Positions 1-53,001 of a DNA stretch of 53,001 bases are shown piece after piece (the stretch's first letter is position 1; each line of letters begins with the position of its first letter). The position numbers and the translations under genes were made by a program. This DNA comes from Acidimicrobiales bacterium (GTDB lineage Bacteria > Actinomycetota > Acidimicrobiia > Acidimicrobiales > RAAP-2). Under the pieces are notes generated by a model. It saw only the letters and a program-made list of their open reading frames with translations. It was not told where the DNA came from and did no database searches. The stretch is from assembly GCA_025351385.1 (NCBI GenBank), contig JANXWA010000010.1, positions 1 to 53,001 of the forward strand. Direction: 5' to 3'.

Positions 1-1
1 G

Positions 2-232
2 TCCCTTCAACCCATCGCGAGCCACGACGTCACATGGATCGTCAACGCCTTCAACGACCTTGGCGAGAAGGACGACGCCCCTCTCCGGCTGATCGTCGCC
101 CACACCGCTGAGGGCCACGGGGTTGCGAGGAAGGACAATGACGTCAACTGGCACGTCGGCAACCTCGGACCCGAATGCGAAGCCGTGCGCCACCAGATAT
201 CGGAGTGTGACATGTCCGAATTCGTCAGGTAA
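2..232 (+). CDS. Transketolase, N-terminal (ThDP-binding) half, 3' end only
   Basis: Only the last 76 codons are present; the start lies before the window. The peptide contains a hydrophobic strand reading RLIVAHTAEGHGV followed by NDVNWHVGNL, which matches the end of the thiamin-diphosphate-binding domain of split transketolases (family pattern: AHTxKGKGV ... WHG). Such halves pair with a separate C-terminal subunit to form a transketolase-type enzyme in the cytoplasm. The stop is a TAA at 230-232. The next gene downstream is unrelated, so the partner subunit, if split, must lie upstream or elsewhere. The call rests on a short fragment; a related ThDP enzyme is possible. Confidence 0.6.
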   Translation, partial: SLQPIASHDVTWIVNAFNDLGEKDDAPLRLIVAHTAEGHGVARKDNDVNWHVGNLGPECEAVRHQISECDMSEFVR

Positions 233-356
233 CCCTTGACGAGTACGTTCCCGCCGGCCCGCCGACCGCCCTCTGCGCCCACGACCGTCTCGACGCACCG
301 GGCATCGCAGAGGTCCGAAGTGTGTTCCTTCAAGGGTTGGACTGACGGCCCCACTA

Positions 357-1952
357 GTGTCGGCGCCCATGGGGGAGCGCAGTTTCTGGGGATGGGGCTT
401 CGAAGGCGAGAGCCTCACGGATGGGCAGATCGAGGCCCTCGCCGCTCGAGTTGAACCGCTCGTCGGATCGGCTGCACTCGACCTCGTGGTTGCGCCGAGC
501 GAGCGCGAGATCGTCCTTCTGTCGTCGAGGATCGCGCCGCCCACGACGATCGCTCTTTGGTGCCACGTCGACGACCGCCAGCGCGCCAGCCACACCTACG
601 GCAAGTCCTTTCGCGACGTCGTGCGCGCGCTCGATCGGAACTGGGAGCGCCCGCCCGACGTCGTGGCGACGCCGCCCGACGAGGCGGGGGTGGTCGCGGT
701 CCTCGAGTGGGCCAGTGACGTCGGCGCGATCGTCATCCCCTACGGTGGGGGTTCATCGGTCGCCGGCGGCGTCGAGGCGCCTTTCCACGACGACCGACCG
801 GTCATCAGCTGCGATCTGTCGCGCCTCGACCGGGTGCTCGAGGTCGACGCGACGTCGCGGGCCGCGCGCATCCAGGGGGGCGTCTTCGGGCCGTCCCTGG
901 AAGCGCAGCTGCGGCCCCACGGCCTAACGCTTCGCCACTACCCGCAGAGCTTCGAGGTCTCCTCGCTTGGGGGATGGCTCGCGACGCGTTCCGGTGGACA
1001 CTTCGCGACGCTGCACACGCACATCGACGACTTCGTCGAGTCGATCCGCGCGGTGACGCCGCGCGGGCTCTGGGAGTCGAGGCGACTCCCGGGCTCGGGC
1101 GCCGGGCCCTCGCCCGACCGCGTCATGCTCGGCTCCGAGGGGATCCTCGGCGTCATCACCGAGGCGTGGATGCGACTCCAGGACCGGCCGCGCTACCGCG
1201 CCTCGGGGGTCGCGCGATTTGCGTCCTTCGAGGCCGGGGCGCGCGGTGCCAAGGCCTTGGCCCAGTCCGGTCTCTGGCCGTCGAACTGTCGACTTCTCGA
1301 CGCTACCGAGGCGCTGGTCACGGGCGCCGGCGACGGCACCTCGCACCTCTTGCTCGTCGGCTTCGAGTCGGGCGACCATCCCGTCGACGGACTGCTGCTT
1401 CGGGCGGCCGAGATCGTCGCCGACAACGCAGGCCTCTTCCAGGCGAGTGATCGCGACACCTCGGATGACGACGCCGCCGAGCGGTGGAAGTCGGCCTTCC
1501 TGCGCGCGCCGTACGTGCGCGACGGTCTGGTGCGGCTCGGCCTCGTCAACGAGACGTTCGAGACGGCGATCACCTGGGACCGGTTCGACGCGTTCGTGGC
1601 GACCATCAAGTCCGTCGCTGAGGAAGCCCTGCGCACGGTCGGCGCGTGGCCGGGGCTCGTGACCTGTCGGTTGACCCACGTCTATCCCGACGGGGCCGCG
1701 CCGTACTTCACGGTCATCGCGCCCGGACGGCGCGGCGCCCGCTTGGAGCAGTGGGCCCACGTGAAGAGTGCGGTCATGGACGCGATCAGCCAGGGCGGGG
1801 GCACGGTGACCCACCACCACTCGGTCGGACGCGACCACCGTCCGGGCTACGACGCCGAGCGGCCCGAGCTCTTCGCCGCGCAGCTGCGCGCGGCGAAATC
1901 GGTGGTCGACCCAGAGTGGATACTCAATCCCGGGGTCCTCGTCGATCCTTAG
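357..1952 (+). CDS. FAD-linked oxidase (alkyldihydroxyacetonephosphate synthase-like / BBE-type)
   Basis: A 531-residue flavoprotein. The PP-loop-like segment PYGGGSSVAGGVE (about residues 126-138) and the later SLGGWLATRSGGH are hallmarks of the PCMH-type FAD-binding fold found in alkyl-DHAP synthase and glycolate oxidase GlcD-like proteins. The C-terminal part carries a VTHHHSVGRDH motif, the His-rich loop typical of the AGPS subgroup. Family members oxidise or exchange a small substrate using bound FAD; the actual substrate here is unknown. The first start is GTG at 357; an ATG at 369 (MGERSFWGWGF) is equally likely because neither has a good ribosome binding site. It sits in front of a TetR gene with its own promoter, so it is probably a single transcription unit. 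Confidence 0.8.
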   Translation: MSAPMGERSFWGWGFEGESLTDGQIEALAARVEPLVGSAALDLVVAPSEREIVLLSSRIAPPTTIALWCHVDDRQRASHTYGKSFRDVVRALDRNWERPPDVVATPPDEAGVVAVLEWASDVGAIVIPYGGGSSVAGGVEAPFHDDRPVISCDLSRLDRVLEVDATSRAARIQGGVFGPSLEAQLRPHGLTLRHYPQSFEVSSLGGWLATRSGGHFATLHTHIDDFVESIRAVTPRGLWESRRLPGSGAGPSPDRVMLGSEGILGVITEAWMRLQDRPRYRASGVARFASFEAGARGAKALAQSGLWPSNCRLLDATEALVTGAGDGTSHLLLVGFESGDHPVDGLLLRAAEIVADNAGLFQASDRDTSDDDAAERWKSAFLRAPYVRDGLVRLGLVNETFETAITWDRFDAFVATIKSVAEEALRTVGAWPGLVTCRLTHVYPDGAAPYFTVIAPGRRGARLEQWAHVKSAVMDAISQGGGTVTHHHSVGRDHRPGYDAERPELFAAQLRAAKSVVDPEWILNPGVLVDP

Positions 1953-2024
1953 TCCGCCCATTGTGCCGACCTTTGGGCGCTCCGCTGGTCGAGAACCGTC
2001 TTCGCCAAGATTTCCCCGGGATCC

Positions 2025-2054
2025 TTGACAAGGTAGTGAGTAACCACTTACAAT
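2025..2054 (+). promoter_or_regulatory. tetR promoter with operator in the -35/-10 spacer
   Basis: A consensus -35 TTGACA (2025-2030) is followed after 18 bases by -10 TACAAT (2049-2054). The spacer holds GTAGTGAGTAACCACT (2033-2048), which has the same core GT-N-GTGAGTA-NN-CACT as a site in front of the adjacent exporter on the opposite strand. Transcription should begin about six bases past the -10, at the A of ATG 2061, giving a leaderless mRNA. The position between the promoter elements suggests autorepression. Confidence 0.7.
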
Positions 2055-2060
2055 GGAGAG

Positions 2061-2684
2061 ATGATGGTGTCAACCCGACAGACCGCCGCTGAGCGCAAGG
2101 TCGCGGTGCTCTCGGCCGCAGTCACCGAGTTCGCGCGCTCCGGCTACGCCGGGACCTCCACCGAGACGATCGCGGCGCGCGCCGGCATCTCCCAGCCCTA
2201 CCTGTTCCGACTCTTCGGGACCAAGAAGGACCTCTTCGTCGCGACCTATCGCCAGGTCGGTGGCCGGATCGTGCGTGACATGACGCGCGCCGCCGACGGC
2301 CTCGAGGGCGAGGAGGCGATGCAGGCCATGGGGGCCGCGTACCTCGAAATGATGGCCGACCCCGAGTTGCTCCAGGTCCAGATGCACGGCTTCGCCGCCG
2401 CCACGGGCGACGCCGACATCGCCGCGGCCTGTCGCGATACCTTCGACGTGCTCTGGCACTTCGTGAAGGCGACCACCAAGCTCGACGACGAGATGGTCCG
2501 ACAGTTCTTCTCCGAGGGGATGATGATCTCGGTGATGTCCGCCATTGACCTGCTCTCCGTGTCGGATCACTGGGCGCAGTCGATCTGCCCGAATCCCGAG
2601 AAAATGGCGGCCCTCATGGCCGCCACCCACGCTTTGCACTCCAATCGCGCCAGCCAAACAGAACAGAAGGACATACCCGCATGA
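2061..2684 (+). CDS. TetR-family transcriptional repressor
   Basis: A 207-residue protein with an N-terminal TetR helix-turn-helix (about residues 10-56: VLSAAVTEFARSGYAGTSTE, then IAARAGISQPYLFRLFGTK) and a divergent, mostly helical ligand domain. It probably represses itself and the overlapping MFS exporter in response to an exported compound. The ATG at 2061 lies exactly six bases after the -10, so a leaderless start is favoured over the ATG at 2064 or GTG at 2067. The GGAGAG that looks like a ribosome binding site would then be upstream of the transcript start. The stop overlaps the first ATG of the exporter frame. Confidence 0.9.
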   Translation: MMVSTRQTAAERKVAVLSAAVTEFARSGYAGTSTETIAARAGISQPYLFRLFGTKKDLFVATYRQVGGRIVRDMTRAADGLEGEEAMQAMGAAYLEMMADPELLQVQMHGFAAATGDADIAAACRDTFDVLWHFVKATTKLDDEMVRQFFSEGMMISVMSAIDLLSVSDHWAQSICPNPEKMAALMAATHALHSNRASQTEQKDIPA

Positions 2685-4297
2685 GCACTCCCTTTTTTTT
2701 GAGCTCCGTATCTAGTGACTACTCACAACTAATACTGCCCTCGTGGGCGAAGAGCACGTCCGCGAGGCCCCGTCGCCCACGGACCGTCAACGCACCCACG
2801 GTTGCGTTGACGTCGGTCACTGCACGCAGTGACGCCGCTCCCACGGTCACGCCTTCGGGTAAGGGCGGCGGCTGGGCCGTGTTGATCACGGGACTGGCCC
2901 TGTTCATGGCGTCGCTCGACAACCTCGTCGTCACGACGGCGCTGCCGGTCATCCGGGTGCGACTTCACGCCGGACTCTCGGGGCTCGAGTGGACGGTCAA
3001 CGCCTACACCCTGACGTTCGCGGTGCTGCTCTTGACCGCGGCGGCCTTCGGCGAGCGCTTCGGTCGGCGTCGCATGTTCACTATCGGCATCGTCGTCTTC
3101 ACACTCGCCTCGGCCTTTGCGGCGATCGCGCCGAGCATTGGCTACCTCGTCGCAGCGCGCGCGGTGCAGGGCGCGGGTGGAGCGATGATCCTGCCGCTGT
3201 CGCTGACGCTCCTCAGCGCGGCGGTCTCGCCGCAACGTCGCACCGTCGCTCTCGGCATCTGGGGGGCGATCGGTGGGGTGGCCGTCGCCCTCGGGCCGCT
3301 CGTCGGAGGGGCGGTCACGACCGGCTGGTCGTGGCACTACATCTTCTGGCTGAACGTGCCGGTCGGTATCGTACTCGTGCCATTGGCCTTTTGGAAGCTG
3401 CGCGAGTCGCGCGGGGCCGCGACCCGTCTGGACCTGACGGGCGCGTTGCTCGTCAGTGCCGGGCTCTTCGGGGTCGTGTTCGGCCTGGTGCGCGGCAACG
3501 CCCACGGCTGGACCAGCGCGGGCGTCGTCGGATCGTTCGTGGTCGGATCATTGCTGCTCGCGGTATTCATCTGGTGGGAGTTGCGCATCGACACGCCAAT
3601 GCTGAACCTGCGCCTGTTCCAGGGTCGCGCCTTCGCGGCGACGAACGTCACTGCGTTGCTCTTCAGCTTCGGGATGTTCGGCTCGATCTTCCTGCTCAGC
3701 CAGTTCCTCCAGACCGTCCAGGGCTACTCACCGCTCGGCGCCGGTCTTCGCGTGCTGCCCTGGACCGGAGCGCCGATGCTGCTCGCCCCGCTCGTCGGGC
3801 TCTTGGCCCAGCGCTGGGGCGGCAAGCCGTTGGTCGTGACTGGCCTGTTCCTCCAGGCGATCAGCCTGACCTGGCAGGCGACGTTGATCACGCCCACGAC
3901 GCCCTACCTGGACCTCGTGCCGTCGTTCGTCCTCGCCGGGGTCGGGATGACACTCTTCTTCGTGCCGTTGGCCTCGCTGGTCCTCGAGTCGGTGCCCAAG
4001 AGCCTCGAGGGTGTGGCCTCGGGGACGAACGCGGCCTTTCGCGAGCTGGGCGGCGTGCTCGGGATCGCCGTACTCGGCGCGGTCTTCTCCTCGTTCGGCG
4101 GCTACGCCACCGGCCAGAGCTACGTGCACGGCCTCGGTCCCGCGACCTACGTCGGGGCGGCGGTGGTGCTCGTCGGGGCCTTTTGCGCGATGGCGATCCC
4201 GGGACGTGGCTTCACGCGGTCCCGGGCCGTCGCGCAGATCGCGAGGAGCGTCGACGGGATCGAGCTGACGACGTGCTGCGAGGTCGCGGCGGTCTAG
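2681..4297 (+). CDS. MFS drug exporter, DHA2 (EmrB/QacA) family, 14 TM
   Basis: The longest reading frame gives 538 residues with about 14 hydrophobic segments, starting at WAVLITGLALFMASLDNLVV, the DHA2 first-helix motif with its conserved acidic D. It also carries GERFGRRRMF (MFS loop 2-3 signature) and an antiporter-type helix 5. Such proteins export lipophilic compounds by proton antiport in the cytoplasmic membrane. The first about 65 residues are polar and unlike the family, and a promoter/operator lies inside them, so the true start is probably downstream: TTG 2807 (MTSVTARSD) or GTG 2879 are in-frame options. The neighbouring TetR gene is the likely regulator. Confidence 0.85.
   Translation: MSTPFFLSSVSSDYSQLILPSWAKSTSARPRRPRTVNAPTVALTSVTARSDAAPTVTPSGKGGGWAVLITGLALFMASLDNLVVTTALPVIRVRLHAGLSGLEWTVNAYTLTFAVLLLTAAAFGERFGRRRMFTIGIVVFTLASAFAAIAPSIGYLVAARAVQGAGGAMILPLSLTLLSAAVSPQRRTVALGIWGAIGGVAVALGPLVGGAVTTGWSWHYIFWLNVPVGIVLVPLAFWKLRESRGAATRLDLTGALLVSAGLFGVVFGLVRGNAHGWTSAGVVGSFVVGSLLLAVFIWWELRIDTPMLNLRLFQGRAFAATNVTALLFSFGMFGSIFLLSQFLQTVQGYSPLGAGLRVLPWTGAPMLLAPLVGLLAQRWGGKPLVVTGLFLQAISLTWQATLITPTTPYLDLVPSFVLAGVGMTLFFVPLASLVLESVPKSLEGVASGTNAAFRELGGVLGIAVLGAVFSSFGGYATGQSYVHGLGPATYVGAAVVLVGAFCAMAIPGRGFTRSRAVAQIARSVDGIELTTCCEVAAV
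2714..2735 (+). promoter_or_regulatory. Second copy of the TetR operator motif, with -10 of the MFS gene
   Basis: Bases 2714-2729 read on the minus strand give GTTGTGAGTAGTCACT, matching the tetR site at GT-N-GTGAGTA-NN-CACT. The + strand -10-like TAATAC (2730-2735) follows at once, exactly as the tetR -10 follows its operator copy. This indicates that the exporter has its own repressed promoter and that translation from the ATG at 2681 is doubtful. No good -35 is visible. Confidence 0.55.
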
Positions 4298-4355
4298 GTC
4301 GTCGCCGCGCGAGCGAGACCGCTCGGAGTGGCTCGTTGGAATGTGCGAGTTGCCC

Positions 4356-5576
4356 CTAGGGCCCGATGGTCGTGGTGGTCGTCGACGAGGTCGACGTCGT
4401 GGTCGAGGTCGACGTCGTGGTGGTGGTCGGAAGGACGAGATACCTGGACGCGCCGACCCACTTGACGGCGCGACCCAAGGGGGTGGCCACGACGCCCATG
4501 GAGGTGCGCAGAGAGCGCGACAGTGCGAGGGCGGCGTTGCCCGCGACGCCCAAGGGGTCAGCGCCGAACTGGCCGAGCACGACGGCGTAGGTCAGCACGG
4601 TCGTGCGGCCGACCAGGAAGCGGATGGCCATCACGTCACAGCCCCCGGCCGGGTCGGTGAACCCGGACTTCACGCCCACGACGCCGTTCGTGCCGACTAG
4701 TGGCGTATAGGACTGCAGGACCCCGGCGTAGGGGAGGGTCACGCTCGGCAGCGCCACGATGCTGTCAACGATCGGCTCTTCGCTCATGAGAGCGACCGCC
4801 ATCGCCGCCTGGTCGCTCGCGGTCGAACGGTCACCGGGAGAGATCCCCGTGAGGTCGACGTAGTGCGTGTGGCGAAGACCCAACTGCTGGGCGTCGCGGT
4901 TCATGACGCCGACGAAGTTCTTCTGGCTCCATCCGATCATCGACTGGAGCAGCTGGGCGAAGTTCCCCGCGGAGTGCACGAGCAGTCCCCGCAGGAGCAT
5001 CCCCTCGCAGAGGCGCTCGCCGAGGACGATCTCGGCGTTGGACTGGCCGGAGCGCACGTCGTGGTCGTAGACGGCGACGTCGTGAGCGGTCACGGTGAGA
5101 CAGGGTCCGCGCTGGTTGTAGGTCAGGGGGAGCTTGTGCAGCACGACCCACGCGGTCATCATCTTGGTGAGACTGGCAATCGGTACGACCGGTTGATGCG
5201 GTGACGAGGCGCCCACGCAGAGTTGGGGGACGGCCACGGCGGCCGTTCCTTGTCCGGGCCACGCGAAGACGGTCCGCCGGGGGACGGTCGTCGTGGTTGA
5301 GGTCGTCGTCGACGTGGTCGTCGACGTCGGAACGGTTGTCGTCGTGGTCGTTGTCGTCGACGTCGTCGACGTCGTGGTCGAGATTGCAGAGGTCGTCGTG
5401 GTCGTGGGCGTCACCGTCGTGGTGGTCGTGGGAGAAACGGGCACCGAGCAAGGGGTGACGAAGGCCGAGGTGGCGATCGCCGTGCTCTCCATCAGGGGCG
5501 ACAGCGCGAGGACGGTGCACGTCGTGATCACCAGGAGCGAGCCCCGTCGCAGCAAGGTGGACGAGCGGGGATTCAC
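4356..5576 (-). CDS. Exported D,D-carboxypeptidase-like protein (peptidase S11) with Thr-rich stalks
   Basis: A 406-residue secreted protein with a signal segment at residues 12-36, a Thr/Ser/Pro stalk at about 49-99, an S11 penicillin-binding domain, and a second Thr-rich tail at 384-403. The SxxK motif is SLTK (135-138) and the KTG motif appears as KSG (303-305). The SxN motif reads SAGN (202-205), so the Asn is displaced one place from the usual SAN/SGN and activity is uncertain. The family trims the terminal D-Ala from peptidoglycan stems outside the membrane. The GTG start follows a -10-like TAAGTT by seven bases, suggesting a leaderless mRNA. It lies 66 bases downstream of the PQQ-propeller gene on the same strand. 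Confidence 0.85.
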   Translation of the reverse strand: MNPRSSTLLRRGSLLVITTCTVLALSPLMESTAIATSAFVTPCSVPVSPTTTTTVTPTTTTTSAISTTTSTTSTTTTTTTTVPTSTTTSTTTSTTTTVPRRTVFAWPGQGTAAVAVPQLCVGASSPHQPVVPIASLTKMMTAWVVLHKLPLTYNQRGPCLTVTAHDVAVYDHDVRSGQSNAEIVLGERLCEGMLLRGLLVHSAGNFAQLLQSMIGWSQKNFVGVMNRDAQQLGLRHTHYVDLTGISPGDRSTASDQAAMAVALMSEEPIVDSIVALPSVTLPYAGVLQSYTPLVGTNGVVGVKSGFTDPAGGCDVMAIRFLVGRTTVLTYAVVLGQFGADPLGVAGNAALALSRSLRTSMGVVATPLGRAVKWVGASRYLVLPTTTTTSTSTTTSTSSTTTTTIGP

Positions 5577-5642
5577 CCTCCCAAACTTACTGGCCGCGAC
5601 TCGCGATTGGCCCGCACGTCGGTGACGCGACCAGACCCGGTC

Positions 5643-7052
5643 TCAGGTCGAAGAGGTGGCGAAGGCGACGACCCGGTTCGAGGTCGGCACGAGCATCAGC
5701 CCCGCGCCGAGGCCCGGTGTGGGGAAGTGGTTGGCGACCACGCCGACCGCGACGTGTCGACGAACGGCTCCCGTCGCGGGGTCGAGCCCGTAGAGCACGC
5801 CGTCTTGTCCGATCGACCAGACCAGCTGGGCCGCCACGATCGGTGGTCCGCCGCCCGAGGTCGCGGTCCAGAGGAGGTGGAGGGCCGGCGGCGACGCAGT
5901 GGCCCGCACGGCCACGATGCCACCGAGGCAGGGGAGGTACACGGTCATGGCGCGTGTCGCCGCGGCGCCGTCGATGTCCTGGCTGCACGCCCCCGGCAGG
6001 CTCGCCTCACCGTCACCGACGCCACCGAGGTGAGTGCCGTTGAGGAGGTGGACGACGCCCGCCTTCCCCGCGACGACGACTTGGCCGCTCGACAAGAGGA
6101 CGGGGGCCATCGACAAGTCGAGGTCGGCGACGTTGTCCTGGGCCCAGGTGGTCGGAGCGAAGTACTGGACCAGTCGCATGGAGGGGCTTAGCTCCAGCAC
6201 GGAGTCGCTGTAGTCGTAGGGGGCAGCGGGGTCCTGCACCGAGCCGTTGCCGACGCTGACCAAGACGTGGCCCTTCTCGTCAATAACGGGCGCCGCGCCA
6301 CCCATCCATACCGCCCCCTGGCTCTGGCCCGCTCCTTGGTCGACCGTGTAGTACGACGGCCGTCCACCGGACTCCTTGGCCGCTGCGACCGTGCCGCGGT
6401 AGTGACCGCAGTCGCCGTAGAGGCCCCCGAAGCCGAAGACGACTCGCCCGCCGTCGAGCGTCAGGCCGGTGCGCTGCAAGAGTGCGGCCGGATCCGAGCC
6501 GGCCGGATCGACGCCGCGGGACTGTCTGATCGCGCCGGTCGTGGCGTCGAGTCCGACGAGCACGTGGTGGGGCCGGCCCGCAACGAGTACCTCGGCCACG
6601 ACGAAGACCTCGTGCCTCACCGGATCGATCACCGGCGTGCCCGTGATGCCGACGTGGGGGGCGATATTGCCGCACGGGAGCGCCGACGCGGCGACGGGGG
6701 TCCCTACGTGCCTCGCCCAGAGGACGGCGCCGGTCGTCCCGGAGAGCGCGTAGACGGTGTCGTTCTCGGTGGCGACATAGACGCGACCCGACCAGGCCAG
6801 GGGCTCGCCGTAGAGCTGTCCGTCCAGTGTCCGTGACGTCCACGTGGCCCTGGTCGTGTTGACGGACTTCACCGACGCGTCGACGCCCGTCCCACGAACG
6901 GACCCGTGGTAGACCGTCCACCCGCCAGCGGTCAAAGTCGGCGCGGCGCCGCTGGTCGACAGACCACTGCTGATGATGAGGACCGCGACGAAAAGGGTGC
7001 CCGAGAGCACGCGCCACAGTGTTCGACGTCGAGGTCGGTTGATGGTAGTCAC
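5643..7052 (-). CDS. Exported PQQ-like beta-propeller protein
   Basis: A 469-residue protein with an N-terminal signal or anchor (RRTLWRVLSGTLFVAVLIIS) followed by propeller blades containing the PQQ-repeat pattern, for example VYVATENDTVYALSGTTGAV and later LVWSIGQDGVLYGLDPATGA. Such propellers occur in quinoprotein dehydrogenases and in BamB-like scaffold proteins; no catalytic dehydrogenase motif is visible, so a scaffold or binding role outside the membrane is more likely. The start is a GTG at 7052. It is upstream of the S11 peptidase gene on the same strand and divergent from the M15 peptidase gene, so it belongs to a group of envelope genes. Confidence 0.75.
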   Translation of the reverse strand: MTTINRPRRRTLWRVLSGTLFVAVLIISSGLSTSGAAPTLTAGGWTVYHGSVRGTGVDASVKSVNTTRATWTSRTLDGQLYGEPLAWSGRVYVATENDTVYALSGTTGAVLWARHVGTPVAASALPCGNIAPHVGITGTPVIDPVRHEVFVVAEVLVAGRPHHVLVGLDATTGAIRQSRGVDPAGSDPAALLQRTGLTLDGGRVVFGFGGLYGDCGHYRGTVAAAKESGGRPSYYTVDQGAGQSQGAVWMGGAAPVIDEKGHVLVSVGNGSVQDPAAPYDYSDSVLELSPSMRLVQYFAPTTWAQDNVADLDLSMAPVLLSSGQVVVAGKAGVVHLLNGTHLGGVGDGEASLPGACSQDIDGAAATRAMTVYLPCLGGIVAVRATASPPALHLLWTATSGGGPPIVAAQLVWSIGQDGVLYGLDPATGAVRRHVAVGVVANHFPTPGLGAGLMLVPTSNRVVAFATSST

Positions 7053-7154
7053 GATGCCGGGAGCCTACCCATCACGCCACGGAGAGCGGTGTGGACCGGA
7101 CAAGCGAGCACGTGCGCAGAGTCCGACGACGTTGCGTGCCGTTACTCTCGTTAG

Positions 7155-7937
7155 GTGAGCGACGAAGACGAAGGTGGTCCATTCCAGGGATCGATTCCGA
7201 GGGAGCATGACGCCGTTGACGTCTCTCGACGTGGTGCCGCCAGACCCCTGACACGCCCGTCGTGGCGACGCGCTCTGACGATGACAGTCGCGCTGGCGGT
7301 CGCCTTGGTCGCCTTGGTCGCGTGGGGTGCCAATTCGCCACTCGGTGCGACCGCGAAAGCCAACCTGCCGTTGTTCACCTCGAGTGTCCACGCGGTCGAC
7401 GCCACCCAGCTCGGCGCGACGTGGCGGCCGGGATGTCCGGTGGCGCCGGCGCAATTGCGACTGGTGCGGTTGCGCTTCGTTGGCTTCGATGGACGGGCCC
7501 GCGTGGGCTCGATCGTAGTGAACGCCAAGGTCGTCGACGCAGTCATCCGTGTCTTCGCGGCGCTCTACGCCGACCGGTTCCCGATCAAACGGATGGTGCC
7601 CGAATCGCACTTCGGTGGGTCGGACCCCAGGTCGATGGCGGCGGACAACACCTCGGGCTTCAACTGCCGCTACGCCGTGGCGTCGGGGCCGCACCAGTGG
7701 TCGGTGCACGCCTACGGCGGGGCGATCGACGTCAATCCGGTCGAGAACCCGTACCTCTTTGATGGCGCCGCCCAACCGGCGGCCGGTCGGGCCTACCTCG
7801 ATCGTCACGACGTTCGACCGGGGATGGCCGTACCCCGCGGGGCGCTGACGAAGGGGTTCGCGTCCGTAGGGTGGTACTGGGGAGGACGATGGAGCGCGTC
7901 GCCGGACTACCAGCACTTCTCCGCCACGGGCGGTTGA
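7155..7937 (+). CDS. Membrane-anchored M15-family D,D-peptidase
   Basis: A 260-residue protein. One hydrophobic segment (about 41-57) after a basic stretch predicts an N-in signal anchor. The C-terminal half carries the M15 zinc signature SVHAYGGAIDVNP with H185 and D192, and the third ligand pair in PDYQHF (D251/H254). M15 enzymes (VanY/VanX and phage endolysin relatives) hydrolyse D-Ala-D-Ala or L-Ala-D-Glu-type bonds of peptidoglycan. The GTG start lies six bases after a -10-like TACTCT, consistent with a leaderless transcript. The 3' end overlaps the L,D-transpeptidase gene by 49 bases in another frame, suggesting coupled expression of two wall enzymes. Confidence 0.8.
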   Translation: MSDEDEGGPFQGSIPREHDAVDVSRRGAARPLTRPSWRRALTMTVALAVALVALVAWGANSPLGATAKANLPLFTSSVHAVDATQLGATWRPGCPVAPAQLRLVRLRFVGFDGRARVGSIVVNAKVVDAVIRVFAALYADRFPIKRMVPESHFGGSDPRSMAADNTSGFNCRYAVASGPHQWSVHAYGGAIDVNPVENPYLFDGAAQPAAGRAYLDRHDVRPGMAVPRGALTKGFASVGWYWGGRWSASPDYQHFSATGG

Positions 7938-8662
7938 GCCTGCTCACGGGTCTCGCCCTCTCGGGCCTTGCAGTGACCTCGAGTGGCGCCGCGACCTTCA
8001 CCGGCACGGCCACGAACCGGACCTCGTCGCACGTGGCGTCGTGCAGCACGCTGGCCGACTCCATCCCCGGCACGACGGGTCACGCCGAGCTGTTGACGGT
8101 GATCGCGCCCTCGGCCCGGTCCCAGACGGCGGTGGTCCAGATGTACCGCCGCACGGGGGTCTGCTTTCAGTCGGTCGCCGGCCCCTACGCGGCGTTCGTG
8201 GGAATCAACGGGGTCTCCGCGCACCACCGCGAGGGCGACCTGACGACGCCGATCGGCCTCTTCGGGATCGAGACGACCATGTACGGGGTCGCCCCGAACC
8301 CCGATGTGACCTATCGCTACCACCGGTTCACGTGCGGTGACTGGTGGGACGAGGACCGGCGTTCGGCGCTCTACAACCACTTCGTGCACGTTCCCTGCGC
8401 CACCATGCCCAACTTCGCGGGCAACTCCGAGGCGCTCTGGACGAAGGTCCCGGCCTACGACTACTTTGCGGTCGTCAACTACAACACCTCGCCCGTCGTG
8501 CCCGGTCGGGGATCGGCCATCTTCTTGCACGTGTCGAAGAACTCCCCGACGACCGGATGCGTCAGCATCGCCAAGGTCCACCTCTTGAAGGTGCTGCGGC
8601 TGCTTCGAACGTCGGACCACCCCGTCATCTACATCAACACCCGCGTGTCGTTACAGGGGTGA
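7889..8662 (+). CDS. Secreted L,D-transpeptidase (YkuD domain, COG3786 type)
   Basis: A 257-residue exported protein: signal segment at about 12-34, then a YkuD-like domain ending in GSAIFLHVSKNSPTTGCVSI with H214 and the nucleophile C224. The pattern H-x9-GC, without the His that often precedes GC, fits the COG3786 branch rather than the Ldt(Mt2) type. Such enzymes form 3-3 peptidoglycan crosslinks or attach proteins to the wall. An ATG at 7889 is chosen because GGAGG lies just in front of it; a GTG at 7871 would add six residues. The gene starts inside the preceding M15 peptidase gene, so the two are probably one transcription unit. Confidence 0.8.
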   Translation: MERVAGLPALLRHGRLSLLTGLALSGLAVTSSGAATFTGTATNRTSSHVASCSTLADSIPGTTGHAELLTVIAPSARSQTAVVQMYRRTGVCFQSVAGPYAAFVGINGVSAHHREGDLTTPIGLFGIETTMYGVAPNPDVTYRYHRFTCGDWWDEDRRSALYNHFVHVPCATMPNFAGNSEALWTKVPAYDYFAVVNYNTSPVVPGRGSAIFLHVSKNSPTTGCVSIAKVHLLKVLRLLRTSDHPVIYINTRVSLQG

Positions 8663-8670
8663 GCGATTGC

Positions 8671-8698
8671 CTCGAGCGATATGACCATCTCGCTCGAG
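8671..8698. terminator. Hairpin between convergent genes
   Basis: CTCGAGCGA (8671-8679) and TCGCTCGAG (8690-8698) form a perfect 9-bp stem with a 10-base loop, placed exactly between the stops of the L,D-transpeptidase gene and the convergent epimerase gene. There is no T-run on either side, so it would be a GC-rich, U-tract-less bidirectional terminator. Confidence 0.55.
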
Positions 8699-8700
8699 CT

Positions 8701-9765
8701 TCAGTCTGCTGAGGGCGGACTCCAGCGAATCAACGCGGTCCGGTCGGCGTCGACGTAACCGTGCTCGACGAACCAGCGCGCCGACTCGTAGAGCGCGTGC
8801 GCGGCCGGCCGCGAAGAGTAGCCGAGCTCCTCGCGGGCCCGCGAGTCGTCGAAGGTCATCGTGGTCGTGGCCATCTTCGCGGCCTCGAGTGGGATCCTCG
8901 GCTCGCGGCGCAAGAGGTCGCCCTCGATGAACTGTGAGAGACGCCCGGCGACGAGCGGGAAAACCGAGGGGAAACGTCGATTCGCCAGAGGGAGGCCGGT
9001 CGTCTGGGCGAGGACGGTCAGCAGGGCCGCCATCGAGAGGTTCTCGCCACCGAAGATGTAGCTGCGACCCTGGCGTCCCCGTTCGAGCGCGAGTAGGTGG
9101 CCGGTCGCGAGGTCGTCGACGTGCGCGACGTTCATCGCCGTGTCGACGAATCCCGGGATGCGGCCGTTCAGGAAGTCGAGGACCACCTTGCCCGACGGCG
9201 TCGGTCGATGGTCGTAGGGACCGTGGGGCATCGTCGGCAGCACAAGTACTACCGGGGCCCCCTGGGCGGCGAGGCGCAGGACCTCGTGCTCGGCGACGTA
9301 CTTCGTCTGCTTGTAGTTCCCGTGGAGGTGTGCGACGTCGGCGACGTCGTCCTCGTTGGACGGCCGCCCGGACTTGGTCCGCCATAGTCCGAGGGTTGCG
9401 ACGGTCGACGTGTAGACGATGCGCTCGACGCCGGCGGCGGTGGCCGCGCGCACGACGTTGCGACTTCCCTGGACGTTGACGGCGTAGAAGATCGAGGGGT
9501 CTTTCGGCCAGAAGCCGAACTTGGCGGCGAGGTGGAAGCAGAAACGCGCCCCGTCGAAGACGTCGGCGAGACTTCCTTCGGTCGTCACGTCCGCGTCGCG
9601 ACGTCCAACGTCGAGGCCCTCGAGGTTCGACGTCGACGCCCCCGGTTCCAGGATCGCCACGACGTGAGCGCCGCGAGCGAGCAGCGCTCGCGTCACCGCC
9701 GAGCCAATGAACCCTGCGGCCCCGGTCACCACCACCCGGTCCCCCCGTTCGAGCTCGAAGCTCAC
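8701..9765 (-). CDS. NAD-dependent epimerase/dehydratase, HpnA-like
   Basis: A 354-residue extended short-chain dehydrogenase. It has the Rossmann motif GAAGFIGSAV (about residues 16-25) and a YKQTK catalytic Y-x3-K. The order of conserved blocks (NLEGLDV, YTSTVATLGLW, PSGKVVLDFLNGRIPGFVDT, MNVAHVDDLATGHLLALERG, YIFGGENLSM) resembles the hopanoid-associated sugar epimerase HpnA and dihydroflavonol-reductase relatives. The GTG start at 9765 overlaps the stop of the upstream aminotransferase as GTGA, which sets the start and implies translational coupling. A longer in-frame start exists but would run into the aminotransferase. No squalene-hopene cyclase is in the window, so a hopanoid role is inference. 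Confidence 0.75.
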   Translation of the reverse strand: MSFELERGDRVVVTGAAGFIGSAVTRALLARGAHVVAILEPGASTSNLEGLDVGRRDADVTTEGSLADVFDGARFCFHLAAKFGFWPKDPSIFYAVNVQGSRNVVRAATAAGVERIVYTSTVATLGLWRTKSGRPSNEDDVADVAHLHGNYKQTKYVAEHEVLRLAAQGAPVVLVLPTMPHGPYDHRPTPSGKVVLDFLNGRIPGFVDTAMNVAHVDDLATGHLLALERGRQGRSYIFGGENLSMAALLTVLAQTTGLPLANRRFPSVFPLVAGRLSQFIEGDLLRREPRIPLEAAKMATTTMTFDDSRAREELGYSSRPAAHALYESARWFVEHGYVDADRTALIRWSPPSAD

Positions 9766-11171
9766 GAGGGGACTCTCGCCTTGGACGAGGGCGTTCGCCG
9801 GAGCACTCCCTTGGCCATGGTCAACCCGAACCCGACCAGCCAACCGACCTTCTGCTCGGTGTCAGTCAACAGCTCGTCGAGGGCGTTGACGAAGAGGTCG
9901 ATCTCCGCTTCGGCGGCGATCAGGGGCGGCAGGAGCTTGATCACGTTCATGTTGTCGGCCGCCACCTGGGTCAAGATTTTGTAGCGCTGGAAGAGCGGTA
10001 CGACGAGCGTCTGGGAGAACATCGCGGAACGGGTCGCCTCGACCATGCGCCAACGTCGTCTGAGGGCCGGCGTGGTCGGCGGTCCGAAGACGACGCCGAT
10101 CATCTGGCCCTGGCCTCGTACCTCGTGCAGGAATTCGTGGCGCGTGGCCAACTCCTCGAGTCTCGTCCGCCAAACGTCGCCCATCGCCGAGGCGTGCTCG
10201 ACGATCCGCTCGTCGTCGAAGACCGACAACGTGGCGAGGCCCGCGACCATCGCCAGCTGATTGCCCTTGAAGGTCGTCGAGTGGACCATGGCCCGGTCCA
10301 TCGAGGAGTAGACGGAGCGAAAAATCTTGTCGCTCGACAGCATCGCCCCTACCGGGACGAAGCCGCCCGAGAGCGCCTTGGAGACGGTGATGATGTCGGG
10401 GGAGAGGCCGTAGCGCTCGAAGGCGTAGAAGCGGCCCGTGCGACCGAGGCCGGTCTGGACCTCGTCGCAGATGAAGAGAGCCCCCGCCTCGTGGACGGCG
10501 GCCTCGAGTGCGCGCCACCGCTCGGCGTCGAGCTCGAAGACACCCTTGCCCTGGATGGGCTCGACAATGAAGGCCGCCACGTCTCCTCGACGGAGTTCCT
10601 TCTTCAGCGCGTCGAGGTCGCCGAGGGGGACCTCGGTGGTGTCGGGCATCAAAGGGCCGAAGCCGCTGCGGAACTCGGCCGACCCGTTGAGCGCTAGCGC
10701 GCCCATCGTGAGGCCGTGGTAGGCGTGGGCGTGGTAAAGGATCCGGTGGCGCTTGGTGCTGGCCCGAGCGAACTTGATCGCGGCCTCCACCGCCTCGGCA
10801 CCGGAGTTGCAGAAGAAGGCCCGCTCGATCTGTTGGGGGCTGCGGGTCACCAATTGCTCGGCCAGCAGGCCGGGCAGGAGGGCGCAGTCCATCTGGACCA
10901 TGTTGGGTAGGTCGGCGTCGAGGGCCTGGCGCAATGCGTCCTTCACGACTGGGTGGCTGCGACCGAGCGCGAAGACCCCGAATCCGCTCAGCAGGTCCAG
11001 GTAGCGCATGCCTTGGTCGTCGTAGAGGTAGCAACCCTCGCCGCGTTGGTAGAAGCGGTCGAAGCCGAGTGTCGTGATGACCTTGGTCAACTTGGGGTTG
11101 AGGTAGCGCTCGTGGAGCTCGAAGTTTTCCCCGTGGCGTTCTTCCAGCAGCTTCGAAAGATCAAAGGGCAT
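9762..11171 (-). CDS. Class III PLP aminotransferase (possible HpnO-like)
   Basis: A 469-residue fold-type I class III aminotransferase. Visible blocks are YLDLLSGFGVFALGRSHP, CNSGAEAVEAAIK (phosphate cup), FICDEVQTGLGRTG with the cofactor Asp, and TVSKALSGGFVPVGA with the Schiff-base lysine at 265. Family members move an amino group between an omega-amine or ornithine-like donor and a keto acid. Coupling to an HpnA-like epimerase recalls hopanoid side-chain synthesis, where HpnO supplies the amino group of aminobacteriohopanetriol; this is inference. ATG 11171 is chosen because GAGGAG lies four bases before it; a GTG at 11192 is the upstream alternative. Confidence 0.85.
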   Translation of the reverse strand: MPFDLSKLLEERHGENFELHERYLNPKLTKVITTLGFDRFYQRGEGCYLYDDQGMRYLDLLSGFGVFALGRSHPVVKDALRQALDADLPNMVQMDCALLPGLLAEQLVTRSPQQIERAFFCNSGAEAVEAAIKFARASTKRHRILYHAHAYHGLTMGALALNGSAEFRSGFGPLMPDTTEVPLGDLDALKKELRRGDVAAFIVEPIQGKGVFELDAERWRALEAAVHEAGALFICDEVQTGLGRTGRFYAFERYGLSPDIITVSKALSGGFVPVGAMLSSDKIFRSVYSSMDRAMVHSTTFKGNQLAMVAGLATLSVFDDERIVEHASAMGDVWRTRLEELATRHEFLHEVRGQGQMIGVVFGPPTTPALRRRWRMVEATRSAMFSQTLVVPLFQRYKILTQVAADNMNVIKLLPPLIAAEAEIDLFVNALDELLTDTEQKVGWLVGFGLTMAKGVLRRTPSSKARVPS

Positions 11172-11257
11172 GGCGCTCCTCTCAGTGGCCACAATCTATT
11201 ACCGCGGGACTGTGCACGTCGCTTCTGATAGTCGTCGCCGTTCACTACGATTCGCAC

Positions 11258-12010
11258 ATGACGTATGCGAGTGACGGCCACATCCTCGCCATCGACGTGG
11301 GCGCCACCTTCATCAAGTTCGGGCTCGTCAACTCGGTCAGTGGCCAGCTCACCGATCAGAGTCGGATCGAGACGCCCTATCCCTGTCTTCCCGGGCAACT
11401 CATCGAGGTGCTGGCGAACGAGATCGCGCGCAGCAGGTGCGATCACGTGGGCGTTGGGTTTCCCGGCGATTTTCGCGACGGCGTCGTCGTCGAGCCAGGC
11501 AACCTTTCGCGCGCTGGCGGCATCTCGACCGACATCGACCCGGTGATCCATGACCAGTGGGTCGGGCTGGACCTCGAGCGGGCCCTGAGGTCCGCGACCG
11601 ACCGCGACGTACGCGTCGTCAATGACGCGACGCTGGCCGCTCTCGGATGCTGCGAGGGGAGTGGTCGAGAGTTGGTGGTCACACTGGGGACCGGGTTCGG
11701 CATCGCCTTCGTCGTGGACGGCGTCAACCAGGGTATCCGCGACGTCGGCGGACTGGTCTTTCGGGACTCGCGAACCCACGATCAACTGCTCGGCGAACCG
11801 TCGCGGATGCGCGACGAGGACCGGTGGCACGATCTGTTGCATCTCGCGGTCTGTGACTTTGCGGCGGAGTTCACGCCCGACACCATCCACGTCGGGGGAG
11901 GCAACGCCCGTCGGGTCCGGCCCGACTTCTTTGACGATCTCGGACGGCGAGTCATCTTTAGCGACAATGAGGCGACCTTGCGCGGAGCGGCAAAGCTGTT
12001 CACTGTGTGA
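11258..12010 (+). CDS. ROK-family sugar kinase (polyphosphate-glucokinase-like)
   Basis: A 250-residue ASKHA-fold kinase. The phosphate-1 motif is AIDVGATFIKFGLV near the start, the catalytic aspartate is in VVNDATLAALG (about residue 128), and LVVTLGTGFGIAF is the phosphate-2 region. The short length and the lack of a CxCGxxGC zinc motif resemble polyphosphate/ATP glucokinases rather than NagK/NanK. It likely phosphorylates a hexose or amino sugar released by the neighbouring uptake and hexosaminidase system. The ATG follows a -10-like TACGAT by six bases, so the transcript is probably leaderless. Confidence 0.75.
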   Translation: MTYASDGHILAIDVGATFIKFGLVNSVSGQLTDQSRIETPYPCLPGQLIEVLANEIARSRCDHVGVGFPGDFRDGVVVEPGNLSRAGGISTDIDPVIHDQWVGLDLERALRSATDRDVRVVNDATLAALGCCEGSGRELVVTLGTGFGIAFVVDGVNQGIRDVGGLVFRDSRTHDQLLGEPSRMRDEDRWHDLLHLAVCDFAAEFTPDTIHVGGGNARRVRPDFFDDLGRRVIFSDNEATLRGAAKLFTV

Positions 12011-12161
12011 GAGGTTCCCTGTCATTCGAACACTTCGCGAAGAGGTGAAGCTCGAGTTTGAATCGTCGTGTTCGCCCTGAGCGTCGACACCCGTCGCCAC
12101 TACTCTGAGAAGATAGCAACGTCGCGCGGACCTACTTCGTGTGGACTGGGAACGAGGACGA

Positions 12162-13187
12162 ATGACCACCATCTTCGAAGAGGAGATCATCTCCCAGGCC
12201 GACATCCTGCGCCGCCGAGCACGCGAAGGAGCGCAACAGGCCGCGGCAGCCGCAGCGACGTGGGACGGCATCACGCACGGCGTCGTGGCCGCACGGGGTT
12301 CGTCGGACAACGCGGCCATCATGTTCCAGTACCTCGCGGGCCAGGAGCTCGGTCTGCTCGTCGCGCTCGCGGCGACCTCGCTCTACGAAGGTGAGACGCT
12401 GATCGGACTCGACGGCACGGGAGTTCTGGTGATCTCCCAATCGGGTCGCACGCCGGGCATGATCGAGGTCCTTCGTCAGGCCCGCGCCCAGGGCCGCCCC
12501 GCGGTGGTCATCACGAACGACGTCAACTCACCGGTGGCGACCGCGAGCGACACGGTCATTGATCTGTGCGCCGGTCCGGAGGAGGCGATCGCCTCGAGCA
12601 AGACCTTCTCCACCACGTGGCAGGCCCTCGCGCAGTTGGTGGAGGCGCTGAAGGGAACGTCGCTCGAAGGTCTCGACGTGCTCCCCGACGTAGTCGAGCG
12701 GGTGTCGCGCTGGGCGCTCAGTGCGTCGATGCCAACCTCGATCCTCAACGCGCCGGGCGGCTTGACGGTGGTCGGACGGGGAATTGGCTTCGCGGTCGCC
12801 TCGGAGATCGCGCTCAAGGTCAGGGAGGTGACCGGCATCCGGGCCGAGGCCTTCGCGGCGGCGGACTACCTCCACGGTCCGAGCGGCGCCGACGGGGCGC
12901 AGAGCACGCTGTTGTTAGTTCTGACCGACGAGTTAACAGACGAGATTGCCACCAGCGTCCTCGAATCGTGCCGTCAGATGGGAATGGGAACGGTGGTGTT
13001 GCGCACATCGCAACGCGCATCGTGTGAGTGCGACGACGAAATTCTCATCGAAGCAGTGACTCCGAACTGGGTGCTCGGCCTCGCGCAGGTGATCGTGGGA
13101 CAGGTTCTGGCGCTGCGCATCGGTGAGCTCCGTCATCGCCCCATCGACACGTCGCCGGGCCTGAACAAAGTGACGTTGACGGCGTAG
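12162..13187 (+). CDS. SIS-domain protein, GlmS C-terminal/AgaS-like isomerase or deaminase
   Basis: A 341-residue protein with two SIS domains. The sugar-phosphate loops read VVAARGSSDNAA and VLVISQSGRTPGMIEVL in domain one, and LTVVGRGIGFAVASEIALKV then AFAAADYLHGP in domain two. This is the isomerase half of GlmS without the glutaminase domain, as in AgaS or the NagB-II glucosamine-6-phosphate deaminases. The likely reaction is deamination/isomerisation of an amino-sugar 6-phosphate, placing it after the ROK kinase. ATG 12162 is chosen over GTG 12141 because of the GAGGA just upstream and the usual family N-terminus (MTTIFEEEI). No NagA deacetylase is visible nearby. Confidence 0.8.
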   Translation: MTTIFEEEIISQADILRRRAREGAQQAAAAAATWDGITHGVVAARGSSDNAAIMFQYLAGQELGLLVALAATSLYEGETLIGLDGTGVLVISQSGRTPGMIEVLRQARAQGRPAVVITNDVNSPVATASDTVIDLCAGPEEAIASSKTFSTTWQALAQLVEALKGTSLEGLDVLPDVVERVSRWALSASMPTSILNAPGGLTVVGRGIGFAVASEIALKVREVTGIRAEAFAAADYLHGPSGADGAQSTLLLVLTDELTDEIATSVLESCRQMGMGTVVLRTSQRASCECDDEILIEAVTPNWVLGLAQVIVGQVLALRIGELRHRPIDTSPGLNKVTLTA

Positions 13188-13259
13188 TTCGCGAACGATT
13201 TCGCGCGGCCCTTTGTACTAGGTTCACTGGCAGGTGCATTCCCGGGGGAGGCGAAGCGC

Positions 13260-13370
13260 ATGGTGCCAGATGCAGAACTGACCGTCAGGATCAGTCGGCA
13301 TCAGGCGTCGTCGGTAGGGATTCCCAGCCTCCTCGCTCGAATGGACCCTAGCGTTTTCAATCGTCGTTAA
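13260..13370 (+). CDS. Candidate 36-residue leader ORF before the ABC transporter
   Basis: An ATG at 13260 is preceded at eight bases by GGGGGAGG, one of the strongest ribosome binding sites in the window. The frame runs for 36 codons (starting MVPDAELTVR and ending DPSVFNRR) to TAA at 13368. It ends 48 bases before the substrate-binding protein start. No family is recognised. It may be a regulatory leader peptide or simply a translated upstream ORF in the long 5' leader of the transporter operon. No repeated regulatory codons stand out. Confidence 0.4.
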   Translation: MVPDAELTVRISRHQASSVGIPSLLARMDPSVFNRR

Positions 13371-13418
13371 GGCAGTGAACTGGTGAACCCACGGGTTCTT
13401 AAGTGGAGGAGTTGCATC

Positions 13419-15074
13419 ATGAGAAGTAAGTTCAAAGCGGGTCTCTTCGCTTCGTCCCTGGCCTTGATCGCCAGCACCTGCGTGGTGGCGCCATCACTCG
13501 CCGGTGCGGCGCCTCAGAAGGCCCTGAACCTGGACAACGAGCAAGGTGAGCTCTGGCCCTGCGCCTTCACCCCGTTCAACGGCTTCGACGCCCAGTTCTC
13601 GATCGGCGTCACCTACGAGACACTGGACTTCATCAACGCGCTCCAGAATCAAAAGACGACACCGTGGCTCGCGACGGCTTACGCGTGGAGCAACAACAAC
13701 AAGACGCTCACGTTCACTATCCGCTCCGGCGTGAAGTTCAGCGACGGCACGCCGTTCTCGGCCGCTGACGTCGCCTATTCATTCAACCTGTTGAAGAAGT
13801 ACCCGGCGCTTGACCTCAACGCGATTTGGTCCGTGCTCTCCAGCGTCACGCAGTCCGGCTCCGACAAGGTCGTGCTGAACTTCTCGACCGCGGCCGTGCC
13901 CTACTTCTACTACGTCGCCGGTCAGGTGCCGATGGTGCCAAAGCACATCTGGAGCAAGATCGCCAACCCGGTGACCGATCCGATCTCGCACCCGATCGGC
14001 ACGGGCGGCTACATCATGTCCAAGTGCACGCCGCAGAACATCCAGTGGACGGCGAACCCGCACTACTGGCAGCCCGGAATGCCGACCGTGAAGACGTTGA
14101 ACATGCCCGCCTTCTTGTCGAACAACACCGCGAACGAGTACCTCGCGACTGGTCAGTCGGCGTACGGCGCGCAGTTCATCCCGAACATCAAGACGTACTT
14201 CGTCGCGAAGAAGGCCGGCAACGGCTACTGGTTCCCACCGGTCGGCAACGTCGTGCTCTTCCCGAACCTGAAGTCCGGACCGACCACCGACGTCGCTGTC
14301 CGCCAGGCCATCAGCTATGGCATCAACCGCGCCACGGTCTCCAAGATCGGTGAGTACGGCTACGAGCCGCCCGCGAGCCAGACCGGCATCGTCTCGCCGA
14401 CGTACTCGTCGTGGTCGAGCAGCGCCGCCTCGTCGTACTTCGGCAACTCGTATAACCCGACCAAGGCCCAGTCGATCCTGAAGGCCGACGGCTACACGAA
14501 GGACTCGAGCGGTGTCTTCGCCAAGAACGGCAAGGAGCTGTCGCTGTCGATCATCACCAACGGCGGCTACTCCGACTGGGTCGCCTCCGTGCAGGTGATC
14601 GCCCAGGAGCTCTCCAAGATCGGTATCAAGACGAAGGTCGACCCGGTCGCGAGCAGCAACTTCACGACCGACGTCCTGAACGGTCAGTTCCAGCTCGCCT
14701 ACGACAACGAGTCGGGCGGACCGGCACCGTTCTACGAGATGCGCCAGTGGATGTACTCGAAGAACTCGGCCGCGATCGGCAAGCCGGCGTCGTCGAACTG
14801 GGAGCGCTTCAACAGCCCGGCCGTCGACAAGCTGCTCAACCAGTACGGCGCGACGACGAGCTCGGCCCTGCAGCACTCGATTGTGAACCAACTTCAGATG
14901 GTCATGGTCAAGCAGCTGCCGGTCATCCCGGTCCTCGAGTTGGTCGACTGGTTCCAGTACAACAACAAGGAGTACTCCGGATTCCCGAGTCCCTCCAACC
15001 CCTACGCGCAGCCGGCCATGTATAACGTGCCCGACTGGGGCGTCGTGGTATTGCACCTGAAGCCACTCAAGTAA
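13419..15074 (+). CDS. ABC transporter substrate-binding protein, Opp/Dpp type (SBP_bac_5)
   Basis: A 551-residue exported binding protein. After a basic start (MRSKFKAG) comes a hydrophobic signal ending near SLAGAAPQ, predicting signal peptidase I cleavage; there is no usable lipobox, unusual for a Gram-positive binding protein. The mature part shows family 5 blocks such as TFTIRSGVKFSDGTPFSAAD and DVAVRQAISYGINRATV. Cluster 5 proteins bind peptides, nickel or oligosaccharides. The GH20 and amino-sugar genes next door favour a chito- or other oligosaccharide. ATG 13419 is fixed by GGAGGAG seven bases upstream. It heads the chain of overlapping transporter genes. Confidence 0.9.
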   Translation: MRSKFKAGLFASSLALIASTCVVAPSLAGAAPQKALNLDNEQGELWPCAFTPFNGFDAQFSIGVTYETLDFINALQNQKTTPWLATAYAWSNNNKTLTFTIRSGVKFSDGTPFSAADVAYSFNLLKKYPALDLNAIWSVLSSVTQSGSDKVVLNFSTAAVPYFYYVAGQVPMVPKHIWSKIANPVTDPISHPIGTGGYIMSKCTPQNIQWTANPHYWQPGMPTVKTLNMPAFLSNNTANEYLATGQSAYGAQFIPNIKTYFVAKKAGNGYWFPPVGNVVLFPNLKSGPTTDVAVRQAISYGINRATVSKIGEYGYEPPASQTGIVSPTYSSWSSSAASSYFGNSYNPTKAQSILKADGYTKDSSGVFAKNGKELSLSIITNGGYSDWVASVQVIAQELSKIGIKTKVDPVASSNFTTDVLNGQFQLAYDNESGGPAPFYEMRQWMYSKNSAAIGKPASSNWERFNSPAVDKLLNQYGATTSSALQHSIVNQLQMVMVKQLPVIPVLELVDWFQYNNKEYSGFPSPSNPYAQPAMYNVPDWGVVVLHLKPLK

Positions 15075-15099
15075 ACAATTGCCGGTCTGAGTCGGGGAG

Positions 15100-16080
15100 A
15101 TGAGGTTCCTTACTCGCCGTATAGGTTTTCTGCTCGTCGCACTGTGGGCAGCCCTGACGGTGAACTTCTTCATCCCCCGACTCATGCCCGGCAACCCCGC
15201 CGAGGCGATGATGGCGAGGTTCAAGGGGCACATCAACCCCGCGGCCATCCACGCCCTCGAAGTGGCCTTCGGCGTCAATTCGCATCAGAGCCTGGTCTCG
15301 GCCTACTTCGCGTACCTCAACGACACCATCCATGGCAACCTCGGGATCTCGTTGCTCAACTTCCCGCTGCCGGTCTCGACGGTCATCGCGAGGGCGCTGC
15401 CCTGGTCGCTCGGCCTCGTTGGGCTTTCGACGATCTTCGGATTCATCATCGGCACAGCCCTGGGCGCCATCTCGGCGTGGCGCCGCGGTGGCCTGCTCGA
15501 CAACGTCCTGCCGCCGGTCTTCATCGTCGTGTCGGCCTTCCCGTACTTCTGGATCGGCCTGCTCTCGATCTGGTTCTTCGCGTTGACGCTGGGCTGGCTC
15601 CCGATCCTCGGTGGCTACTCCGAAACGGTCACGCCGACCCTGACGTTCTCCTTCGTGCTCGACATCTTGGACCACGCCGTCCTGCCGGCCTTCACGATCC
15701 TGATCACGTCCATTGGCGGGTGGATACTCACGATGCGCAACAACATGATCACCGTCGTCGCCGAGGACTACGTGAGGATGGCCCGCGCCAAGGGCCTGAA
15801 GCCCCGGCGCATCCTTTGGCAGTACGCCGGACGAAACGCCCTGTTGCCCAACCTCACGGGCTTTGCCATGTCGCTCGGCTTCGTGATCTCGGGCGCGATC
15901 CTCGTGGAGTACGTCTTCAACTACCCCGGCGTCGGGTTCCTCCTGCTCCAGGCCGTCCAGAGTGAGGACTTCCCGCTCATGCAGGCGCTCTTCTTGCTGA
16001 TCACGATGGCCGTACTGATCGCCATCTTCGTCGCCGACATCGCGACGGCACTACTCGACCCGCGAACGAGGACCAACTGA
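15100..16080 (+). CDS. ABC transporter permease, DppB/OppB family
   Basis: A 326-residue inner-membrane protein with about six transmembrane helices. It starts with the family signature MRFLTRRIGFLLVALWAALT and contains the EAA loop EDYVRMARAKGLKPRRIL (about residues 222-239), which contacts the ATPases. It forms half of the translocation channel with the next gene product. GGGGAG lies shortly before the ATG. The stop overlaps the ATG of the second permease by one base (TGATG), so synthesis of the two permeases is probably coupled. Confidence 0.92.
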   Translation: MRFLTRRIGFLLVALWAALTVNFFIPRLMPGNPAEAMMARFKGHINPAAIHALEVAFGVNSHQSLVSAYFAYLNDTIHGNLGISLLNFPLPVSTVIARALPWSLGLVGLSTIFGFIIGTALGAISAWRRGGLLDNVLPPVFIVVSAFPYFWIGLLSIWFFALTLGWLPILGGYSETVTPTLTFSFVLDILDHAVLPAFTILITSIGGWILTMRNNMITVVAEDYVRMARAKGLKPRRILWQYAGRNALLPNLTGFAMSLGFVISGAILVEYVFNYPGVGFLLLQAVQSEDFPLMQALFLLITMAVLIAIFVADIATALLDPRTRTN

Positions 16081-16976
16081 TGAGGGTGCTCGAGAGGATC
16101 GGTCGGACGCTCCTGCGGGTGTCCAAGTTCCTGCGCCGCGATAAGAAGGCGATGGCTGGAGCGATCATCCTCTTCGTGCTGCTGGTGATCACGGCCTTCC
16201 CGAGCTGGTTCACCCCGCACGACCCCTCGGCCGAGATCTACACCCCCGGCACTGGCGTCTCGTGGAACCACCTCTTGGGTACGACGTCGTTCGGCCAGGA
16301 CGTCTTCTCCCAGGTCATGGCCGGCACCCGCCAGTCGGTCCTGATCGCGCTGATCGTGGGCTTCCTCTGCACCATCCTCTCGGTCATTATCGGGATCACC
16401 GCGGCCTACACCGGGGGCTGGGTCGACGACACGCTGTCGCTGTTGACCGACGTCGTACTCGTCATCCCGACGTTCCCGCTCATCATCGTCATCGTCGGCT
16501 ACGTCAAGAGCGCGGGGTTCTGGCTGATGGTCTTCGTTCTCGTCTTCACCGGCTGGTCCTACGGCGCGCGCCAGCTCCGCGTCCAGGCGCTCTCGCTGCG
16601 CAACCGTGACTACCTGCTGGCCGCCAAGGCCCGCGGCGAGTCCAGCTGGTACGTCATTTTCGTCGAGCTGATCCCGCCGATGACGTCGCTCATTGTCGCC
16701 AATTTCCTCGGCACCTCGCTCTACGCCGTGCTCGCCGCGTCCGGCCTGCAGTTCGTCGGACTGGGCAACATCAACGAGCAGTCCTGGGGGACCATGCTCT
16801 ACTGGGCGCAGAACAACGAGGCGCTTCAGACCGGACTTCCGTTGTGGGCCCTGGCACCGGGCGTCGCGATCGCCGTGCTCGGCAGCGGGCTGGCGCTACT
16901 CAACTACGCCTTCGACGAGGTGGCGAACCCGGCGCTTCGCCCCGTGCGCGCGACGAAGATCAAGGCTGTCTCGTGA
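16080..16976 (+). CDS. ABC transporter permease, DppC/OppC family
   Basis: A 298-residue permease with an N-terminal cytoplasmic segment, a first helix (MAGAIILFVLLVITAFPSWF) and five further helices. HLLGTTSFGQDVFSQVMAGT is the OppC_N-type signature, and the EAA loop NRDYLLAAKARGESSWYVIF sits at about 178-197. It pairs with the DppB-like protein. The stop overlaps the start of the first ATPase gene as GTGA. Confidence 0.92.
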   Translation: MRVLERIGRTLLRVSKFLRRDKKAMAGAIILFVLLVITAFPSWFTPHDPSAEIYTPGTGVSWNHLLGTTSFGQDVFSQVMAGTRQSVLIALIVGFLCTILSVIIGITAAYTGGWVDDTLSLLTDVVLVIPTFPLIIVIVGYVKSAGFWLMVFVLVFTGWSYGARQLRVQALSLRNRDYLLAAKARGESSWYVIFVELIPPMTSLIVANFLGTSLYAVLAASGLQFVGLGNINEQSWGTMLYWAQNNEALQTGLPLWALAPGVAIAVLGSGLALLNYAFDEVANPALRPVRATKIKAVS

Positions 16977-17944
16977 CCGGACCCGTCCTCCAGGTGCGCA
17001 ACCTGCGCGTCGAGTATGCGACGCCCTCCGGTCCGGCCCAGGCCGTCGAGGACGTCTCGTTCGACCTCGCCCAGGGCGAGTTCCTCGCGATCGTCGGTGA
17101 GTCGGGCTGTGGCAAGTCCACCCTGCTCTTCGCCGTCGCGCAGCTACTCACCTACCCGGGCAGCCTGGCGGGCGGATCGGTGCTGTTCGACGGCGTCGAC
17201 TTCACGTCGCTCAGCCCCGAAGAGCTGCGCCAGCACCGCTGGCGTGACATCTCGGTCGTCATGCAGAGCGCGATGAACGCGCTCAACCCGACGCTCACCA
17301 TCGCCGCGCAGTTGGCCGACGCCTGTCGCGCCCACACCGACTGGAACGACGAGAGGATCGAGCAACGCTCGGCCGAGGTCCTCTCGATGGTGGCGATCGA
17401 CCCCGTCCACCTCAAGAGCTACCCCTTCCAGCTCTCGGGCGGCATGCGCCAGCGCGCGATGATTGCGATGGCGCTGCTCTTGGAGCCCAAGCTCGTGATC
17501 ATGGACGAGCCGACGTCGGCCCTCGACGTCGTGGCCCAGCGGTCCCTGATGCACCAGGTCGAGACGCTGCGACGCCAGCTCGGTTTCGCCGTCATCTTCG
17601 TCACCCACGACATGAGCGTGGTGTCGCACTACTCGGACCGCCTCGCCGTCATGTACGCCGGGGAGGTGGTGGAACTCGGACCGACGCGCGAGGTCTTCGA
17701 CCACCCGGAGCATCCCTACTCTCGGGGACTTATGGAGGCCTTCCCGTCGCTGTTGGGCGAACGGCGCCAACTCACGGGCATCGCCGGCAACCCGCCGTCG
17801 CTCGTGAACCCACCAGTGGGCTGTCTCTTCGCCGATCGCTGCGCCCACGCCAACGACGAGTGCCGAACGGTGCGACCCGAGCTGATCACCTACGGCGAGC
17901 ACCAGGTCCGCTGCCACCTCGTGGCGAGGAGTAAGCAGCCATGA
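16973..17944 (+). CDS. ABC transporter ATP-binding protein, DppD/OppD family
   Basis: A 323-residue ATPase. Walker A is GESGCGKST, the signature is LSGGMRQRAMIAMAL, Walker B is LVIMDEPTSALD, and the switch His is in VTHDMSV. The C-terminal oligopeptide-type extension has the Cys-rich pattern GCLFADRCAHANDEC, which binds an iron-sulfur cluster in related proteins. GTG 16973 is the start because it overlaps the permease stop (GTGA) and begins with the family N-terminus MTGPVLQVRNLRVEY; an in-frame start 43 codons earlier lies inside the permease gene. It works as a heterodimer with the next product. Confidence 0.92.
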   Translation: MTGPVLQVRNLRVEYATPSGPAQAVEDVSFDLAQGEFLAIVGESGCGKSTLLFAVAQLLTYPGSLAGGSVLFDGVDFTSLSPEELRQHRWRDISVVMQSAMNALNPTLTIAAQLADACRAHTDWNDERIEQRSAEVLSMVAIDPVHLKSYPFQLSGGMRQRAMIAMALLLEPKLVIMDEPTSALDVVAQRSLMHQVETLRRQLGFAVIFVTHDMSVVSHYSDRLAVMYAGEVVELGPTREVFDHPEHPYSRGLMEAFPSLLGERRQLTGIAGNPPSLVNPPVGCLFADRCAHANDECRTVRPELITYGEHQVRCHLVARSKQP

Positions 17945-18906
17945 ACGGGCCGATTCTTCGGGTCCAGGGGATGACGAGGCTCTTTCGCGTGGGGGGGTTC
18001 CGCTCGCACGGCCAGCTCCACGCCATCGACGACGTCAGCTTCGAGGTCGCCCCGGGCGAGATCGTCGCGCTGGTGGGAGAGTCCGGCTCGGGCAAGTCGA
18101 CCATCGCGCGGGTCCTCGCCGGCCTCTACCCGCCGACGTCGGGCACGTTCGTCTTCGAGGGCAAGGCCGTGGGTCGTCACGAGAGCCGCGCGGTGCGCGG
18201 CGACATGCCCATGGTCTTCCAGGACCCTTTCGGCTCGATCAACCCGGTGCTGCGCGTCGGTCACGGCCTCCTACGCTCGCTGAAGCTCCACCGCCCGGAC
18301 GTCGCGAAGGCCCAGCGATTCGCCGAGGCGGTGAGGCTCGTCGAGAAGGTGGGCCTGACTCCCGGCGACGAGGTCCTGCGGCGCTACCCCCACGAGCTCT
18401 CCGGCGGCCAGCGGCAGCGCCTCGGCTTCGCCCAGGCCCTCGCGTCGCGCCCGTCGTTGATCCTCGCCGACGAGCCGGTCTCGATGCTCGACGTCTCGAT
18501 CCGCATCGGGCTACTCAACGTCATGAAGGAGCTGCGCGACTCCGAGCGCGTCTCGTTGCTCTACATCACCCACGACCTCGCGAGCGCGCGCTACGTCGCC
18601 GACCGCATGATCGTGCTGTACGCGGGGCGCATCGTGGAGGAGGGCACGACCGACGAAGTCATCGGCTCTCCCCAGCACCCCTACACGCGCCTGTTGATGT
18701 CCTCGGCACCGGACCCGTACCTGGCGCCGACGACCTTCGAGGGCGACGACCTCGGTGAGCCGCCCAAGGTCATCGATCCCGGGCCGGGCTGTCGGTTCGC
18801 CCCCCGATGCCCCCTCGCCATGGACGTCTGCCGATTGAGCACCCCGGAGTTCGTCGCGGTGTCGCTGACCCACAGGGCGGCCTGCTACGCGGTGGAGGTG
18901 CCGTGA
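17941..18906 (+). CDS. ABC transporter ATP-binding protein, DppF/OppF family
   Basis: A 321-residue partner ATPase with Walker A GESGSGKST, signature LSGGQRQRLGFAQAL, Walker B LILADEPVSMLD and ITHDLAS. The C-terminal Cys motif GCRFAPRCPLAMDVC is intact. The ATG overlaps the previous stop (ATGA) and its own stop overlaps the hexosaminidase GTG (GTGA). The unbroken chain of overlaps ties the importer and the GH20 gene into one mRNA, which is the best evidence that the importer carries a hexosamine-containing sugar. Confidence 0.92.
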   Translation: MNGPILRVQGMTRLFRVGGFRSHGQLHAIDDVSFEVAPGEIVALVGESGSGKSTIARVLAGLYPPTSGTFVFEGKAVGRHESRAVRGDMPMVFQDPFGSINPVLRVGHGLLRSLKLHRPDVAKAQRFAEAVRLVEKVGLTPGDEVLRRYPHELSGGQRQRLGFAQALASRPSLILADEPVSMLDVSIRIGLLNVMKELRDSERVSLLYITHDLASARYVADRMIVLYAGRIVEEGTTDEVIGSPQHPYTRLLMSSAPDPYLAPTTFEGDDLGEPPKVIDPGPGCRFAPRCPLAMDVCRLSTPEFVAVSLTHRAACYAVEVP

Positions 18907-20429
18907 CCAGCCTCGTCCCTCGACCGCGCAGCGTCATCGAGCACCCCGGCACGGTCACCTGGGTGTCGCCCCTACGGGTCTCGGTGGACCGGGTCTTTCG
19001 CGGCGTGGTCGAACTCTTCGGCGACGACCTGCGGGTCTCGGTCGGCTGGGACGTGGTCATTGGCGACGCCGAAGGCCCGGACCTCGACGTCCGTCGCGAT
19101 GACTCCCTGGGTGATGAGGCGTTCCGCCTGCGCGTCGGTGCGACGACGACGATCGAGGCGAGCACCGCGGCCGGCGTCGCCTACGCGCTGACCGTCCTGC
19201 GCCAACTCGGTCCGGCCGCGCTGTGGTCGACGACGGCGACGACGCTGGACTCGGCGCAACTGGCCTGCGTGGAGGTCGTCGACGGCCCTCGATTCGGGTG
19301 GCGGGGGATCCACCTGGACGTCGCGCGGCACTTCTTCGACGTCGCCACGGTCTGTCGCCTGATCGACCAGATCGCCGCGCATCGACTCAACAAGCTGCAC
19401 CTGCACCTGAACGACGACCAGGGCTGGCGCGTCGAGGTGCCGACGTGGCCCCGCCTGACCGAGGTCGGGTCGCGGCGCCGATCCTCACCGGTCGGTTACG
19501 AGGACCTCCAACTCGACGACGACGTTGTCCACGGGGGCTACTACAGCGCCGAGGACCTCGAGACGATCCGACTCCACGCCGCGCGACGGATGGTCCAGGT
19601 AATCCCCGAGATCGACCTGCCCGGCCACGCCCAGGCGGTCATCGCGGCGTACCCCGAGCTGGGCAACGTCACCGAGCCCCTCGAGGTATGGACGCGTTGG
19701 GGGATCTCCGAGCACGTGCTGAACGTTGGACCGAAGGCGCTCTCCTTCGCCCAGGAGGTCGTTCGCTACGTCGCGGGTCTCTTCCCGGGCAGTCCGGTGC
19801 ACATCGGTGGCGACGAGTGCCCGACCATCGAGTGGGAGAGCAGCGCGGCGGCGCTGGCCGTGATGCTCGAGCACCGGTTCATCGACGCCCGCCAGCTCCA
19901 GGGCCTCTACACCGAGCGTCTCGCCACGGCGCTCGCCGCCGACGGTCACGAGGTCGTCGCCTGGGACGAGGTGCTCGACGCGCACGTCCCGCCGGGCACG
20001 ATCATTGCCGCCTGGCGTCACGTCTCCAAGGGGACCGAGGCCGCACGACGGGGCCTCGATGTCGTCATGGCCCCGATGGAGTTCCTCTACTTCGACTGGC
20101 TGAGCAGCGACCACGCTGACGAGCCGGTCGCCGTCACCCCGCAACCGTTCTTCACAACCTGGGAGAAGGTCTACGGCTTCTCCGTCATCCCGTCGGACCT
20201 CGAGCCCGAGTTCCACCATCACGTGCGCGGCACGCAGGCCCAACTGTGGACCGAGTACATCGCGTCGCGCGACCACCTTGACTACATGGCCTTCCCGCGG
20301 ATCGCCGCGTTCGCCGAGGTCGCCTGGGGCACGACGGGCGACGTCGACGAGTTCCGCGGCCGTCTGGAGGGCCACCTTGATCGCCTCGCCGCGATGGGCG
20401 TTCGTTTTCGACCCCTCGACCCCGCGTGA
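18903..20429 (+). CDS. Beta-N-acetylhexosaminidase, GH20
   Basis: A 508-residue enzyme. After an N-terminal GH20b-like alpha/beta domain comes the TIM barrel: FGWRGIHLDVARHFF, then the catalytic pair D304-E305 in HIGGDECP, then WDEVLDAH. Family GH20 releases terminal GlcNAc or GalNAc by substrate-assisted catalysis. No signal peptide is visible, so the enzyme should be cytoplasmic and act on imported oligosaccharides such as chitobiose. The GTG start overlaps the DppF stop; an upstream in-frame start at 18807 would lie inside the ATPase gene. Its own stop overlaps the next gene. Confidence 0.92.
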   Translation: MTSLVPRPRSVIEHPGTVTWVSPLRVSVDRVFRGVVELFGDDLRVSVGWDVVIGDAEGPDLDVRRDDSLGDEAFRLRVGATTTIEASTAAGVAYALTVLRQLGPAALWSTTATTLDSAQLACVEVVDGPRFGWRGIHLDVARHFFDVATVCRLIDQIAAHRLNKLHLHLNDDQGWRVEVPTWPRLTEVGSRRRSSPVGYEDLQLDDDVVHGGYYSAEDLETIRLHAARRMVQVIPEIDLPGHAQAVIAAYPELGNVTEPLEVWTRWGISEHVLNVGPKALSFAQEVVRYVAGLFPGSPVHIGGDECPTIEWESSAAALAVMLEHRFIDARQLQGLYTERLATALAADGHEVVAWDEVLDAHVPPGTIIAAWRHVSKGTEAARRGLDVVMAPMEFLYFDWLSSDHADEPVAVTPQPFFTTWEKVYGFSVIPSDLEPEFHHHVRGTQAQLWTEYIASRDHLDYMAFPRIAAFAEVAWGTTGDVDEFRGRLEGHLDRLAAMGVRFRPLDPA

Positions 20430-21436
20430 CCCTCGACGACGGCTTCATCGTCTCCATGATGCGCACGTTCTGCGCGCCGCCGACCGACGAGGCAATCGAG
20501 CGCATCCGATCGCTCACCACCCGGGAGTTGGCGATGACCCTGTCGCGGCTGCGCGTTGAGGAGAACGACGTCCTCGAGGTCACGGCCCCGTGGGACGCCT
20601 TCCGACGTGACGGCGAGTGGCTCGACCTGCTCGCCGCGCTGGTCGTGACCATCGAGCGGGACCGCGGCGACGTCGACGCTCCGTTGCCGATCTGGCCCGA
20701 CCTGGACGAGTCCGGCGCGCCGGGGAGGTTTCTTTACCTCTACCTGTTCGCGTTGTGCGCGGCGGGGATGGAGGAGTTCTTGGCGCGCGAGGGATGTCCC
20801 GAGCACGTGGTCGAGGGCACCCTCGGTGTGCTGGCCCGTCACGTCGCGATCCACCGGCGAAAGCACGCGTCTGTCGGCGTCGACGCCGGCTGGTGGATGC
20901 TGCCCACCCTGCGCGGAGAGATCGTCGATGTCGGCTGCCTCCAATACCACCGCGTCAACTTGGGCGTCGGCACCTTGTCGCCGAGCCCCTGGTACTCCGA
21001 CGACGACGTGGCGAGAATGGGCGTGGGGTTTCGCCACGGTGACCCGTCGGTCGGCATCCACATCCCCGATCGCGCGCCGATCACCCCCGAGCGGCTCGAC
21101 CAATCCTTCGCCGAGGCCCGCGAGGTGCTGGGGCGGCTGTGGCCGGTAGCGCAGCGCCGATTGGCGACGTGCCAGACGTGGATGCTCGACGACCACCTCG
21201 CGCGCTACCTGTCCGAGACCAGCAACATCCTCGCCTTTCAGCGGCGCTTCACGCTGTTGCCGGTGTGGGTCGAGGACGACGCGGATACCCTCGAGTTCGT
21301 CTTTCGAAGTCCCGGTACGGCGATGGCCGACCTGCCTCGCACGACCACGCTGCAGCGTGCGATATTGGACGTGCTCGAGAGCGGTGGTCACTGGCGGGCC
21401 CGCACGGGCTGGCTCGACTTCGACGGAGTGTCCTGA
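20426..21436 (+). CDS. Acyltransferase-domain protein (NAT_N plus GNAT_C type)
   Basis: A 336-residue protein resembling the 'acyltransferase domain-containing' family with an N-terminal NAT_N and a C-terminal GNAT-like domain. Matching blocks include ARHVAIHRRKHASVG, LQYHRVNLGVG, VGIHIPDRAPITPE, TCQTWMLDDHLARYL, NILAFQRRFTLLP and a C-terminal TTTLQRAILDVL...HWRARTGWL. The domain names are from memory and should be checked. Members have no established substrate that I know of. The GTG start overlaps the GH20 stop (GTGA), so the product is expected to act on the amino sugar or its oligosaccharide. Confidence 0.6.
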   Translation: MTLDDGFIVSMMRTFCAPPTDEAIERIRSLTTRELAMTLSRLRVEENDVLEVTAPWDAFRRDGEWLDLLAALVVTIERDRGDVDAPLPIWPDLDESGAPGRFLYLYLFALCAAGMEEFLAREGCPEHVVEGTLGVLARHVAIHRRKHASVGVDAGWWMLPTLRGEIVDVGCLQYHRVNLGVGTLSPSPWYSDDDVARMGVGFRHGDPSVGIHIPDRAPITPERLDQSFAEAREVLGRLWPVAQRRLATCQTWMLDDHLARYLSETSNILAFQRRFTLLPVWVEDDADTLEFVFRSPGTAMADLPRTTTLQRAILDVLESGGHWRARTGWLDFDGVS

Positions 21437-21514
21437 GCGAGCGCTGTGACCTGAGATTCAATTGCATCTGAACCCGGGATATCTGTCAGAAACTCCCAAT
21501 TTCGTCGACATCCT

Positions 21515-21535
21515 TGTGAGAAAATCACATAGAGT
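21515..21535 (+). promoter_or_regulatory. deoR operator and -10 element
   Basis: TGTGA-N5-TCACA (21515-21529) is a perfect inverted repeat ending directly before the -10-like TAGAGT (21530-21535). The deoR ATG follows after six bases. The geometry matches the tetR promoter in this window and suggests autorepression. I did not find another copy of the full motif in front of the ROK or transporter genes. Confidence 0.55.
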
Positions 21536-21541
21536 TGTCCG

Positions 21542-22327
21542 ATGGACACCAAGACCCGAAGGGCGACGATCGCGGAACGACTGAGGCTCGAGGGCGAAGC
21601 CTCGATCGTGGAGCTGGCGGCGATGTTCGGCACGTCGGAGATGACGATCCGTCGCGACCTCGACCTGTTGGAGGTGAAGGGACTGGCCCGGCGCGCGCGC
21701 GGTGGGGCCATCGCGGTGCAGAGCCGATCGTTCGAACCGCCGATCCTGCAGCGCGCGACCCACATGGCCCTGGCGAAGCGCCGAATTGGCGCCGCCGGCG
21801 CCGAGCTGTTGCGCGAGAACGAGACCGTCGTGCTCGACGTCGGCACGACGACCCACGAGATGGCCAAGGCCATCCACCCCGACCTGCACGTCACGGTGAT
21901 CACGAGCTCTCTCTTGATCGCGACCGAGCTCAGCACCAAGCCCCGGGTGCGCACGATCGTCTCGGGTGGTGTCGTTCGCCACGGCGAGATGAGCCTCGTC
22001 GGGGCGCGGGCCGAGTCCTCCTACGACGACCTCAACTGCGACACCGTGTTCCTCGGCGTCGCCGGCATCAGTGACGCCAAGGGCGTCAGTGAGTACAACC
22101 TCGACGACGCCAAAGTGAAGCAGGCGGCTATCGCCTCGGGCCGGCGCATCGTCGTGCTGGCCGACTCCTCCAAGCTCGGCCAAGTGGCCTTCGTCACCGT
22201 GGCGCCGATGAGGGTGATCGACCTCGTGATCACTGACGCCGGCCCGGAGAACCCGGTCGTGCGATCGATCAAGAAGCAGGGAATCGAGGTGCTTCACGTG
22301 GAGCCCGCGCAAAAGGAGAATGACTGA
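21542..22327 (+). CDS. DeoR-family transcriptional regulator
   Basis: A 261-residue sugar-responsive regulator. The N-terminal winged helix (RRATIAERLRLEGEASIVEL, then TSEMTIRRDLDLLEVKGLAR with the DeoR signature) is followed by a DeoRC sensor domain with VVLDVGTTTHEMAK and FLGVAGISDAKGVSEYNLDD. DeoR proteins bind a sugar phosphate made by the pathway they control. It probably represses its own three-gene operon and perhaps the transporter operon upstream. The ATG sits six bases after the -10, fitting a leaderless mRNA. The stop shares a base with the start of the BtpA-family gene (TGATG). Confidence 0.9.
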   Translation: MDTKTRRATIAERLRLEGEASIVELAAMFGTSEMTIRRDLDLLEVKGLARRARGGAIAVQSRSFEPPILQRATHMALAKRRIGAAGAELLRENETVVLDVGTTTHEMAKAIHPDLHVTVITSSLLIATELSTKPRVRTIVSGGVVRHGEMSLVGARAESSYDDLNCDTVFLGVAGISDAKGVSEYNLDDAKVKQAAIASGRRIVVLADSSKLGQVAFVTVAPMRVIDLVITDAGPENPVVRSIKKQGIEVLHVEPAQKEND

Positions 22328-23130
22328 TGACGCGTTTCCGTTCGATCTTCCCGGACGTAGCCCGTCCGCTCATCGCCATGGCCCACGTGCCGCCGCTGCC
22401 GGGCACGCCGCTCTACGACGCCGCCGCCGGGGTCCAGGGCCTCATCGACCACGTGAAGCGCGACACCGAGCTGCTGCTCGACGGCGGCTTCGATGCGATC
22501 CTCTTCTGCAACGAGGGTGACCGCCCCTACCAGCTGCACGCCGGCCTCGAGGCGTCGGCCGTCATGGCCCGTGTCGCGACCGAGTGCCGACCGACCGACC
22601 GGCCCTTCGGCGTCGACTTCCTCTGGGACGCCCAGTGCGCCCTCGCGATCGCGGTCGGCACCGGGGCGTCGTTCATGCGCGAGGTCGTCACCGGCTCGTG
22701 GGAGTCCGACATGGGCGCCTGGAACCCGGACGTCGCGACCCTGCTGCGCGACCGGCGCCGCTTCGGCCGTGACGACCTGGCGATCTTCGCCAACATCACC
22801 CCCGAGTTCGCCAGTTCGACCGGACAGCGCACCCCGGCCCAGATCGCGCAGTCGACCGTCGTGTCGAGCCTCGTGGACGTCATCCTCGTCTCGGGTCCAA
22901 TGGCCGGCAGCGAGCCCGACGTGCGCACCGTCGCCGAGGTGCGCGAGGCCCTCGATCCGTCGGTGCCGGTCCTGCTCAACACCGGTTCCAAGGCCGAGAC
23001 GATCAAGGAGTACTTCAAGTACGCGAACGGCTGCATCGTCGGCAGCTACCTGAAGCGAGACGGCTACACGTGGAACGAGGTGGACCCCGAACGTGTGAAA
23101 CGATTCGTAGATGCCGCCCGCAGTGCCTGA
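22327..23130 (+). CDS. BtpA/SgcQ-family TIM-barrel protein
   Basis: A 267-residue protein of the BtpA family: PLIAMAHVPPLPGTPLYD at the start, FDAILFCNEGDRPY, PFGVDFLWDAQCALAIAV, FMREVVTGSWESDMG, VSGPMAGSEPDV and a final VPVLLNTGSKAET...GCIVGSYLKRDG. BtpA was first linked to photosystem I stability in cyanobacteria, but bacterial SgcQ-type members occur in sugar operons and look like phosphate-binding TIM barrels (the GCIVGSYLK end resembles a phosphate site). A lyase, aldolase or epimerase role in this pathway is plausible but unproven. It overlaps the FGGY kinase gene by 20 bases. Confidence 0.8.
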   Translation: MTRFRSIFPDVARPLIAMAHVPPLPGTPLYDAAAGVQGLIDHVKRDTELLLDGGFDAILFCNEGDRPYQLHAGLEASAVMARVATECRPTDRPFGVDFLWDAQCALAIAVGTGASFMREVVTGSWESDMGAWNPDVATLLRDRRRFGRDDLAIFANITPEFASSTGQRTPAQIAQSTVVSSLVDVILVSGPMAGSEPDVRTVAEVREALDPSVPVLLNTGSKAETIKEYFKYANGCIVGSYLKRDGYTWNEVDPERVKRFVDAARSA

Positions 23131-24616
23131 ACCAAGTCGACGACTTCTCCTCGGGATCGACATCGGCTCGTCGGGCGTGAAGGCGGTCCTGCTCGACGCC
23201 ACCGAGGGCATCGTCGCCTCCGCGAAGCGTGACGTCGCGATGTACTGCGACCACCCCGGTTGGGCCGAGGCCGACGCGAACGAGTGGTGGGAGACCGTCG
23301 GCGCACTCGTGCCGGAGCTGCTGGCGTCGGCCCACGTCACCAGCGCCGACGTCGCGGGGGTGGCGACGACGGGGATGGTGCCCGCGATTCTCTGTCTCGA
23401 CGCGCAGGGCCGACCGCTCCGTCGCGCGATCCTCCAGAGCGACGCCCGCGCCACTGACGAGATCCGCGAGATTGGTGAGGCTCTGGGTGACCTCGACCTG
23501 TTGGCGCTCACCGGCTCCGTTCTCTCTCAGCAGTCGGTCGCGCCGACGGCCCTGTGGCTCTCGCGCCACGAGCCCGACGTCTGGTCGAGGACCGCCTCGA
23601 TCCAGGGCTCGTACGACTGGCTGGCCCGACGGCTCGGGGCCCTCGCGCACGTCGAGCACAACTGGGCGATCGAGAGCGGCCTCTACGACATGGACCTCGC
23701 GCCTCTCGCCGCCATGCAGGAGGTCACCGACATCCGGTGGCCCGTCCTCTTGGACGTGCGCACGCCCGCCAGCCTGGTGGGCGAGGTCAGCGCCGACGCG
23801 GCCGAGGCGACCGGTCTGGCCACCGGGACGGCCATCGTCGTCGGCGGAGCCGACCACGTGCTCTCCGCCTACGGCGCCGGACTCGTCAACCAGGGTGACT
23901 GCCTCGTCAAGCTGGGCGGCGCGAGCGACATCCTCGTGGTGAGTGACTCGGTGTTCCTCGACGCCCGCCTCTACCTCGACAGTCATCCGATGGAGGGCAA
24001 GTGGCTGCCCAACGGCTGCACGGCGACGGCCGGTTCGCTCCTGCGCTGGGAGCAGGCGATCTTCAGTGGAGCACCGCTCGACGAGCTCGACGCGCAGGCC
24101 TCGTCGAGCGGCCCCGGCGCCCTCTTGGCGCTGCCGTACTTCCTGGGCGAGAAGACGCCGCTGCACGACCCCGATCTTCGAGGGGTGCTGCTCGGTCTCA
24201 ATCTGACGACGACCCGTGGTGACATCCACCGCGCCTTCCTCGAAGGGATCGCCTACGCCGTGCGGTCCCACTTCGAGGTCTTCGCCGAGGGCGGCCTCGA
24301 GGTCGGCACGACGAGGATCACGAACGGCGGGTCCAAGTCGCGCCTGTGGCGAGAGATCCTCGCGAGCGTGCTGGACCGCGACCTCGTCTCGATCGTCGAC
24401 CACCCCGGTGCCTCCTACGGCGCGGCGGTCATCGCCGGCCTCGGGGTCGGGGTGATCAACGACTGGTCCTACGTGGCGGGCTCGCTGGCGTCGGGCGAGA
24501 CGATCTCACCGAACCGCGGTCAGGTGGCGCTCTACGACGAGCGCTATGGCCAGTACCGGGAGCTCACCATCGCGACGAGGCCGTTCTCGCACGCGTTGGC
24601 CCGCGCCAACCGCTAG
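23111..24616 (+). CDS. FGGY-family carbohydrate kinase
   Basis: A 501-residue ASKHA kinase. The N-terminal domain opens with LLLGIDIGSSGVKAVLLDA; the catalytic base region is IQGSYDWLARRLG and GGADHVLSAYGAG; the C-terminal domain has YFLGEKTPLHDPDLRGVLLGL and the ATP motif RITNGGSKSRLWREIL. The layout is closest to xylulokinase-like members; the substrate cannot be read from sequence. As the last gene of the deoR-btpA operon it probably phosphorylates a ketose, polyol or acid that the BtpA protein then uses. Its TAG shares the palindrome CTAG with the convergent gene. Confidence 0.88.
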   Translation: MPPAVPEPSRRLLLGIDIGSSGVKAVLLDATEGIVASAKRDVAMYCDHPGWAEADANEWWETVGALVPELLASAHVTSADVAGVATTGMVPAILCLDAQGRPLRRAILQSDARATDEIREIGEALGDLDLLALTGSVLSQQSVAPTALWLSRHEPDVWSRTASIQGSYDWLARRLGALAHVEHNWAIESGLYDMDLAPLAAMQEVTDIRWPVLLDVRTPASLVGEVSADAAEATGLATGTAIVVGGADHVLSAYGAGLVNQGDCLVKLGGASDILVVSDSVFLDARLYLDSHPMEGKWLPNGCTATAGSLLRWEQAIFSGAPLDELDAQASSSGPGALLALPYFLGEKTPLHDPDLRGVLLGLNLTTTRGDIHRAFLEGIAYAVRSHFEVFAEGGLEVGTTRITNGGSKSRLWREILASVLDRDLVSIVDHPGASYGAAVIAGLGVGVINDWSYVAGSLASGETISPNRGQVALYDERYGQYRELTIATRPFSHALARANR

Positions 24617-25434
24617 GCACCCGAGGGGATCCAGATCGCCGCGGTCTCGTCGCCGTAGGCGCCACAGCGCCCCCGGAGGTACTGGACGCCGACCCACGCG
24701 CAGATGAGCGCGTCGAGGGCGTCCTCGAACCTCTTCAACTCGGCCTTGGTGCCTGTTTCGAGGGACTGACGCGACGGCAACGGCAGGTCGATCGCCGCGA
24801 TGGTCTTGGCGAGCTCGTCGTAGATGCGGCGCCACTGTTCCACGATCAGCCGGCGCTGCTCGGCCAGGGACTTCTCCTCGTCACGCCAGTAGCGCGTCGC
24901 CCGGCTGACCTTGTACTCGACGCGATAGTCCTCGTGGAGCAGGGCCAGCAGCGCGGGGTGGGGGTAGACCTCGACGAGGGCCGGCGTCTCACCGCAGGTC
25001 GCGGTCGTGGTCGCCACCCGAAAGCCGAGCCGTCCGAATCGCTGGGTCAGTTCACGACCGACGTCGCCGGGCCGAGTCGCCGTTGGGGAGTGGGTGCTGC
25101 ATCCTCGCGCCCCGAACGTGTGTGACACGGCGTTGTCGGCTGCTCGACGTCCGGTGATCGCACCGATCGCAACGGGCATATCGACGGTGACGAGGTCGAC
25201 CGGCTGGCCACCGAGCAGCCTCCGGGCCGCTTCGAGGAGGGCGCCGACGTCGGGCCTCTCGCCGCGTGGCGTGCGCGTCCAGTCGACCAGCGTTCTGTCG
25301 GCCAGATCGATGAACTGGCTGTAGCTCGGGGCCAGACCGGCGCAACGCCAGTGGCCCGCGGACTCGGTGATGAGTGCGACGCCGCTCGGTTCGTGCTCGG
25401 TCCACGCCGGGTCGAGGGCCAGAATGCTCGCCAT
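24613..25434 (-). CDS. DUF429 family protein (predicted RNase H-like fold)
   Basis: A 273-residue cytoplasmic protein. It opens with SILALDPAWT and contains VDMPVAIGAITGRRAADNAV, SHTFGARGCSTHSPTA, PALVEVYPHPAL and FEDALDALICAWVG, the order of acidic blocks typical of DUF429 (the acidic positions resemble an RNase H-like active site). No function is established. It converges on the FGGY kinase gene, the two stop codons overlapping within CTAG. It is monocistronic as far as can be seen. Confidence 0.7.
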   Translation of the reverse strand: MASILALDPAWTEHEPSGVALITESAGHWRCAGLAPSYSQFIDLADRTLVDWTRTPRGERPDVGALLEAARRLLGGQPVDLVTVDMPVAIGAITGRRAADNAVSHTFGARGCSTHSPTATRPGDVGRELTQRFGRLGFRVATTTATCGETPALVEVYPHPALLALLHEDYRVEYKVSRATRYWRDEEKSLAEQRRLIVEQWRRIYDELAKTIAAIDLPLPSRQSLETGTKAELKRFEDALDALICAWVGVQYLRGRCGAYGDETAAIWIPSGA

Positions 25435-25501
25435 GTTGAGGTCAGACTACGTCGCGATTCGCTTCTCACCGGGCACCTCGCCGGTGATTCGGATAGGGGC
25501 C

Positions 25502-26275
25502 TCAGCCGTCGAAGCTCCCGTGACGGCCGGATCCGGCGACGAAGCGGGCGACGGCTTCAGCCATCTCGGCGCGCACCGAAACCTTTGCGTGCTCGAACTC
25601 GATGCGCATCGCCGCGGACTCCTCGAGTCCCCACCCTTCGTACATCGAGAGGCGGTCGTGGCGCATGCAGACCTCGGGGAATGCGGCGATCTCCTCGGCG
25701 AGCGCGACGGCGATGGCGCGGGCCTGGCCCTTGGCGACCACGCGGTTGACGAGGCCCATCGAGAGCGCCTCATCCGCCCCGACGGCCCGACCCGTGAGGA
25801 TTAGGTCGAGGGCCCGACCGGTGCCGACGATTCGTGGCAGTCGCACGGTGCCCCCGTCGACCAGCGGCACGCCCCAGCGTCGGCAGAAGACGCCGAGCGT
25901 GGCGTCCTCCTCCATCACCCGCAAGTCGCACCAGAGGGCGAGCTCGAGGCCTCCGGCAACGGCGTAGCCGTCGATGGCGGCGACCACGGGCTTGGCGAGC
26001 ATCATCCGCGACGGTCCCATCGGGCCATCGCCCTCAGGGTCGAACCGGTTGGTCGAGTCGGTGCCAATCGCTGAAAGGTCGGCCCCGGCGCAGAACGTGC
26101 CGCCCTCGCCCGCGAGGACCGCGACCTTAGCGGTGTCGTCGGCCTCGAAGTCGCGAAAGGCCTGGGCCAATGCGTCGGCGGTGTCACGGTTGACGGCGTT
26201 TCGCTTCTCGGGCCGGTTGATCGACACGACGAACGTGGCGCCGTTTCTCTCGGTGTTCACCAGTGGCTCGGTCAT
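25502..26275 (-). CDS. Enoyl-CoA hydratase/isomerase (crotonase) family protein
   Basis: A 257-residue crotonase: INRPEKRNAVNRD at the N-terminus, the oxyanion-hole loop GTFCAGADLSAIG, and AIDGYAVAGGLELALWCDLR with the first Glu position. The second acidic residue of true hydratases is absent; the matching stretch is CRRWGVPLVDGGTVRLP. It therefore may be an isomerase or another crotonase rather than a classical hydratase. It acts on acyl-CoAs in the cytoplasm. AGAGGA lies upstream of the ATG. It stands alone between two intergenic regions. Confidence 0.85.
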   Translation of the reverse strand: MTEPLVNTERNGATFVVSINRPEKRNAVNRDTADALAQAFRDFEADDTAKVAVLAGEGGTFCAGADLSAIGTDSTNRFDPEGDGPMGPSRMMLAKPVVAAIDGYAVAGGLELALWCDLRVMEEDATLGVFCRRWGVPLVDGGTVRLPRIVGTGRALDLILTGRAVGADEALSMGLVNRVVAKGQARAIAVALAEEIAAFPEVCMRHDRLSMYEGWGLEESAAMRIEFEHAKVSVRAEMAEAVARFVAGSGRHGSFDG

Positions 26276-26561
26276 GGCTGCATCCTCTCTCGTACGGCTT
26301 GGCGAGGCGATTCGCCAACGGCCGACTGCGGCGGGCCGTCGATGAGGTGGACTTCCTTGGGGCCATGTGGGCCGCGAGGCGCTGTCGAGCGAACTCGTTC
26401 AGCTCACTGGCGGCGATATCCTCCCCACACTCTGGCGCCCATCGTCTCCACTGGCAGTGTTTCCTGACCTCTCCGATCGCTCGCGCTACGTGCATGGTAG
26501 CGAGGTCGACCATGGAGGCACGTGGTGACGGGGCGCAACGAGCCGGGTGCCGCACCCGTCG
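26276..26561. other. Intergenic, no confident gene
   Basis: This 286-base stretch separates the crotonase and DUF1003 genes. A minus-strand frame opens here (starts MVDLATMHVARAIGE) but runs on into the crotonase gene, has no ribosome binding site, and is rich in Arg codons expected from antisense of GC-rich sequence. I see no clear hairpin or repeat. Confidence 0.5.
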
Positions 26562-27065
26562 CTACTGGGTCGAAGGGGGGCGCGGTGGTTCGTTCGGGGG
26601 GAACAGCCCAGCCGTCGGGCTGGCCGCGGTCACGTGCCGGTGGATCTCCTCGAGCAGGTCGGTGTTGATCTTCACCAACTTGGTGAGGTCGGTGTTCTCG
26701 GCCAAGAGGACCTTGATGTCGTCGGTGTTCTTCACGGTGTGCATGGCGATCTCGGAGGAGACCGAGTCGGCGCGCTTCGCGGCGATCAAGAGGGCCGCCG
26801 CCTGCACGCCCGCCAGCATCGAGAGGAAGAGGTTCAAGAGGATGTAGGGGTACGGGTCGAAGGCCCGGTGATGGATGACCCGTTGGAGGAAGAAGGTGTT
26901 CACGGTCGCCCAGAGAATCATGACCGCGAAGAAGCTGAAGACGAAGGGCCACGAGCCCATGACATTGCGCATCTTGTCGGCCGCACGCTCGCCCCGACTG
27001 AGGTTCTCGCCCGTGCGCACGCCGGGGTGTTCGTGCCATTGAGACTGCCATCCGGTCCTAGCCAT
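26562..27065 (-). CDS. DUF1003 membrane protein
   Basis: A 167-residue protein with a polar N-terminus (RGERAADKMRNVMGSWPFVF) then two transmembrane helices (FSFFAVMILWATVNTFFLQ and YPYILLNLFLSMLAGVQAAA), matching DUF1003: the family marker is the polar stretch before helix one and FDPYPYILLNLFLS between the helices. After the membrane part comes a helical segment ending in a Pro-rich tail. The family function is unknown; its members are inner-membrane proteins. It diverges from rsgA. Confidence 0.85.
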   Translation of the reverse strand: MARTGWQSQWHEHPGVRTGENLSRGERAADKMRNVMGSWPFVFSFFAVMILWATVNTFFLQRVIHHRAFDPYPYILLNLFLSMLAGVQAAALLIAAKRADSVSSEIAMHTVKNTDDIKVLLAENTDLTKLVKINTDLLEEIHRHVTAASPTAGLFPPNEPPRPPSTQ

Positions 27066-27134
27066 TAGGTCAATCTTCCCACGACGAACTTTGGAAACGC
27101 GGAATACCGGGCCATCCCATAACCTTGGCCGGGC

Positions 27135-28265
27135 GTGTCAATCGACGCGTCAGGGCCGGAACCACCGAGCGGGCAGGGAGACTTGAGTCAGTCATCGTCA
27201 TCAACGCCAATGAGCGAAGGCGTCGCCTCGGTGCTGCGCACGTTGGGTGCGGCGACACCGTCGGAGCTCCAGTTCGCGCCGGGCGCCCACCCGGGCCGGG
27301 CCAGCATCGTCCACGGGAACACCGCCGAGGTGGTCTGGTGCGACGGCGTCGGTGTCGAGCACACGTCGACGTGCCAGTTCGCCACCGTCCTCGACCCCAG
27401 CCCCGTCGCGGGCGACTGGGTGAGCGTGCGCGACGGCTACCTCGTCGGCGTCTCGCCGCGACGCACGGCCCTACGCCGACCGCACCCCAACCAGCGCGAC
27501 GTGCAGGTCCTGGCCGCGAACCTCGACATCGTTCTGGTGGTCGTGCCGATTGACCGCGGCCTCAATCTGCTGATGCTGGAACGACTCGCCGTCATGGCCT
27601 TCGACAGTGGGGCCCGGCCGTTCGTGGTTCTCACTAAGTCCGACGGCGCCGAGGTGCTCGACGCACTGGTCGACGAGGCGCAGTTGGCCGTGCCCGGCGT
27701 CGAGGTACTCACCACGAGCTCGGCGAGCGGTCACGGCATCGAGCAGCTTCGTGAGGTTCTGCGCACCGGCGTCACCGCGGTGATGCTGGGCGCATCGGGG
27801 GCCGGCAAGACGTCGTTACTCAACGCGCTCGAGGGTTCGAGTGAGGTGACCCGCTCCGTCAGTCGGACCGGGGAGGGACGCCACGCGACGACGACGCGCA
27901 AGCTGTATCGCCTGACGAGCGGCGGGGTGCTGCTGGACATCCCGGGAATCCGGTTGCTCGACTTGATGGTCGGCCGGGAGGGCATCGACGAGGCCTTCGC
28001 CGACATCACCGAACTAGCCGAGGAGTGCCGCTTCGCCGACTGTCGTCACGACGGCGACGAAGGCTGCGCCGTCGAACTGGCGATCCTCGACGGCGAGCTT
28101 CCCCTTCGACGGCTTGAGAGCTGGCGAGCGGCGCAGTCGGGCATCGACCAACGCGAACGGCTCCAGGAGCGCACGTCCAAGGACCGGCGACGTTCGTCGC
28201 GGGCGCGACCAGAGGATCTGGACGACGACGGTGACGATGACGATGACGACGACGACATCGAGTGA
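27135..28265 (+). CDS. rsgA: Ribosome small-subunit-dependent GTPase A
   Basis: A 376-residue circularly permuted GTPase. After an OB-fold (RASIVHGNTAEVVW...) the motifs appear in the order G4 (VVLTKSDG), G1 (LGASGAGKTSLLNAL, near residue 220) and G3 (DIPGIR). The zinc site follows as CRFADCRHDGDEGC. RsgA checks late maturation of the 30S subunit. Odd features are a disordered Ser-rich N-terminus and an Asp-rich C-terminal tail (about eleven Asp in the last seventeen residues). The start is uncertain: GTG 27135 is longest, ATG 27210 (MSEGVASVLRTL) would trim 25 residues and removes the Ser-rich leader. Confidence 0.92.
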   Translation: MSIDASGPEPPSGQGDLSQSSSSTPMSEGVASVLRTLGAATPSELQFAPGAHPGRASIVHGNTAEVVWCDGVGVEHTSTCQFATVLDPSPVAGDWVSVRDGYLVGVSPRRTALRRPHPNQRDVQVLAANLDIVLVVVPIDRGLNLLMLERLAVMAFDSGARPFVVLTKSDGAEVLDALVDEAQLAVPGVEVLTTSSASGHGIEQLREVLRTGVTAVMLGASGAGKTSLLNALEGSSEVTRSVSRTGEGRHATTTRKLYRLTSGGVLLDIPGIRLLDLMVGREGIDEAFADITELAEECRFADCRHDGDEGCAVELAILDGELPLRRLESWRAAQSGIDQRERLQERTSKDRRRSSRARPEDLDDDGDDDDDDDDIE

Positions 28266-28282
28266 GGCGACGTTGACCGGCC

Positions 28283-29791
28283 TCAGTTCGACGGGTCGGC
28301 GATCTCCAGGGCCAACAGGGGCGCCGAGGCCTTGTTGACGCACTCCTCGTACTCGAACTCCGGTTGGCTGTCGGCGACGACGCCGCCGCCGGCCTGGACG
28401 GTCGCCGTGCCGTGGCGCAGTGACACGGTCCGGATGGTGATCGCGAAGTCGGCGTTGCCCGAGAGCGAGAAGTAGCCGACCGCTCCGCCGTAGGGGCCGC
28501 GGTAGACCGTCTCGAACTCGTCGATCAGTTCCATGGCGCGTACCTTCGGAGCACCGGTGAGGGTGCCGGCGGGGAAGAGGGCGTCGAAGGCGTCGAAGGC
28601 GTCGAGGCCCTCGCGCAGCTCGCCCGTGACCTGGGAGACGAGGTGCATCAGGTGCGAGAAGCGCTCGACGTGCGCCAGCCGCTCGACCTGGACGGTGCCC
28701 GGCGTGGCGACGCGACCGACGTCATTGCGCCCGAGGTCGACGAGCATGACGTGCTCGGCGATCTCTTTGTCGTCGTGGAGCAACTCCTTCTCCAGGACCT
28801 GGTCGTCAGCCTCGCTCAGTCCGCGAGCACGGGTCCCGGCGATCGGTCGGGTGCTGACGAGCCCCTCGTGGACCCGCATGAGCATCTCGGGCGAGGCCCC
28901 GACGATCTGGCTCTCGCCCGAGTCGAGCAGATACATGTAGGGAGAGGGATTGAGCGCGCGCAGCACGCGGTAGAGCGTCAGCGGGTCGACGTTGCTCGCC
29001 CGTCGGAACTGCTGGCTCGGCACCACCTGGAAGACGTCGCCGGCGTAGATGTACTCCCTCGCCCGCTCGACGATCCGCCCGTACTCCGCGGCCGTGAAGT
29101 TCGACAGGCTCTTCGCGAGCGCGCGGATGTCGACGCCGGAGCGTTGGCTCGGGGCGGTCGCGATCAGCCGCTCGACCGCGGGGTCGCTCGGCGGCGCCGG
29201 GGTTAACAGCGCCGCGACGACCTCGTTCAGTCGGACGACGGCGTCGGCGTAGACGGTTTTGGGGTCGACCGCGTCCCCGAGAAAGGCGTTCACGACCACC
29301 GTCGTCGAGTGGCGCACGTGGTCGCAGATGAGGACGGCGCCGGGGAAGGAGAAGTCGATGTCGGGCCACATGTCGGGAGCGGGCTCGCGGGGCAGCCTCT
29401 CCAGGCGGCGCACGTAGTCATAGGAGACGAATCCGACGGCGCCACCGAAGAAGTCGGGGAGCGCGTGCGGCGTGTAGGTGTGGTACTGGCGAAGCAGTCG
29501 CCGCAGCGCTTCGAGGGGCGCGAGGTCGGTGTCGTCGACGGCAGCGCCCTCGATGACGGTCGCACCGTCGCGAGTCGTGACCCGCCAGCGACGGTCGAGG
29601 CCGATGAACGAGTAGCGCCCGGTCGCCTCGCCGAGGGCGGCCGACTCGAGCAGGAAGATCGCCCGGGATCCGAGGCGCTGGTAGAGCGACACGGGCGTCT
29701 CGCGGTCCAGCTGCAGCGTCGCGGGCAGCGGGACCACGTTGTAACCCTGGTCGACCAGTTCGAGGAACGTCGTCAGGTCAATGGGCTCCAT
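28283..29791 (-). CDS. trpE: Anthranilate synthase component I
   Basis: A 502-residue chorismate-utilising enzyme. The Trp feedback region has FLLESAALGEATGRYSFIG, and the catalytic domain has RPIAGTRARG, DLGRNDVGRV, FPAGTLTGAPKVRAMELIDE and the C-terminal VQAGGGVVADSQPEFEYEE. It makes anthranilate from chorismate with ammonia from the TrpG subunit, the first step of tryptophan synthesis. The ATG lies six bases after a -10-like TAGCAT, so the mRNA is probably leaderless. Unusually, trpG is divergent rather than downstream. Confidence 0.92.
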   Translation of the reverse strand: MEPIDLTTFLELVDQGYNVVPLPATLQLDRETPVSLYQRLGSRAIFLLESAALGEATGRYSFIGLDRRWRVTTRDGATVIEGAAVDDTDLAPLEALRRLLRQYHTYTPHALPDFFGGAVGFVSYDYVRRLERLPREPAPDMWPDIDFSFPGAVLICDHVRHSTTVVVNAFLGDAVDPKTVYADAVVRLNEVVAALLTPAPPSDPAVERLIATAPSQRSGVDIRALAKSLSNFTAAEYGRIVERAREYIYAGDVFQVVPSQQFRRASNVDPLTLYRVLRALNPSPYMYLLDSGESQIVGASPEMLMRVHEGLVSTRPIAGTRARGLSEADDQVLEKELLHDDKEIAEHVMLVDLGRNDVGRVATPGTVQVERLAHVERFSHLMHLVSQVTGELREGLDAFDAFDALFPAGTLTGAPKVRAMELIDEFETVYRGPYGGAVGYFSLSGNADFAITIRTVSLRHGTATVQAGGGVVADSQPEFEYEECVNKASAPLLALEIADPSN

Positions 29792-29832
29792 TGGGAAATG
29801 CTACCGAGTCCCTTCCCGTAGGATTCCCACCA
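29792..29832. promoter_or_regulatory. Overlapping divergent trpE and trpG promoters
   Basis: Only 41 bases separate the two start codons. On the minus strand TAGCAT (29803-29798) sits six bases before the trpE ATG; on the plus strand TAGGAT (29819-29824) sits eight bases before the trpG ATG. The promoters must overlap, each -35 falling in or near the other gene's -10 region. There is no room for a leader peptide or attenuator for either gene. Confidence 0.5.
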
Positions 29833-30498
29833 ATGAACAGCGCACCCACGATTCTGGTGGTGGACAACTACGACTCCTTCGTCTACAACCTCGTCCAGTA
29901 CCTGGCGGAGCTCGGCGCGACGGTGACGGTGGCGCGCAACGACGCCGTGGACCCCAGCGACGTGGCGTCGATCGCGCCCGACGGGATACTGGTGTCGCCG
30001 GGACCGGGCCACCCCCGCGACGCCGGAAACTGCCTCGAGATCATCCGGTACTGCGCCGAGCACCGACTGCCCATGTTGGGCGTCTGCCTCGGCCACCAGG
30101 CGCTCGGCGAGGAGTTCGGGGCCACCGTCTCGCGTGCGCCCGAGCTGCTGCACGGCCGCTCCAGCCTCGTCGAGCACGCGGGGGTGGGCGTGTTCGCGGG
30201 CGTCACCAACCCCCTCGTCGCCGGCCGCTACCACTCGTTGGTCGTCCAGGAGGAGGGGCTGCCCGACGAGCTCGAGGTGACGGCGCGCTCACACGGGCTC
30301 ATCATGGGCATGCGCCACCGTACGCTGCCGTTGGAGGGCGTGCAGTTCCACCCGGAGTCCGTGCTGACCCAGGACGGTTACCGGATCCTCGCCAACTGGC
30401 TCGAGGTCTGCGGCTCCACCGACGCCGTCGAGCGGGCCCGAGAGCTCACCGTTCGCATCGACTCGGTCCGCGCGGCGCTGCCCCAGCCGACCAGTTAG
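29833..30498 (+). CDS. trpG: Anthranilate/aminodeoxychorismate synthase glutaminase component
   Basis: A 221-residue class I glutamine amidotransferase. It opens ILVVDNYDSFVYNLVQYL, has the oxyanion strand LVSPGPGHPRDAG, the nucleophile Cys in MLGVCLGHQALGE and the His-Glu pair in GVQFHPESVLT. It supplies ammonia to TrpE (and possibly PabB). ATG 29833 gives the standard family N-terminus; a longer in-frame start at 29791 would overlap the trpE start and is rejected. Confidence 0.92.
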   Translation: MNSAPTILVVDNYDSFVYNLVQYLAELGATVTVARNDAVDPSDVASIAPDGILVSPGPGHPRDAGNCLEIIRYCAEHRLPMLGVCLGHQALGEEFGATVSRAPELLHGRSSLVEHAGVGVFAGVTNPLVAGRYHSLVVQEEGLPDELEVTARSHGLIMGMRHRTLPLEGVQFHPESVLTQDGYRILANWLEVCGSTDAVERARELTVRIDSVRAALPQPTS

Positions 30499-30509
30499 CC
30501 CCCCGCGCA

Positions 30510-31151
30510 CTACTCGATGATCGGGGCCTGGAGTCCGTGCTTCGGGTCGTTCGGGATCCGGTGGCGCATCACCTGGATGAGGATGATGAACGCCGAGGGC
30601 AGCATCACGAAGCTGGGCAGCGCGACGGCCAACTGGTGGATCAGCAGTCCGTAGACGAGCCAGCAGAGCGCGGTGACGCAGGCCGTCGCCCAGCTGATCG
30701 CCGAGACCCCGCTCACGTCCTTTGGTCGGATGACGAGCGCCAGCTGGGGCAAGTAGATGACGACCGAGCTGCACACCGCGACCGTCGCCATGATCCAGCG
30801 CAGGCTGTGGAACGTTCCGACGAACGTGGCGACGACCGTGACCATCGTGAGCCCGCCGATCCCCAGCAGGCTCCGGGCCATCTTCTCCTGGCTCTGGGCG
30901 GCGAGGAAAGCGACCGTGGAGGCGACGATCAGGCAGGGGAGGTTGGCGAAGATCTCGGCCGGCACGTGGAAGACGAAGCCGTAGCAGAACCAGATCTCGG
31001 CGACGAAGGACGACAGCAGCCACGTCGCGAGCGACACGCCCTTGGCCCCGGTCGTGCGGATCCGCGCCGCCTGGGCGAGGGCCTGGAAGATCGTGATCGC
31101 CGGGGCGACGACCGCGAGGCTCGCGGTGAAGGTGGAAGTGGCGATGATCAT
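30510..31151 (-). CDS. Seven-helix PQ-loop / SWEET-like membrane protein
   Basis: A 213-residue integral membrane protein with about seven hydrophobic helices in a 3+1+3 pattern. Helices 1-3 and 5-7 resemble each other: ITIFQALAQAARIRTTGAKG, then VSLATWLLSSFVAEIWFCYG in the first half, and YLPQLALVIRPKDVSG, then VSAISWATACVTALCWLVYG in the second. The second copy retains the Pro-Gln of the PQ-loop; the first has a degenerate FQ. Bacterial relatives are usually three-helix SemiSWEETs that dimerise, so a fused version resembles eukaryotic SWEET layout. A sugar or small-solute uniporter role is inferred. There is no second membrane-transport gene adjacent. Confidence 0.65.
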   Translation of the reverse strand: MIIATSTFTASLAVVAPAITIFQALAQAARIRTTGAKGVSLATWLLSSFVAEIWFCYGFVFHVPAEIFANLPCLIVASTVAFLAAQSQEKMARSLLGIGGLTMVTVVATFVGTFHSLRWIMATVAVCSSVVIYLPQLALVIRPKDVSGVSAISWATACVTALCWLVYGLLIHQLAVALPSFVMLPSAFIILIQVMRHRIPNDPKHGLQAPIIE

Positions 31152-31264
31152 CGGGGTGCGTCTCTTTCAACTGGCACTCGCGGTGACCTTCTTGCTCGTC
31201 GACCGTTCAGCGCATCGATTCTATCGGCCGAGCGTGTGGCGACCATCGCTTTGGAGCCGTTGGC

Positions 31265-32002
31265 TCAGTCGAAGTTGCCGCCGACCTCGACGCGGGTCTC
31301 GGTGACGGCGCCGTCCACCAACTCCACTCGGTAGGCGGCGGGGCCGCTTCGCGGCTCGGGGTTCACGTCGGCGACGACCCCGGTCGCCTCGGGTCCCTCG
31401 TACCAGATGCCTACGCCGTCGTCGGTGGCGTAGGCCACTGGCGACAGGGCGCCCTCGATCATGAAGCGGTGCAGCGAGGGACGGCGCGTCGGTTCGGCGT
31501 CGTAGTGGACGCTGTTGGCGTAGGGGAGGAAGCCGAGGCAGTCCGTGACGGCCGTCAGCTCTGGCCCGAACGAGTCCGTGTTGCCTCCGACGTGCCAGCA
31601 GAGGCTGCCGGCCGAGACGCCTGCGAGGATCACGCCCTGCTCCCAGGCGGCGCGCATCGCCCAGTCGACGCCGTGCAGGCGCCACAGGGCCAGCAGGTTG
31701 GCGACCGACCCGCCGCCGACCCAGACGAGGTTGGCGCCGCAAAGGCGGTCCTCGGGGTCGGCCGAGGGCTGAGGGAAGAGCCGCAGCTCGGTGACGTCAC
31801 AGCCGGCCGCGTTGAAGGCCTCGTAGGAGGCGGCGTAGTAGTCGCCGGGATCGCCCATCGCGGTGTAGACGAGACAGACCCGCGGACGGACCTTGTCGGT
31901 CAGCGAGAGCGCGTCGAGCAGCATCGAGCCCAGTCGAACGGACCGCTGCACCGGACCGGCGACGAACCCGCCCGACGTCGCCAGGATGCGTGGAGTCCTC
32001 AC
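31265..32002 (-). CDS. Peptidase E-like protein (S51 family)
   Basis: A 245-residue cytoplasmic protein with the glutaminase-like fold of peptidase S51. The nucleophile elbow is ILAGVSAGSLCWHVG (Ser in GVSAGS), preceded by LVWVGGGSVANLLALW. S51 enzymes such as PepE hydrolyse Asp-X dipeptides; cyanophycinase is a relative. The start is a GTG six bases after a consensus-like -10 TATACC, so probably leaderless. It is divergent from the acyl-CoA dehydrogenase gene and unlinked in function. Confidence 0.8.
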   Translation of the reverse strand: MRTPRILATSGGFVAGPVQRSVRLGSMLLDALSLTDKVRPRVCLVYTAMGDPGDYYAASYEAFNAAGCDVTELRLFPQPSADPEDRLCGANLVWVGGGSVANLLALWRLHGVDWAMRAAWEQGVILAGVSAGSLCWHVGGNTDSFGPELTAVTDCLGFLPYANSVHYDAEPTRRPSLHRFMIEGALSPVAYATDDGVGIWYEGPEATGVVADVNPEPRSGPAAYRVELVDGAVTETRVEVGGNFD

Positions 32003-32091
32003 GCCTCAGGTATACCGCACCACGCGCGGCGCCATGGGCGCTTCAGCGCACTGCGTAGTATTCGAATGTTGGATATCCGAAGAGGAGTGCC

Positions 32092-33291
32092 ATGGCGACG
32101 AGTGAAGCGGTGATTGACCAGTTGATCGAGGAGTTGGCGGCGCAGTTCCCGCCGACGTCGACCGATCCAGTCACCTTCCTCGGCGAGCAGTTCGACCGGG
32201 GCCTCGCGTGGGTCCACTTCCCGGTCGGCCTGGGCGGCCTCGGCGGCAGCCCGACCGACCAGCTCTACGCGATGCGCAAGATCTCCAAGCTCGGCGCGCC
32301 CTCGGCGATCGGGCGCAACGTCATTGGCTACGGCATGGTCGCCCCGACCATCGCCGCCCACGGCACCGACTGGCAGAGGTCACGCTTCTTGCGCCCCCTC
32401 TTCACCGGCCAGGAGATCTGGTGCCAACTGTTCAGTGAGCCCGGCGCCGGTTCGGACGTCGCCACGCTCGCCATGCGCGCCGAACGCGACGGCGACGAGT
32501 GGATCCTCAACGGTCAGAAGGTCTGGACGACCCTCGCCCACGAGTCGGCCTTCGGGTTGATCATCGCGCGCTCCAACCCCGACGTCCCCAAGCACCGTGG
32601 GATCACGGCCTTCCTCGTGGACATGCACGCCCCCGGCGTCGAGGTCCGCCCCCTCTTCCAGGCGACCGGCGAGGCCGAGTTCAACGAGTGCTTCTTCACC
32701 GACGCACGGGTCCCCGACACCCAGCGTCTCGGCGACGTGGGCGAGGGCTGGGCCGTGTCGATCACGACGTTGATGAACGAGCGGGTCTCGATCGGTGGCA
32801 CGGTGCCGCCGCGGGGGTCCGGGCTCATTGGCGAGGCGATGAAGATCTGGAAGAAGCACTGGACGGGCCGTGACGACGCGTACGCCATGGCGGTGCGCAG
32901 TGAGCTGCTCCAGTCCTGGGTGCGCAACGAGGTGGGGCGTCTCACCAACTGGCGCGCCAGCGACCTGCGCAAGGCCGGCACCCCCGGTCCCGAGGGTGCC
33001 GTCGCGAAGTTGGCCTTCGCCGAGGAGAACCAGAAGACGAGCGAGCTCTGCGTCAACCTCATGGGATCCGAGGGCATGCTCTACGGCTCGACCTACCCCC
33101 AGATCCGCCCGACCGAGTCGGCCATGACCGGTGGCGACATGCGCAAGGCCTTCATCCGGATGCGCGCCAACTCCATCGAGGGTGGCACCAGCGAAGTGAT
33201 GCGCAACATCATCGGCGAGCGGGTGCTGGGTCTGCCCGGCGAGCCGCGCAACGACAAGGACGTCGCCTGGAAGGACGTCCCGAAGTCCTAG
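32092..33291 (+). CDS. Acyl-CoA dehydrogenase
   Basis: A 399-residue flavoprotein of the acyl-CoA dehydrogenase fold. Blocks seen: WCQLFSEPGAGSDVATLAMR and WILNGQKVWTTLAHES (FAD-binding middle domain), RGITAFLVDMHAPGVEVRPL, and the C-terminal IEGGTSEVMRNIIGERVLGL. It oxidises an acyl-CoA at the alpha-beta position and passes electrons to ETF. GAGGAG lies four bases before the ATG, one of the few strong ribosome binding sites here. The stop abuts that of the convergent dienelactone hydrolase gene. Confidence 0.9.
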   Translation: MATSEAVIDQLIEELAAQFPPTSTDPVTFLGEQFDRGLAWVHFPVGLGGLGGSPTDQLYAMRKISKLGAPSAIGRNVIGYGMVAPTIAAHGTDWQRSRFLRPLFTGQEIWCQLFSEPGAGSDVATLAMRAERDGDEWILNGQKVWTTLAHESAFGLIIARSNPDVPKHRGITAFLVDMHAPGVEVRPLFQATGEAEFNECFFTDARVPDTQRLGDVGEGWAVSITTLMNERVSIGGTVPPRGSGLIGEAMKIWKKHWTGRDDAYAMAVRSELLQSWVRNEVGRLTNWRASDLRKAGTPGPEGAVAKLAFAEENQKTSELCVNLMGSEGMLYGSTYPQIRPTESAMTGGDMRKAFIRMRANSIEGGTSEVMRNIIGERVLGLPGEPRNDKDVAWKDVPKS

Positions 33292-33993
33292 CTACTTGTC
33301 ACTGAGTTCGGCGTCGAAGAAGTCGAGCGTGCACTGGTGCGCGTCGACCGCCGCGGCTTCGTTGTAGGCGGCCGGCCGGCCGTCGCAGTGAAATCCGTGC
33401 GCGCCGTTCGCGTAGCGGACGATCTCGGTGCGAACCTTGGACTTCAAGGTCACGCTCCGCAGCGCTTCCACCTGCTCGACCGGGATGCCCTGGTCGAGGT
33501 CGCCGTAGAGCCCGATCCACGGGCATCGGAGGTCCTTCGCCAGCTCGAGCAGCGGCGGGAAACCGAAGCGGCCATTCTCGATGCCGCCGCCGTAGAAGCT
33601 GGCGGCCGCGCCGAAGGTGCCGAGCGTCGCTGCGTAGAAGCTCACCGTGCCGCCCATACAGTAGCCGACGACCGCGATGTCCGCGGCCTGGTAGCCGCCG
33701 GTCGCGAGGAAGTCGGTCGTGGCGGTGAGGTCGTTGGTGATGCCCTCCTTGGTGAGGTTGGCCATGTACTTCATTGCCTCGGGGAAGTCGTCGTAGTCCA
33801 CCTCGGGCGACCCGTCACGGTGGAACAGCTCGGGCGCGACGGCGAAGTAGCCCTCGTCGGCGAAGCGGTCGACGACGCTGCGGATGTGGTCATTGACCCC
33901 GAAGGCCTCCTGGATGACGACGACGGCGCGCGTCGCGTCGGTGGAGCCGGCCACGTAGACGGGAAAGCCGCTGGGGAGTGTCTGCTCGGTCAT
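33292..33993 (-). CDS. Dienelactone hydrolase family protein
   Basis: A 233-residue alpha/beta hydrolase. The nucleophile is C112 in GYCMGGTVSFYA, as in true dienelactone hydrolases, with an acidic residue in LYGDLDQGIP and the His in NGAHGFHCDG. Family members open lactones in aromatic degradation or cleave other esters; the partner genes give no clue. ATG 33993 overlaps the stop of the DsbA-like gene (ATGA), the last link in a five-gene minus-strand run. Confidence 0.88.
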   Translation of the reverse strand: MTEQTLPSGFPVYVAGSTDATRAVVVIQEAFGVNDHIRSVVDRFADEGYFAVAPELFHRDGSPEVDYDDFPEAMKYMANLTKEGITNDLTATTDFLATGGYQAADIAVVGYCMGGTVSFYAATLGTFGAAASFYGGGIENGRFGFPPLLELAKDLRCPWIGLYGDLDQGIPVEQVEALRSVTLKSKVRTEIVRYANGAHGFHCDGRPAAYNEAAAVDAHQCTLDFFDAELSDK

Positions 33994-34592
33994 TCGAAGG
34001 AAGGCCTTTCTGTTCTCGTCCGCTTGATCTCGTAGAAGCCGGGCGTGCTCGCGACGGCCATCACCCCGTCGAACAGTAATCCGGCGGCCTCGCCCTTGGG
34101 GGCCGGGGTGACGACTGGCCCGAAGAAGGCGACGTCGCCCACGCGGATCACCGGCGTGCCCACGTCGTTGCCGACCAGGGCCATGCCCGCTTCGTGGCTC
34201 ACTCGCAGCAGTTCGTCGAACTCCTCGGAGATCGCCGCGTCAGCGAGGTCGGCCTCGAGGCCGACGTCGGAGAGGGACCGGGGGATCACCTCGTCGAAGT
34301 CCTCCTCGTTGTTGACGTGGCGCCGGGTGCCCATCGCCGCGTAGAGCGGACCCAGTACAACGTTGCCGTGGCGCTGCTCGGCCGCGATCAGGACCCGGAC
34401 CGGCCGGTGCGCCGTCTGCAGCCACTCGGTGTACTCGGGCGTCGTGGCTTTGTCGGCGTTCAAGAGCGCGAGACTCATGACGTGGAAGCGCACGTCGAGG
34501 TCGCGCACGCCGGCCGCCTCAACCAGCCAGCGTGACGTGATCCAGGCCCACGGGCACGCCGGGTCGACCCAGAGGTCCACCGGGCGGCTCAC
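33990..34592 (-). CDS. DsbA-fold protein, mycothiol-dependent nitroreductase (Rv2466c) family
   Basis: A 200-residue thioredoxin-like protein with strong likeness to mycobacterial Rv2466c: VDPACPWAWITSRWLVE, FHVMSLALLN, AAEQRHGNVVLGPLYAAMG, DVGTPVIRVGDVAFFGPV and a C-terminal IKRTRTERPSFE. The active site is CPWA (C13-A16) where the reference protein has CPWC, so this is a monothiol variant. Known members reduce substrates using mycothiol, the low-molecular-weight thiol of actinobacteria. GTG 34592 overlaps the M20 peptidase stop (GTGA) and fixes the start; a long upstream in-frame extension lies inside that gene. Confidence 0.85.
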   Translation of the reverse strand: MSRPVDLWVDPACPWAWITSRWLVEAAGVRDLDVRFHVMSLALLNADKATTPEYTEWLQTAHRPVRVLIAAEQRHGNVVLGPLYAAMGTRRHVNNEEDFDEVIPRSLSDVGLEADLADAAISEEFDELLRVSHEAGMALVGNDVGTPVIRVGDVAFFGPVVTPAPKGEAAGLLFDGVMAVASTPGFYEIKRTRTERPSFE

Positions 34593-35998
34593 GACCGTGC
34601 CCCCGCGGTGCCGTAGGCGGCCAGCACCGTGATGACCGAGTTGGTCACCCCGACGGCGACCGGCAAGTCGAGCATCTCGTCGATGCCGTGGGCGTTGGAC
34701 TGTGGACCGAGCACGCCGGTCGCGACGAACTGGACCGTGGGGTAGCGACGGGCGAGCGAGGCGAGGAAGGGGATGGACCCGCCCTCGCCAGTGAAGCCCG
34801 GGGCGTGGCCGAAGGCTTGCTGGGACGCGTCGTTGAGGGCCGCCGCGAGCCACGGGGCGAGCGGCGGGGCCACCCAGCCACTGCCGACGTTCCACGACGA
34901 CAGCGTCACCTTCGCTGACGACGGCACGTCCGCGGTGAGGATCTTCGCGACGGCTTCCTTCGCGACGTCGGCGTCGACGCTCGGGGGGAGACGGAAGGAG
35001 AGGACCGCCGTCGTCGCGGGGCGCAGCACGTTGCCGGCGATCGCCGGCTCGGGGACGTCACCGATGCCGACGATCGAGAGCGTGGGGTACCACGTGCGGC
35101 GCAGGATCCTCTCTTGCGCGCTCGCGCCCATGAGTTCCACTCCTTCGAGCGTCGGCAACTCGCGCGCGATGATGTCGCCGAACTCCTGGGCGACCGAGGC
35201 GGCGGCGGCGACCTGCTCGGCCGGGATCTCGGCGCGCAGCTGGGGAACCAACACCTCTCCGGTGGCGGCGTCCTCGACGCGGTCGAGCAGCTGGCGAAGG
35301 ATCCGGAACGACGACGGCACGACGCCGCTGGCCGAGCCGCTGTGCTGGCCCTGCGCGAGGACCTGGATGGTCATCTCCACGTTCAGTACTCCGCGCAGCG
35401 ACGTGGTCACCCAGAGCCGGTCGTAGGTGAGGGCCCCCGAGTCGAGACAGACCATCAGCTCGACCTGGCCGAGGTGGTCGGCCAGGTCGTCGAGGTAGGC
35501 CTCGAGGTCGGGGCTGCCACTCTCCTCACTGGCCTCGATCAGCACCACGCAGCGGCTGTGGGGGACGTCGTGAGCTTCCATCGCCTCGATCGCGAGTAGC
35601 GCGGAGAACGTGGAGTATCCGTCGTCGGCGACGCCCCGCGCGAAGACGCGGTCGCCGCGACGCACGGGCACGAAGGGTGCGAGCCCCTCGGACCAGTCGC
35701 CGAGCGGGGGCTGCTTGTCCAGGTGCCCGTAGAGGACGGCCGTGCCGGCGCCCGGCGCCGTGGCGTCGACCGTCACGGCGAGGACCGGGGTTCGGCCCTC
35801 GAGGCGGTGGATCGTCACGTCCGCGCTGGCGAACGAGCGGGCCCGCGCCCAATCCGCGAGCAGGAGAATGGCGCTGTCGATGTGGCCGTTCGCCACCCAC
35901 TGCGCGTCGTACATCGGCGAGAGGCAGGGGATGGCGGCGTAGGCGGTCAGGGTCTCGAGGGCGTCGCGCTCGAAGTCCGCGAGGGAGATGGGGGGCAT
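34589..35998 (-). CDS. M20-family metallodipeptidase
   Basis: A 469-residue zinc peptidase. Metal and catalytic residues are visible in YGHLDKQPPLGDW (His and Asp), GVADDGYSTFSALLAIEA (bridging Asp), EASEESGSPDLEAYL (Glu pair), MVCLDSGAL (Asp) and the C-terminal SNAHGIDEML (His). The dimerisation domain is inserted around residues 200-330. Such enzymes split dipeptides or related amides in the cytoplasm. ATG 35998 is chosen because the protein then begins MPPISLADFERDALETL; an extra 51 residues upstream are low-complexity and lie in the alkA gene on the same strand. Confidence 0.88.
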   Translation of the reverse strand: MPPISLADFERDALETLTAYAAIPCLSPMYDAQWVANGHIDSAILLLADWARARSFASADVTIHRLEGRTPVLAVTVDATAPGAGTAVLYGHLDKQPPLGDWSEGLAPFVPVRRGDRVFARGVADDGYSTFSALLAIEAMEAHDVPHSRCVVLIEASEESGSPDLEAYLDDLADHLGQVELMVCLDSGALTYDRLWVTTSLRGVLNVEMTIQVLAQGQHSGSASGVVPSSFRILRQLLDRVEDAATGEVLVPQLRAEIPAEQVAAAASVAQEFGDIIARELPTLEGVELMGASAQERILRRTWYPTLSIVGIGDVPEPAIAGNVLRPATTAVLSFRLPPSVDADVAKEAVAKILTADVPSSAKVTLSSWNVGSGWVAPPLAPWLAAALNDASQQAFGHAPGFTGEGGSIPFLASLARRYPTVQFVATGVLGPQSNAHGIDEMLDLPVAVGVTNSVITVLAAYGTAGARS

Positions 35999-36008
35999 GC
36001 GTTCGAGG

Positions 36009-36644
36009 CTAGTTCGACTGCCTCGCGATGTCGACGGCCCGCCAGCAGTACCACGCGACGGCCGTGCGCACCCCTTCGAAGGGCGCGCCGTCCAATCGAA
36101 GTTGCGGTTCGCTGACGATCTCGTCGAGATCGTGCAGACGGGACCATCCATTGCGCACCCCGAAGTCGCCGGCCGGCCACACGTCGCGCCGGCCCATGGT
36201 GAAGATCAGGTACATCTGGGCGGTCCACGGGCCGATGCCGCGAACCGAGGCGACGTCGCGCACGATCTCGTCGTCGCTCATGCGCCCGTGCCGGTCGAGG
36301 CGCACCCGCTGGTCGCGGACGTCCTGGGCGAGGTCGACCATTGCCTGGGCCTTCGTGCGGTTGAGGCCGGCACCCTTCAACTGGTCCGCTCCGGCGTCGA
36401 TCACCGACTCCACGTTCACGGCTCCGCCGCAGGCTTCGACGACCCGACGGTGGATCGTGTCGGCCGCTTTCGTGGCGAGCAGCTGGGACGTGATGGAGCT
36501 CACGAGGTCGGGGAAGCGGTCGCGCACGGGCGCCGCTCGGCTCCGTAGCGGTGGCGGTCCGACCTTTTCGACGACGGCCTTGAAGGCCCGGTCACGCCGG
36601 ACGATGAATGTGGCGATCTCTTGGGGCGACGATAGCGAGGGCAC
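36009..36644 (-). CDS. DNA-3-methyladenine glycosylase II-like (HhH-GPD)
   Basis: A 211-residue DNA repair glycosylase. SSITSQLLATKAADTIHRRV is the family N-terminal block, the helix-hairpin-helix is VRGIGPWTAQMYLIF, and the catalytic aspartate is D160 in DVWPAGDFGVRNGW. It removes alkylated purines as in AlkA/MpgII. The GTG at 36644 begins seven bases past the lysR stop; an upstream frame continues through lysR and is discarded. Its position between lysR and the M20 peptidase gene suggests one mRNA. Confidence 0.85.
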   Translation of the reverse strand: MPSLSSPQEIATFIVRRDRAFKAVVEKVGPPPLRSRAAPVRDRFPDLVSSITSQLLATKAADTIHRRVVEACGGAVNVESVIDAGADQLKGAGLNRTKAQAMVDLAQDVRDQRVRLDRHGRMSDDEIVRDVASVRGIGPWTAQMYLIFTMGRRDVWPAGDFGVRNGWSRLHDLDEIVSEPQLRLDGAPFEGVRTAVAWYCWRAVDIARQSN

Positions 36645-36651
36645 GCACGAA

Positions 36652-37581
36652 CTATTGCAGAGTCGGGGCCTCGGGCAGGTAGACGCCGTCGGGGACGTTC
36701 TTGGCGTGCTCGACCACGTCGAGCAGCAGTGCGTGGATCGCGCGCACCGGAGCGGCCGGGAACCCGAACCGGCGACTCGCCAGCACGACGCGGCGCCGCG
36801 CGATCGCGTCGATGTGGACGGCGACGAACTTGTCACGAAGGTGCGACGACAGCATGGTCGCGGGCAGGATCGACGGCCCGTACCCGTCGAAGGTCAACGA
36901 GGCGATTGTGCGGATGCCGTCGAGTTCGATCAGCGGCACCAGTTCGACGCCTTGGGCGTGGCTGGCGTCGTCGATCTCGCGTCGGATCGGGGTGCCCCGA
37001 AGCGGCAAGAGGAGTTCGTAGTCGGCCAATTGGGCGAACGAGACCAGCGCCTTCATCTGGGCGATGGGGTGGTCCTTCGCGACGATTACCACGAGGTCCT
37101 CGGTGAAGAGTTCGACCTCGGTCAGCTCCGGCGCGTCGACCGGCCAGGCGAGGACCGCCAGGTCCAGTCGACCGTGGACGAGCTGGGGTTCGATGACCGA
37201 GTTCGAGCCTTCGATGATCCGCAGCGCGATCTGGGGATAGGTGGAACGAAGGGCGTCGAGCAGCAGTGGCACGATCCAGCGCCCGGCCGTTCCGATCATC
37301 CCGAGCACCACCTGGCCGCGGATATCGGCGTTGAGCTCGGAGACGTCCGACGCGATCGCGCTCAACTCGCCCAGTATCCGCCTCGCGCGCGAGACGACGA
37401 TCTCACCCGATTCGGTCAACAGGCCCGTCGCGCGGTTGACCAGCTCGGTGCCCAGTTCGTCCTCCAGGCGGGCGATCCGGTTCGAGATGTTGGACTGGAC
37501 GGTGCCGAGGACGTCGGCCGCGCTCGAGAAGGTGCCGTGGTCCGATATCCCCACCAGGGCCTCGAGCTGACGAATCTCCAC
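36652..37581 (-). CDS. LysR-family transcriptional regulator
   Basis: A 309-residue regulator with the N-terminal winged helix (IRQLEALVGISDHGTFSSAA, then DVLGTVQSNISNRIARLEDE) and a two-lobed periplasmic-binding-like effector domain. It is the first gene of a minus-strand run (alkA, M20 peptidase, DsbA-like, dienelactone hydrolase) and is divergent from a small RNA and murT. The GTG start lies six bases after -10 TATAGT, so the mRNA is probably leaderless. The repeats in the upstream region overlap this promoter, consistent with autoregulation. Confidence 0.9.
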   Translation of the reverse strand: MEIRQLEALVGISDHGTFSSAADVLGTVQSNISNRIARLEDELGTELVNRATGLLTESGEIVVSRARRILGELSAIASDVSELNADIRGQVVLGMIGTAGRWIVPLLLDALRSTYPQIALRIIEGSNSVIEPQLVHGRLDLAVLAWPVDAPELTEVELFTEDLVVIVAKDHPIAQMKALVSFAQLADYELLLPLRGTPIRREIDDASHAQGVELVPLIELDGIRTIASLTFDGYGPSILPATMLSSHLRDKFVAVHIDAIARRRVVLASRRFGFPAAPVRAIHALLLDVVEHAKNVPDGVYLPEAPTLQ

Positions 37582-37582
37582 G

Positions 37583-37649
37583 TATCAACTATACAGATAG
37601 GAAGTATCTCAACTATTCACTTGCGAGATACCTCCGGACCCGCCATAAT
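37583..37649 (+). promoter_or_regulatory. lysR operator-like repeats overlapping a forward promoter
   Basis: GTATCTC (37604-37610) and GAGATAC (37625-37631) are a perfect inverted repeat with a 14-base spacer, flanked on the lysR side by TATC/GATA at 37583-37599. A forward promoter with -35 TTGCGA (37621-37626), a 17-base spacer and -10 CATAAT (37644-37649) overlaps the right arm. LysR binding would therefore touch both the lysR promoter and the promoter of the small RNA. Confidence 0.5.
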
Positions 37650-37655
37650 TGCTTC

Positions 37656-37745
37656 TGCCTGCTCCAATCAATTCCCCCCAATTGACGGAGCACTGGTTCT
37701 GCAAAAGGGTCAACCACCCCCCGGTTGGCCCTTTTGTGTTTTCTG
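37656..37745 (+). ncRNA. 6C-type small RNA with terminator
   Basis: Two hairpins, each with a C-rich loop, lie between lysR and murT. Hairpin one is TCAATT/AATTGA around six C bases (37668-37685). Hairpin two has 13-bp arms AAAAGGGTCAACC (37703-37715) and GGTTGGCCCTTTT (37723-37735) around ACCCCCC, followed by GTGTTTT, forming an intrinsic terminator. Paired C6 loops of this kind define the actinobacterial 6C RNA family. The 5' end is placed from the -10 at 37644-37649. In mycobacteria the C-rich loops pair with G-rich mRNA segments. I see no other gene for this terminator to serve, so it ends the small RNA. Confidence 0.8.
37703..37745 (+). terminator. Intrinsic terminator of the 6C RNA
   Basis: The 13-bp stem (one G-T pair) around ACCCCCC with a following T-rich stretch is the strongest factor-independent terminator in the window. 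It lies 20 bases before murT, so murT must either have its own promoter inside or just after it or depend on read-through. Confidence 0.8.
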
Positions 37746-37765
37746 ATGTGATTAGCGTTGCCTCA

Positions 37766-38983
37766 ATGAGCAACGGCCCGGGCATCCGCGACTACCTGGC
37801 GATTTCCGGTGTCCGACTGGTCAATCGACTCTCGCGACTGACCGGACGAGGGTCGGGCACGGTCGCGGGCGGCCGGGTGGGTCTGCGCCTCGCGCCCGAT
37901 CTACTCGCCACTGCGTCGCGCGATCGCACGACTGTTCTCGTCAGCGGGACCAACGGCAAGACTACGACAACCTCGATGATCGCCGCCGGTTGGGGTGGAC
38001 TAGTCACCACCAACGCGACGGGCGCGAACATGCCGGCCGGGCACGTGGCGGCGTTGGCCGAGAGCACCGAACGGCGCACCGTACTCGAGGTCGACGAGGC
38101 CTGGCTGCCCACGGTGCTCGCCGCGACCGGACCCCGAGTCGTCGTGCTGCTCAACCTCTCGCGCGACCAGTTGGACCGGGCCGGCGAAGTGCGCCAGATG
38201 GCCGAACGGTGGCGCGGGGCACTGGCGCACAGTTCGGGCACGGAGGTCGTCGTGGCCAACGCGAACGATCCACTGGTCGTCTACGCCGCCGAGGAGGCCA
38301 CTCGCGTCGTTTGGTGCGACGTGGCGACGACGTGGTTGGCCGACGCGGTGTCCTGTCCCAAGTGCACGACGGCCATCTCCCACGACGCCAACTCGTGGCG
38401 CTGCCGTTGCGGTTTCGCGAAGCCTCCGGCCGTCGTGACCACCACGGGCTCTGAGCTCGTCGTCGGCGGACACCGCGTCGAGCTCGACCTGGCGTTGCCC
38501 GGAGAGTTCAATCGCGCCAACGCCGCCATGGCCCTGGCGGCGCTCGACGTCGTCGGCGTCGACCTCGACGAGGCGGTCCAGCGCGTCAACGCCGTCTCGA
38601 ACGTGGCCGGACGGTTCAGTCTGCGCCAGTGGAACGGGCACCGGCTCCGCCTGCTGCTCGCGAAGAACCCGGCCGGTTTCGCCGCGATGCTCGCCACGGT
38701 GCCGAACGACGTGAGCGACGTATGGGTCGCCATCAACGCCCGTGTCGCCGACGGGCGCGACCCGTCGTGGCTCTTCGACGTTCCCTTCGAGGAGTTGGCC
38801 GGCCACCGAGTCTTCGCCCTCGGCGACCGACGCCTCGACCTCGCGACGAGGCTGGACTACGCCGGGGTCGACTACGTGATCGTCGACGACGAGTCGACGG
38901 TCCCAGTGTCGAGTGACGTGACCCTGCTACTGGCCAACTACACCGCCTTCAGCGACTGGTTGGCGAGGTCGAGCCCGTGCTGA
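37766..38983 (+). CDS. murT: Lipid II isoglutaminyl synthase subunit MurT
   Basis: A 405-residue Mur-ligase-like protein. The nucleotide loop is VSGTNGKTTTTSMIAAG (about 59-75), the central Mur domain is followed by a zinc ribbon (C197, C200, C213, C215), and the C-terminal DUF1727-type domain has VADGRDPSWLFDV with D329 and D332 near the catalytic Asp region. With GatD it amidates the D-Glu of lipid II. ATG 37766 gives the usual N-terminus; the frame is open back into the small-RNA region but lacks a signal. It overlaps gatD by seven bases. Confidence 0.92.
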   Translation: MSNGPGIRDYLAISGVRLVNRLSRLTGRGSGTVAGGRVGLRLAPDLLATASRDRTTVLVSGTNGKTTTTSMIAAGWGGLVTTNATGANMPAGHVAALAESTERRTVLEVDEAWLPTVLAATGPRVVVLLNLSRDQLDRAGEVRQMAERWRGALAHSSGTEVVVANANDPLVVYAAEEATRVVWCDVATTWLADAVSCPKCTTAISHDANSWRCRCGFAKPPAVVTTTGSELVVGGHRVELDLALPGEFNRANAAMALAALDVVGVDLDEAVQRVNAVSNVAGRFSLRQWNGHRLRLLLAKNPAGFAAMLATVPNDVSDVWVAINARVADGRDPSWLFDVPFEELAGHRVFALGDRRLDLATRLDYAGVDYVIVDDESTVPVSSDVTLLLANYTAFSDWLARSSPC

Positions 38984-39654
38984 GGGTCGCCGTCCTCTTC
39001 CCCGAACTGCTCGGCACCTACGGCGACGGGGGCAATGGTGTGGTGATCGCCGAGCGGGCGCGCCGTCGCGGCTACGAGGTCGAGCTGGCTCACGTTGGAC
39101 TCGGTGACGATGTGCCCGAGGCGGCCCTCTACCTCCTCGGGGGAGGCGAGGACGGACCGCAACGACTGGCGGCGGACCTGCTGCGCGATTCGTCGTTCGC
39201 CTCGCGGGTCGGTGACGGCGCCCACGTGGTCGCGGTCTGCGCCGGCCTGCAGATCCTCGGTGAGTCCTTCTGCATCGAGGGCGACGACCAGTACGCCGGG
39301 CTGGGACTCGTCGACGTAGTGACTCGACGAGGGGCGGTGCGGTCGGTCGGCGAGCTGGCGGCGCGCGTGGGGGAGCGCATGCTCGTCGGTTTCGAGAACC
39401 ACGGCGGACGCACGTCGCTGGGGACTGACGTGGCGCCATTCGGCAAGGTCGCGAAGGGTCGGGGCAACGACGGCGCGCTCGACGGCTACCGGACGCTCAC
39501 CATCTGGGCGACCTACGCCCACGGTCCGGTGCTCGCGATGAATCCGTGGTTCGCTGACCAGGTGCTTTCGTCGGTGCTCGACGTCGAGCTCGAGCCGCTC
39601 GCCACTGCGGCCGACCTTCTCTATGCGTCGCGCTGCGCGGCGCTCGGGTTCTAG
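38977..39654 (+). CDS. gatD: Lipid II isoglutaminyl synthase glutaminase subunit GatD
   Basis: A 225-residue CobB/CobQ-type glutaminase. It opens MLRVAVLFPELLGTYGDGGN, has the nucleophile C88 in VVAVCAGLQILGESF and the catalytic His at 182 in TYAHGPVLAMNP. It feeds ammonia to MurT, giving D-iso-Gln in peptidoglycan. Start GTG 38977 overlaps murT. Its TAG shares the CTAG palindrome with the stop of the convergent acyltransferase gene. Confidence 0.92.
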   Translation: MLRVAVLFPELLGTYGDGGNGVVIAERARRRGYEVELAHVGLGDDVPEAALYLLGGGEDGPQRLAADLLRDSSFASRVGDGAHVVAVCAGLQILGESFCIEGDDQYAGLGLVDVVTRRGAVRSVGELAARVGERMLVGFENHGGRTSLGTDVAPFGKVAKGRGNDGALDGYRTLTIWATYAHGPVLAMNPWFADQVLSSVLDVELEPLATAADLLYASRCAALGF

Positions 39655-40388
39655 TACCCGGACGGGGGCCTCACGCCGTAGTCGGCGTCACCGCTCACCA
39701 GTCGGCCGAGTTCGATGACGGCTTCTTCGATGCGGGCGCTGAAGCGCCGGATGTTCTCGTCCTCGCCGCAGTGCAACGCCGTTCCGAACGTGATGGTGAC
39801 GTGGTGGCGGTGCTCGTTCGGGGCGTTGACGTACTTGGGGGCCTTGGCCCACTTCGGACCCTGCAAGAGGCCAGCGCCGTGGATGTAGGTCGGGATCACG
39901 GTCGCCTTCGAACGCTGGGCGACGTAGGCGGCCCCACCCTTGAACTCGTGGAGGTTCCCGTCGGGCGTACGTCCCCCCTCGGGGTAGATGAGCAGGTTCC
40001 AGCGGTCCTGGACCAGCTCGAGGGTCTGCTGGGCGCTGCGGCGATTGACCTTGTGGCGGTCGATCGGGATGGCGTTGAACATCAGTACGGTCCGAAAGGC
40101 CTTCTTCGCGTCCATGAAGAAGTTGTCCATCGCCGCGGCGACGACGAGGCGCTGGCGAATCCTCGCGGGCAGCGCCGCGAGGACGAGCGGGGTGTCGAGG
40201 TTGGTGGTGTGGTTGGCCACGAACACGAAGGGACCCGATCCGACGATGTTCTCGAGGCCCTGGACGTCGAGGGTCGAAATGTACTTGGTATAGGGCACGA
40301 TGAACGTGACGTGGATGAGATTGCGCACAACTCTGGCGCTGTAGCTGCGACCCCAACCGGTCGGGTAGTCGAGACCAAGCTTGGCCAT
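39651..40388 (-). CDS. 1-acylglycerol-3-phosphate acyltransferase (PlsC family)
   Basis: A 245-residue membrane-associated acyltransferase. Motif I is FVANHTTNLDTP (H60, D65), motif III is LIYPEGGRTPDGNL, and a hydrophobic N-terminal segment (VVRNLIHVTFIVPYTKY) anchors it. It acylates lysophosphatidic acid or a similar glycerol lipid. ATG 40388 is one base after the stop of the upstream gene; longer in-frame starts reach into that gene and carry low-complexity Pro/Arg sequence, so they are rejected. Confidence 0.85.
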   Translation of the reverse strand: MAKLGLDYPTGWGRSYSARVVRNLIHVTFIVPYTKYISTLDVQGLENIVGSGPFVFVANHTTNLDTPLVLAALPARIRQRLVVAAAMDNFFMDAKKAFRTVLMFNAIPIDRHKVNRRSAQQTLELVQDRWNLLIYPEGGRTPDGNLHEFKGGAAYVAQRSKATVIPTYIHGAGLLQGPKWAKAPKYVNAPNEHRHHVTITFGTALHCGEDENIRRFSARIEEAVIELGRLVSGDADYGVRPPSGY

Positions 40389-40389
40389 G

Positions 40390-40983
40390 TCAGCGCTTGC
40401 GGGGCTTTTGCTTGGGCGTGTAGCGCTTGGAGGGAACCGGTCCGGAGGGCTTGACGGCGCCTTTGGACGACGCCCGGGTCGTGGTTCGCCGCGCGCCCTT
40501 GGCGGAGGACCTGGTCGGAGTGGTTCGAGCAGCTCTCCTCGCCACGGCCTTCTCACGGGCTCGACGGTTGGAGCCGGCGAAGGTGGCGTCACCGTACTTC
40601 TGGAGACGGAAGGCCCGGATAATCAGCCATCCGCCGAGGAAGAGGAAGGGGAGTCCGAAGGTGCCGAGCGCCAGGCCGAGGAAGAGCGCGCAGACTGCGA
40701 CCCCCGAGCGCTTCGAACGCTGGGTGAATAGCACCATCGCAACGCCAAAGACAATGATCAGCAGGAACTGCAGGACGTAGGCCGAAGGATGGGCGATCCG
40801 CGATCTCTGGCACACGGCGTTCACCAGATGGAAGCCGGTCGGACACTGGTGTAGTTTTGTCAGCTTCGCGGTGTCGATGACCGTTGTGTTGTGCAGCAGA
40901 TGGGGTATGAAGATCGCGGCCAGCACCAGCGCCAGGCCACCGCCGATGAAGCTGATCTTGCGCTCGGTCGTGTCGATACCCAT
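40390..40983 (-). CDS. Hypothetical membrane protein with basic C-terminal tail
   Basis: A 197-residue protein with helices at about 11-25 (ISFIGGGLALVLAAIFIPHLL), 65-82 and 90-118 (ALFLGLALGTFGLPFLFLGG), then a long basic Lys/Arg/Thr/Ser tail (RRAREKAVARRAARTTPTRS ...). A pair of Cys in the loop (QCPTGFH, NAVCQR) may form a disulfide outside. I do not recognise a family. ATG 40983 is chosen; a longer start at 41073 adds a Ser/Arg-rich leader. It precedes the plsC gene by one base and is probably co-transcribed. Confidence 0.6.
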   Translation of the reverse strand: MGIDTTERKISFIGGGLALVLAAIFIPHLLHNTTVIDTAKLTKLHQCPTGFHLVNAVCQRSRIAHPSAYVLQFLLIIVFGVAMVLFTQRSKRSGVAVCALFLGLALGTFGLPFLFLGGWLIIRAFRLQKYGDATFAGSNRRAREKAVARRAARTTPTRSSAKGARRTTTRASSKGAVKPSGPVPSKRYTPKQKPRKR

Positions 40984-41135
40984 GACGGCCTCGCGAGAGG
41001 CCTCGGAGACGCGTCGTCCTCGACGCCAACTTCGGCCAGGACTGTCGGACGGTGAGTCGGAGATATCTGGCACAGATGAAGGCTACAGCGCCGACAAATG
41101 CGCACAGCCACTTGAAGCGTTAGGATTGTTGCTCC

Positions 41136-41209
41136 GGGCGCTTAGCTCAGCTGGTTAGAGCGCAGCCTTCACACGGCTGAGGTCGAGGGTTCGAGTCCCC
41201 CAGCGCCCA
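41136..41209 (+). tRNA. tRNA-Val (CAC)
   Basis: A full cloverleaf: acceptor GGGCGCT/AGCGCCC, D stem GCTC/GAGC, anticodon stem CAGCC/GGCTG with loop TTCACAC (anticodon CAC at 41170-41172), T arm GAGGG-TTCGAGT-CCCCC with one A-C mismatch. The 3' CCA is not encoded. A -10-like TAGGAT lies nine bases upstream. It marks the border between compact high-GC genes and the accessory block to the right. Confidence 0.93.
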
Positions 41210-41318
41210 CTCGTTGTACGAATTGCAACAACTTGCCTCTGAGCCGCCACGTTCTTAAGTTCGATAGCTTTATGGCGGCAATTTCGCAATGAGGGGCTGA
41301 GCACGACGAGGTCAAGTC

Positions 41319-42842
41319 TCACAGTCGACGCGGAGTATGACGACGCACTCGCACGAGCACGCGTACGAGCTCCTCGCCAAGTTCGGAGGGCTCAGACCGC
41401 GGATTGTTGAAGACAACGTATTCCTTAGCGACGAGCATCGTCAGGTAGTCGAGCAGCGTCGCCTCCGACTCCTTGACCATCAAGTAATCAGAGTGTGACT
41501 CATTGAAATAAACAATGCCATCAATGGGGTCGAACCTGCTGCGAGCCTCGCTAGGGGAGGGGTCTGGGGCGACCGTCGGTAGGCGACTGGAGTGCGAGCC
41601 TTCTGGACGGGCCGAGTCAAGTTTCGGTTCCTCCATGATGGGATCCCCCGGTCGGTCGAGGAGTTGTCCGACGTCTGTCTCGGGTCGATCGTTCTGTTGC
41701 TCGATTGCCCCCCTTGCCTTGGAGGCCTCGAATAGGGCACCGTCACCGTATTCGGAGCCGGTGGCCGATCGCATTGGGTTGTCCAGGTCGGCCAACTCCT
41801 TGAGGACTCGATTGAAGATCTTGCGGACCGCATCCGAGAGCCGGTCCGCGGTCTGCGCGTCAACCTCACGGCTCACCCGCTCGAGAGTTTGGGCGACAAC
41901 GGTCTCGACCATTTTCACTGCGTCGACGAACACGGGGAAGGCCTCTCGGTCGCGAACGAGCGCCCGTCGCCCCGCCGTTTGTTGGAGTGCTTCGAAGATG
42001 ATCTGTCCAGAAACCTGGTCGCTGTCCCAAGGGGGGGCCGCGAACTCGTCGAGATCGGAAATGTCCTCGATAACGCTCGTACCCGCGCGTCCCACAACAG
42101 CCACCCTTCTGCGACGACTGTCGGCAGGTGCGACGTAGAGGGCGAATTCGATGCGTCCCCACAGGGTTGACCGCGGTGGGATCGTGAGGCGGATGCCGTC
42201 GGGCTTCTCCGGAAGCACCAGTTCGGACGAGCGACCCTCCACCACTTCGATCTCGTAGTCGCCGCGGGCGAGCGCGGAGCTTCGCCGCAGGCGAAGGTAG
42301 TCCACAACCTTTCGTTGCGTGAGAATTCGAATGACGTCAGGGTCTAAGTCACTCAGCGTCACGGTCGTCCCGGGGTTGGATCTGGCGCGGCGCCGTTCGT
42401 GCTCGAGGAGCGCCGTCGCCTTCCCGCGCTCGAGGCGCAGAACCCAGGTCTCCGAACTCCCTTCAGAGCGTGACACGATCTCGCATCGACCTCCCAGCTG
42501 TTGGAAGGCGAGAACACCGATGGCCTTCTCTCCAAGCGTTCTCGTATCTCCGGCCTTCGACGACTCGAAGAGGTTGCGCGCAACCTCTCGCAGGCGATCC
42601 GGACTCATGCCTCGCCCGTTGTCGTCGATCGCAATGATCGGGTAGCGCCCCTTACGTCTAAGGAGGACTCGGATCCGCTCACCGCGACGTTCAGCCTCCA
42701 CGTATTCGTCGGCGCAATTGGAGACAAACTCGTTCAGGGCATCCTTCGGGTCCTGGTACGCCTGGCCGCTGACGAGGACTGCCTTGGCCAGATTGCCAAT
42801 GCGTAGGCGAACCTTCTCTGGCGTCACGGCTTGCGATTTCAC
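41319..42842 (-). CDS. GHKL-superfamily ATPase (Hsp90/MORC-like), function unknown
   Basis: A 507-residue protein with a Bergerat ATP site: N-box ALNEFVSNCADEYVEA (37-42 core NEFVSN), G1 IDDNGRGMS (73-79) and G2-like LGEKAIGVLAFQQLGGRC (103-120). A transducer-like domain follows, then a Ser/Pro/Asp-rich linker, and a C-terminal block GIVYFNESHSDYL...LLDYLTMLVAKEYVVFNN that looks like a conserved 'N-x-x-H' end seen in other GHKL ATPases of unknown role. GTG 42842 is chosen because AGGGAG lies seven bases upstream; a longer frame starts at 42914. GHKL genes of this type appear in defence or DNA-processing loci, but no partner nuclease is adjacent, so the role is open. Confidence 0.75.
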   Translation of the reverse strand: MKSQAVTPEKVRLRIGNLAKAVLVSGQAYQDPKDALNEFVSNCADEYVEAERRGERIRVLLRRKGRYPIIAIDDNGRGMSPDRLREVARNLFESSKAGDTRTLGEKAIGVLAFQQLGGRCEIVSRSEGSSETWVLRLERGKATALLEHERRRARSNPGTTVTLSDLDPDVIRILTQRKVVDYLRLRRSSALARGDYEIEVVEGRSSELVLPEKPDGIRLTIPPRSTLWGRIEFALYVAPADSRRRRVAVVGRAGTSVIEDISDLDEFAAPPWDSDQVSGQIIFEALQQTAGRRALVRDREAFPVFVDAVKMVETVVAQTLERVSREVDAQTADRLSDAVRKIFNRVLKELADLDNPMRSATGSEYGDGALFEASKARGAIEQQNDRPETDVGQLLDRPGDPIMEEPKLDSARPEGSHSSRLPTVAPDPSPSEARSRFDPIDGIVYFNESHSDYLMVKESEATLLDYLTMLVAKEYVVFNNPRSEPSELGEELVRVLVRVRRHTPRRL

Positions 42843-42971
42843 GCTCTCACTCCCTTGAATTTTCTCGGTATCTGCCGGAGGGTCACCTTCACGTGTGCCC
42901 CAAGTGACCGGCACAGGGGGCCCTACGTGGTCTTCATTGTGCGCGAAGCAACGCGGACCACAATCGTCATC

Positions 42972-43292
42972 TCAGCAACCCAGCGAATAACTCAGTGCGG
43001 TGCACATCTTTGCCAATACGTCGTCATCGACCTGTCCAATCGGCCCAGTCATCGACGTCTGAGCAATCGTGTGAATCCCATCACAGTTGATCACTGACTC
43101 ACGGTGCACGCCGACACTTTCGTAGTCAAATTCAACCTCGGCCGCCAGGCCCCGAATTGAAGTGGTGATCTCTGCGACTGTAACCAGACCACGAACGTCG
43201 AGTACTTCGGTTCGAGTAAGCAAAAGAACTGGACGCTCCTTTCGGCCAACGTGGGCGAGCCAAATCTCACCGCGTCTCACGATTCGCCCCAT
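42972..43292 (-). CDS. MazF/PemK-family toxin
   Basis: A 106-residue endoribonuclease-type toxin. RRGEIWLAHVGRKERPVLLL is the PemK opening, followed by EITTSIRGLAAEV and the C-terminal SVINCDGIHTIAQTSMTGPI. MazF toxins cut mRNA at short motifs in the cytoplasm. The start is 43292 or the internal GTG before RRGEIWL. It overlaps the antitoxin gene by 16 bases, so toxin translation follows antitoxin translation. Confidence 0.85.
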   Translation of the reverse strand: MGRIVRRGEIWLAHVGRKERPVLLLTRTEVLDVRGLVTVAEITTSIRGLAAEVEFDYESVGVHRESVINCDGIHTIAQTSMTGPIGQVDDDVLAKMCTALSYSLGC

Positions 43293-43486
43293 TCCTCTGC
43301 GTCCACCCAGAAGTCATCGACATGTTCGGGGTGCTTTACGTACGCATCGCGATCCGCTCGAAGTAGCGCGGCGCGTACCGCATCGGCAACACCCCGGCGT
43401 GCCGCCGCGGAGACATTGATGCCGAGCTCGTGAGCTCGCGATGCCAACCCCTCGTCTAAGGTGAAGGTGCTACGAGATGAAGCCAT
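43277..43486 (-). CDS. CcdA/MazE-like ribbon-helix-helix antitoxin
   Basis: A 69-residue acidic protein. The N-terminal part (FTLDEGLASRAHELGINVSA, AARRGVADAVRAALLRADRD) fits a short ribbon-helix-helix DNA-binding domain, and the C-terminal VDDFWVDAEEWGES is the toxin-binding tail. It neutralises the downstream MazF-type toxin and likely represses the pair. The ATG lies six bases after -10 TAGCAT within an inverted repeat, so it is probably a leaderless, autoregulated start. Confidence 0.8.
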   Translation of the reverse strand: MASSRSTFTLDEGLASRAHELGINVSAAARRGVADAVRAALLRADRDAYVKHPEHVDDFWVDAEEWGES

Positions 43487-43507
43487 AAGAAGATGCTAGC
43501 ACTTCTT
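43487..43507 (-). promoter_or_regulatory. Toxin-antitoxin operator/promoter palindrome
   Basis: AAGAAG (43487-43492) and CTTCTT (43502-43507) flank TGCTAGCA (43494-43501), itself a palindrome that contains the minus-strand -10 TAGCAT. The arrangement immediately upstream of the antitoxin start suggests the binding site of the ribbon-helix-helix antitoxin. Confidence 0.5.
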
Positions 43508-44079
43508 GATGGTAAAATTACTGATTATCACTATGGTCTTTGACGTGGTGTCGGACTCGGTCGAGGCGTACGGGGTTCGAGTGGGGAAAATTGTAAGTCC
43601 AGGGAGTGTGGTAGACGAGTGGCATCATCAGATTGCTTGTTTTGTCTCACCTGATGAACATGGACAAAAGGGGGTTCGAACATAGTCCCGTTACCTCCAC
43701 GATTAAATCACGGTGGCGACATCAAATGGCGCGAGGGTGCCCGCGGCGGTGGCGGCTAGCTCGCTGAAGTATTGACGTACGGCCCAAAGTCTTGCATCGT
43801 GCGATTCGGGAACGCCCAGCCCTCGGTTTTACTGGGAACGCCAATACGATACTCACCGGTTGACGCACAGTGTGCGTTTGTAATGAAGGGCGGCGGCACT
43901 GGAGTCGTGAATGACGATGGGGCTCTCGGTGCAACGCACTGGTAGAAAATGCTTCTACTGGCGCCTACGATCGCCATGGCGTTTCGCACATTGTCGCGCG
44001 TTTCGAAACTTGACGAACTGCGGTCACCGGATGCCATCAGCACGTCTCTCATCGAGTACCACGAGACCTACCGATTCCT
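43508..44079. other. Accessory intergenic region without a confident gene
   Basis: This stretch is AT-richer than the left half of the window. A short minus-strand frame (43703-43828, ending TLAPFDVATVI) has natural-looking amino-acid use but no start, so it could be the 3' remnant of a decayed gene. A plus-strand 63-codon frame at 43949 partly overlaps the DinB-like gene and looks like a shadow. The phrase GGGTTCGAGT at about 43576 resembles part of the tRNA T loop but is not a copy of the tRNA end. Confidence 0.4.
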
Positions 44080-44637
44080 TCACACTGAGTCAGTGTCGGC
44101 GTTAAACATCGCCAGGTTCTTCGAGGCGTCATCGAGATGATGTTCTGCCTCGTGCACGGCACTGGAGAGGGTTGACGAGATGGTTACCACCAGTGGCGCC
44201 CGCGAACTGTAGACGAGTTCGCGTGTGTCGAAATGAGCGGGCAGCGTTTTTACGGTCTTGGTGAAAAGTAGTGCGGCCATTTGGAGCTCGTTGATGACCT
44301 CTTCGACGGTATCTTTGGCATAGAAACCCAGATCGATTCGCTCGTCGCGACACATTGGCGTGCCGGTCGGCAGGTCAACGATCGAGGCGAGAATTACGCG
44401 CTCTCGTATGCTCAGAAAGACGTCGCGTAGATGGCCACCGTATTCGAGGATTGACCAACGCTCCTTGCTGGGACGGACCGCCGATTTGGCGCCAGTCTCC
44501 CGCATTACCTCTAGGAATGACGACACCGCGCGTCCTACCCGTTCAGTCACCTCGCTGCGCGCTATTGCATGCCAAGAGAATCCGCACTCTGGACACGTGC
44601 GAACGGCATCGGATTCGGCTCCAAGCATCATGCTCAT
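44080..44637 (-). CDS. DinB-like protein with N-terminal Zn-ribbon motif
   Basis: A 185-residue protein. The N-terminus has TCPECGFSWHAIARSEVTE, a two-Cys motif seen in some actinobacterial DinB proteins, then a four-helix DinB-type domain with SKERWSILEYGGHLRDVFLS (first metal His), VEEVINELQMAALLF and a C-terminal AVHEAEHHLDDASKN with the His pair. DinB-like proteins in actinobacteria include mycothiol-dependent enzymes; a specific reaction cannot be assigned. It stands alone in the accessory block. Confidence 0.65.
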   Translation of the reverse strand: MSMMLGAESDAVRTCPECGFSWHAIARSEVTERVGRAVSSFLEVMRETGAKSAVRPSKERWSILEYGGHLRDVFLSIRERVILASIVDLPTGTPMCRDERIDLGFYAKDTVEEVINELQMAALLFTKTVKTLPAHFDTRELVYSSRAPLVVTISSTLSSAVHEAEHHLDDASKNLAMFNADTDSV

Positions 44638-44736
44638 CCTGACACGCTCCGAGCTTGTTGCAATGACCCTTCAAATCCGCGCCGTGATTGACTGAGATTG
44701 TGCAAAGGGCGCAAATACAAAGTCGGCACTTTCCCC

Positions 44737-44784
44737 GCAATATATATTGCTTTTCAAATTATTCAGTGAAAGATATGCTAGCAT
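44737..44784 (+). promoter_or_regulatory. Two perfect palindromes upstream of the Liv-type transporter
   Basis: GCAATATATATTGC (44737-44750) and ATGCTAGCAT (44775-44784) lie in the AT-rich leader of the substrate-binding protein gene. Each is a perfect palindrome. The second shares the nine-base string ATGCTAGCA with the toxin-antitoxin operator. A regulator binding one or both is likely; no regulator gene sits next to the transporter in the window. A clear -35/-10 pair was not fixed. Confidence 0.45.
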
Positions 44785-44824
44785 TTGACCGATTAGCCCA
44801 AACTCTTAATTCAGGGGGATATTA

Positions 44825-46159
44825 ATGAGGATTCGTCCAAGCGCAAAGGGTGTGACTCTTTCGGTCTCGCACCCAAATCGTAAGTCAAAGGCAGTCGTTG
44901 GCGGAATTTTGGCGCTGTCGAGCCTAACCACCATGGCGGAAGTAATCCCGGCATCGGGAGCACAACAGCCTCATTCCAGCAAAGTTGGAATCACCGCTGC
45001 GGTGTTCAGTTCCTTCACCGGTCCGAACGCGCCGTTTGGACCGGGGAGCCTTGCGGGTTGCATCTCTGCTGCCAGCGAGATCAATGCGTCAGGTGGCGTG
45101 CTCGGTCATAAAATCACGTGTCAGCCAGTTGACGACAAGAGTGACCCTGCGGATGCCGTAACTCAAACGACCAAGATGTTGACTAGTATCTCGAATCTTT
45201 CCTTGGTGCTTGGGCCTCCGGGAAATTCGGCGCCAACCACCAGCCCAATAATTTCGGCTTCACACGTACCGATGTTCTCGTCAACCGGTACGCCCCTGAT
45301 GGATACAAATAAGGATCCATATTTCTACCGAATTGTCCCGTCCGACAGCGTGACAGGAATTGCCATGGCGTATTGGGCTTACAATCACGGTTGCAAAACT
45401 GCTGCCGCGGTGTTTGACACTAACTCAAGTGCTGCAACGGTCGTTCCCGCTTTGAAGACAGAATATCTGAAACTGGGCGGTAAACTCGTACAAAATTTCT
45501 TGGTGGTGGCTGATGCGCCATCCTACAGATCAGTGGCAGCGCAATTCGCTGGTTCTCATGTCCAATGTGTTTTTACGGAAACCGACCCTCAGACGGCGGC
45601 GACGTTCTGGTCAGAGGTATTGCAAATTAATCGCAAGCTACCGCCGATCTTTGGCGACCAAGCAGATCTTTTTGGACCGTACTACCATGCAGTTCTGCCG
45701 GTTACCGGGAATGCCTTTCATTTTACTGCGCTGTCCCAATCAGCTCCGGTCGCGAGCATAGGCCTTACCGAATATGTCAAATACCTAAAGTCTGCGTCAT
45801 CACAAGTTTCAAATCCCGAACAGTATTCCTCTGTTTCTCCGGCGATTGCCAATGCCGACGCTGTGATCGTCGCAGCGTTGGCAATGGTCGATGCCAATAG
45901 CACGTCGGGCAGTGTGTACCGGAAGGACGTGATCGCGGTCACCGGAGTTCCCGGGAAGGGCCGGACAGTCGTGCATGACTTCGCTCAAGGATTGGCGGCT
46001 CTGCGCGCCCACAAGAAGATTGTTTACGTCGGCATCGGCGGGGAAATGGTGTTCAACAAATATAACAACTCTGCTGCCGTATTTAGTGCTCTCAGGCTGA
46101 ACCTTAAAACTGGGTCAACGGTGAATCTTGGTTCAGTTCCTATAAATGTGCTGCCCTAA
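44825..46159 (+). CDS. ABC transporter substrate-binding protein, branched-chain amino acid type
   Basis: A 444-residue exported binding protein (Peripla_BP_6 fold): signal segment at about 24-48 ending near PASGAQQP; then ITAAVFSSFTGPNAPFGPG, a central GPPGNSAPTTSPIISASHVP with the ligand-pocket Ser/Thr, YRIVPSDSVTGIAMAYWA and a late VGIGGEMVFNKYNNSAAVFS. LivK relatives bind amino acids, amides, urea or aromatic acids; the substrate here is unknown. AGGGGG precedes the ATG. The local GC is clearly lower than in the left half, consistent with transferred DNA. It leads a four-gene transporter operon. Confidence 0.88.
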   Translation: MRIRPSAKGVTLSVSHPNRKSKAVVGGILALSSLTTMAEVIPASGAQQPHSSKVGITAAVFSSFTGPNAPFGPGSLAGCISAASEINASGGVLGHKITCQPVDDKSDPADAVTQTTKMLTSISNLSLVLGPPGNSAPTTSPIISASHVPMFSSTGTPLMDTNKDPYFYRIVPSDSVTGIAMAYWAYNHGCKTAAAVFDTNSSAATVVPALKTEYLKLGGKLVQNFLVVADAPSYRSVAAQFAGSHVQCVFTETDPQTAATFWSEVLQINRKLPPIFGDQADLFGPYYHAVLPVTGNAFHFTALSQSAPVASIGLTEYVKYLKSASSQVSNPEQYSSVSPAIANADAVIVAALAMVDANSTSGSVYRKDVIAVTGVPGKGRTVVHDFAQGLAALRAHKKIVYVGIGGEMVFNKYNNSAAVFSALRLNLKTGSTVNLGSVPINVLP

Positions 46160-46168
46160 GTAAACGCC

Positions 46169-47062
46169 TTGAAACTGGTCATACTCGCGCTTGGTTCGTC
46201 AATTGTATCCGCAGCAGTGATCGCTCTCGGGGCCGTTGGATTCAGCATGCAGTACGGGATATCTCGCATCTTCAATATCTCGTACGGCGCAATGATGACC
46301 GTCTCAGCGTGCGTGTGTTACTACGTCGACGTGGATCTGCACACCAACTTATGGGTGGGCATTGTCAGCGCGGGAATAGCCGGGTCAGTCCTTGCCGTAG
46401 CGAGTGAGCGACTGCTATTTGCTCCGTTCCAGCGTCGGCGTGCTGGATTGTTTACCTTGGTCATGGTCGCGCTCGCTCTCGACGCGTTCACCCAGAACGG
46501 CGTTATTGCGGTGGCCGGACCGGGATATTTCAGCTTCGGCTTGCCCCCCCAGCAGGTGTACCACGTTCTCGGGACGGTCTGGACATCCCTCGAACTCATC
46601 ACGGTCGCCATCGCCGTGGTGGCGATGCTGTTTGTCCACATTCTGCTCACCCAAACAAAACTTGGGAAGGCAATGCGCGCTACTGCGGCCGATCCGGATC
46701 TCGCCGGTTCAACTGGAATAAATGTGCGTCGAACCAGAACCATCGCTTGGGCGATCTCCGGGGTGTTGTGTGGCTTAGGGGGAGCGGTTCTAACGATCAG
46801 TACCGCATCCTTCTCTTTTTTTGTGGGGGACCATTTTGTCTTCGTGTTGTTCGCCGCGGCGGTCGTTGGCGGGATCGGACTCCCGTACGGCGCCATGCTC
46901 GGCGCACTCATCATTGGTCTAACGACCGAGGAAGTGTCCATCTTCATACCGAGTTTGCAGTATGTCGTGGCATTTGCGATTTTGATATTGGTGTTGCTGA
47001 TTCGGCCAAGTGGGATTTTACGCGCTGGTGGGCGCCAGCGAAATGACGTGATGGCCTCATGA
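46169..47062 (+). CDS. ABC transporter permease, LivH type
   Basis: A 297-residue permease with eight or so helices. Family markers include GFSMQYGISRIFNISYGAMM, AFTQNGVIAVAGP, MRATAADPDLAGSTGINVRR (cytoplasmic EAA-like loop) and AAVVGGIGLPYGAMLGALII. It starts with TTG at 46169, nine bases after the previous stop, an uncommon start codon in this window. It ends overlapping the next permease gene. It partners the LivM domain of that protein. Confidence 0.88.
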   Translation: MKLVILALGSSIVSAAVIALGAVGFSMQYGISRIFNISYGAMMTVSACVCYYVDVDLHTNLWVGIVSAGIAGSVLAVASERLLFAPFQRRRAGLFTLVMVALALDAFTQNGVIAVAGPGYFSFGLPPQQVYHVLGTVWTSLELITVAIAVVAMLFVHILLTQTKLGKAMRATAADPDLAGSTGINVRRTRTIAWAISGVLCGLGGAVLTISTASFSFFVGDHFVFVLFAAAVVGGIGLPYGAMLGALIIGLTTEEVSIFIPSLQYVVAFAILILVLLIRPSGILRAGGRQRNDVMAS

Positions 47063-48948
47063 GCGCAGCGTGGCAATTCTACGTCATTACCTTGGCTGTC
47101 TACTTTGGCATCAATCTCATCGCCGGATGGTCGCTCCACCTCCAGTACGGAGTTACCGGTATTCAGAATTTTGCATTCATTATTTTTCAGTCGATCGGTG
47201 CCTACGTTGCGGGCGTCACGACGATCGGTTCCAACGCCCGTGCTTTCGGCGAGACCATCATCTTCGGTGCAAACTTTCCTTGGCCGGTCTCACTCTTGCT
47301 GGCCGGAATTGCCGGGGCAGTTCTCGCCGCATTTGTTGGGACCTTTGCGCTTCGACCGATGAGCAAAGATTTTCAGGCAATCGTCATGATCATGGTAAGT
47401 GTCATTGCTACGTCCATCGTTGAGTCTCAGGGTGGTCTGTTCAATGGTTCGCAAGGCATCGCTGGAGTTCCAAAGCCGTTTGGCGGCTTCCTCGGACTGG
47501 GAATAGTGCAATATGGCTGGTTCTTTGTCGGCCTAACATCGGTCTTCTGTGCTCTGACTTTCTTCGTGATCCATCGAATAACCTCTTCGCCCTACGGCCG
47601 AACATTACGAGCGATTCGCGAGAATCCCACGAGTGCAGCGTCTCTTGCGGTGCCTGTCCGAAAAGAGACGATGATCGTATTCATCGTGGGTGGGGCAATC
47701 GCTGCGGTGAGTGGGGCCCTGCTCGTTGAATTCATCGGAGCGTGGTCACCTAGTGCGTGGGGAATCTACGAGACATTTCTGTTCCTCGTCGCGCTAACAA
47801 TTGGGGGAATCGGGAACAGTGCGGGTGCGACCCTTGGAATCGCTGTCGTTCTAACCGGCATCCTTGACGGCGTTAACTACCTTCCTACTTTCGGCACCGG
47901 TACCCTGAGCGCGGCATTACAACTTATGGGTGTGGGGGTTCTCATTGTCGTCTGCCTTTGGTTCCGTCCTCAGGGCATCCTTCCAGAGCGACGTCGAATC
48001 ATCGGCGCCTCGAGCGAATCGCTGATCGCTTCTGAATCGGATTCGGCAGCGCACCGATGGGGGTCGAAGGTGAGCCCAGCGGCCGTTCGTCCGTCAACAG
48101 CGGAGGAAACTTTCGACTCCGAACCGAGGAAATCAGAAATTTCGCCCATTTCGGGGGTGATTAGACCGAGGCCAAACGAGGGCTTGCCAATTCGAGAAGC
48201 GCTAATTCTAAACGGTGTCACTAAGCGCTTTGACGGGCTGCAGGCCATCGACGACGTGACCCTTACGGTGCGGGAGGGCACCGCCGTGGGTCTTATTGGC
48301 CCGAACGGTGCCGGCAAATCCACTCTCATAAACTTAATCGCCGGACTGGAACACCCCGACTCGGGTTCCATCGTTTACGGCGGGCACGATATCTCTCGCT
48401 TGGCCCCCCATCGAATTGCGTCGTTGGGTCTCGTGCGAACGTTTCAATTGTCCAGCGAGTTTCAGCGCTTGACGGTGATCGAGAACCTCCTGGTTGCATC
48501 TCGAACGCAGCGAGGAAACACCATGGGGCAGGCCTTGCTCGGAAAGCGTCGATGGAGGACCGAGGAATCGGAGAACATCGAAAGGGCGCGCGCACTCTTA
48601 CACCGTTTTGAATTAAGTCGCCTGACCGACGATTACGCCGGTGAGCTAAGCGGAGGGCAAAAGCGGTTGCTCGAGATTGCCCGAGCGCTGATGGCCAATC
48701 CGCACTGCCTGGTGCTAGATGAGCCATTGGCCGGCGTGGCGCCGGGCCTACGAGAGGAAGTCGAAGGTCACCTCGTCGCACTTCGAGACGAAGGAATGAC
48801 TCTCCTAATGTGCGAACATGATCTCGGTACTGTAGAGCGCTGCACGGACACGGTAGTGGTTATGGACCTAGGCCACGTTCTCGCAGTAGGGACGATGAAC
48901 GAAATCCGACAGAACGAGGAGGTGATTGATGCCTACCTCGTTAGCTGA
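47059..48948 (+). CDS. LivM-LivG fusion: permease plus ATPase in one polypeptide
   Basis: A 629-residue protein. Residues 1-about 320 form a LivM-type permease (GWSLHLQYGVTGIQNFAFII, SSPYGRTLRAIRENPTSAAS as the cytoplasmic loop, FLVALTIGGIGNSAGATLGI). A polar linker of about 55 residues leads to a LivG ATPase: Walker A GPNGAGKST, GELSGGQKRLLEIARALM and Walker B CLVLDEPLAG, switch His in EHDLGTV. Fusions of this pair occur in some transporters. Its existence means the importer needs only one further ATPase, the next gene. Confidence 0.88.
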   Translation: MSAAWQFYVITLAVYFGINLIAGWSLHLQYGVTGIQNFAFIIFQSIGAYVAGVTTIGSNARAFGETIIFGANFPWPVSLLLAGIAGAVLAAFVGTFALRPMSKDFQAIVMIMVSVIATSIVESQGGLFNGSQGIAGVPKPFGGFLGLGIVQYGWFFVGLTSVFCALTFFVIHRITSSPYGRTLRAIRENPTSAASLAVPVRKETMIVFIVGGAIAAVSGALLVEFIGAWSPSAWGIYETFLFLVALTIGGIGNSAGATLGIAVVLTGILDGVNYLPTFGTGTLSAALQLMGVGVLIVVCLWFRPQGILPERRRIIGASSESLIASESDSAAHRWGSKVSPAAVRPSTAEETFDSEPRKSEISPISGVIRPRPNEGLPIREALILNGVTKRFDGLQAIDDVTLTVREGTAVGLIGPNGAGKSTLINLIAGLEHPDSGSIVYGGHDISRLAPHRIASLGLVRTFQLSSEFQRLTVIENLLVASRTQRGNTMGQALLGKRRWRTEESENIERARALLHRFELSRLTDDYAGELSGGQKRLLEIARALMANPHCLVLDEPLAGVAPGLREEVEGHLVALRDEGMTLLMCEHDLGTVERCTDTVVVMDLGHVLAVGTMNEIRQNEEVIDAYLVS

Positions 48949-49696
48949 GAACGGCCGAACGCCCATCATGCGCATATCGGGTATTACCGCGGGATATAGT
49001 CGAGTCCCCATTATTCGAGACGTGTCGGTCGATGCTTATGCGGGAGAGATCGCAACCCTGATTGGTCCCAATGGGGCGGGGAAAAGTACACTCCTGAAGG
49101 CGGCCACGGGTATCATCCAGGTCAGCGCGGGGACGGTGACGCTCGGGGGAGCCGACGTAACCAATTCTCGTCCTCACGATCTCGCACGTCGTGGCGTTGG
49201 GTATGTGCCTCAATCGCGTGATGTGTTTGAGCCTCTGACTGTTGTCGAGAACCTCGAAATGGGGGGATACCTCATCAAAAAAGGGGCGCTACAGGACCAG
49301 ATGGACCAGGTATTCAACCTCTTTCCAATTCTTGGTTCACGTCGGCATCAGCGCGCTTGCAACCTGAGCGGCGGTGAAAAGAAGATGCTGGCAATGGGAC
49401 GGGTAATCATGGCGAGTCCGAAAATCCTCCTCCTCGACGAACCAACGGCGAACCTCGCCCCGAAGATTGCTGACGAGATGCTCGCCGTGCACATCACCAA
49501 GTTGGCCAGTTTGGGTGTCGCCATTCTGCTCGTCGAACAACGCGCAGTGCAGGCCTTGGCAATATCGAGTAACGCCTACGTGATGGTTGGAGGATCGGTA
49601 GCAATGTCGGGTCATCCGGAAGAACTCGGACAGCGTGGGGATATCGCAAAAGTCTTCCTCAATGGCTCATACGCATCTTCGACGGGCCCAACGTGA
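48929..49696 (+). CDS. ABC transporter ATP-binding protein, LivF type
   Basis: A 255-residue ATPase. Walker A GPNGAGKST, GVGYVPQSRDVFEPLTVVEN (LivF hallmark), signature LSGGEKKMLAMGRVI, Walker B ILLLDEPTANLAPK, and VEQRAVQALAIS. It forms the ATPase dimer with the LivG domain of the fusion protein. ATG 48929 with GGAGG about six bases upstream is preferred to TTG 48926. The gene begins inside the fusion gene. Confidence 0.9.
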   Translation: MPTSLAENGRTPIMRISGITAGYSRVPIIRDVSVDAYAGEIATLIGPNGAGKSTLLKAATGIIQVSAGTVTLGGADVTNSRPHDLARRGVGYVPQSRDVFEPLTVVENLEMGGYLIKKGALQDQMDQVFNLFPILGSRRHQRACNLSGGEKKMLAMGRVIMASPKILLLDEPTANLAPKIADEMLAVHITKLASLGVAILLVEQRAVQALAISSNAYVMVGGSVAMSGHPEELGQRGDIAKVFLNGSYASSTGPT

Positions 49697-49871
49697 GCGC
49701 CGAGATCCCGCCGACATTGAGCCGTCGAGTTTTTCACGTGGTTGAACGATAACTCTCGATGGACCCCGTGACTGTCGTGATGGAGATGGTGCTCGAGGAC
49801 TCACCAGCCCGGGGAAACCAGACCGTCAGGTCCGCAACGTCACGCAATTCAATCCACAGGAGGTGCCGCCA
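49697..49871. other. Intergenic with a weak 38-codon frame
   Basis: An ATG at 49759 opens a 38-codon frame (starts MDPVTVVMEMVLEDS) whose TGA overlaps the SDR start as ATGA. There is no ribosome binding site before it, so it is only a weak candidate. A good site, AGGAGG at 49858-49863, belongs to the SDR gene. Confidence 0.35.
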
Positions 49872-50618
49872 ATGACCGAATCGCATGAGTTGCGCGGTAA
49901 GGGAGCCATCGTCGTCGGAGGTGCCGGAGCGATTGGGCGTGCGATTGCTGCCGGACTTGTCGACATTGGAATGAATGTAGTCGTGGTGGACGTTGTTGAC
50001 ACGATAGAGATGGTCGCCCAGGCACTGGGCCGAGGACCATTGGCCGAGGTCATAGGCATTCAGGCGGACGTGTCAGACGAGCAAGAGGTCGACCGTGTTT
50101 TCAATGAGACTTATCGGACCATAGGCAATCCGTATGCGCTGATTCATGCCGCTGGGGTGTACCCGCGAAAGGCCCTTCTGGATCTCGAGGCACGCGACTG
50201 GGACGCCACACAGGCGGTGAACCTTAGAAGTTTCTTCTTGTGCACAAGGTCTGCGGTCCGAATGATGCGCGACGGTGGCGAGGGCAGAATTATAGGTATC
50301 GGTTCGGGACTCGCGGTTGCTCCGCGGCCGCGAAGCTCCGCATATGTGGCGTCCAAGGCCGGACTTATGGCGTTTGTGCGCGCCGTTGCGATCGAGTTGG
50401 GTGGCGAAAACGTGACGATCAACTGCCTGTCGCCGGGATTGACCGAGAGTCCCATGATGCGAGGAGCCAATTCGGACGAGGATGTTGCAGCGTCGGTCGC
50501 GCGGACCGGTCGACTCCCCGCCCAGCCGAGCGAGATTCTGTCCCCGCTGCTGTATCTATTGGGTAGTGACGCTCAACTCGTGAGCGGTACGACCCTGTGG
50601 ATGAGACCACCGAGATAG
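49872..50618 (+). CDS. Short-chain dehydrogenase/reductase
   Basis: A 248-residue classical SDR: Gly-rich GGAGAIGRAIAAGL near the start, LIHAAGVYPRKALLD (NAG-like strand), GIGSGLA with the catalytic Ser, SAYVASKAGLMAFVR with Tyr-x3-Lys, and INCLSPGLTESPM. It probably oxidises or reduces an alcohol/ketone together with the following P450. AGGAGG lies eight bases before ATG 49872; a GTG at 49863 is an alternative. It is downstream of the transporter operon on the same strand. Confidence 0.85.
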   Translation: MTESHELRGKGAIVVGGAGAIGRAIAAGLVDIGMNVVVVDVVDTIEMVAQALGRGPLAEVIGIQADVSDEQEVDRVFNETYRTIGNPYALIHAAGVYPRKALLDLEARDWDATQAVNLRSFFLCTRSAVRMMRDGGEGRIIGIGSGLAVAPRPRSSAYVASKAGLMAFVRAVAIELGGENVTINCLSPGLTESPMMRGANSDEDVAASVARTGRLPAQPSEILSPLLYLLGSDAQLVSGTTLWMRPPR

Positions 50619-50658
50619 TCAAGCAGAACTCATAACAAAGCCAGATTGAGGAGCCATT

Positions 50659-51894
50659 GTGGAAAAAGACGAATCGCTTGCTTACCCAATGAGTCGAGAG
50701 TGCCCGTTCGATCCACCCCCGCAATACGGAGAATTGAGGAGAGACGCGCCCTTCAAGAAGGTCCGACTCTGGGATGGAAGCCAGCCGTGGTTGCTGACTC
50801 GGCATAAGGACGTGAAAGAGGTGCTGTCTCAATCGAATTTCAGTGCCGAGCCACTGAGAGAGGGTTATCCGCATATTTTCGAAGGTCGCATGGCTGCCGA
50901 CAAGGCAGACCAGTCATTCATCCGCCTTGACGCGCCCGAGCATGGTCGCTTGCGCAGAATGGTGGTGCGAGAGTTTACCGTCAAGAACGTCGAAAGGGAG
51001 AGACCTCATATTCAAGAAATCGTTGATCGCTTGATCGACAATATGTTGGCAGGTCCGCAACCGGTGGAGTTCGTCGAAGAATTTGCCCGGCCGCTGCCCA
51101 CCGAGGTGATTGCTTACCTCTTGGGTGTTCCCTACGAGGATCACGAGATTTTCCACCGTGCAACTCGAGTTCAGTTTGGTTCTACATCCACCCCCGAAGA
51201 GGTGGGGGCCTCACTGAAGGAACTTCTCGCGTATCTTGACGACCTTATTTCCAAGAAAGAGACTGACCCGCAAGACGACATCTTGAGTCGCCTCGTCACC
51301 GAGCAACTTGTGCCGGGCCACCTCGATCGATCTGCCATGGTAGACATCACTCGGCTCCTGTTGAGTGCAGGTCACCAAACGTCAATCAACATGACGGCGC
51401 TAAGCGTGCTGACGCTGTTACAGAATCCTGGAGAGCTGGCGAAGATTGAGTCGAATCCAGAACTCATCCGCGGCGCCGTTCAGGAGCTGCTGAGGTATTC
51501 GAGTGTTATCCAGGCCGGTGTGCGACGGGTCGCCCGTGAGGACGCTGAAGTTAACGGCCATTTGGTGAAAAAAGGTGAAGGGGTGATTTGTGCGCTCCCG
51601 TCGGCCAATCGAGACGAAGATATTTTCGCAGATCCGGACCGATTCGATGTCACGCGAAACGCTTCGGTTCACCTGGCATTCGGCTACGGCATCCACCAGT
51701 GTTTAGGACAGATACTCGCTCGAATTGAACTGGAAATTGCCATCACGACCCTTTTTGCCCGCATTCCTGGACTACGCCTAGCTGTTCCCTTTGACGAATT
51801 ACGGTTCCGAGAGGATATGTTTGTCTACGGCGTCTACGAGTTACCTCTCACATGGAATAAGCCGAACTTGCCATCAATGAATCAGGAGGGATGA
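50659..51894 (+). CDS. Cytochrome P450
   Basis: A 411-residue soluble bacterial P450. The I-helix motif is AGHQT (about 237-241; usually AGHET or AGxxT), the K-helix ExxR is in VQELLRYSSV, and the heme loop is LAFGYGIHQCLGQILARIEL with Cys348. No ferredoxin or reductase gene is adjacent, so electrons must come from elsewhere. A substrate cannot be named. The GTG start has TGAGGAG upstream. With the SDR and isochorismatase-fold gene it suggests a short oxidative pathway for a compound brought in by the transporter. Confidence 0.9.
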   Translation: MEKDESLAYPMSRECPFDPPPQYGELRRDAPFKKVRLWDGSQPWLLTRHKDVKEVLSQSNFSAEPLREGYPHIFEGRMAADKADQSFIRLDAPEHGRLRRMVVREFTVKNVERERPHIQEIVDRLIDNMLAGPQPVEFVEEFARPLPTEVIAYLLGVPYEDHEIFHRATRVQFGSTSTPEEVGASLKELLAYLDDLISKKETDPQDDILSRLVTEQLVPGHLDRSAMVDITRLLLSAGHQTSINMTALSVLTLLQNPGELAKIESNPELIRGAVQELLRYSSVIQAGVRRVAREDAEVNGHLVKKGEGVICALPSANRDEDIFADPDRFDVTRNASVHLAFGYGIHQCLGQILARIELEIAITTLFARIPGLRLAVPFDELRFREDMFVYGVYELPLTWNKPNLPSMNQEG

Positions 51895-51897
51895 AGG

Positions 51898-52062
51898 GTG
51901 TCACCGTTGACGAGGGATGAAGTGTTAACGCTCACCGATGTGACCTGCCCCGAGCGCTTTTTTGGCCAGCGCGACGTAGAAGCTCGAGTGGCTGAATCCG
52001 AGTCCAAGATCCGACGCGCAAGCAGCGCCGGAACCCGTCCACAGAATGCAGACGTGACGTGA
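51898..52062 (+). CDS. Small 54-residue hypothetical protein
   Basis: GTG 51898 is preceded by AGGAGGG at about seven bases, and the TGA overlaps the GTG of the next gene as GTGA, the same coupling used throughout the window. The product starts MSPLTRDEVLTLTDVTC, contains a charged middle (RDVEARVAESESKIRR) and has no recognisable domain or membrane segment; one Cys is present. The spacing from the P450 stop is three bases. Together these signs favour a real gene over a chance frame, although it is too short to classify. It may be an accessory subunit or a peptide that couples P450 and isochorismatase translation. Confidence 0.5.
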   Translation: MSPLTRDEVLTLTDVTCPERFFGQRDVEARVAESESKIRRASSAGTRPQNADVT

Positions 52063-52658
52063 CGAATGACCTCGTATCCGGCACCGGAGTTGGCCTGCTA
52101 GTCCTCGATATGCAACAGGATTTGATCCAAGCCGCCCGTGCGGAAGGGGAGTCGGACCTTGGCATCGAGGCCATGATTGCAGCCATACGCTCCCTACGCG
52201 ACTGCTTTGACGATCAGCGCTGGCCGGTGATTTATACCCGGGTCTGCTATCGAGCGTCCTATATTGACGCGCCGGAAAGTGCACCGGCGCGCTCGCGAAA
52301 TTCACTGCAGGAGGGCGAGCTTGGCTCCATGATCATTCCTGAACTTGCACCGAGACCGACTGACTTTATGGTGATCAAACGACGCTTTGGCGCCTTTTAT
52401 GGAACTGACCTTGAGATACTCATTCGAGGGCTTGGACTGAAGGAACTCATCGTCACCGGAAATTCGACGCCTCGAGCGGTGGAATCCACGGTGCGTGAAG
52501 CGCACAGTCGGGATATCAAGTGCGTAGTCGTGAGCGACGCCACGTATGCGCCCACCACGGAGGACCAGCAACATTGCATGGAAATTATGGGAAAGTATGG
52601 TATCGCCCGGATTGCCGGCAGCGATGATGTGCGGGCCGCCTTCGCTCGTGCACATTGA
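52059..52658 (+). CDS. Isochorismatase-fold hydrolase lacking the catalytic Cys
   Basis: A 199-residue cysteine-hydrolase-superfamily protein. The first acidic residue is in LLVLDMQQD (D17) and the Lys in VIKRRFGAFYGT (K107), but the nucleophile position in VTGNSTPRAVESTVREAH is A140 where amidases have Cys. Isochorismatase-type enzymes such as PhzD also lack that Cys and hydrolyse vinyl ethers, so a non-amidase reaction is likely, unless the protein is inactive. GTG 52059 overlaps the small upstream gene. Confidence 0.78.
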   Translation: MTNDLVSGTGVGLLVLDMQQDLIQAARAEGESDLGIEAMIAAIRSLRDCFDDQRWPVIYTRVCYRASYIDAPESAPARSRNSLQEGELGSMIIPELAPRPTDFMVIKRRFGAFYGTDLEILIRGLGLKELIVTGNSTPRAVESTVREAHSRDIKCVVVSDATYAPTTEDQQHCMEIMGKYGIARIAGSDDVRAAFARAH

Positions 52659-52969
52659 TGGTCCTTGCCGAGTCTCCGTTCCTACCAATCCTCGACCTCC
52701 AATCGGTGTCCCGCAGACGTTCAGGTTGAGTTTTACGCGTTCTGCGGCTTCGATTGGTGTCCTCCGTCCGAGTGCGCGCTGACGACGTCTGGGCGGGCTC
52801 AGGGGGTGGGTCCGTTCGATCCCGGTCACGGTCGCGAACTGCCACTAGGTGCCAGACCGAAAATTAGCGACAGGACTGCACAATTTACATCGAATGCGGT
52901 TGACTGCAAGATTTGTTGCTGATATCGTATCCTTACGGAATTGTCGTTGCAATAAGCGCGGGCGGCAGC
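52659..52969. other. Intergenic region with a forward promoter near its end
   Basis: No convincing gene is seen. The first part holds only antisense-like short frames. Near the end the sequence becomes AT-rich and carries a forward promoter. Confidence 0.5.
52900..52928 (+). promoter_or_regulatory. Forward promoter at the window end
   Basis: TTGACT (52900-52905), a 17-base spacer and TATCGT (52923-52928) form a reasonable sigma-70-type promoter pointing off the right edge, presumably serving the gene that begins at about 52970. Confidence 0.45.
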
Positions 52970-53001
52970 ATGAGGGCGGTCATGAAATTGAGACGAGTTA
53001 A
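52970..53001 (+). CDS. Possible start of a gene cut by the window edge
   Basis: ATG 52970 opens a frame reading MRAVMKLRRV before the window ends; an in-frame ATG at 52982 is the alternative. The basic start would suit a secreted or membrane protein, but ten codons cannot be classified. A promoter lies about 40 bases upstream. Confidence 0.3.
   Translation, partial: MRAVMKLRRV

Follow-up and report, generated by a model that had tools for sequence, protein, structure and literature searches.

Within the window, by which we mean the whole 53,001-nucleotide stretch of DNA that was analysed, a 184-base gap separates two divergently transcribed genes, lysR and murT, and holds a predicted small-RNA gene whose product has two C-rich hairpin loops (Table 1). 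The source organism is a soil actinobacterium of the order Acidimicrobiales. The product of lysR has the Pfam domains HTH_1 and LysR_substrate, and the products of murT and of the neighbouring gatD match the NCBIfam MurT and GatD models, below the cut-offs of these models. The original prediction described two hairpins with loops of six C, the second terminator-like, behind a promoter whose -35 element overlaps an inverted repeat, GTATCTC-N14-GAGATAC. Both parts of this description hold. The RNA folds at -39.2 kcal/mol, against -20.56 kcal/mol (sd 2.82) for shuffled sequences (z -6.61; none of 200 shuffles was as good), and a scan of positions 37000-38200 returned one terminator-like site and one promoter-like site, the latter at 37621-37649. 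The arms of the repeat lie at 37604-37610 (GTATCTC) and 37625-37631 (GAGATAC), and the right arm overlaps the -35 element of the small RNA. The lysR transcript appears to be leaderless, both here and at the other loci of the order, as judged from the position of its predicted -10 element. Across the order, lysR starts are preceded by an ATCATT-like element at -13 to -8, whose end is some 6-8 nt from the start codon.

Table 1. Genes and predicted features around the C-loop small RNA (positions in the window).
Feature	Position	Strand	Details and evidence
lysR, LysR-type regulator	36652..37581	-	309 aa, GTG start; predicted leaderless
Predicted lysR -10, TATAGT on the minus strand	37588..37593	-	6 nt ahead of the start codon; sequence
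Predicted LysR operator, inverted repeat GTATCTC-N14-GAGATAC	37604..37631		sequence only
Small RNA promoter, -35 TTGCGA, spacer 17, -10 CATAAT	37621..37649	+	promoter scan
C-loop small RNA, about 87 nt, predicted ends	37656..37742	+	fold, alignment A1, covariation, model R1 matches
Hairpin 1, loop CCCCCC 37674-37679	37657..37697	+	fold; stem variable with compensation
Hairpin 2, terminator-like, 15 pairs, loop ACCCCCC 37716-37722	37701..37737	+	fold, terminator scan, covariation
T tract TTTT after hairpin 2	37739..37742	+	sequence
Predicted murT -10, TAGCGT, leaderless murT	37753..37758	+	pattern in 26/27 loci
murT, lipid II isoglutaminyl synthase subunit	37766..38983	+	Pfam MurT_C, Mur_ligase_M; probably a separate unit
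gatD, glutamine amidotransferase subunit, neighbour	38977..39654	+	Pfam GATase_3

The region is conserved within the genus. A DNA search of 61 genomes matched it in 27, namely its own genome and 26 of the 36 congeners, and in none of the 24 genomes from other families. All 27 loci, our own included, have a divergent lysR and murT downstream, and in their alignment (A1) both C loops keep at least five C throughout. The promoter follows the pattern TTG-N3, a spacer of exactly 17 and CATA(A/C)T in 26 of these loci. Eleven of the 24 base pairs have changed on both sides, and the compensatory cells of the alignment number 52, compared with 11.5 in shuffles (none of 500 reached as high); the covariation of hairpin 1 is probably understated because MAFFT misplaces this hairpin in many rows. 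A covariance model built from the 27 loci, R1, matched 57 of 61 genomes of the genus at E 0.1, weakly in G016 (0.013), and has a single match in its own genome, at this locus. The R1-negative genome G064 still shows two C-loop hairpins at its lysR (locus L095). A second copy was seen in G029 (L028, 1455-1549), in which the terminal C-loop hairpin is retained and the first C loop is gone; it was left out of A1 for this loss, and neither lysR nor murT was matched in its flanks.

The regulator extends well beyond the genus. LysR is present in 153 of 198 genomes of the order (E<=1e-45), with a single match apiece, and the 21 genomes with LysR in a sample of 296 from the phylum all lie inside the order. 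The name of the order is taken from the labels of 80 named LysR loci: 37 read Acidimicrobiales or Acidimicrobiaceae, the 16 closest included; the others are mostly Actinomycetes or actinobacterium, with five Acidobacteria/Acidobacteriota and one Saccharibacteria. Many of the isolate names refer to bog, palsa or fen. Of the loci in the 153 LysR-bearing genomes, we inspected the divergent side of lysR at 103 (30 from the LysR search and 73 others, one per genus) for hairpins with a loop of five C, eight pairs and -10 kcal/mol. At least one C-loop hairpin was found at 87 of them, at least two at 44 and three at 7, compared with 7 of 103 on the opposite strand, 8 of 103 in a distal stretch and 14% in shuffles. 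These thresholds miss weak first hairpins and four-C loops (such as those of L163), and ten of the regions are slightly shifted because the anchor is ATG or GTG in just 93 of the 103. When the rule is relaxed, at least two C loops are seen at 77 of the 80 named loci, a number that does not change if the loops have to be 25 nt or more apart. The terminal hairpins of these loci, which were selected for pairing (three of the 80 gave none), contain runs of 5-8 C in 77 out of 77 cases while their stems vary. This change in the stems is why R1 alone recovers few genomes of the order, 32 of 248 at E 0.01. Outside the genus we infer termination from the sequence, since many such RNAs end without a clear U tract. 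Three consecutive C-loop hairpins occur at L139, L147, L150, L157, L183, L188 and L190, six of which were also folded; loop number thus differs between genera. At most three were counted for L150 and L134, because the fourth hairpin listed for them sits beyond the terminal one.

The genes that follow the RNA are diverse. A HAD-acyltransferase match lies downstream at 48 of the 87 RNA-bearing loci, in the forward direction at 44, the matches at L103, L120, L130 and L136 being distant and on the minus strand. Another 14 loci have murT without the HAD-acyltransferase, six in the family of our own genome, f1 (L091-L095 and L126), and eight in other families, and 25 have other genes. The order RNA, HAD-acyltransferase, murT is found at L134 and L175, and also at L048 of a sister genus, and may be ancestral. 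At 14 loci the first large frame beyond the RNA runs back towards it and encodes aconitase in the two that were tested; these frames were called mechanically (at least 80 aa), and L144 has an 86-aa forward frame in between. Because the downstream genes vary, the constant partner of the RNA is lysR.

A predicted operator accompanies this partnership across the order. At 55 of the 87 RNA-bearing loci, the motif TATC-N6-AACTGTTGGACAGAT is found 19 nt away from the start of lysR. Its TTGGACA half overlaps the -35 element of the RNA. The motif was trained on the RNA-bearing loci; in tenfold cross-validation, 85 of these 87 score above every one of 103 distal controls (maximum 2.6 bits), as against 2 of the 16 RNA-less loci (L163, with its four-C loops, and L173), or 3 of 16 at a lower threshold. 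The association between operator and RNA has a Fisher P of 2e-13, calculated with relatedness ignored. The reverse strand also passes at 30 of the 103 loci because the motif is nearly palindromic. The exact pattern of the genus occurs once in our genome, at 37604-37631, and among 61 genomes of the genus 28 of its 32 matches sit at the RNA, the four other sites comparing with a control count of two. This exact pattern is missing from 32 of the 61 genomes, and 7 of the 27 genus loci lack a relaxed form of it.

RNAs that lie away from lysR bear directly on this link. Fifteen RNAs of this kind with two C loops were accepted on inspection; further R1 hits without lysR were not counted (L055/L231, L060, L066, L224 and L225, together with L053 and L068, which were left out uninspected). 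Four of the fifteen carry the operator (L050, L052, L062 and L226, at 28-36 bits), and the genomes of the first three have LysR loci of their own (L114, L111 and L118, respectively) with neither RNA nor operator. That the operator is located where the RNA is provides the best evidence for control of the RNA by LysR in trans. The other 11, all from family f16, score -12 to 8 bits and show no convincing operator; two of them, L049 and L063, exceed 2.6 bits, but at other positions or distances. One f16 genome, G223, is a counterexample, with the operator absent from its LysR locus (L117) and from both of its RNAs. Overall, most of the order loci inspected have either both operator and RNA or neither, which bears out the suggestion that an operator of LysR type lies on the promoter of the RNA. 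By eye, six two-C-loop RNAs of f16 (L217, L218, L223, L227, L228 and L230) have the sequence TGTGAC...GTCNC upstream, which we take to resemble a CRP/GlxR site. The 6C RNA of C. glutamicum is placed within the GlxR network by one study (PMC4046766).

How the RNA relates to the 6C family of actinobacteria requires a closer look. The original prediction named it a 6C-type RNA and proposed a covariance search as the test of that name, and this search was negative even at E 10. In the Rfam scan of the window, the sole match at gathering score is a tRNA (41136-41209), and 6C is absent from the three Rfam matches up to E 10 in 37500-37850; the 6C model itself, RF01066, gives no match in our genome, nor at ten loci of the order at E 1. 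This excludes a close member of 6C and not a distant one, because RF01066 is itself narrow: it matches 21 of 296 genomes of the phylum, 12 of them above the cut-off, and the match in C. glutamicum falls below. The 6C RNA of this species is reported to be seen by northern blot (PMC4046766). The RNA could thus be a true, diverged member of 6C by descent, a reading that we regard as quite possible while leaning somewhat against it. Like 6C RNA, it has a pair of hairpins with about six C in either loop, and it shares the plan in which a short linker joins the two and the terminal hairpin is long. Weak matches (E up to 10) were obtained in 15 of 22 Rfam 6C loci with R1 (best 18.4 bits) and in 10 with R2, whose best score was 21.5 bits; R2 is an order-level model that we used for cross-matching only because just hairpin 2 is kept as structure. 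These matches fall at the positions of the 6C RNAs, although C-rich GC hairpins may explain them. The lack of any RF01066 match here and at the ten order loci counts against descent from 6C, as does the gene neighbourhood. A HAD-IB hydrolase gene adjoins 17 of the 22 Rfam 6C loci, and in a forward search the order's HAD-acyltransferase matched this 6C neighbour best in three of four genomes with 6C. In the reciprocal search, however, another gene is preferred in six of seven order genomes, so that the HAD gene beside the 6C RNA of Actinomycetes is not the counterpart of the one beside the C-loop RNA, and we dropped HAD synteny with 6C. By this test, the neighbourhood common to known 6C loci was not found around the C-loop RNA. 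With the cross-matches weak and the reciprocal test failed, we filed the RNA as a 6C-like variant and not as a 6C member.

The HAD genes preferred by the reciprocal search have 46-53% identity in five of the order genomes. In the seventh genome, G101, the HAD-acyltransferase gave the best single piece; the competing gene there is divided between two pieces. None of the seven loci of these better-matching genes has a pair of C-loop hairpins nearby; single ones occur near some, including one at L212 that is divergent at 163 nt. In five of the seven loci (L210, L211, L212, L213 and L215), the gene that the 6C-associated HAD matches best has a selenocysteine tRNA gene in its vicinity; at L215 the HAD match came in two pieces.

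A second reading concerns murT, of which the RNA had been proposed to be a potential read-through leader. As a cis-acting leader or attenuator, it would be read through or terminated upon a signal to control murT-gatD. The arrangement at our locus invites this view, since the T tract ends 23 nt before the ATG of murT, and murT follows the RNA at all 27 genus loci and, with no HAD-acyltransferase intervening, at eight loci of other families. We nevertheless consider it unlikely. The pattern TA(A/G)NNT-N5-11-(A/G)TG stands ahead of murT at 26 of the 27 genus loci (as TAGCGT in most), and by this pattern the spacing leaves no room for a leader. At L011 and L027, where inserts of about 0.3 and 0.4 kb follow the RNA, the -10 element has remained beside murT, which argues against read-through. 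Elsewhere in the order a forward HAD-acyltransferase takes the place of murT at 44 of the 87 loci, with murT behind it at two, and at 14 loci the neighbouring large frame (aconitase in the two tested) is convergent. The simplest interpretation of these sequences is that RNA and murT are two separate units. The leader function is thus largely unsupported, and the proposed lysR-RNA-murT synteny stands for the 27 genus loci and some loci of other families without being general.

That the hairpins are a mere terminator region between lysR and murT, C-rich by composition and with no small-RNA function, is very improbable: hairpin 2 is indeed terminator-like, but the C loops are strand-biased (87 versus 7 of 103 loci), the runs of 5-8 C persist in 77 of 77 terminal hairpins despite the change of stems, and a promoter precedes the RNA at 26 of 27 loci.

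We therefore think it probable, on the strength of structure, conservation, promoter, operator and the shared presence or absence of operator and RNA, that the locus encodes a free-standing RNA of about 87 nt that acts in trans and is controlled by the divergent, nearly dedicated LysR through a shared operator, with murT-gatD apart from it. LysR would bind the predicted operator, which lies between the two divergent promoters and overlaps both, and would thereby regulate the RNA. That it activates the RNA is a guess from the precedents of OxyR/OxyS and GcvA/GcvB; it probably represses its own gene. The murT-gatD genes would be transcribed as a separate, leaderless unit. The unpaired C loops may bind mRNAs at G-rich ribosome-binding sites and so prevent their translation. 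This last step is modelled on the mycobacterial 6C RNA B11, in which one C loop, whichever of the two, is enough to repress a reporter by way of six G in the eccB4 5' UTR (PMC10470900); by analogy, the C loops studied here probably mask such sites.

Candidate targets can be listed on this basis. The pattern G6-N4-9-ATG occurs 1800 times in 41 genomes compared with 924 times in reversed controls (1.95 times, overlapping matches within longer G runs being scored separately), and the excess is seen in 41 of 41, although it may reflect Shine-Dalgarno bias only. In our own genome we inspected 28 of the 39 matches and searched ten of the proteins; the candidates include a WhiB regulator, an Hcp-like protein, a class-III aminotransferase, two EcKL kinase-like proteins and a permease. 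At L232, the gene of a WhiB-type regulator, a candidate target, has GGGGGGAGGG right before its start codon.

More broadly, and more tentatively, these RNAs may form an unrecognised family of the Acidimicrobiales, perhaps of separate origin from 6C. Its members would be arrays of two or three C-loop hairpins that cover G-rich ribosome-binding sites throughout the genome, their copy and loop numbers depending on the lineage, and the LysR would be nearly dedicated, serving chiefly the RNA. The open-licence literature that we searched contained no report of 6C RNA under the stem Acidimicrobi-, and none on a small RNA together with LysR in Acidimicrobiia or on noncoding RNA transcriptomes of Acidimicrobiales; for 6C RNA in combination with LysR it yielded work on mycobacterial genomes. 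To our knowledge, little is known of the control of 6C-type RNAs, and at this locus the likely regulator and operator of a 6C-like RNA can be read from the DNA. The RNAs that carry the operator elsewhere amount to a built-in genetic test made by nature. In addition, the Rfam 6C model misses the C-loop RNAs in the genomes of this order.

Three known systems invite comparison. With 6C RNA, the C-loop RNA shares two hairpins with C-rich loops, the last of them long, a free-standing gene and an actinobacterial host; it differs in being unmatched by the covariance model, in its own stems, neighbours and promoter, in its pairing with LysR, and in having three hairpins at 7 of the 103 order loci. OxyR/OxyS is likewise a LysR-type regulator with a divergent small RNA, and among PDB sequences the LysR of our locus matches OxyR chains best. 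This LysR, unlike OxyR, has no cysteine, so that it lacks a thiol redox switch and should not sense as OxyR does, and OxyS is presumably unrelated to the C-loop RNA. The third system is GcvA, a regulator that has further targets, with gcvB of enterobacteria and vibrios. According to one study, gcvA and gcvB are always divergent while the downstream genes vary, and the gcvB RNA is 211 nt long in Vibrio alginolyticus (PMC9409037). The same conserved divergence of a LysR-type regulator and a small RNA, with variable genes downstream, is found here, and the predicted operator falls within the RNA promoter. The RNA itself is unrelated to gcvB and the bacteria are others; the lysR-RNA pair adds an actinobacterial parallel to GcvA/gcvB.
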